Below are positions 1-32,201 of a DNA stretch of 32,201 nt, piece after piece. The notes beneath the pieces were generated by a model. The model made no database searches. It was not told where the DNA came from and saw only the letters and a program-made list of their open reading frames with translations. Location: contig JASHQW010000033.1 of the NCBI GenBank assembly GCA_030038875.1, positions 1-32,201 of the forward strand. The letters are read 5' to 3'. The number at the start of each line of letters is the position of its first letter. The first letter of the stretch is position 1. Source of the DNA: Gammaproteobacteria bacterium (GTDB lineage Bacteria > Pseudomonadota > Gammaproteobacteria > Steroidobacterales > Steroidobacteraceae). The position numbers and the translations under genes are program-made.

Positions 1-23
1 GCATCGAGGCCCCGGGCGACACA

Positions 24-1484
24 GTGCGCATGCCCTCGCAGAAGGGCGGCCCGGCCGAGCGCGCCGGCGCCGACTACAACAGCTCGACCGAGCTCCTGGT
101 GTTTGGAGCGGGGCCGGGCGGCTACACGGCGGCGTTCCGCGCCGCTGACCTGGGCCTCAAGGTGACCCTGGTCGAGCGCTGGCCGGAGCTCGGTGGCGTG
201 TGCCTCAATGTTGGCTGCATTCCGTCCAAGGCACTGCTGCATGCCGCCAAGGTCATCGAGGACGCCGATGAGATGAGCGGGCGCGGCATCGCGTTCTCGG
301 CTCCCGACATCAACCTCGCGAAGCTGCGCGACTGGAAGACCTCGGTGGTGCGCAAGCTCACGAGCGGACTGCGGGTGCTCGCGCGGCAGCGCAAGGTGGA
401 CGTCGTGCAGGGGAGCGGGCGCTTCGTCAGCCCGAACGTGCTCGAGGTCATGGGCACGAGCGGCTCGCAGCGCATCCGCTTCGAGCAGTGCATCATCGCC
501 GCCGGGTCCGAGCCCATCGGGCTGCCGGGCCTGCCCGCCGATCCGCGCATCCTCGATTCGACCGACGCGCTCGAGCTGCCGGAGTTCTCCGGCGGCCTGC
601 TGGTGATCGGCGGCGGCATCATCGGCCTCGAGATGGCGTGCGTGTTCGATGCGCTCGGCACGCGCGTCAGCGTCGTCGAGCTCACTCCGCAGCTCATGCC
701 GGGCTGCGATCCGGACCTGGTGCGCCCGCTCGAGCGGCGCATCCGCGCGCGCTACCAGCAGATCCTTCTCGGCACCAAGGTGTCCGCCGTCGAAGCCAGG
801 TCCGAGGGGCTGCGGGTGAGCTTCGCGGGTGACAAGGCGCCGGCGCCGCAGATCTTCGACCGGGTGCTGGTGGCGGTCGGACGTGCGCCGAACGGCCACA
901 GCGTCGGCGCCGAGCTCGCCGGCGTGCAGGTATCCGAGCGCGGCTTCATCCCGGTTGACCGGCAGATGCGCACCAATGTGCCGCATATTTTCGCGATCGG
1001 CGACATCGCCGCGCCGCCGCTGTTGGCGCACAAGGCGATGCACGAGGGCAAGGTGGCTGCGGAAGTCGCTGCGGGTCACAAACGCGCCTTCGATGCCCGG
1101 GTGATTCCCTCCGTGGCCTATACCGATCCGGAGGTGGCCTGGGCCGGGCTCACCGAGATCGAGGCGAAGGAGAAGGGCATCGCCTACGCCAAGGGCAACT
1201 TCCCCTGGGTGGCGAACGGCCGCTCGTTGTCGCTCGGGCGCGAGGAAGGATTCACCAAGCTGCTGTTCGATCCGGAAACCCATCGTGTGCTCGGCGGCGG
1301 CATCGTCGGCGCGAACGCGGGCGAGCTGATCAGCGAGGTCGCGCTCGCGGTCGAGACCGGCTGCGACGCCGCCGACATCGGCCTCACGATTCACCCGCAT
1401 CCGACCCTGTCGGAGACCGTGGCGGGAGCGGCCGAGGCGTTCGAAGGGACGCTGACGGATCTCTATCTGCCGAAGAAGAAGTGA
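24..1484 (+). CDS. lpdA: Dihydrolipoyl dehydrogenase (E3); reading frame is open to the left edge, so the true start may lie outside the window
   Basis: FAD motif GAGPGGYTAAFRAADLG, redox disulfide GGVCLNVGCIPSKALL, NAD motif VIGGGIIGLEMA, C-terminal TIHPHPTLSE. Confidence 0.95.
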   Translation: MRMPSQKGGPAERAGADYNSSTELLVFGAGPGGYTAAFRAADLGLKVTLVERWPELGGVCLNVGCIPSKALLHAAKVIEDADEMSGRGIAFSAPDINLAKLRDWKTSVVRKLTSGLRVLARQRKVDVVQGSGRFVSPNVLEVMGTSGSQRIRFEQCIIAAGSEPIGLPGLPADPRILDSTDALELPEFSGGLLVIGGGIIGLEMACVFDALGTRVSVVELTPQLMPGCDPDLVRPLERRIRARYQQILLGTKVSAVEARSEGLRVSFAGDKAPAPQIFDRVLVAVGRAPNGHSVGAELAGVQVSERGFIPVDRQMRTNVPHIFAIGDIAAPPLLAHKAMHEGKVAAEVAAGHKRAFDARVIPSVAYTDPEVAWAGLTEIEAKEKGIAYAKGNFPWVANGRSLSLGREEGFTKLLFDPETHRVLGGGIVGANAGELISEVALAVETGCDAADIGLTIHPHPTLSETVAGAAEAFEGTLTDLYLPKKK

Positions 1485-1486
1485 TC

Positions 1487-1517
1487 GCGCGACAGAAGTG
1501 AGGAGCCTGTCGTGCGC
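1487..1517 (+). terminator. Possible hairpin terminator after lpdA
   Basis: GCGCGACAG (1487-1495) pairs with CTGTCG(t)GCGC (1507-1517) directly after the lpdA stop; no clear T-tract. Confidence 0.3.
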
Positions 1518-1565
1518 ACAGGGGGCTGGCGCGACTAAACTGACCGGCGTCCTTCAGGAGCGCTT

Positions 1566-1823
1566 ATGGTAAGTGCCGTCGGCTCAGCGTACCCGGTAGC
1601 GGCCCTCGAGGGTCAGATCCGGCAGGATCAGGTCCAGCTGAATGATTGGACGACCTGCGTGTCGGCCAGGACCCCCAAGGGACAGGCCGCGATACAGAAG
1701 CTGTCCGGCGAGATCAGCGCGGACAAAGAGCAGATCGCCAGAGCTCTGCAGGCGAAGTCCGGGGCGCCGGCGGCGACCTCCGCCGCACCGAGCCGCCCGG
1801 GGGCGCTGGATGTCTGGGCATAG
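1566..1823 (+). CDS. Small hypothetical protein, predicted helical (85 aa)
   Basis: ATG preceded by Shine-Dalgarno-like CAGGAG at about 7 nt; LEGQIRQDQVQLNDWTTCVSARTPKGQAAIQKLSGEISADKEQI looks like a genuine amphipathic protein. Confidence 0.5.
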   Translation: MVSAVGSAYPVAALEGQIRQDQVQLNDWTTCVSARTPKGQAAIQKLSGEISADKEQIARALQAKSGAPAATSAAPSRPGALDVWA

Positions 1824-1920
1824 GTCTTTTTGCCGCCTGCTATCTGAGATTCATAAAGAATCCGTGAGCCAGCTGCCGCGGCCTCCGAGCGAGCGGCACT
1901 CTCCTCAAATGCCGCGCAGA

Positions 1921-3018
1921 TCACGTGCGCCGCAGGTACTCGGCCACCGAGATGATTCGCTGCGCGCGTGCGTCCCAGAGAATGCATCGCAGAGCGCCGA
2001 GGACCTGGGACAACCTCAACCGGGTGACGCGCGAAAACAGGTGTTGATATTCGCCGTGACACTCGACGAGCCGGTAGTTCGGAATGCCGGGCGCAAGGTG
2101 ATGCACGTGGTGGTAGCCGATATTGACCGTAAACCAATCAAGCCAGCGGGGCAGCACCAGGAAGCTCGTGCCTTCGATCGCTCCGGTATCGAGGTCCCAG
2201 CTGGCGTTATCGCTGGCATAGGAGTGCTCGAAGTTGTGCTGCACCGTGAATAGGACGATGCCGACGCCGCCGGCAATCGAGACGCTGAGGAGATAGATAG
2301 AGAAAAAACGCACCGTGCCACACGCCCAGCACATCAACACCCAGAGGCTGAGCAGCACGAGGTTGTTCCACAGCATGTGCCGGTACTCGCGCTGCGAGGC
2401 CCAGTAGCGCGTCTGGTAGCTCGCGCCGTGCGCCCGCAGCGACACCGCAGGCTGTACCAGCTTCCGCCTCAGCGTGTGTACGAGCAGGCCGATGCTGCCC
2501 TTCATCCACGTGAAGCGCGGGTTGAAAATCAAATAGACGAAGCCCGCGAGCGGGGCGGCCACGACGCTGCACTTGCTGCGGTACATGCGCTGCTGGGCGT
2601 GGCTCAGCGCGGTGTACTCATCCACCGACAGCGTCGTGTACGGTCCGCGGTAGCGGTCCCAATTGCCATTGTGCGTGTGGTGATAGTGATGATGCTGCGC
2701 CCAGACGTACTGGGGCATTCCCGACACCACGCCCAGGACGAACCCCGCCGCGCGATTGAGCCAGGGGCTGCGAAAGAGACTCCCATGGCCGCATTCGTGC
2801 ATCAGGCCAAACACGCGCACGGTAAACAGGATGATGAGCAGCACAGGCATCACTGTCAGCCAGGGAGACAGACCGGCGCTCCACACAGCAGTCCACCACA
2901 GGAGCGCAAACGGAACCAGAGTCGTGCAGACCTGTGTCAGTCCCTTGAGGTCATCCGACCTGGCGTAGCGGCCGACCATGGCGCATCTCTCGCGCCGCAA
3001 ACACTCGTGCGACACCAC
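1921..3018 (-). CDS. Membrane fatty acid desaturase family protein
   Basis: Histidine boxes HECGHGS, HHHYHHTHNG and GYHHVHHLAPGIPNYRL, with hydrophobic segments. Confidence 0.9.
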   Translation of the reverse strand: MVSHECLRRERCAMVGRYARSDDLKGLTQVCTTLVPFALLWWTAVWSAGLSPWLTVMPVLLIILFTVRVFGLMHECGHGSLFRSPWLNRAAGFVLGVVSGMPQYVWAQHHHYHHTHNGNWDRYRGPYTTLSVDEYTALSHAQQRMYRSKCSVVAAPLAGFVYLIFNPRFTWMKGSIGLLVHTLRRKLVQPAVSLRAHGASYQTRYWASQREYRHMLWNNLVLLSLWVLMCWACGTVRFFSIYLLSVSIAGGVGIVLFTVQHNFEHSYASDNASWDLDTGAIEGTSFLVLPRWLDWFTVNIGYHHVHHLAPGIPNYRLVECHGEYQHLFSRVTRLRLSQVLGALRCILWDARAQRIISVAEYLRRT

Positions 3019-3188
3019 GATAGAAGACTTGCCCCCGTCTCGAATTTTCTAGTTCTGGTCAACGCCCGCCAAGTCGCTGACCCTGGCGGAGCCTTGGCAG
3101 TATGCGCCAGGGGAGCCGTCGGGCGCCACCGCATTGTGCGGGGAACGGACGCAAGCGTCGCGACAGCCTGCACCGCCTCACTGCGACG

Positions 3189-4192
3189 TCACTGTCCGTA
3201 GCGCTCGGCGTAGAACTTGCGAACGTTCTCGAGCGTGTCTTTGCTGATGCCGTTGAAGTACCAGTCATGGCCGGCGATCGGCTTGAAATGCTTCTCAAGC
3301 AGCGCGTTGGCGAAGTCCTCATTGCCGTCTTTCTTGCGCACGACGTCCTTCAACTCGGGAATCCACGTTGTCATAGAGCTCCTTCATCGCCGCACTGATC
3401 GGCTTGGCGAACTTGTCGTTGTACAGGTCGACCAGCTCATCGAACTGCTGATAGTGGCTGTCCACGGTGCGCGACGCGTGGCAGGCAAGGCAGACGTCCT
3501 TCATGCTCTTGCGGCGTTGCTCCCAGGTGATGACTTCCTTGACCTGTGAGCCCAGGAAATCGTCGCCGACCTTGGGCGTCGGCCTGCTGACCGGGACGTC
3601 CTCCTCGTTGCCGTTCGCCAGGCGCACCAGGTTCTGCTTCTCGGAGATCGGCGGCCGCAGCGTGTACGAGATCCGCTCGCCGACATCGTGCGTGCTTTCC
3701 TGGTCCGGCGTCGCGCTCATATGGCAGGTAGCGCAGGTCGGAGCCGCCGTGTAGTCCTTGCCGACGACCCAAGTCCTGGAATCCAGATTCATCTCGCGTA
3801 CCTTGGCCCGGTAGATGATGCCGTGCTTGGATTCGTTGTAGATCTCGAGCTGCGGGTGATCAGGGCCCAGGTGGCACTTGCCGAAGGTGTCCGGGGTGCG
3901 CGCCTGTGCCGCGGAGAAGCGGTGGCGGCCGTGACAGGCGGCGCACGAGCCGAGCGTGCCGTCCGGATTCATCCGTCCGATGGCGGTGTTGGGCCAGGTC
4001 TGCGACGTCGGGCGGTTGAACCTGTCGAGCGTGACCTGTGCGCCGTGGCACTGGCGGCAGCCGGCGTTGACGGCCGCCGGGCTCGCCTCGCTTGCAGCGC
4101 ATCATGGCGAGCTCCTGCGGGAAGGGGCCAACCGGCGTCGGTCGGACTGCTACGGCGGGTCTCAATAAACTCGCCGAGCTCGAGCCACGCAA
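3189..4192 (-). pseudogene. Multiheme cytochrome c of the hydroxylamine oxidoreductase (HAO) type, truncated and frameshifted
   Basis: Heme motifs CRQCH, CAACH, CATCH, CLACH and HAO-like CHLGPDHPQLEIYNESKHGI, but the frame breaks near 4105 and probably near 3365, no N-terminal signal peptide is visible, and one heme motif reads FGKCH (first Cys lost). Confidence 0.7.
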
Positions 4193-4303
4193 CTCGCAGA
4201 TGTACGTACCGCGCGACGAGACGCTGGTGTTTCGACTAGCCGCGATGAGGGCGCGCGCGCACCCGGACGTGCGCGGTCCGGCGACTGCCGCAGGCGAGAG
4301 GGT

Positions 4304-4353
4304 CGTTCCGGCCGATGATTTCGGGCGGCGCCGATCGAGGCGAGGCCGGAACG
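4304..4353 (-). terminator. Inverted repeat just 3' of the 126-aa secreted protein gene
   Basis: Perfect 10-bp arms CGTTCCGGCC (4304-4313) / GGCCGGAACG (4344-4353), 9 nt past the stop codon on the minus strand; no T-tract. Confidence 0.3.
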
Positions 4354-4361
4354 GCTTCCTG

Positions 4362-4742
4362 TCAGGTGGTCAGAGCCTTCAGTTTTTCCTTGTCGCTTTC
4401 GGAAGGCATGTGTTTAAGGCTGAGCAGGATCGATGCAAGCGTCTTGATGGAGCTGGCCGCCCTGGCATCTGCGACGATGGCCTCCAGCTTCGGTTTGTCG
4501 GCCGCTGCCACCGTGTGCTGGACGTCCATCAGAGCCTGAGCCACCGTGCGCTCGTCCTGGGTCGCCGACTTGTCCTCTGCGATCTGCTTCAGCGACTGCT
4601 TGTCCGCATCAGAGGGGAAGTGCTGAAGATGCAGCAGTATCGCGGCCATGGTCTGCACAGCCTTGCTCTCGGCGGCGTTTGCCACACTCGCAACCACGCC
4701 GAGGAACAGAACGACCGACAGGGCAGCTATCCGATACTTCAT
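4362..4742 (-). CDS. Secreted/periplasmic hypothetical protein with three internal repeats (126 aa from ATG at 4742)
   Basis: Signal peptide MKYRIAALSVVLFLGVVASVANA; three gapless 24-aa repeats of the form T-x-A-x-x-L-...-H-x5-DK-x2-L at a 35-aa period. Confidence 0.75.
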   Translation of the reverse strand: MKYRIAALSVVLFLGVVASVANAAESKAVQTMAAILLHLQHFPSDADKQSLKQIAEDKSATQDERTVAQALMDVQHTVAAADKPKLEAIVADARAASSIKTLASILLSLKHMPSESDKEKLKALTT

Positions 4743-4816
4743 GGGTGTCTCCCGCTGGCTCCGACTAGGATGCGCCCGCATACCTTCCCGGACAAGGCGC
4801 GAGGCACGGCCAAGCC

Positions 4817-5137
4817 TCAGTATCCGTATCCGATGGTGTCTATGTTCGCCACGACGCCGTTTCGAAACCGAATGCGCTGCATCAGCTTGTTAGGGCCGAA
4901 GTTGTAAATCCAGGTTTCGTTTTCCACGTCGGATACCCCCGGCACTACGCCGTCAGTGACTTCGGGGCGCACGACCTGGGCAGGCTGGCCACATAGGGCG
5001 GCGACCTTCGCCTGACTCGTGCCCCTGGTGATGAGCTCGCTTCCGCAACGCATCGACTGCCCGAAAGCGAGCGTCGGGAGGAGAGCGACAATTGCCGCGG
5101 CGAAGAAACGAACTCGATGGCGGGTGTGTTGAAGCAT
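4817..5137 (-). CDS. DUF2845-like secreted protein
   Basis: N-terminal signal peptide; MRCGSELITRGTSQAKVAALCGQPAQV...ENETWIYNFGPNKLMQRIRFRNGVV resembles the DUF2845 pattern. Confidence 0.75.
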   Translation of the reverse strand: MLQHTRHRVRFFAAAIVALLPTLAFGQSMRCGSELITRGTSQAKVAALCGQPAQVVRPEVTDGVVPGVSDVENETWIYNFGPNKLMQRIRFRNGVVANIDTIGYGY

Positions 5138-5214
5138 TTTGCCAGCGCCTCTGTCTGCTCGGCACTCAACGTTGCCAACTTAAGGTAGCGATTCGCCCCC
5201 GAAACTCGACTCTC

Positions 5215-5266
5215 TTAATCACTCGTTAATCCCACATTAACCTGCCTCAACAGCGCCGGCTATACT
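5215..5266 (+). promoter_or_regulatory. Putative sigma70-type promoter with 11-bp-spaced upstream direct repeats
   Basis: TTAATC (5215), TTAATC (5226) and TTAACC (5237) exactly 11 bp apart; TATACT at 5261-5266, 18 nt after the last repeat. Confidence 0.45.
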
Positions 5267-5323
5267 GTCACTGCTGAGGCAAGCACTCGCTGCCTCGCAC
5301 AACAATCAACAGAGGGGGATTCC

Positions 5324-6109
5324 ATGAGCCATTCAGTGTGGAGAATGATCGCCGGCGTATCAGTGGTCGCGGCGCTCGGCGCGGCGCCCGCGCCCGCGCC
5401 CGCGCAGACGGCTGAAGTAAAGGAAAAGCCGCCGATGTATACCTATGAGTCCTGGTGGGTCATTCCGAGGGCGCGCTGGGGGGATATGGACAAGGACAAC
5501 GCCACCATGAACCAGAAGGTCCTGGCGCCGGCGCTCGCCGACGGAAGCCTGCTCGGCTACGGAGACGACGCGAATCTGGTCCACACTGCCGACGGGCCGA
5601 CCCATGACAGCTGGCATCAGGCACGCTCCATGGCAGCTTTGCTGAAAGTCCTCGATGCCCTCTACAAGAGCGGCGGCGCCTCTTCCTCGGTCCTCGTCAG
5701 CTCAACCAAGCACTGGGACGGTGTATACGTCAGCCGCTTTTACAACTGGAAGGCCGGCTCCTGGAAGGATGCGTACGGGCGCGCCTCCACCTACAAGCTG
5801 AAGGCTGACGCGCCTGCCGATGCGGTCGCGACGCTCAGCAAGAGCCTGTTTGTGCCGCTGCTGGAGAAACTTCTCGCCGATGGTGCCATCGTGGAGTACG
5901 AGATCGATGAAGAGACGATCCATACTGAGTCGCCGGATTTGTTCTTCATCTACATCCTGACGCCGAGCGCTGAGGGCCTGGACAAGTTCAACGACGCGGT
6001 ACGAGAGACAACCAGGAGCAACCCGCTGATTGGACCGGCATTCGGTTCGATGGTCGACTTCACGCCGCACCGCGACCAGCTGGTACGGGCCAACGCGACC
6101 TATAAGTAA
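5324..6109 (+). CDS. Secreted hypothetical protein (261 aa)
   Basis: Long ORF with an Ala-rich signal peptide (MIAGVSVVAALGAAPAPAPAQ), purine-rich RBS upstream (AGAGGGGG), no family recognised. Confidence 0.8.
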   Translation: MSHSVWRMIAGVSVVAALGAAPAPAPAQTAEVKEKPPMYTYESWWVIPRARWGDMDKDNATMNQKVLAPALADGSLLGYGDDANLVHTADGPTHDSWHQARSMAALLKVLDALYKSGGASSSVLVSSTKHWDGVYVSRFYNWKAGSWKDAYGRASTYKLKADAPADAVATLSKSLFVPLLEKLLADGAIVEYEIDEETIHTESPDLFFIYILTPSAEGLDKFNDAVRETTRSNPLIGPAFGSMVDFTPHRDQLVRANATYK

Positions 6110-6123
6110 GGGCACAGCGAGTC

Positions 6124-6171
6124 GCACCCCGGGCGTGACTCACCCAGAGCGCCCCGGGGTGCCCCCGCTCT
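6124..6171 (+). terminator. GC-rich overlapping hairpins after the 261-aa secreted protein gene
   Basis: GCACCCCGGG (6124-6133) / CCCGGGGTGC (6153-6162), overlapping AGAGCG (6146-6151) / CGCTCT (6166-6171). Confidence 0.35.
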
Positions 6172-6236
6172 CCAGGCGCGTGCTTTGACCTGCCAGGCCT
6201 CAGGATTAGTATCGGCCTCCTTTCGGGGAGGACACC

Positions 6237-6893
6237 ATGATGCACCGCAACTCAGATCACTGGCGCCGGGCCGGCATGCTGTGTGTGACCGTGACGGGTC
6301 TGACGCTGAGCGCCGTCAACGCCGACGAGCCCTGGTGGGAAGGACAGCGGGGCAGGCTGGAGGTCAGCAGCACCACGTTCACGGAGAACGGGCCTCTGCC
6401 CGACAGCGCTGTCTACAACGACATCTACCAGGGCGCGAACATCTGCACCGCGAACGGCGCCGTCGGGGGCGATCAGTCGCCGCAGCTCGAGTGGTCGCAT
6501 GTGCCGGACGGGACGCGCAGCTTCGTCGTGGTGCTGTACGACACGACCGCCGCCTTTACGCACTGGGGCATGTACAACATTGCCGCGCACGTGCGCTCGC
6601 TCCCGCAGAACGCCGGAGCCATCGGCAGCACCTACGGCAGCCAGGTCAACAATGACTTCGGGGATCAGAGCTACGACGGGCCGTGCCCGCCGGCCGGCGT
6701 GGCGCCGGACGCGCATCACTATGTGTTTACCGTGTACGCGCTCGATACGGAGCTCAAGGTGAGCACGCTGGCGAATTTCCCGGCTAACGCCGAGACGCTC
6801 TATCACGCACTGATACACGCGGCGCGTGACGGACACATCCTGGCGAGCGGCAGCCTCGGCACCTACTACTCGGCCACGCCGCCGGCGAACTGA
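6237..6893 (+). CDS. YbhB/YbcL-family (PEBP/Raf kinase inhibitor-like) protein
   Basis: SPQLEWSHVPDGTRSFVVVLYDTTAAFTHWGMYNIAA and YDGPCPPAGVAPDAHHYVFTVYALD are PEBP signature segments. Confidence 0.92.
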   Translation: MMHRNSDHWRRAGMLCVTVTGLTLSAVNADEPWWEGQRGRLEVSSTTFTENGPLPDSAVYNDIYQGANICTANGAVGGDQSPQLEWSHVPDGTRSFVVVLYDTTAAFTHWGMYNIAAHVRSLPQNAGAIGSTYGSQVNNDFGDQSYDGPCPPAGVAPDAHHYVFTVYALDTELKVSTLANFPANAETLYHALIHAARDGHILASGSLGTYYSATPPAN

Positions 6894-6918
6894 GGCGGCG
6901 CCGGCGGCGCGCCTTAAG

Positions 6919-7665
6919 CTAGGGGCGCCTGGCTCGGGCGGTGCGCCGCCGCGCGGGGGCGCTGCGGTCGTCGGCTACGCGTCGTATGGCTTTGCCGACT
7001 GACCCGGCGGACCGGGTCCCCTGCGCCGCTGCGGGCTGCGTCTTGTGCCGGTACTCGCACAGGTCGCGGATGATGCAGGTCGGGCATTTGGGGGCGCGCG
7101 CGGTGCATACGTAGCGGCCGTGCAGGATCAGCCAGTGGTGCGCGTCCTTGCGGAACTCGGGCGGCGTATTGGCAACCAGACCGTCCTCGACCTCGCGCGG
7201 CGTCTTGCCCGGCGCGAGCCCGGTGCGGTTGGCGACGCGGAATATGTGCGTGTCGACCGCGATCTCGGGCTGGCCGAACACCATGTTTAGAATGATGCTG
7301 GCGGTCTTCCTGCCGACGCCCGGCAGCGCCTCGAGCGCGGCCCGGTCGGAGGGAACCGCGCCGCCGTGCCGCTCCACGATCTGGCGCGCGAGCGCGACCA
7401 GGTTCGCGGCCTTGGTGTTGTAGAGACCGACGCTGCGGATGTAGGGCTTCACTCCCTCGACGCCGAGCGCTGCGATGGCTGCGGGCGTGTGGGCGACCGG
7501 GAACAGCACGCTGGTGGCGGCGTTCACGCTCTTGTCGGTGGTGTGCGCCGAGAGCATCACGGCGACCAGCAGCTCGAACGGCGAGGCGTACGCGAGCTCG
7601 GTCGTGGGTGAGGGATTGGCGGCCCGAAGCCGGCGAAAGATAGCGGCGCGCGTGGCAGGTCGCAC
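6919..7665 (-). CDS. nth: Endonuclease III
   Basis: LLVAVMLSAHTTDKSVNAAT, LPGVGRKTASIILN, VDTHIFRVANRTGL, Fe-S motif CTARAPKCPTCIIRDLC; about 40-aa basic C-terminal tail. Confidence 0.95.
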   Translation of the reverse strand: MRPATRAAIFRRLRAANPSPTTELAYASPFELLVAVMLSAHTTDKSVNAATSVLFPVAHTPAAIAALGVEGVKPYIRSVGLYNTKAANLVALARQIVERHGGAVPSDRAALEALPGVGRKTASIILNMVFGQPEIAVDTHIFRVANRTGLAPGKTPREVEDGLVANTPPEFRKDAHHWLILHGRYVCTARAPKCPTCIIRDLCEYRHKTQPAAAQGTRSAGSVGKAIRRVADDRSAPARRRTARARRP

Positions 7666-7675
7666 GGCCGGGCGC

Positions 7676-8212
7676 CTAGCTCTCGGCCTGCTTGCGCGCC
7701 GCGACCAGCTGGGCGCGCTGCTCGGACCGCTGCGCGAGACGCACGCCGTGGGCGGTGTAGCGCGTGCGGTTGTCGCGGCGCTCGGGGGCCGCAGGGGCGG
7801 CCGGGAGGCTCACGCGCGCCACCATCGCGATGCAGTCGACCGGACAGGGCGCGACACACAGCTCGCAGCCGGTGCAGAGCGCCAGCACCACGGTGTGCAT
7901 CTGCTTGGCAGCACCCACGATCGCATCGACCGGACAGGGCGGGAGGCAGCGGGCGCAGCCGATGCAGGCCTCCTCGTCGATCTGAGCCACCAGCTCGGGC
8001 CCCTCCACGCCGTTGGCGGGGTTGAGCGCGAGGGGTGCGCGCGCGAGCAGCCTGGCGAGCGCGCCGATGGTGGCGGCGCCCCCGGGCGGGCACTGATTGA
8101 TCTCGGCGAGCCCGGCGGCGAGTGCCTCGGCGTAGGGCCGGCAGCCGCTGTAGCCGCAGCGCGTGCACTGCGTCTGCGGCAGCAGGGCGTCGATGTCGTG
8201 CGCGCTCGCCAT
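7676..8212 (-). CDS. rnfB: RnfB/RsxB-like ferredoxin, without an N-terminal membrane anchor
   Basis: [21 protein letters not shown] plus two 4Fe-4S motifs ([32 protein letters not shown]). Confidence 0.88.
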
Positions 8213-8244
8213 GTTCGCCGGCGGTGAAGCTCGGGTTGTCGGCC

Positions 8245-10350
8245 TCAGGTGATTTTCATGCCGGGCGCCGCGCCGCCGTCCGGCGCGAGCAGATAGAGGC
8301 CCGCACCCTCGCCACTCGCCGCCAGCACCATGCCCTCGGACACGCCGAACTTCATCTTGCGGGCGGCGAGGTTGGCAACCATCACGGTCAGGCGGCCCTC
8401 GAGGGCCGACGGGTCGTAGGCCGACTTGATGCCCGCGAAGACGGTGCGCTGCTCCGTTCCCAGATCGAGCGTGAGCTTCAGAAGCTTGTCGGCGCCGGCG
8501 ACCGCCTCGGCGCGCACGATCCGTGCCACGCGCAGGTCGATGCGCTTGAACTCGTCGATGGAGATGCTGGCCGCCCCGGCCGGCGCGGCCGCGGACGCGG
8601 CGCTCGTCGTCGAGGCGCTCGCAGCGGCCGCCACCCTGGCGGCGGTGCCGCCCGCGCCCGCAGGCGCCCCCATCTCGGCGTCGAACAGCGCCTCGAGCTG
8701 TCGGGGCTCGACGCGTGTCATGAGGTGCTCGTACGCGTTGACGCGCTCGGGCAGAACCGTGGCGTCGCTCCAGCGGAACGGCCGCTCGAGCCCGAAGAGC
8801 TGCCGTGCGACGCGCTCGGCGACCGCCGGCAGCACCGGCGCCAGCAGCACGCTGAGGAGCTTGAAGCCGGCGAGCGCGCGCGAGCAGACGTCCTGCAGCT
8901 CTGCGGCGCGATTGGGATCGCGCGCCAGCACCCAGGGCTGCCGCGCGTCGAATTCCTGATTGATGTGGTCGGCGACCCCCATGATGTCGCGCATGGCCTT
9001 GCCGAACTCGCGGCTCTCGTAGCTCTCCTGAACCTGTGCTGCCTGCGCCGCCGCCCGCGCGGTGAGCTGTCCGGTGTCACCGCTGTAGCGCAGCGCGCCG
9101 CCGAAGTGCCGGGTGATGAAGTTGGCGGCCCGGCTCGCGATGTTGACGTATTTGCCGACCAGGTCGCTGTTGACCCGCGAGAGGAAGTCGTCGGGATTGA
9201 AATCGAGGTCCTCGACACTGGCGTTGAGCTTGGCGGCGATGTAGTAGCGCAGCCACTCGGCGTTCATGCCGACGTCGAGATAGCGCAGCGGACTGATGCC
9301 GGTGCCGCGCGACTTCGACATCTTCTCGCCCGAGACGGTGATGAAGCCGTGCACGTACACGTGGTTCGGCACCTTGTAGGGAGGGCCCGCGAACCTCAGC
9401 ATCGCCGGCCAGAAAAGCGTATGGAAATAGATGATGTCCTTGCCGATGAAGTGGATCTGCTCGGTGTCGGGAGCGGCCAGGAACTCCTCGAAGCCGCGCG
9501 CCTCGCCCCGGGCGCGCGCCTTGCCGGTGGTGAAGTAGCTCTGCAGCGCCGCGAGATAGCCGATCGGCGCATCGAGCCACACGTAGAAGTACTTCCCCGG
9601 CGCATCCGGGATCGGGATGCCGAAATAGGGGGCGTCGCGCGAGATGTCCCAGTCGCCGAGGGCCCGGTCGCCGCGTCCGGAGAGCCACTCGCGGGCCTTG
9701 TTGGCGACCTGCGGCTGCAGCCGCTCGGGGGCCGCGAGCCATGACTCGAGGAACGCGACGCACTTCGGATCCGACAGGCGGAAGAAGAAGTGCTCCGAGC
9801 TCTTCAGCACCGGCTTCGCGCCCGAGAGCGCCGAATAGGGGTTGATGAGATCGATGGGCGCGTAGACGGTGCCGCACACCTCGCAGGCGTCGCCGAACTG
9901 ATCCGGCGAGTGGCAATTGGGACATTCGCCCTTGATGTAGCGGTCGGGCAGGAACATCGCCTTGACGGGGTCGAAGAACTGCTCGACGTCTTTCTTACAT
10001 ATGAGCCCGGCGGCCTTGAGGCGCGCATACACGTCCTGCGACAGGCGGGTGTTTTCGGGCGAGTCCGTCGAGTACCAGTGGTCGAAGCTGAGATGAAAGC
10101 CCGTGAGATAGCGCGGCCGCCCGGCGGCGATGCGCGCCACCAGCTGTTGTGGCGTGACGCCCTCGGCTTCCGCCTTGAGCATGATCGGTGCGCCGTGGGC
10201 GTCGTCGGCGCAGACGAAATGCACCTGATGCCCCCGCATGCGCTGGAAGCGCACCCAGATGTCCGCCTGGATGTACTCCATGATGTGCCCGATGTGGAAC
10301 GGGCCGTTGGCGTAGGGGAGCGCCGTGGTGACGAAGATCCGCCGGGTCAT
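8245..10350 (-). CDS. metG: Methionyl-tRNA synthetase with C-terminal tRNA-binding domain
   Basis: HIGH motif ([18 protein letters not shown]), zinc motif CPNC...[14 protein letters not shown]-terminal [17 protein letters not shown]. Confidence 0.97.
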
Positions 10351-10391
10351 CCGAGTAGTTTACCGTCCCGGCGCGGCGCTTGCCGGGGAGC

Positions 10392-11453
10392 TCAGCCGGC
10401 TTCGCGGACCTCCTCGAACTTCGCCTTGTTGATCGCCTTCTTGTAGGCCTCTTTGCCGCTGATCTGCCGCGAGTCGAGCAGCTGTTGGATCGCCGAGTCC
10501 ATGGTGCGCATGCCGAACTGGCCGCCGGTCTGCATGGCGTTATCGAGCTGGTCGAGCTTGCCCTGGCGGATGAGGTTGGCGGCCGCCGGAGTGTTGACCA
10601 GGATCTCGAGCGCCGCGACGCGGCCCTGGCGGTCGGCGCGCTGCAGCAGCTGCTGCGAGACCACGCCACGCAGCGAGGTCGACAGCATGGTGCGCACGTG
10701 CGACTGCTTGTCGGAGGGGAACACATTCACCATGCGGTCGACGGTAGCCGCTGCGCCGTTGGTGTGCAGCGTGCCCATCACCAGAATACCCATCTCCGCG
10801 GCCGTGACCGCGATGCTCATGGTCTCGAGGTCGCGCAACTCGCCGACCAGCACCACGTCGGGATCCTCGCGCAGGGCCGAGTGGACCGCGGCCGCGAAGC
10901 TCGGGCTGTGAACGCCGATCTCGCGCTGGCTGATGAGGCAGCTCTTTCTCTCGTGCACGAACTCGATCGGGTCCTCAACGGTGAGAATATGGCCGTTCAC
11001 GCGGCGGTTGATGTCGTCGATCATCGCGGCGAGCGTGGTGGACTTGCCCGAGCCGGTCTTGCCGGTGACGAGGATCAGCCCGCTGTTGGCCCGGCACAGC
11101 TGACGCACCGCTTCCGGGAGCTTGAGCTCATCGAGCGTGAGGGCCTTGGAGGGGATCGCCCGCAATACTCCGCCCATGCCGTTCAGCTGCCGCATCACGT
11201 TGACGCGGAAGCGGCCCTTGCCCTCGAGCGTGTAGGCGAAGTCGGCGCCGTCCTTCTTCTCGAAGCGGTCGACGGCGGTCTTCGGCATGATCTCGTAGAG
11301 CGCCGTCTTGACGAAGTCGACGGGCAGCTTGTCCGGCCTCAGGGGCATGAGATCGCCGTAGACGCGGATGCGCGGCGGGTCGCCGGCGATGAAGTGCAGG
11401 TCCGAGCCGCGCTTCTCGAGGACCTCGTTCAGAAAGGAATCGATCTGCGCCAC
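10392..11453 (-). CDS. PilT-like retraction ATPase (353 aa)
   Basis: Walker A GKTGSGKSTTLAAMID, LTVEDPIEFVHE, LREDPDVVLVGELRDLET, GTLHTNGAAATVDRMVN. Confidence 0.92.
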   Translation of the reverse strand: MAQIDSFLNEVLEKRGSDLHFIAGDPPRIRVYGDLMPLRPDKLPVDFVKTALYEIMPKTAVDRFEKKDGADFAYTLEGKGRFRVNVMRQLNGMGGVLRAIPSKALTLDELKLPEAVRQLCRANSGLILVTGKTGSGKSTTLAAMIDDINRRVNGHILTVEDPIEFVHERKSCLISQREIGVHSPSFAAAVHSALREDPDVVLVGELRDLETMSIAVTAAEMGILVMGTLHTNGAAATVDRMVNVFPSDKQSHVRTMLSTSLRGVVSQQLLQRADRQGRVAALEILVNTPAAANLIRQGKLDQLDNAMQTGGQFGMRTMDSAIQQLLDSRQISGKEAYKKAINKAKFEEVREAG

Positions 11454-11463
11454 GATGACCCCG

Positions 11464-12588
11464 TCAGGACGCCTGAGGGGACGCCGCGGCGGCCGCCGGC
11501 GGGGCGCTGTCCATCTTCGGCAGCATGCTCGTGTCGGTGACGAACTTCTGGAAGTTGCGCTTCTCGGTGGCGTAGTTGTAGGCGTCGTCGGGATCGACGG
11601 TGCGCGCGTTGATCGCGGCCAGCAGCGCCTGGTCGAGCAGCTGCATGCCGAGGTCGCGGCCCATCTGCAGCTGACTGGGAATCTGATGCGTCTGCTCGCT
11701 CTGGATGAGCTTGGCGATCGCCTTGGTCATCATCAGGATCTCGCAGACGGCGCGGCGCCCATGCGCATCGGCGGTCTTCACCAGCACCTGGGTCACGACT
11801 GCGAGCAGGCTCTGCGCCAGGAAGCTCTTGGTCTGCTCGCGCTCCTCGACCGGCAGGGCATCGATGATGCGGTCGATGGTCTTGACGGCGCCGGTGGTGT
11901 GCAGAGTGCCGAGCACCAGGTGGCCGGTCTCGGCCGCGGTCATGGCCATCGAGATGGTCTCGGCGTCGCGCAACTCGCCCACCAGGATCACGTCCGGGTC
12001 CTCGCGCATGGCCGCGCGCACCCCTTCGGCGAAGCTCGGGATGTGCGTGCCGAGCTCGCGCTGAATCACCTGGCTCTGCTTGCTCGCGTGCACGAACTCG
12101 ATCGGATCCTCGAGGCTGATGATGTTGAGCTTACGCGTGGAGTTCAGGTGATCGATCATCGCCGCGAGCGTGGTCGACTTGCCGGTGCCGGTGGAGCCGG
12201 TCACCAGCACCATGCCCTGATGGAAGTCGCACAGCCTGGTGACCACTGCCGGAAGAGCCAGGCTCGCGAGCGTCGGCACGGTCGAGGGGATGGCGCGGAA
12301 GGTGGCGCCGATGCCGGTGTCCTTGCGATAGACGTTGACGCGGAAACGCCCGCCCTCGGCGGACACGTAGGAGAAGTCGAGGTCGTTGCCCCTGGCGAAA
12401 TGCTCGTTTTGCGAGTTGGTGAGGATCTCGCCGATGTAGCCTTCGAGCTCCCCAGGGCGCAGGTCGCGAAACTTGATCGGCAGCAGGTCGCCATGCATGC
12501 GCAGCATCGGCGGCACGCCGACCGCCAGGTGCACGTCCGAGCACCCCTGCTGCGTGCCGAGCTTCAGGAACGCATCTATACGCGCCAC
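11464..12588 (-). CDS. PilT-like retraction ATPase, tandem paralogue (374 aa)
   Basis: Walker A GSTGTGKSTTLAAMID, SLEDPIEFVHA, MREDPDVILVGELRDAET, GTLHTTGAVKTIDRIID. Confidence 0.92.
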   Translation of the reverse strand: MARIDAFLKLGTQQGCSDVHLAVGVPPMLRMHGDLLPIKFRDLRPGELEGYIGEILTNSQNEHFARGNDLDFSYVSAEGGRFRVNVYRKDTGIGATFRAIPSTVPTLASLALPAVVTRLCDFHQGMVLVTGSTGTGKSTTLAAMIDHLNSTRKLNIISLEDPIEFVHASKQSQVIQRELGTHIPSFAEGVRAAMREDPDVILVGELRDAETISMAMTAAETGHLVLGTLHTTGAVKTIDRIIDALPVEEREQTKSFLAQSLLAVVTQVLVKTADAHGRRAVCEILMMTKAIAKLIQSEQTHQIPSQLQMGRDLGMQLLDQALLAAINARTVDPDDAYNYATEKRNFQKFVTDTSMLPKMDSAPPAAAAASPQAS

Positions 12589-12780
12589 GCGGCCTCCCCG
12601 GCCAGAAAACTCCTGATCCTGTTTAGCCCGCCGCGGACCGCAGGATCAACAGCTTGAAGCGGGAAATTTGACGTAACGCACGAACTTTTTCAATTGGCGG
12701 GCGGCACCCGCGGCGCCGCCCGCAGGCCAGCCGACCAGAGCTGTTGTACCCGCCGGCCTTACAGCGCAAGTGTGCGCTGG

Positions 12781-15234
12781 TTAACGGAAGCGCTCGAGCG
12801 CGACCCGCAGCTCGTCCATCGTCTGGAAGCGCTTGTTCTTGTCGACCGCCATCGCCTTCACCACCAGATCCGAGAGGCCGGGCGGCAGGTTGGGGTTCAG
12901 GTCCTGCGGGACACGCGCCTTGCCCTGCACGTGCTGGTACATGACCGACATGTGATCGCCGCGCGAGTAGGGCGGCACGCCGGTCACCATCTCGTAGAGC
13001 ATGACGCCGAGCGCGTAGATATCGGCGCGCTCGTCGACCTTCTTGCCGAGGATCTGCTCGGGGGCCATGTACTTCGGCGAGCCGATGACGTAGCCGGTCT
13101 TGGTGAGCTGCGTGTCGCCCTCGCGCTGCGCCGCCGCGACGCCGAAGTCCACGATCTTCAGCAGCCCCTCCTGGTTGATGAGCACGTTGGCGGGCTTCAG
13201 GTCGCGGTGCACGATGCCCTGCTGGTGCGCCACCGCCATGCCGGTGCAGATGTCGATGCCGAACTGCATGGCGCGCTTCAGCTCGACCGGTTTCTCGTTG
13301 ACGACTTCGCTGCCGAGCGTATGCGAGGGGAAGTACTCCATCGAGATGGCATAGTTCCCCTGGATGTAGAGGAAGTCGTAGATGCGGATGACGTTCTTAT
13401 GGGTGATCTTGCGCGAGTAACGCAGCTCATGGACGAAGCGCTTCATCACCTCCTCGTCCTGCGAGACGTTCGGGTTGAGGAACTTGAGGATGAGGCGCTC
13501 ATCGACCACCGTGTCCTCCATCAGCAGCACGGTGCCGAAAGCGCCGCGCCCGATGCGATCGATGTACTTGTAGCGGCCCTCGATGATGTCGCCGGGCTTG
13601 AGCGTCTGGATGTCGAGGCGCGCGGCGGCGGAGGCCGCGGCCTCGGCCTGACGGCGCGCCTGGCCATCGATCACCACCGTGCGGGTGGGCTCGTGCGCCG
13701 CCGCCGGCGGCGGGCGCACGCCGCTTTGCGCCGGGGCGGGCGGCATGGTCGGCGGCAGCGCCGAGGGAGGCGGCACGCTCGGCGCCAGGGTGGCGATGCC
13801 GGCGATGCGGTTATCGAGCTCGGTGACCGCGGCCGCGGCCATGCGCGAGATGGTCTGATCCTGCGAGCCGGCCTGCGCCTGCAGCTCCTTGCGCACCTGG
13901 TCGGCCTGGCTCTCATCGGCCACCTTGGAGAGCGCCTGCATCGCCTCGATGCGGATCTCGCGCTCGGGACGGGCCACGAGCGGCAGCAGCTCATCCACCA
14001 GCTTGGCATCGCCCAGCTTGCCGAGCGCGCGCACCACGATCGGCATGGCCTTGCCGTGGCTGCCGGTATGCAGCATTTCCATGAGGCGCGGCACGGCACG
14101 CTTGCTGCCGATCTCGGCGAGCGCGTCCACCGCGCGCTCGCTCACCCACCAGTCGCTGTCACGCGTGGCCTGGATGAGCGAGTCGACCGCGCGCTCGTCC
14201 TTGGTCTGGTTGAGGATCTCGATGGCGGCGCGGCGGATGTCCTCGTCCTTGTCGCGCACCAGCTGCAGCACCGCGTCGATCACCTTCGGACCGCCGATCT
14301 TGCCGAGCGCGTCCGCGGCGCGGCTGCGCACCCACCAGTCGCTGTCCTTGAGCGCCTCCAGCAGGTACTTGACCGACTTGGCGTCCCCGACCTCGTTCAG
14401 CACCTCGACCGCCGCGCGCCGTGCGTTCTCGTTCTCGTCCTTGAGCACGGGGATCAGGTGGCGGATCGTCTCCGGGTGGTTGGCCTTGATGACGACGTCG
14501 ACGGCCTTGTTGAGCACGTCGATTTCCGGGTCGCGCAGCAGCGCGCATACCCGCTCGACGTCGATGGGGCCGTCCATGCGCTGCAGCGCCGAGAGCGTCG
14601 CGCTGCGGATCAGCTTGTTGGGATCCTTGAGCAGGCCCTGCAGCGTGCTCTGCACCTCCGGGGTGTTGAAGCGCCCCAGGGTGTTGATGATGTGCACGCG
14701 CGCGATCGGGTCCTTGCCCTGGACGCGGCCGATCAGCTCGGGGAGCGCGCTCTTGTCGGCGATCTCGCCGATGAGGCGGAACAGCGCCGCCTTCTCGTTC
14801 GGCTCCTGGGCGTAGGCCGCGGTGAGGAGCTCGCGCACCGAGAAACGTGACTTCTGCGCGGTAATGACCTCGAGCAGGGCCGACTTGGAGATCCCCTGGG
14901 TGTTGAGCGCGTCGAGCAGCAGGTGCGCCGGGTAGTTGCGGTTGCTGGTGAGCGCCCAGGAGATGCCCGAGATGACGCGCGGGCTGCCCTCGATCAGCCC
15001 CTGCATGTACTGGGGGAAGGTCTTTGGATTGAGGAGCGCCGCGAGCACGTCGACCAGCGCCAGGGTCGCCGCCTTGTCGGCCTCCGGGAGCGCCGCGAAT
15101 ATGGACTCGATGGCGCCCGGGCCGACCTGCTTCAGCGCCGCCACCGCCTTCTGCGTAGCCGGGTTCGACGGATCGCTCGAGGTGCGGATCTCGTGGATCA
15201 GCCGGTCGGCGCGCAGGTTGGTGAAAAAGCTCAT
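12781..15234 (-). CDS. HEAT-repeat protein with C-terminal Hanks-type Ser/Thr kinase; ORF open to 15291, likely ATG at 15234
   Basis: HEAT repeats (DSDWWVRSRAADALGKIGGPKVIDAV...); kinase motifs GRGAFGTVLL, HRDLKPANVLIN, DFGVAAA, SPKYMAPEQ, DIYALGVMLYEMVTG. Confidence 0.93.
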   Translation of the reverse strand: MSFFTNLRADRLIHEIRTSSDPSNPATQKAVAALKQVGPGAIESIFAALPEADKAATLALVDVLAALLNPKTFPQYMQGLIEGSPRVISGISWALTSNRNYPAHLLLDALNTQGISKSALLEVITAQKSRFSVRELLTAAYAQEPNEKAALFRLIGEIADKSALPELIGRVQGKDPIARVHIINTLGRFNTPEVQSTLQGLLKDPNKLIRSATLSALQRMDGPIDVERVCALLRDPEIDVLNKAVDVVIKANHPETIRHLIPVLKDENENARRAAVEVLNEVGDAKSVKYLLEALKDSDWWVRSRAADALGKIGGPKVIDAVLQLVRDKDEDIRRAAIEILNQTKDERAVDSLIQATRDSDWWVSERAVDALAEIGSKRAVPRLMEMLHTGSHGKAMPIVVRALGKLGDAKLVDELLPLVARPEREIRIEAMQALSKVADESQADQVRKELQAQAGSQDQTISRMAAAAVTELDNRIAGIATLAPSVPPPSALPPTMPPAPAQSGVRPPPAAAHEPTRTVVIDGQARRQAEAAASAAARLDIQTLKPGDIIEGRYKYIDRIGRGAFGTVLLMEDTVVDERLILKFLNPNVSQDEEVMKRFVHELRYSRKITHKNVIRIYDFLYIQGNYAISMEYFPSHTLGSEVVNEKPVELKRAMQFGIDICTGMAVAHQQGIVHRDLKPANVLINQEGLLKIVDFGVAAAQREGDTQLTKTGYVIGSPKYMAPEQILGKKVDERADIYALGVMLYEMVTGVPPYSRGDHMSVMYQHVQGKARVPQDLNPNLPPGLSDLVVKAMAVDKNKRFQTMDELRVALERFR

Positions 15235-15445
15235 GCGGCGATTACGCCCGGCAACCGCCCCGGCGGGGCCCCGCACCCGGCTCGCGGGCAACAGAAGCCC
15301 CGTGCGGCTGGGCGGCCGCAGAGGGGTCCGTTGTGGGGCGCAGATGTAATCAAGCGAACATAGCGACGGCGCAGCAATTATGCCACAGGCCTGCTACCGG
15401 CCCGGTTGCTACAATTCTCAACTGGCCCCGCCGGACTCATTCGCC

Positions 15446-16543
15446 ATGACCCCCGAGCCCCCCCAGAACGCCGTGCGCGCTGCGCTCGACGCCTACATCG
15501 ACCCTTATCTCGGGGAGACGCTCGGCTCCGCGCAGGCGGTGCGCGGGGTGAGGGCCGACGGCGCAGGTTACCGCGCGCAGATCGTTCTCGGTTATCCGGT
15601 CGGCGGCTATCGCGACGAGCTCGCCGCCGGCCTCGCCGCGGCGCTCGCCGCGGCAGGGATCCAGGCGCCGCTCGCCATCGAGCTCGAGTCCGCGATCGGC
15701 ACCCATGCGGTACAGCGCGGCCTGAAGCCGCTCGGTGAGATCAAGAACATCGTGGCCGTGGCCTCCGGAAAGGGCGGCGTCGGCAAGTCCACCGTGGCGG
15801 TCAATCTGGCCCTCGCCTGGGCCGGCCAGGGGGCACGGGTCGGGATACTGGACGCCGATATCTATGGACCGAGCCAGCCATTGATGCTGGGCCTCGCAGC
15901 GCAGCGGCCGGCATCGGCCGACGGCAAGCACCTGACGCCGCTCGTGGCCCACGGTGTGAGCGCCATGTCGATCGGGTTCCTCGTCGATGCCGAGCAGCCG
16001 ATGGTCTGGCGCGGGCCGATGGTCACGCAGGCGCTCACCCAGCTGCTCGGCGAGACCCAGTGGGGAGCGCTCGACTATCTGGTGGTCGACATGCCGCCGG
16101 GCACCGGGGATATCCAGCTGACGCTCGCCCAGCGCGTGCCGGTCGCGGGCGCCGTGATCGTGACCACGCCGCAGGACATAGCGCTCGCCGACGCGCGCAA
16201 GGGACTCAAGATGTTCGAGAAGGTCGCCGTGCCGGTGCTCGGCGTGGTCGAGAACATGAGCGTGCACATCTGTCCGCAGTGCGGACACACCGAGCACATA
16301 TTCGGCGCCGGCGGCGGGGCGCGCATGGCGGCGCAGTACGGGGTGAAGCTCCTCGGGGAGCTGCCGCTCGACGCCCGCATCCGCGAAGAGGCCGACGGCG
16401 GGCGGCCGACCGTGATCGCTGCCCCCGACTCGCCGCGCGCGCGCTGCTACCTCGAGATGGCGCGCCGCACGGCCGCCGCGCTCGCGGTGCGCGCGCGCGA
16501 TCGCAGCAGCGTGTTTCCGAAGATCGTCATCGAAGAAACCTGA
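15446..16543 (+). CDS. apbC: Mrp/ApbC-family Fe-S cluster carrier P-loop ATPase
   Basis: VASGKGGVGKSTVAVNLALAWA, DADIYGPSQPLMLG, VDMPPGTGDIQLTL, CPQCGHTEHIFG. Confidence 0.95.
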   Translation: MTPEPPQNAVRAALDAYIDPYLGETLGSAQAVRGVRADGAGYRAQIVLGYPVGGYRDELAAGLAAALAAAGIQAPLAIELESAIGTHAVQRGLKPLGEIKNIVAVASGKGGVGKSTVAVNLALAWAGQGARVGILDADIYGPSQPLMLGLAAQRPASADGKHLTPLVAHGVSAMSIGFLVDAEQPMVWRGPMVTQALTQLLGETQWGALDYLVVDMPPGTGDIQLTLAQRVPVAGAVIVTTPQDIALADARKGLKMFEKVAVPVLGVVENMSVHICPQCGHTEHIFGAGGGARMAAQYGVKLLGELPLDARIREEADGGRPTVIAAPDSPRARCYLEMARRTAAALAVRARDRSSVFPKIVIEET

Positions 16544-16555
16544 AGACTGGAACTC

Positions 16556-17122
16556 ATGAGCATCAAGTCTGACAACTGGATCCGCCGCATGGCGCGCGAG
16601 CAGCGCATGATCGAGCCCTTCGAGCCCGAGCAGGTGCGCCAGAGCAACGGCCACCGGATCGTCTCCTACGGCACCTCGAGCTACGGTTACGACGTGCGCT
16701 GCGCGAGCGAGTTCAAGATCTTCACCAACATCAACTCGACCATCGTCGACCCGAAGAACTTCGACGAGAAGAGCTTCGTCGACTTCGACGGTGATGTTTG
16801 CATCATTCCACCGAACTCGTTCGCGCTGGCGAGCACCGTCGAATACTTCCGCATCCCGCGCAACGTGTTGGTTGTCTGTCTCGGAAAAAGTTCCTATGCC
16901 CGCTGCGGTATCGTATGTAACGTAACGCCTTTGGAGCCCGAGTGGGAGGGCCACGTCACGCTCGAGTTCTCCAACACCACGCCGCTGCCCGCCAAGATCT
17001 ATGCCAACGAGGGCGTCGCGCAGATGCTGTTCTTCGAGTCCGACGAGGTGTGCGCAACCTCCTATAAAGACCGCGGCGGCAAGTACCAGGGGCAGAGAGG
17101 GGTCACGCTGCCGAAGACCTGA
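16556..17122 (+). CDS. dcd: dCTP deaminase
   Basis: [71 protein letters not shown]. Confidence 0.97.
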
Positions 17123-17167
17123 GGCGCACGGGGCGGAGCGGTCCGCTCGAGTGCGCGCGCGTGCAGC

Positions 17168-17920
17168 TCATTGCCACTTGAAGCTGCGGATCTCCATGGT
17201 CCACTGCACGTCGTCGCCCTTCGTCTGCTCGACCTTCATCGGCACGTAGCCTTGCTGCGGCGCGCACCAGAAGCGCGTGATGCGCGGCGAGCCGGCCTTC
17301 TGGGCGCGATAGACCACCGTCGCTATCGCGCCCATGGGCGTCTGCAGCGTGGCTTCGGCCTCGCGCGCGAACTGATACTCGCGCGTGCCGCTCTTGTCGA
17401 TCATCCGGAAGCTGCTCGGCGTGCGCCCGGCAAGCAGCTCGACCATCAGGGCGAGCTGCACCGAACCGTCGTCCTGCACTCCCGGCGCGAGCGGCTGGTC
17501 CAACCGGGCGCCGTCGAGCGTGCCGGTGACCCGAGCGGCGTGCCAGTCGTAGCTCAGATCGGTGGATTTATCGCGGTCGCCGCCGAGCGAGCGAAAGCTC
17601 AGCGGCTGCACCTCGGAGGCCGTCACGCGCACGACGCTGATCTGGCGCGGCGGAAAGATCCCGGAAGCCAGCCGGCCGATGCCCCGTGGCGCGCTGCTCG
17701 AGGTGAAGGTCCACGTGTCGCCGGTCTGCTCGAGGCTCAAGTCCGACACGGCGACGGTCATGCCATGCCAGATGCCCTGGTAGCTCGCCTGGTAGGGCTT
17801 GAGCCCGTCGGCCCCGGCGGCGCTCGTCACCGCAGCGGCCATGAGCGCGAGGAGCGGCAGCGCCCGGCGCGCGCGCACCCGGCGGCCGGGCTCGGCGGCT
17901 TCACGGCGCAGCCGCGGCAC
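17168..17920 (-). CDS. DUF3108-like periplasmic protein (likely GTG start near 17920; the longer ORF overlaps purN)
   Basis: Signal-like ALPLLALMAAAVTSAAGADG, then YQASYQGIWHGMTVAVSDLSLEQTGDTWTFTSSS...; pattern typical of DUF3108. Confidence 0.75.
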   Translation of the reverse strand: MPRLRREAAEPGRRVRARRALPLLALMAAAVTSAAGADGLKPYQASYQGIWHGMTVAVSDLSLEQTGDTWTFTSSSAPRGIGRLASGIFPPRQISVVRVTASEVQPLSFRSLGGDRDKSTDLSYDWHAARVTGTLDGARLDQPLAPGVQDDGSVQLALMVELLAGRTPSSFRMIDKSGTREYQFAREAEATLQTPMGAIATVVYRAQKAGSPRITRFWCAPQQGYVPMKVEQTKGDDVQWTMEIRSFKWQ

Positions 17921-18566
17921 GGAAATCCTCCACCAGCGGGGCCGTGAGCCGCCGCCCGTCGAGCCATGCGGCGCCATCGCGCCAGGCGAGGCGCCCGTCG
18001 GCGAACCAGCCGAGCACGCGGGGATAGATGACGTGCTCAGTGGCGAGCACGCGCGCGGCGAGCGACGCCTCGGTGTCGGCGGGATCGACCGCAACCTGCG
18101 ACTGCAGCACCACCGGCCCGGCATCGAGCTCCGGCGTCACGAAATGAACGCTCGCGCCGTGCACGGCATCGCCCGCGGCGAGCACGCGGCGGTGGGTGTC
18201 GAGCCCGCGGTATTTCGGCAGCAGCGAGGGATGGATGTTGAACAGGCGGCCGAGGTAGCGCGCCACGAATTCCGCCGACAGCACGCGCATGAAGCCGGCG
18301 AGCGCCACCGCGTCCGGGTGGTGCCGCTCGAGCGCCGCGCCGAGCTCGCGCTCGAAGGCCCCCCGCTCGCCCCGATAGACGAGTGTCGCGGTCTCGAGGC
18401 CGCGGGCGCGCGCCGCATCGAGCCCGCCGGCGCCGGGGCGATCGGCGATCACCACCACGACGCGCGCCGCGAGGACGCCGCGGGCGCAGGCGCCTGCCAG
18501 CGCCTCCATGTTGGAGCCGCGCCCGGAAATGAGGATGGCAAGCTTAAGCGGTGTGGCGGTGCTCAT
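17901..18566 (-). CDS. purN: Phosphoribosylglycinamide formyltransferase
   Basis: [62 protein letters not shown]. Confidence 0.97.
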
Positions 18567-19594
18567 TCCCGGATGTACACGCCGCGTCCGCCGGCGCGCA
18601 CCTCGCCGATGACCCGGGCGCTCTCGCCCTGGGCGGTGAGCAACTCCACCGCGGCAGCGGCGCGTTCCGCGGGCACCACGGCTACCATGCCGATGCCGCA
18701 GTTGAAGGTGCGGTACATCTCGGCCGCGTCGATGTTGCCGGCGCGCTGCAGCCAGTCGAACACCGGATCGCGGTGCCAGCGGCCCCGTTCGAGTATCGCC
18801 TCGACCCCCGCGGGCAGCACGCGCGGAATATTGTCGGTGAGACCCCCGCCGGTGATGTGCGCCAGCGCGTGTACCGGCAGCGCGCGCAGCAGGGCCAGCA
18901 GCGGCTTCACGTAGATGCGGGTCGGCGCGAGCAGCCGCTCGAACAGTGCGCGCCCCTCGAGCATCGTCGCGGGACCGGCACCCGCCACGGAGATGAGCTT
19001 GCGGATGAGCGAGTAACCGTTGGAATGCGGTCCGGAGGAGGCGAGGCCGATGATGGCGTCGCCGGCCGCGGTGCGCGTGCCGTCGATGATCGCATCCTTC
19101 TCGACCACGCCGACGCAGAATCCGGCGAGGTCGTAGTCCTCACCGTGGTACATGCCGGGCATCTCCGCCGTCTCGCCACCCACCAGCGCCGCGCCGGCCT
19201 GGACGCAGCCTTCGACGATGCCGCGCACCACGGCCTCGGCGACCTCGACCCGGAGCTTTCCGGTGGCGTAGTAGTCGAGAAAGAACAGCGGCTCGGCGCC
19301 CTGCACCACGACGTCGTTGGCGCACATCGCCACCAGGTCGATGCCGATGGTGTCGTGTCTGCCTGAGTCGATAGCGAGGCGCAGCTTGGTACCGACGCCG
19401 TCGGTTCCCGACACCAGCACCGGCTGGCGGTAGCCCGTCGGCAGCTCGACCAGCGCGCCGAAGCCGCCGATGCCCGCGAGCACCTCGCGGCGCTGCGCGC
19501 GCCGCACCAGCGGCTTGATGCGCTCGACCAACTCGTCGCCGGCGTCGATGTCGACGCCGGCATCACGATAGGTAATGCCAGGACGCTCAGTCAT
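18563..19594 (-). CDS. purM: Phosphoribosylformylglycinamidine cyclo-ligase
   Basis: [67 protein letters not shown]; likely ATG at 19594. Confidence 0.97.
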
Positions 19595-19674
19595 AAGATT
19601 TGCGCGCACCGTCGGACAGGTGGCACGTATGCTATTGTACATTCCGTCCACCGCCCGCGTGTGCGATCCGCACG

Positions 19675-20658
19675 ATGTCGCAACCCTGCCCAAGATCAAC
19701 TGCCGCAAAGGCGCGCGTGCGTGGCGCTCTCGCGGGCCTCATGGCGCTCCTCGGCGCCCTGCCGCTCAGCGCATGGGGGCTGCGCCCGGTGTCGGTTTAC
19801 GAAGTCGACCTCGACGAGCAGTCCGCCACCGCAGTTCAGAACGCCATGCGCCAGGCGCTGGTGCGCGCTACCGGACGGCGCGAGTCCGCGGATGATCCGG
19901 CGCTCGCCGGCGTGATCGCCGACGCTGCCAGGTACGTACAGAGCTATGCGACCGGCCCGCGTGGCGAGCCGCAGGTAGTGTTCGACGCTGCGGCTGTCGC
20001 GCATGCCATCGACACAGCCGGCCGCAGCGTCTGGGACCGCGAGCGTCCCTTCACCCTGGTCGTGCTGTACCCGCCGCTCGGGCGCAGCGACGCCGACACG
20101 GCGCGCGCCGAGCTCGAGCGCACCGCCACCGCGCGCGGGCTGCCGATCAGTGTGATCCCGCTGACCGTGGTCGACGGCGGCGGTAACACGCTCGGCGGCG
20201 AGGTCCTGCTGCAGTCGGCGCAGCGCTACGGCGGCGATGAGGTGCTGGTGGGGCGGGCGGACGCGGCGGGCGTGGCTGCCGGGCAGCTGCAGTGGACGCT
20301 GTATACGCGCGCGCTGAGCGAGAGCTGGACCGGTCCCCTGAGCGCCGGCATCGATCACGCGGTCGATCTGCTGGCTCCGCCGCCGGGGGCGGCGGGCAGT
20401 CCCGAGGCCGCCGCGCGCGTGCGCATCGAGGGCGTCGCAGGGCTCGCCGATTACGCGGCGGTCGAGCGGCTGCTGCAGAGCATTCCCGGTGTGCGCCGCG
20501 CGGACGTGGCCGAGGTCGACTCCGGCAGCGTCACCTTCGAGGTGGACATGCGCGGCGGTTCCGCGGCCCTCGAGCACGAGCTCTCGGGCTCGACGCGCAT
20601 GGTCCGCAGCACATCCGGCAGCGCGCCGCTCGTGTACCGCTACCAGCCACAGGGCTGA
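19675..20658 (+). CDS. DUF2066-like protein
   Basis: Signal peptide, then [30 protein letters not shown]; position between purM and hda fits the common DUF2066 context. Confidence 0.75.
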
Positions 20659-20691
20659 AGTGGCGCCAGCGGCTCTCTCACCTCGCTCAGC

Positions 20692-21240
20692 GTGCGCCAC
20701 CTTCCCAACCTCATCTGCCTGGTTCGCATCGCGCTCGTCTGGCCGATCGCCGCGGCGCTCGCCGCGCGCGCGATGCCGACGGCGCTCGCGCTGTTCGTGG
20801 CGGCGGCGGTCTCCGACGGCCTCGACGGCTACCTCGCCAAGCGTTTCAACTGGACCTCCGAGCTCGGCAAGATCCTCGACCCGCTCGCCGACAAGCTGCT
20901 GCTGGTGACGGTGTTCGTCGAGTCGGCGTGGCTCGAGCTCATTCCCTGGTGGCTGACCGCGGCGGTAGTGGCGCGCGACGTGATGATCGGACTCGGCGCG
21001 CTGGTCTATCGCCTCTGGTTCGGCCCGCTGCGCGGCCGTCCGACCATCCTGAGCAAGATGAATACGGCTCTGCAACTCGGCTACGTGATGCTGGCCATGC
21101 TCAACGCCGCAGGCGGCCTGCCGCCGCGCGAGGTGCTCGACGCCACGGCGGCGCTCACCCTCGCGAGCACGGTGCTGTCAGGGCTGCACTACGTCGTAAC
21201 TTTCACGCGCCGAGTCTGGACACCGGCGCGCCCCGCATAG
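20692..21240 (+). CDS. CDP-alcohol phosphatidyltransferase family protein (PgsA-like)
   Basis: CDP-alcohol motif SDGLDGYLAKRFNWTSELGKILDPLADKLLL; hydrophobic helices. Confidence 0.92.
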   Translation: MRHLPNLICLVRIALVWPIAAALAARAMPTALALFVAAAVSDGLDGYLAKRFNWTSELGKILDPLADKLLLVTVFVESAWLELIPWWLTAAVVARDVMIGLGALVYRLWFGPLRGRPTILSKMNTALQLGYVMLAMLNAAGGLPPREVLDATAALTLASTVLSGLHYVVTFTRRVWTPARPA

Positions 21241-21244
21241 ATTC

Positions 21245-22562
<1,318 letters not shown>

Positions 22563-22616
22563 TCACTTAGCTCAAGTACTATTACGAGTTTCTGCCGTGG
22601 GGGACGCAAGCTGGTC

Positions 22617-22889
22617 GTGATCTGCAAGAGGTGCGTCGTGGGCGGGCGTGTCCAGGGGGTCTTCTACCGCGCCACTGCGGCGCGCCGTGCGCGGGAGCTC
22701 GGCATCCGCGGGCACGCCCGCAACCTGCCGGATGGCCGGGTGGAGGTGTTGGCGTGCGGCGACAGCGCGGCGGTGGAGACCTTCGTGGGCTGGCTGTGGA
22801 TCGGCTCATCCGCCTCCAAGGTGACCTCGGTCGAGGCCAGTGACGCACCGGTGAGCGCGCCGCTTCCGGCCGGGTTTCACACCGCTTGA
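22617..22889 (+). CDS. acyP: Acylphosphatase
   Basis: VVGGRVQGVFYRATAARRARELGIRGHARNLPDGRVEVLACG; likely GTG start at 22617. Confidence 0.9.
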   Translation: MICKRCVVGGRVQGVFYRATAARRARELGIRGHARNLPDGRVEVLACGDSAAVETFVGWLWIGSSASKVTSVEASDAPVSAPLPAGFHTA

Positions 22890-22896
22890 GCGTAGC

Positions 22897-24843
22897 GTGA
22901 TGCGCAAGCGCGGACTGCTGTTGCTGCTGGCTCTGCTCGCCGGTGCCGCGTTCGGGGGCGCGACAGCCTCTTTGGGTGCGCAGCCCGCGGCACCGCCGAC
23001 GCCGCCACCTGCGCCGGTCTCTCAGCCGGCGCAGGAGCAACCAGGCGTTCAGCCGGCGCCGGAGCAGCCGGCGGCGACGCCTCCCGCGGCTGCCGCGCCT
23101 CAGCCGGCAGCAACCGAGGCGCCGGCGGCCGCCGAGACCCTGGCGCCCGCCCAGCCGGCCTCCGAGCCGAAGCTCGGGTTCTTCCATCGTCACGCGAAGG
23201 GGCAGGCCTGGGTGGCCGCGGCCAATCCGCTAGCGGTCCAGGCGGGGCTCGAGATTCTCGCCAAGGGCGGCAGTGCTATCGATGCCGCGGTCGCGGTGCA
23301 GACCATGCTCGGGCTGGTCGAGCCGCAGAGCTCCGGCATCGCCGGCGGCGCCTTTCTCATGTACTACGACGCGCGCAGCCGCGAGGTGAGCGCACTCGAC
23401 GGGCGCGAGAAGGCGCCGGCGGCCGCGCCCGCCAACATGTTCCTCGACGAGCACGGCAAGCCCCTGCCGTTCCTCGAGGCGGTGCGCAGCGGCCGCTCCA
23501 CCGGCGTGCCGGGCGTGATTGCGATGCTGTACGCGGCGCATGCGAAGTTCGGCGCGATGCGCTGGAAGGAAGACTTCGCGCCAGCGATCCGCGCCGCTAG
23601 CCAAGGCTTCCGGGTGCCGGCGCGGCTCGCAATGTTTCTCGGCGAGGGATCGCCGTTTCCGCCGACCAACGAGATCCGCATGCTGTTCTCGCGGCCGGAC
23701 GGCGAGCCGCTCGAGGCCGACGACGTGTTCAGGAATCCCGAGTACGCCAAGACACTCGAGGGCATCGCGCGCGAGGGCCCGCGCGCGCTCTATACGGGCC
23801 CGATCGCGCGCGCCATCATCGCCGGGACGCACGAGGAGCCGCTGCCCGGAACGATGACGCTCCAGGACCTCGCTTCCTATCGTCCCGAATGGGACCAGCC
23901 GCTGTGCCGACCCTTCCGCCACTACTCCGTGTGCGCGCCGCCGCCGCCCGCGGGCGGGGTCTCGCTGCTCGAGCTCCTTGGCATGCTTGAGAAGACCGAC
24001 ATCGCTGCGCGCGGCCCGAACGATCCCGAGGCCTGGTTCCTGTTCGCCCAGGCGAGCCGCCTCGCCTACGCCGACCGCGACCGCTACGTCGCCGATCCGC
24101 ATTTCGTCGCCGTGCCGGTCGAGCGGCTGCTCGATCCCGCGTACCTGAGGTTGCGCACCCAGCTGATCGGCGAGCACGCGGGCCCCGCGCCGCTGCCGGG
24201 TGAGATCGCGGTGCCGCGCGGCCGGGACGCCACCACGGAGTCGCAGGGGACGAGCCACTTCGTCGTGGTCGACGCGGACGGCAACGTCGTATCCATGACC
24301 ACCACCATCGAGTCGGTATTCGGCTCGGGGCGTACCGTGGGCGGCTTCGTGCTCAACAACCAGCTGACGGACTTCTCTTTCACTCCGAGCGACGCGGGGC
24401 AGCCGGTCGCCAACGCAGTGCACGGGGGTAAGCGGCCGCGCTCCTCGATGGCGCCGGTCATCGTGCTCGATCACGACGGCGCTTTCGTCGCGGCGCTCGG
24501 CTCGCCGGGTGGCTCCGCCATTACCGAATACAACGCCAAGGCACTCGTCGGGCTCCTCGCCTGGAAGCTCACTCTCAAGCAGGCGATCGAGCTGCCGAAT
24601 CTGATCGCCCGCGGCGACAGCTTCAACGGCGAGCTCGCCAAGTTCACGCCCGAAGTGCTCGCGGGGCTGCGGGAGCGCGGCATGGTGCTGAAACTGGGCC
24701 GCGCCGAGAACTCGGGCCTGCACGGCGTCGTGCGCCTTCCCGACGGCACCTACGAGGGAGCGGCCGATTCGCGCCGCGAGGGCACGGCGAGCATGTTGGC
24801 GCCGCGGCCGGCGAAAGCGAAGCACGCGGCCGCGGGCAAGTAA
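22897..24843 (+). CDS. ggt: Gamma-glutamyltransferase with a Pro/Ala-rich N-terminal linker
   Basis: AANPLAVQAGLEILAKGGSAIDAAVAVQTMLGLVEPQSSGIAGGAF, processing site ESQG/TSHFVVVDADGNVVSMTTTIESVFGSG, signal peptide. Confidence 0.95.
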   Translation: MMRKRGLLLLLALLAGAAFGGATASLGAQPAAPPTPPPAPVSQPAQEQPGVQPAPEQPAATPPAAAAPQPAATEAPAAAETLAPAQPASEPKLGFFHRHAKGQAWVAAANPLAVQAGLEILAKGGSAIDAAVAVQTMLGLVEPQSSGIAGGAFLMYYDARSREVSALDGREKAPAAAPANMFLDEHGKPLPFLEAVRSGRSTGVPGVIAMLYAAHAKFGAMRWKEDFAPAIRAASQGFRVPARLAMFLGEGSPFPPTNEIRMLFSRPDGEPLEADDVFRNPEYAKTLEGIAREGPRALYTGPIARAIIAGTHEEPLPGTMTLQDLASYRPEWDQPLCRPFRHYSVCAPPPPAGGVSLLELLGMLEKTDIAARGPNDPEAWFLFAQASRLAYADRDRYVADPHFVAVPVERLLDPAYLRLRTQLIGEHAGPAPLPGEIAVPRGRDATTESQGTSHFVVVDADGNVVSMTTTIESVFGSGRTVGGFVLNNQLTDFSFTPSDAGQPVANAVHGGKRPRSSMAPVIVLDHDGAFVAALGSPGGSAITEYNAKALVGLLAWKLTLKQAIELPNLIARGDSFNGELAKFTPEVLAGLRERGMVLKLGRAENSGLHGVVRLPDGTYEGAADSRREGTASMLAPRPAKAKHAAAGK

Positions 24844-24851
24844 GCGCCACT

Positions 24852-24943
24852 GCGCAGCCGGCAAAAACGACGCTTTTTGCCGGCGGTCGACGGAGTAATG
24901 TCCGGCAAAAGCGCCGCAGGCGACTTTTGCCCAATCTACTAAC
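24852..24943 (-). repeat. Structured dispersed intergenic repeat, copy A (two hairpins)
   Basis: Stem GCCGGCAAAAA (24857-24867) / TTTTTGCCGGC (24874-24884); stem GGCAAAAG (24904-24911) / CTTTTGCC (24924-24931); linker in reverse complement GGACATTACTCCGTCGACCGC; aligns end to end with 31040-31132. Confidence 0.85.
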
Positions 24944-25592
24944 GTGTGGTGGCGGTGGCCGGGAAGCCCAGGTCGTCCGCGCCGTTCCAGCGCCTCCATG
25001 CCGTGAGCACGCGGTCCGGGTAGTCGCGCTTTCCCGGGCTGCCGTTGTAGCGCGCCAGCGCCTTGCGTACGTCGTCGTGCTCGTAGCCGAGGTAGTAGCG
25101 CAGGATCGCGCAGCCCATGTGCACGTTCGACGCGACGTGCACCAGCTCGTAACGCCGCATCCCGAGCCGCTCGGGCCAGAAGGGCATCACCTGCATGAGG
25201 CCCACCGCTCCGGCCGCGGAGACGGCCCAGCGATCGAAGCGGCTCTCGACGGCGATCAGCGCCATGACGAGGCCCGGCGGCAGCCGCGCCTCACCGGGGC
25301 GGTGCGTCTCGCAATAGACCTGCTTCAGGATCTCGAGCCGCTCGCTGTGATCCTTCACGATGGGGCGCAGCCGCGGCTCCATGAGCGTGTACCAGACGGC
25401 CGAATCGTACTGATCGTCGAAGCACTGCGCCTGGGCGATGGCGCGCGCGACCACGTCGCGCAGCGCCGGATCGTGCTGCTGATCGGCGTGCGCGCATTCG
25501 CTGCCGAGCGCGAGTGCCCCCGTGAGCATCAGAGCGGACAGTGCGCCCGCCGCGCGCCGGCAGCGCCCGAGGGCCGTACCCGCCAGCCGCAC
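24939..25592 (-). CDS. Lytic transglycosylase (SLT domain), likely GTG start at 25592
   Basis: VMALIAVESRFDRWAVSAAGAVGLMQVMPFWPERLG, NVHMGCAILRYYLGYEHDDVRKALARYNGS. Confidence 0.92.
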   Translation of the reverse strand: MRLAGTALGRCRRAAGALSALMLTGALALGSECAHADQQHDPALRDVVARAIAQAQCFDDQYDSAVWYTLMEPRLRPIVKDHSERLEILKQVYCETHRPGEARLPPGLVMALIAVESRFDRWAVSAAGAVGLMQVMPFWPERLGMRRYELVHVASNVHMGCAILRYYLGYEHDDVRKALARYNGSPGKRDYPDRVLTAWRRWNGADDLGFPATATTR

Positions 25593-25596
25593 CGCC

Positions 25597-27303
25597 TCAC
25601 CCCAACCGCGAGCGCATGAAGCCGAGTGCACGGTCAGCCGGAAACTCGTGGCTGTCGGTGTCGCGGCGGTGCCGGTACTCGAGCTTGCCGGCCTCGAGCC
25701 CGCGTTCCGCCACCACCAGCCGGTGCGGGATACCGAGGAGCTCCGCATCGGCGAATTTGACGCCGGGACGGGCGTCGCGGTCATCGAGCAATACCTCGAT
25801 TCCGGCGTCGGTGAGCTCGGCATACAGGCGGTCGGTGGCGGCGCGGACACGGTCGGATTTCTGCAGATTGAGCGGAACCAGCACCACCTGAAAGGGCGCG
25901 ATCGGGTCCGGCCAGATGATGCCGCGCTCATCGTGATTCTGCTCGATCGCGGCGGCAACGATACGCGTCACACCAATACCGTAACAGCCCATGTAGAGGG
26001 CGGTCTCCTGCCCGCCCTCATCGAGAACCAGAGCCTTCATCGGCTCGCTGTACTTGCGCCCGAGCTGGAAGATGTGGCCGACCTCGATGCCGCGCGCGAT
26101 CCTCAGGCGCCCGCGCCCCGAGGGGCTCGGATCACCCTCCACGACCTTGCGCAGGTCGGCGGGCATGGCACCGGGCACGTCGCGGTCCCAGTTGACGCCG
26201 GTCAGGTGCAGGTCCTTCTCGTTCGCCCCGCACACGAAGTCCGCGAGCGCGAGCGCGGACGTGTCGGCGTAGATGCGGCACTCGAGCCCGACGAGACCCA
26301 CATAGCCCGGCTCGGTGCCCGTGGCCGCGCGGACCCGCTCGGCGCTCGCAAGCTGCAGCGGGCTGGCCACGCCCGGCAGCTTGTGCGCCTTGACTGCGTT
26401 CAGCTCGTGGTCGCCGCGCACGGCGAGGGCCACGACGGCGCCGTCCGTGCCCTCCACGATGAGCGTCTTCACGCAATGCGCGGGATCGACCTTGAGGAAG
26501 CGCGCCAGGTCCTCGATGGTGCGTGCCCCCGGCGTAGGCACCTTGCGCAGCTCCTCGCGCGCGGCCGGGCGCGGCTCGGCGGGCGGGAGCGCCGCGGCGG
26601 CCTCGAGGTTCGCCGCGTAGTCGTCGGCATCCGAGAACACGATCGCGTCCTCGCCCGAGGCGGCGAGCACGTGGAACTCCTGGCTGACGTCACCGCCGAT
26701 CGCCCCCGAATCGGCGCGCACCGCGCGGAACGTGAGCCCGGTGCGCGTGAAGATGCGCGTGTAGGCGTCGTACATGGCGCGGTAACCCTCGCGCAGCGAC
26801 TCCTCGTCGAGGTGAAACGAGTAGGCGTCCTTCATGATGAACTCGCGGGCGCGCATGACGCCGAAGCGCGGTCGCACCTCGTCGCGGAACTTGGTTTGGA
26901 TCTGGTAGAAGTTCACCGGCAGCTGCCGGTAGCTCTTCAACTCGCGCCGGACGATGTCGGTGATCACCTCTTCATGGGTCGGGCCGGCCACGAAATCACG
27001 CTGGTGGCGGTCCTTGATGCGCAGCAGCTCCGGTCCATACTCGGTCCAGCGTCCCGACTCCTGCCACAGCTCCGCCGGCTGCACCACCGGCATCACCAGC
27101 TCGAACGCGCCGGCGCGGTTCATCTCCTCGCGGATGATGCGCTCGACCTTCTGCAGCACGCGCAGGCCGAGCGGCAGCCAGCTGTAGAGGCCCGCCGCCA
27201 GGCGCCGGATGAGCCCGGCGCGCAGCATGAGCTGATGACTGACGACCTCCGCTTCAGCGGGGGTCTCCTTCAGGGTGTTGATCGGATATTGCGAGAGGCG
27301 CAT
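25597..27303 (-). CDS. proS: Prolyl-tRNA synthetase
   Basis: [120 protein letters not shown]. Confidence 0.98.
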
Positions 27304-27343
27304 CGCGCTTCAGTTCGTGTTACGGGGCCAAAAACAAGGAGTT

Positions 27344-27376
27344 GGCATCTTAGCAGGAGGCCCCTGCTAAGATGCC
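27344..27376. promoter_or_regulatory. Perfect 14-bp dyad in the divergent proS/pssA intergenic region
   Basis: GGCATCTTAGCAGG (27344-27357) / CCTGCTAAGATGCC (27363-27376), 5-nt centre; TAAGAT present on each strand. Confidence 0.6.
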
Positions 27377-27417
27377 GGCCGATTGGTCCCGAGCCTGTCC
27401 GCCGAGAGCCGAACGCC

Positions 27418-28212
27418 GTGGAGACTCAAACGCCGCCCCCGCCGCGGGCCCGACCCCGGACCCGGGCGATCTACCTGCTGCCGAATCTGCTCACCACCGG
27501 GTGCCTGTTCTCGGGCTTCTACGCGGTGGTGGCGGCGATCGACAAGCACTTTGCGCCGGCCGGCATGGCGGTGTTCGCCGCCATGATCTTCGACACGCTC
27601 GACGGGCGCATTGCGCGCCTCACGCACACCGAGAGCACCTTCGGCAAGGAGTACGACAGTCTCGCCGACATGGTGGCCTTCGGGCTGGCTCCGGCGATCG
27701 TGGCGTACCAGTGGGGCGTGGTGCGCATCATGGAGTTCGGCCACTACTGGGGCCGCTTCGGCTGGCTGGCGTGCTTCTTCTACGCGGTGGCGGCCGCGCT
27801 GCGGCTCGCGCGCTTCAACGCGCGGGCGGCAACCGCCGACAAGCGCTACTTCGAGGGCCTGCCGAGCCCCTCGGCGGCGGCGATCGTCGCGGCCTTCGTC
27901 TGGTTCTTCAGCGAGTGGCAGGGGCATGAGCCGGGGCTCACCGGGCTGATTGCGGCGTTCGTGGTGACCGCCACGGCGGGCGCGCTCATGGTGAGCCGCT
28001 TCGGCTACCCGAGCTTCAAGCAGTTCGATCTCGACCGCCGTATCAGGTTCGTTTACATGGCGCTCGTGCCGCTGTTCTTCGTCGCGATCGCGATCGACCC
28101 GCCGACCATGCTGCTGTCGATGTTCGGCATCTATGCGCTGTCGGCACCGCTGCTGTGGGTGGGACGGCGCATCCGGCGCGCAGTGCGCGGGGCGCCCACC
28201 CCGAGCGGCTGA
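27418..28212 (+). CDS. pssA: CDP-diacylglycerol--serine O-phosphatidyltransferase (likely GTG start at 27418)
   Basis: IYLLPNLLTTGCLFSGFYAVVAAI, FDTLDGRIARLTHTESTFGKEYDSLADMVAFGLAPAI. Confidence 0.95.
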   Translation: METQTPPPPRARPRTRAIYLLPNLLTTGCLFSGFYAVVAAIDKHFAPAGMAVFAAMIFDTLDGRIARLTHTESTFGKEYDSLADMVAFGLAPAIVAYQWGVVRIMEFGHYWGRFGWLACFFYAVAAALRLARFNARAATADKRYFEGLPSPSAAAIVAAFVWFFSEWQGHEPGLTGLIAAFVVTATAGALMVSRFGYPSFKQFDLDRRIRFVYMALVPLFFVAIAIDPPTMLLSMFGIYALSAPLLWVGRRIRRAVRGAPTPSG

Positions 28213-28216
28213 GGGC

Positions 28217-28963
28217 GTGCGCGTGGCGGGCGGGCGGCGCCGGGAGTACCTCGAGGCGATCGGCATCGACCTATGGGTACCGCGTACGGCACGCACGGCA
28301 CCGGCGCCCCTCGCGGAGGCGGCGAGCGTGGCGCCTGGGGAGGCGGCGCGCGAGGAGTCCGCCGCCGACGTCTCAGCGCGCTGGCAGGCGCTGCGCGAGG
28401 AAGTGCTCCACTGCACACGCTGTCCGCTGCATCTCACACGTACCCAAGGGGTATTCGGCGTGGGCCCGAAGCGCTCCGACTGGCTGGTGATCGGCGAGGC
28501 GCCGGGGGCGGAGGAGGACCGGCGCGGCGAGCCGTTCGTGGGTGCGGCGGGGCAGCTGCTCGATGCGATGCTGCGGGCCATCGGGCTCGACCGCACCAGG
28601 AACGTCTACATCGCCAACGTGCTGAAGAGCCGGCCGCCCGGCAACCGCGATCCGAAGCCGGAGGAAGTCGCCGCCTGCCTGCCGTACCTCGTGCGGCAGA
28701 TCGCCCTGCTGCAGCCGAAGATCATGCTCGCGGTCGGGCGGATCGCGGCGCAGAGCCTGCTCGGCACGGATACGCCCCTCGGGCGGCTGCGGGGCCGCGT
28801 CCACTATTTCGGCGAGCTGAATACACCGCTGGTCGTGACGTATCATCCCGCCTACCTGCTGCGCACACCCGGCGAGAAGCGCAAGGCCTGGGAGGATCTC
28901 AAGTTTGCCCGCAACCTGTACCAACAGCTCACGCAGGGGACCGTGAATGGCCACCGCCCCTGA
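28217..28963 (+). CDS. Uracil-DNA glycosylase, family 4 (Fe-S)
   Basis: CTRCPLHLTRTQGVFGVGPKRSDWLVIGEAPGAEEDRRGEPFVGAAGQLLDAML, NVLKSRPPGNRDPKPEE, VVTYHPAYLLRTP. Confidence 0.94.
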   Translation: MRVAGGRRREYLEAIGIDLWVPRTARTAPAPLAEAASVAPGEAAREESAADVSARWQALREEVLHCTRCPLHLTRTQGVFGVGPKRSDWLVIGEAPGAEEDRRGEPFVGAAGQLLDAMLRAIGLDRTRNVYIANVLKSRPPGNRDPKPEEVAACLPYLVRQIALLQPKIMLAVGRIAAQSLLGTDTPLGRLRGRVHYFGELNTPLVVTYHPAYLLRTPGEKRKAWEDLKFARNLYQQLTQGTVNGHRP

Positions 28964-29444
28964 GTTGTTCGGCGCCGCCCCCGAGGCGATCCGCGCGATG
29001 CGCGATGCGGACGTCCCCGAGGTCGTCGCGATCGAGCGCTCCTCGTACCAGTTTCCTTGGAGCGAGGGGATCTTCCGTGATTGCCTGCGGGTCGGGTACA
29101 CCTGCCGCGTGGCGACACTCGGGCGGCAGGTCGCGGGCTACGGCGTGATGAGCGTCGGCGCGGGCGAGGCGCACATTCTCAACCTGTGCGTCGGCGAGGC
29201 GTTCCGCTGCCGCGGCCTGGGCAGGCGGCTGCTGACGCTGCTGGTCGAGCGCGCCGCGGCCGCCGGCATGAAAGAGGCATTCCTCGAAGTGCGTCCGTCC
29301 AACACCGCGGCCATCCGGCTCTACCTGGCACATGGCTTCGAGCAGGTCGGCACGCGGCGCGGCTACTATCAGGCGGTCGGCGGGCGCGAGGATGCGGCCG
29401 TGCTGCGGCTCGGACTCCGCGCCTCACGCGCCCGCTCCAGCTGA
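28947..29444 (+). CDS. rimI: Ribosomal protein S18-alanine N-acetyltransferase (GNAT)
   Basis: [93 protein letters not shown]. Confidence 0.93.
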
Positions 29445-29461
29445 GCGCCGGCAATATCGTC

Positions 29462-31048
29462 ATGGCTGATCTCGCTGCCGAAATCCGTCGGCGACGGACC
29501 TTCGCGATCATTTCGCATCCCGACGCGGGCAAGACCACTCTCACCGAGAAGCTGCTGCTGTTCGGCGGCGCGATCCAGATGGCGGGCACGGTCAAGGGCC
29601 GCAAGGCCGCCCGCCACGCCACTTCCGACTGGATGCGGCTCGAACAGCAGCGCGGCATCTCGGTGACCTCCTCGGTGATGCAGTTCCCGTATCGCGACTG
29701 CATCGTGAACCTGCTCGACACCCCGGGGCACGAGGATTTCTCCGAGGACACCTACCGCACCCTCACCGCGGTGGACTCTGCGCTCATGGTCATCGACTGC
29801 GCCAAGGGGGTCGAGGAGCGCACCATCAAGCTGATGGAGGTCTGCCGGCTGCGCGACACGCCGATCATGACCTTCATCAACAAGCTCGACCGCGACGGGC
29901 GCAGCCCCATCGAGCTGCTGGATGAGATCGAGAGCGTGCTGCGCATCGGCACGGCGCCGGTGACCTGGCCGATCGGCATGGGGCGCGAGCTGCGCGGCAT
30001 CTATCATCTCGCCGAGGACCGCATCTACGCCTACGAGGCTGGGGAGCGTGGACGGGTGGGGGAGAACCGCATCATCGACGGTCTCGCGGGCGAGGCCGCG
30101 CGCGAGTTTCTCGGCGAGCTCGCCGCGCCCTTCACCGAGGAGATTGAGCTGGTGAAGGGCGCCACCGAGGCCTTCGACCGCGAGGCCTATCGCGCCGGAC
30201 AGCAGACCCCGGTGTTCTTCGGCTCCGCCATCAACAACTTCGGTGTCGAGGAGCTGCTCGCCGCGTTCGTGACGCATGCCCCGGGGCCGCTGCCGCGCGC
30301 GGCGCGCGAGCGCATCGTGCAGCCGGACGAGCCCGCGCTCGCCGGCTTCGTCTTCAAGATCCAGGCCAACATGGATCCCGCCCATCGCGACCGCATCGCG
30401 TTTCTGCGGCTGTGCGCCGGCAAGTACACGCGCGGCATGCGCCTCTATCAGGTGCGCCTCGGCAAGGAGGTGCGGGTCGCCGACGCGCTCACCTTCATGG
30501 CGGCCGAGCGCGCCCAGGCCGAGGAGGCCTACGCCGGGGACATCATCGGGCTGCACAACTACGGCACCATCAACATCGGTGACAGCTTCAGCCAGGGCGA
30601 GCGGCTCGCTTTCACCGGGGTGCCAAACTTCGCGCCGGAGATCTTCCGCCGTGCGGTGCTCAAGGATCCGCTGCGCGCCAAGGCGCTGCAGAAGGGTCTC
30701 TCGCAGCTGTGCGAGGAGGGGGCGACGCAGCTCTTCCGGCCGCTGCGCAGCAACGAGCTGATCCTCGGCGCGGTCGGGCAGCTGCAGTTCGAGGTGGTGG
30801 CCTTTCGCCTCGCGGACGAGTACGGGGTGCAGTGCGTGTTCGAGCCGGTCACGGTGTACACCGCGCGCTGGGTCGACAGCGCCGATGGAGAGCGCCTCGA
30901 GGAGTTCCGCAGCCGCGCCCACGAGCACCTGGCGCTCGATCACGCCGGCGCGCTCGTGTACCTCGCGCCGTCGCGCGTCAACCTCGAGCTGACGATCGAG
31001 CGCTGGCCGGGGATCGCCTTCCACGAGACCCGCGAGCATGTTAGTTAA
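29462..31048 (+). CDS. prfC: Peptide chain release factor 3
   Basis: [70 protein letters not shown]; ends TREH-VS-stop. Confidence 0.97.
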
Positions 31049-31132
31049 TTGGGCAAAATCGGCATCCTGCCGATTTTGCCGGACATTACTTCGTGGACCG
31101 CGGGCAAAAGGCGCGACTTTTGCCCGCTGCGC
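31040..31132 (+). repeat. Structured dispersed intergenic repeat, copy B (two hairpins)
   Basis: Perfect 13-bp stem GGCAAAATCGGCA (31052-31064) / TGCCGATTTTGCC (31068-31080); GGACATTACTTCGTGG (31081-31096); perfect 11-bp stem GCGGGCAAAAG (31100-31110) / CTTTTGCCCGC (31117-31127). Confidence 0.88.
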
Positions 31133-31136
31133 CTCA

Positions 31137-31178
31137 CGCCGGCCCTCGCCGGCGATTTCGGCGGACATTACTTCGTGG
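31137..31178 (+). repeat. Third, partial unit of the copy-B repeat
   Basis: CGCCGG/CCGGCG hairpin (31137-31142/31149-31154), then CGATTTCGGCGGACATTACTTCGTGG (31153-31178), 24/26 identical to 31071-31096. Confidence 0.8.
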
Positions 31179-31232
31179 GGATGGCGCGGCCCGGCTTTTT
31201 GTGCGACATAGGCGGCACGACAGGGAGGCTCC

Positions 31233-32201
31233 ATGAACGACGTTCCCGCGGTCGCCGCCCCGCTCCTGCAGCGCGAGATCCTCATCAACCGGCTGTACGA
31301 GGCCTCCGAGCTCGAGCACAACCTCATGTGCACCTACCTCTACGCCGCCTTCAGCCTGAAGGACGGCGAGGGCGAGGGTCTCAATGCCGAAGAGGCGGCG
31401 GCGGTCAAGCGCTGGCGCCAGGTGCTGCTCGGCGTGGCGATCGAGGAGATGGGCCATCTCGCGGCGGTGTGGAACATCACCTCCGCGCTCGGCGGGAGCC
31501 CGCGTTTCGGCCGCACGAACTTTCCGCTGGATCCCGGCCTCCTTCCGGCCAGCATCACGGTGAAGCTGGCGCCGTTCAACGCCGACACACTCCAGCACTT
31601 CGTGTTCCTCGAGCGGCCGCGGGACTCCGTCGAGCCCGAGGGCGCGGGCTTTGCCCGCGAGCGGATGTATGTGCGCGGCACGGAGCGGCCGCACCTTACC
31701 CCGATGGGCCGCGACTACGACACCGTCGGTGACTTCTATGCGCAGCTCGGCGAGGGACTGCAGGCATTTGTACGGCACTATGGCGAGGAGGTCGCTTTCG
31801 ACGGCGACCGCGCGCTGCAGCTCTCGCCCGGGGAGGTGAGTCTCACCGGCGTCCAGCCGGTCTTCTGCCTGAAGACCGCGCTCGCGGCGTTTACCGCGAT
31901 CGTCCAGCAGGGGGAGGGCGCGCCGCGCGACTCGACGGACTCCCACTACCAGAAGTTCCTCGCCATCCGCGCGGAGCTGCGCGCGCTCAAGGACAAGAAC
32001 CCGGCCTTCGCGCCCGCCTTTCCGGCCGCCACCAATCCGGTGCTGCGCCGGCCGCCACGCCCCGAGGGGCGGGTGTGGCTCGAGAATCCGGACGCCTTCG
32101 CGACCGTCGACGTCGCCAACGCCTGCTACGCGCTCATGCTCCGGCTGCTCGGCTACTCCTACGGCGTTCGGGGACCGAGCGCGGAGAAGTCACTCAGCGT
32201 C
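31233..32201 (+). CDS. Ferritin-like domain protein (VioB-type ferritin-like domain), partial, runs off the right edge
   Basis: Open frame from ATG 31233 to the window end: REILINRLYEASELEHNLMCTYLYAAFSLK...VAIEEMGHLAAVWNITSALGGSPRFGRTNFPL. Confidence 0.75.
   Translation, partial: MNDVPAVAAPLLQREILINRLYEASELEHNLMCTYLYAAFSLKDGEGEGLNAEEAAAVKRWRQVLLGVAIEEMGHLAAVWNITSALGGSPRFGRTNFPLDPGLLPASITVKLAPFNADTLQHFVFLERPRDSVEPEGAGFARERMYVRGTERPHLTPMGRDYDTVGDFYAQLGEGLQAFVRHYGEEVAFDGDRALQLSPGEVSLTGVQPVFCLKTALAAFTAIVQQGEGAPRDSTDSHYQKFLAIRAELRALKDKNPAFAPAFPAATNPVLRRPPRPEGRVWLENPDAFATVDVANACYALMLRLLGYSYGVRGPSAEKSLSV

Follow-up and report, generated by a model that had tools for sequence, protein, structure and literature searches.

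Two segments of the window (the whole 32,201-nt stretch of DNA that was analysed), segment A on the minus strand and segment B on the plus strand, are copies of one ~90-nt double-hairpin element (Table 1). The element is probably a mobile, REP-like palindromic repeat that is non-autonomous and of the single-strand-hairpin type, and it represents a new two-hairpin family restricted to one genus. What is new here is its siting: many copies lie in sense orientation, precisely on the stop codon of the gene upstream. A preliminary description, made from the letters of the window, had given the minus-strand sequence of segment A and its full-length alignment to segment B, and both were present as described. 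It recognized two copies; a third, half unit, the exact stop-codon placement and the presence or absence of the element at orthologous sites had all been missed.

Table 1 Coordinates of the element copies, their parts and the adjacent genes in the window
Feature	Position	Strand	Basis or remark
Copy A of the element	24852..24943	-	Model match 24855-24940, 98.9 bits, E 3.3e-25
TAG stop of the SLT-domain transglycosylase gene, inside copy A leader	24939..24941	-	
Copy A hairpin 1	24904..24931	-	Folding
Copy A linker GGACATTACTCCGT	24890..24903	-	Exact pattern
Copy A hairpin 2	24857..24884	-	Folding; followed by the tail, 24852-24856
Copy B of the element	31040..31132	+	Model match 31043-31129, 101.9 bits, E 4.7e-26
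TAA stop of prfC, made by copy B leader	31046..31048	+	
Copy B hairpin 1	31052..31080	+	Folding
Copy B linker GGACATTACTTCGT	31081..31094	+	Exact pattern
Copy B hairpin 2	31100..31127	+	Folding
Head-to-tail half unit: altered hairpin-1 region and linker, without hairpin 2	31133..31176	+	
Gene upstream of copy A: SLT transglycosylase domain protein	24939..25592	-	PF01464, 2.7e-17
Convergent neighbour of copy A: gamma-glutamyltranspeptidase	22897..24843	+	PF01019
Gene upstream of copy B: peptide chain release factor 3 (prfC)	29462..31048	+	NF001964

The two copies form an inverted repeat (I1) of 62 nt with 84% complementarity. Using DNA parameters, each copy folds as two hairpins on either strand and was more stable than all 200 shuffled sequences (z = -3.6 and -5.8), which bears out the two strong hairpins claimed for each. 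The sequence GGACATTACTYCGT occurs exactly at three window sites, 24890 (-), 31081 (+) and 31163 (+), the last being part of the half unit directly downstream of copy B. Elsewhere in the window, a 253-nt direct repeat (10732-10984 and 11867-12119, 75% identical) lies within two adjacent minus-strand ATPase genes (10392-11453 and 11464-12588; PilT/PilU-like by eye) and is an ordinary gene duplication.

The preliminary description had proposed a covariance-model search of the genome and its relatives, and such a search was made. The host genome is a 3.43 Mb MAG of 423 contigs with a completeness of 87%. Seven copies served to build a covariance model (R1), which was applied at E <= 0.001; copies were studied via extracted loci. 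R1 gave 66 matches in the host genome; a longer own-genome match list contains antisense self-matches of the palindromes. The exact pattern GGACATTACTNCGT was found at 9 places in the whole host genome, against 0 for the reversed pattern. Within the genus, 23 of 37 genomes harboured R1 matches, up to 67 each, and 14 had none. The richest congeners were G027 (67 copies), G032 (62), G002 (41) and G031 (40). The compared genomes are MAGs, one per species, and most of the congeners are incomplete. Sampling other families of the order (23 genomes) yielded no R1 match. An exact pattern scan over 84,980 bacterial and archaeal species returned 18 contigs, all from uncultured proteobacterial MAGs (by title, 17 Gammaproteobacteria and one Proteobacteria, several of them from bog or shallow soil). 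A phage or plasmid origin was rejected, as no element matches were present among viral contigs, phages and plasmids. Taking these searches together, the family is in essence limited to a single genus, where its distribution is patchy. With Rfam release 15, nothing in the window matched at the gathering score, and the element itself had no match even when E was allowed to reach 1.

The unit consists of two variable bases, TYNATTGG, hairpin 1, the GGACATYACTYCG linker, hairpin 2 and GCTGCG. Its left boundary is uncertain by 2-3 bases, and the right junction is unclean at some sites (site A, L010). The stems are 11-12 bp long, stem 1 being preceded by TYNATTG and stem 2 by the linker end nnCC. 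The linker had been called nearly invariant, a description that does not extend to the family, in which it drifts genus-wide to GGACATYAnCTYCG. Among 37 own-genome copies, standard pairs made up 96.7% of the paired cells, and 82 stem cells were altered on both sides versus 5 on one side, a result matched by none of 500 shuffles. The covariation was destroyed on sliding the partner by 1-3 columns. The 37-copy alignment was fitted to the model and leans towards it; a seven-copy MAFFT alignment agrees. Both stems are kept through compensatory Watson-Crick changes. As for tandems, a further same-strand unit followed within 100 nt downstream in 13 of 122 copies, against a control count of 3 upstream. 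The arrays seen were head-to-tail, and the alternating orientation of mosaic arrays was not observed.

A long form of hairpin 2 was also observed, with a conserved ~60-nt core (GGGGCTCGATNCGC...CAGCAGCCRAGCACTYCGTRGCAAGGTCGGCGCA) in the apical loop between the usual stem arms. It occurs at L001 (C91), L030 and L140 in the own genome and at L251 and L264 in the congener G075, standing without hairpin 1 at L264. The core had no match in Rfam, plasmids or viral sequences. The long form is possibly an ancestral longer unit or a nested element.

Concerning placement, genes were called with a home-made simple codon-score finder trained on the extracted DNA, which recovered the expected window genes, and 120 independent copies with both neighbours classified were examined. 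In 71 of these, the stop codon of the same-strand upstream gene lay inside the element leader, whereas random placement and orientation in the same gaps gave 26.7 +/- 3.2 such cases, with a maximum of 38 in 2000 trials. The stop codon mostly preceded the first GG of the stem by exactly 6 nt, with 2 or 7 nt the next most common spacings, and the gap from the element to the downstream gene was broadly distributed. Convergent gaps held 57 of the 120 copies, compared with 20 of 119 neighbouring gene pairs in background DNA. Stop usage was also skewed: TAG accounted for 42 of 75 stops abutting the element versus 78 of 299 background genes, and TGA for 19 versus 189 (p = 2e-8).

Several copies occupy other sites. 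The leader abuts the mature 5' end of a tRNA, antisense to it, and does so at the same tRNAs across several species (tRNA-Lys at L012, L041, L045 and L062; tRNA-Val at L024, L058 and L059; tRNA-Trp at L017, L042, L043 and L064). At L028, the element abuts the start codon of a gene identified by eye as murA-like. The element or a related hairpin was found in five species at the 3' end of one gene whose protein ends ...GVKMGFFxN (L038, L044, L051, L108 and L272), a possible recurrent insertion hotspot.

Orthologous sites were then compared. At site B, the prfC orthologues of eight congeners end EHAAT* or similar and the element is absent; in the own genome the protein ends EHVS*, the TAA being contributed by the leader, and G021 has an element copy of its own, with TAG. 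Site A is empty in many congeners, and in the closest relative, G075, it holds the element reversed, abutting the other gene of the convergent pair; opposite orientation in G075 was also seen at L019. When 13 further own-genome sites were compared with five congeners, empty partners were found at nearly all. The native stop was kept at 6 of the 13, with the element within a few nt of it in 5 of those 6. At six others of the 13, as at A and B, the leader supplies the stop and the last codons differ. The stop is supplied by the element and not by the gene in about half of the compared sites, which has a bearing on the annotation of C-termini. In G027, copies 98.8-100% identical stand at unrelated loci, and three of them, at unrelated genes, are identical save for the host stop (TAG/TAA). 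At least six G027 copies have empty orthologous sites. For L096 (TAG), L169 (TAA), L104 (TAG), L092 (TAG), L088 (TGA) and L168 (TGA), relatives of G027 show their native stop at the corresponding position. No target duplication was seen at the young copies. The empty orthologous sites and the near-identical G027 copies indicate that the element is mobile, has inserted repeatedly and in recent times, and lands at or a few codons from stops.

Two gene ends carry other elements in relatives. At L254 in G021, orthologous to the own site L027, a different hairpin element (GGCGAGCAAAAACCGCGCTTTTTGCTCGCC) sits at the same gene end at which the own genome and G075 carry the double-hairpin element. At L184 in G002, orthologous to site A, an unrelated inverted repeat (GACAAGAAGATGTTCA...TGAACATCTTCTTGTC) lies in the same convergent gap.

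The sense orientation and the exact distance from the stop would also be consistent with a functional 3'-UTR element (a terminator, mRNA-stability or translation-termination signal) kept by selection, with placement reflecting function and not target choice. The same can be said of the half of the copies lying between convergent genes, of the compensation that keeps both stems, and of the stalling of ribosomes by E. coli REPs within 15 nt of a stop, as relayed by a citation within PMC12306157. However, the same gene ends are empty in close relatives, 14 of 37 congeners wholly lack the element, and copies lie beside tRNA 5' ends and at a start codon. In addition, stem changes are nearly all from one Watson-Crick pair to another with few G-U steps, a pattern that would fit the upkeep of a DNA palindrome, as in REPs, better than selection at the RNA level. 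An intrinsic terminator was rejected, as no match was present at A or B. We therefore regard a selected 3'-UTR signal as decidedly improbable. An integron attC site was considered because attC and the element both lie 3' of genes; it was rejected because the sequence of the element lacks paired GTTRRRY/RYYYAAC ends.

We next consider the enzyme that might mobilize the repeat. The preliminary description had suggested looking for a RAYT/Y1 transposase in the genome, and the Y1 transposase (PF01797) turned out to be absent. It was also absent from 11 of the 12 genomes with 10 or more copies, including G002 (98% complete, 41 copies), G027 (67 copies) and G031 (97% complete, 40 copies); the twelfth has a broken one. 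Y1 presence was, if anything, negatively associated with the element (3/23 versus 7/14, p = 0.02). The best Y1 match of the genus (L068) is of the IS200 type and not a RAYT, and neither an element copy nor flanking inverted copies were found near the Y1 genes fetched from the genus. A RAYT/Y1 mobilizer was thus rejected as absent or unassociated. No parent IS sharing the element ends was found in this set, in which nearly all rich genomes lack Y1 and most congeners are incomplete MAGs. Two candidate structures were likewise rejected: the 1.7-kb insert at site B in G075, examined as an autonomous form, is an ordinary gene without element ends, and an inverted pair in G002 (L091), examined as a REP-RAYT-REP arrangement, encloses an ordinary host gene (CBS-domain-like by eye).

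The element-rich genomes without RAYT raise the possibility of a fossil REP family that no longer moves, its RAYT having disappeared in the ancestor shared by the genus. RAYT loss with persisting REPs has been described (PMC3686654), and the median identity between copies is only 71-73%. On the other hand, the G027 copies at unrelated sites are nearly or fully identical, and several insertions are younger than the split from G075. We consider a fossil family unlikely.

Enzymes of the IS110/IS1111 and IS91 groups also give no target duplication, and mobilization in trans by one of them would account for that habit here. IS110 was rejected, being absent from the own genome and not associated with the element (8/15 versus 6/10), as was IS91, since a Y2 transposase was present in just 1 of 25 genus genomes tested, an element-free one. 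Mobilization by either group is extremely unlikely. A MITE of a DDE-type insertion sequence would likewise be short, non-autonomous and dispersed, with empty sites. However, the head TYNATTGG and the tail CTGCGC are non-complementary and not inverted repeats, young copies lack a target duplication, and the 5' motif is strong, making a MITE very improbable. The original suggestion of a REP/BIME- or MITE-like dispersed intergenic repeat therefore stands as to the hairpin-linker-hairpin form and the many copies, and is not supported as to a classical MITE with terminal inverted repeats.

We return to the mobile REP-like repeat and its target. In 41 copies without a stop codon, the preceding bases were C (59%), C (49%) or T (34%), and T (73%); the next two were nearly free, and TYNATTGG followed. 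CCYT thus lies directly 5' of the unit, stop codon or not. In gene-end copies the T of the motif opens the stop codon, whose other two letters are the free bases. This is most simply explained if the element inserts 3' of a CCYT/CT motif and selection then acts against insertions that damage proteins. The CT dinucleotides at which E. coli TnpA-REP cleaves lie 5' or 3' of the REP (PMC8266576), and the element junction fits this class of reaction. The unit would move folded, as single-stranded DNA, with cutting and joining on the 3' side of a C-T dinucleotide, in the manner of IS200/IS605 and TnpA-REP (RAYT). As the T is very often the first stop base and the next two bases complete a stop, the protein would stay intact or change only in its last codons, so that such insertions would survive. 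The mobilizing enzyme may since have been lost, or may act in trans. With two hairpins just after the stop in the mRNA, the element probably has a REP-like role (mRNA 3'-end barrier, slowed termination), its effects on mRNA or translation being suggested by analogy with E. coli REPs (PMC12306157). A bolder proposal is a stop-codon-homing element, in which an enzyme other than Y1, Y2 or IS110 would select C-T-purine-purine, stops would be the actual target, and insertion would restore the stop and deliver the double hairpin; we find this decidedly unlikely.

Among known systems, the element resembles the GTAG REPs, BIMEs and REPINs that come with a RAYT: small, high-copy extragenic palindromes with compensatory stem changes (PMC2817692, PMC3733652, PMC8266576), lying near ORF 3' ends in convergent and unidirectional gaps, with a repeat-supplied stop and CT at the junction. 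GTAG REPs frequently supply the ORFs beside them with a TAG stop and are found no more than 20 bp from ORF 3' ends, so that the stop-supplying habit has already been described (PMC3733652). Our element is likewise high-copy and extragenic, beside ORF 3' ends in convergent or unidirectional gaps. It differs from a GTAG REP in joining two unlike hairpins, always in one order, by a conserved linker, in its head-to-tail tandems and in lacking a RAYT, and a GTAG (or GTGG) tag was not found immediately before its stems. With the CGTC-tagged REPs it shares the lack of a dedicated transposase and the adjoining of ORF 3' ends; in these, stems of 8-9 bp open with AT pairs, the tails are CCA and the dimers are head-to-head (PMC3733652). 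By contrast, the stems here are 11-12 bp, the linker's CGTC is not conserved genus-wide and does not adjoin a stem, and none of the three marks of a CGTC REP (a CGTC tag next to the stem, an 8-9 bp stem opening with AT, a CCA tail) was found. Since the tags and the RAYT were looked for and not found, we do not file the element as a REP of either tagged superfamily.

Palindrome-associated transposable elements (PATEs), derived from IS200/IS605, carry subterminal hairpins at either end and a fixed 5' motif, and lack inverted repeats and target duplications. Our element has the subterminal hairpins and a constant 5' target motif (CCYT) and lacks terminal inverted repeats and target duplications, the latter two being what defines a DDE-type MITE. 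It would differ from a PATE in that, among these genomes, with most congeners incomplete MAGs, no parent IS with matching ends was found and nearly all rich genomes lack the Y1 gene. The family is thus REP-like, with a two-hairpin unit and no recognizable transposase, in a genus with many sequenced species, both copy-rich and copy-free. As occupied and empty sites can be compared base by base, the mover of the CGTC REPs, and target choice versus stop-codon selection in REPs, become directly testable.

Follow-up and report, generated by a model that had tools for sequence, protein, structure and literature searches.

A two-hairpin repeat with covarying stems, probably a mobile DNA element, found mostly at stop codons in one genus of uncultured Gammaproteobacteria

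Results

Two copies of a two-hairpin repeat lie within the window

The window, i.e., the whole 32,201-nt stretch of contig JASHQW010000033.1 that was analysed, contains two copies and one partial unit of a two-hairpin repeat (Table 1). Copy A is located between the convergent genes slt (stop codon ending at 24939) and ggt (ending at 24843), and copy B is located directly 3' of prfC, where the first base of the repeat completes the prfC stop codon TAA (31046-31048). The window also encodes a protein in which HEAT repeats are joined to a Ser/Thr protein kinase domain (12781-15234, minus strand). An earlier note on this DNA had claimed compensatory base changes between the hairpin 2 sequences of the two copies, and its coordinates and letters proved exact. 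In plus-strand letters, hairpin 2 of copy A is formed by GCCGGCAAAAA (24857-24867), a loop (24868-24873), and TTTTTGCCGGC (24874-24884), and that of copy B by GCGGGCAAAAG (31100-31110), a loop (31111-31116), and CTTTTGCCCGC (31117-31127). The copies differ at two stem pairs, on both arms: pair 3 is C-G in copy A and G-C in copy B, and pair 11 is A-T in copy A and G-C in copy B. Each copy also contains a second hairpin (hairpin 1), equally covarying and absent from the earlier note. Because copies A and B alone are little proof, the whole repeat family was collected.

Table 1. Positions of the repeat copies and their parts in the window
Feature	Position	Strand	Evidence
Copy A of the two-hairpin repeat	24851..24935	-	covariance model match, 97.2 bits, E 4.5e-25
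Copy A, hairpin 1: 12 bp, one base unpaired	24904..24931	-	
Conserved linker GGACATTACTCCGT of copy A	24890..24903	-	linker pattern match
Copy A, hairpin 2 (hairpin of the earlier note): stem of 11 bp, loop of 6 nt	24857..24884	-	
Copy B of the two-hairpin repeat	31048..31133	+	covariance model match, 99.8 bits, E 8.5e-26
Copy B, hairpin 1: stem of 13 bp, loop of 3 nt	31052..31080	+	
Conserved linker GGACATTACTTCGT of copy B	31081..31094	+	linker pattern match
Copy B, hairpin 2: stem of 11 bp, loop of 6 nt	31100..31127	+	
Partial second unit 3' of copy B, hairpin 1 3' arm and linker GGACATTACTTCGT	31151..31178	+	linker match 31163-31176

The repeat forms a multi-copy family in a single genus

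The unit is approximately 85 nt long and runs from ATTGG through hairpin 1 (~12 bp), the linker, and hairpin 2 (11 bp) to TGCGC, with the consensus stop codon-TYC-ATTGG-hairpin 1-GGACATYACTYCGWYKRCC-hairpin 2-TGCGC. The linker pattern GGACATTACTYCGT, with at most 1 mismatch, matched 21 times in the genome, compared to 0 matches for the reversed control. A covariance model trained on 15 copies yielded 65 matches at E<=1e-8 in the examined regions of the window's own genome, including a few tandem partial units; the number of full or near-full copies counted in that genome with this model was about 60. Loops and linker are kept at the sequence level across copies; furthermore, the left end of the repeat is precise and strand-specific, and the right end is imprecise.

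The covariance model matched in 29 of 49 genomes of the same genus, with up to 55 copies, but in 0 of the 31 other genomes of the order and 0 of the 320 other sampled genomes of the class, the latter under stricter filters that could lose weak matches. Among the genomes searched, this multi-copy family is confined to one genus. The relatives found via the ggt gene are metagenome-assembled genomes of uncultured Gammaproteobacteria, one of them named as a palsa isolate. No IMG/VR viral contig carried the linker pattern, and Rfam 15 gave no match on the window.

Several variants were observed. A long form at L085:3558-3708 (minus strand), found also at L286, L291, L294, L295, L307, and L313 (genomes G000 and G027) and in G021, has a hairpin 2 with a conserved apical domain of ~65 nt (CTCGATGCGC...CGATCACCTCRGCAGCCGAGCACTYCGTAGCAAGG..GGCGCACGGG) and stem letters that vary compensatorily; it had no match in Rfam, and the short loop GCGYGR looks like a deletion product of this apical domain. 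In a second subfamily (L121, L122, L125, L126, L299, L308, and L311), a linker SAGGCCMACC... replaces GGACATYAC..., and the kinds of hairpin are unchanged. Locus L309 (G000:C170, ~618-766) comprises three repeats in tandem (period 65 bp) at a gene end, and one of its motifs resembles the apical domain of the long form.

Empty orthologous sites and identical copies point to movement

At the ggt/slt pair, L214 and L216-L220 have a gap without the element, i.e., empty orthologous sites of copy A, and in L233 the gap is occupied by an oppositely oriented element that is fused to the ggt end. The site of copy B, between prfC and a gene for a ferritin-like protein, is, in G009, G015, and G027, a spacer some tens of bases long that lacks the element, yet G027 carries 55 copies elsewhere; in G021, this site holds a different copy of the repeat. 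Three copies in G027 are identical over 84 nt at unrelated loci, where they follow CTAG, CTAG, and CTAA, and G017 contains tandem copies. Taken together, empty orthologous sites and identical copies at unrelated loci indicate, as judged from the sequences, that the repeat has moved.

Most copies begin at the stop codon of a co-directional gene

With gene calls from a simple codon-bias caller of our own and orthologous copies counted separately, 73 of 129 distinct copies start between -5 and +8 nt from the stop codon of a co-directional gene, 34 at exactly 3 nt and 11 with the stop codon completed by the first base of the element; the corresponding value for random intergenic points is 4.4%. 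At the right end, a convergent stop codon was found in only 22 copies. The stop codons that adjoin the element are TAG in 44 of 73 cases versus 125 of 511 elsewhere (p 3e-9, copies treated as independent). The sequence YTAR is common at the left end, and 35 of 54 such sites with an element lie at a stop codon versus 60 of 555 background sites (p 3e-18, on the same assumption). The TAG of slt looks native, given that the empty sites of L216 and L220, when read in reverse, show the same CGC-TAG end. A YTAR target combined with purifying selection fails to explain the 15-fold excess of stop codons among YTAR sites, and this targeting model is incomplete. Some copies (L204, L209, L212, and L213 in G027, and L184 in G002) carry an additional right arm (GGTTCCGCRGTGTTARCACGCC) that extends to a second YTAR. 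This YTAR lies ~40 nt after hairpin 2 in these few G027 and G002 copies only and may represent either a target duplication of 4 bp or a convergent gene's stop codon.

Stem pairing is maintained while the letters drift

In an alignment of 65 copies from the window's own genome, double changes occurred at 19 of 23 stem pairs, in 192 cells, and 96.9% of cells were paired; as controls, shuffles gave 40 double-change cells, and sliding the partner columns gave 13-20. A second set of 70 distinct copies, nearly all from relatives, likewise showed double changes at 19 of 23 pairs (171 cells, compared to 33 in shuffles), with 97.5% of cells paired. Both alignments were fitted to the covariance model and hence lean towards it; therefore, a separate phylogeny-aware test was written as our own reimplementation of an R-scape-like procedure, in which parsimony substitution counts were re-thrown on a FastTree tree and a G-test with APC was applied, using 60 simulated alignments and a fitted tail. 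On 123 copies, this test returned 6 column pairs at E<0.05, all 6 in stems and 0 elsewhere, so that the covariation that the earlier note had proposed to check is borne out. The covariation is real and above the phylogenetic null, and pairing is thus maintained while the primary sequence drifts.

Double changes were also seen between copies at orthologous sites, the flanking genes of which (tuf/tRNA-Trp and tRNA-Lys) are named here from our own reading of the sequence. At the tuf/tRNA-Trp site, which has alignable flanks in six genomes, the stems differ by double changes in hairpin 1 (GCTGAAATCGCC versus GCTGAAATTGCC versus GATGAAATTGCC) and in hairpin 2 (GCCGGC versus GCGAGC versus GCGGGC), and the same is true of two further sites with four genomes each, the tRNA-Lys site and the 3' end of a protein-coding gene. 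This suggests that the stem differences are, at least in part, more than differences between source copies, although double changes at orthologous sites could possibly arise via gene conversion or via repeated insertion into one and the same site.

An RNA helix would be expected to tolerate G-U far better than A-C. With the loop-closing pair left out, G-U and A-C cells numbered 8 and 10 in one set and 9 and 10 in the other, compared to ~1300 and ~1560 Watson-Crick cells, respectively. As G-U is no commoner than A-C, either the constraint acts on DNA or a mutation process erases both intermediates, and the stem constraint looks like that of a DNA palindrome rather than an RNA helix. The earlier note had read the changes as selection on the fold rather than on primary sequence; the maintenance of pairing beyond the phylogenetic null agrees with this reading, but its functional-RNA sense is unsupported, G-U cells being as rare as A-C cells. 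Likewise, assignment to a structured RNA family was rejected, since Rfam 15 gave no match and the covariation, although significant, came with equal G-U and A-C counts.

Searches for a mobilising enzyme or an autonomous parent

The Y1/RAYT domain PF01797 was not found in the draft genomes G000, G002, G005, G017, G021, G027, G031, and G067, and gave only partial matches in G062 and G069; similarly, no reverse transcriptase (PF00078) was found in G000, G002, G005, G017, or G027. A search for an autonomous parent by the left-end pattern returned only truncated copies and chance matches. Terminal inverted repeats were rejected, with a mean best match of 7.01 of 12 versus 6.89 in shuffled sequences. 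A full gene for the integron integrase IntI was found in four carriers, G000, G002, G017, and G027, as well as in G066, which does not carry the repeat. Integron integrase genes (TIGR02249, 442-452 bits) are carried by several genomes of this uncultured genus, among them G000:C10:8756-9685 (L332), G027:C80 (L334), and G066:C3 (L336). Beside the intI genes of G027 and G066 lie attC arrays of ordinary type (CTAACAATCGCTGGAG...CGTTAGR); the repeat model gave no credible match beside any intI.

Discussion

We consider it fairly probable that the hairpin first reported is part of a non-autonomous mobile DNA repeat of ~85 nt that is mobilised in trans by an enzyme and the stems of which are kept paired. 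Under this explanation, the enzyme would recognise both hairpins on a single DNA strand, the loops and linker through their sequence and the stems through their shape. It would join the left end to the 3' side of a YTAR-type sequence, in most cases the stop codon TAG or TAA, and purifying selection would then leave the copies that spare genes. A change in one arm of a stem would be matched on the opposite arm through selection for the DNA hairpin, through replication templated by the hairpin, or through a combination of the two.

The maintained pairing itself is evident from the alignments, and selection is inferred as its cause; selection and template switching are inseparable on these data. 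A less likely but substantial alternative is that the compensatory changes are mutational, with template switching between hairpin arms during replication homogenising the stems without any function. The equal rarity of G-U and A-C intermediates is as expected if both are erased, and template switching is documented to create and maintain perfect hairpins (PMC8794818). However, its clearest trace, inversion of the loop, was not found among the common loops of hairpin 1 (TGC 33 versus GCA 0; AGGAA 30 versus TTCCT 0) or of hairpin 2 (GCGYGR ~94 versus inverse 0), though loop inversion is also rare in the template-switching paper (PMC8794818), and the conserved loops and linker suggest that the unit is recognised.

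Either a DNA hairpin or arm homogenisation by template switching fits better than a functional RNA, and we regard as improbable the idea that the repeat works as a 3'-UTR element stabilising or processing the mRNA of the upstream gene. The 57% of copies that begin at the stop codon of a co-directional gene and the high stability of the folded RNA (z -3.4 and -5.5) are in its favour, as is the thought that REPs act in part by stabilising or processing mRNA (PMC3733652); but G-U is tolerated no better than A-C, some copies lie 5' of tRNA genes or between divergent genes, and the signature of an intrinsic terminator (GC-rich hairpin plus T run) was not found at copies A and B.

Returning to a mobile DNA repeat, the closest known systems are the REPs and BIMEs associated with RAYT (TnpA_REP), which are likewise short extragenic palindromes in many copies with complementary stem changes, mostly downstream of genes and patchy between species (PMC3733652, PMC8266576). 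Unlike these, the present repeat has two dissimilar hairpins whose order and orientation are fixed, longer stems, no conserved GTAG or CGTC tag, a precise left end at a stop codon, and no detected RAYT; furthermore, G-T pairing is described as frequent in GTAG REPs (PMC3733652, PMC8266576), whereas G-U pairs are not favoured here. Although the repeat shares with REPs a short palindrome, many copies, and an extragenic location, membership of the GTAG or CGTC super-family was rejected because an unpaired GTAG or CGTC tag was not found beside the palindrome in the copies examined: the hairpin 1 stem is preceded by ATTG, the linker sequence ahead of hairpin 2 is variable (CCGTCGACC, TCGATTGCC, TCGTTTCC), and on the opposite strand a TGTC is found one base away from hairpin 1, yet the A-T start of CGTC stems is absent (cf. 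PMC3733652). It is quite doubtful that the repeat is a REP mobilised by a RAYT (Y1) transposase that is still present or was lost recently; the palindromes, the high copy number, and the extragenic location 3' of genes resemble REPs (PMC3733652), and CGTC REPs also occur without a dedicated transposase (PMC3733652, PMC8266576), but no conserved tag adjoins a stem, PF01797 was not detected in most carriers, and the hairpins are not inverted pairs.

Like PATEs and the ends of IS200/IS605 elements, the repeat is transposase-free, lacks terminal inverted repeats, has a palindrome near each end, and is joined strand-specifically 3' of a short motif (PMC3119063). It differs in its imprecise right end and in that neither an IS605-type parent nor a Y1 transposase was detected in most carriers; classification as a PATE was rejected, as no ends in common with an IS605-type transposon or Y1 transposase were found, PF01797 being absent from most carriers. 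MITEs are similarly short non-autonomous repeats near genes, but the present repeat has no terminal inverted repeats and apparently no consistent target duplication.

Integron attC sites lie directly 3' of stop codons and act as folded single strands, and the repeat resembles them in both respects, but it has two hairpins, is dispersed among housekeeping genes, and contains no R'' and R' core boxes (RYYYAAC...GTTRRRY). That the repeat is an attC site, or else a cassette without genes that IntI has placed, is barely credible despite this resemblance and the full IntI genes in four carriers, given the missing core boxes, the ordinary attC sites and lack of credible repeat matches beside intI, the presence of IntI without the repeat in G066, and the presence of the repeat without detected IntI in G005, G031, and G032.

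Altogether, the repeat may be described as a variant of the short palindromic mobile repeats. It stands out by its two dissimilar hairpins, which covary and keep a fixed order, by its strong docking at stop codons, by the lack of a known tag, and in that no transposase was detected. A search of mostly open-access literature for palindromic repeats docked at stop codons found only REP papers (PMC3733652, PMC8266576), and an earlier description is possible. We would also put forward, as a speculation that is rather unlikely to be correct, that a recombinase inserts the unit in one orientation exactly after native TAG or TAA codons, beyond what YTAR and purifying selection would produce; such an enzyme would be neither a RAYT nor an integron integrase, and its choice of target would be tied to translation termination or mRNA 3' ends.

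With more than 120 copies in many species, and with both orthologous and empty sites, the family provides a clean natural data set on how bacterial palindromes keep their pairing, which bears on the question of DNA-hairpin selection versus templated repair. It also points to a putative mobilising enzyme with a strong preference for stop codons, for which the stop codon would serve as a safe harbour of interest to both mobile-element biology and genome engineering.
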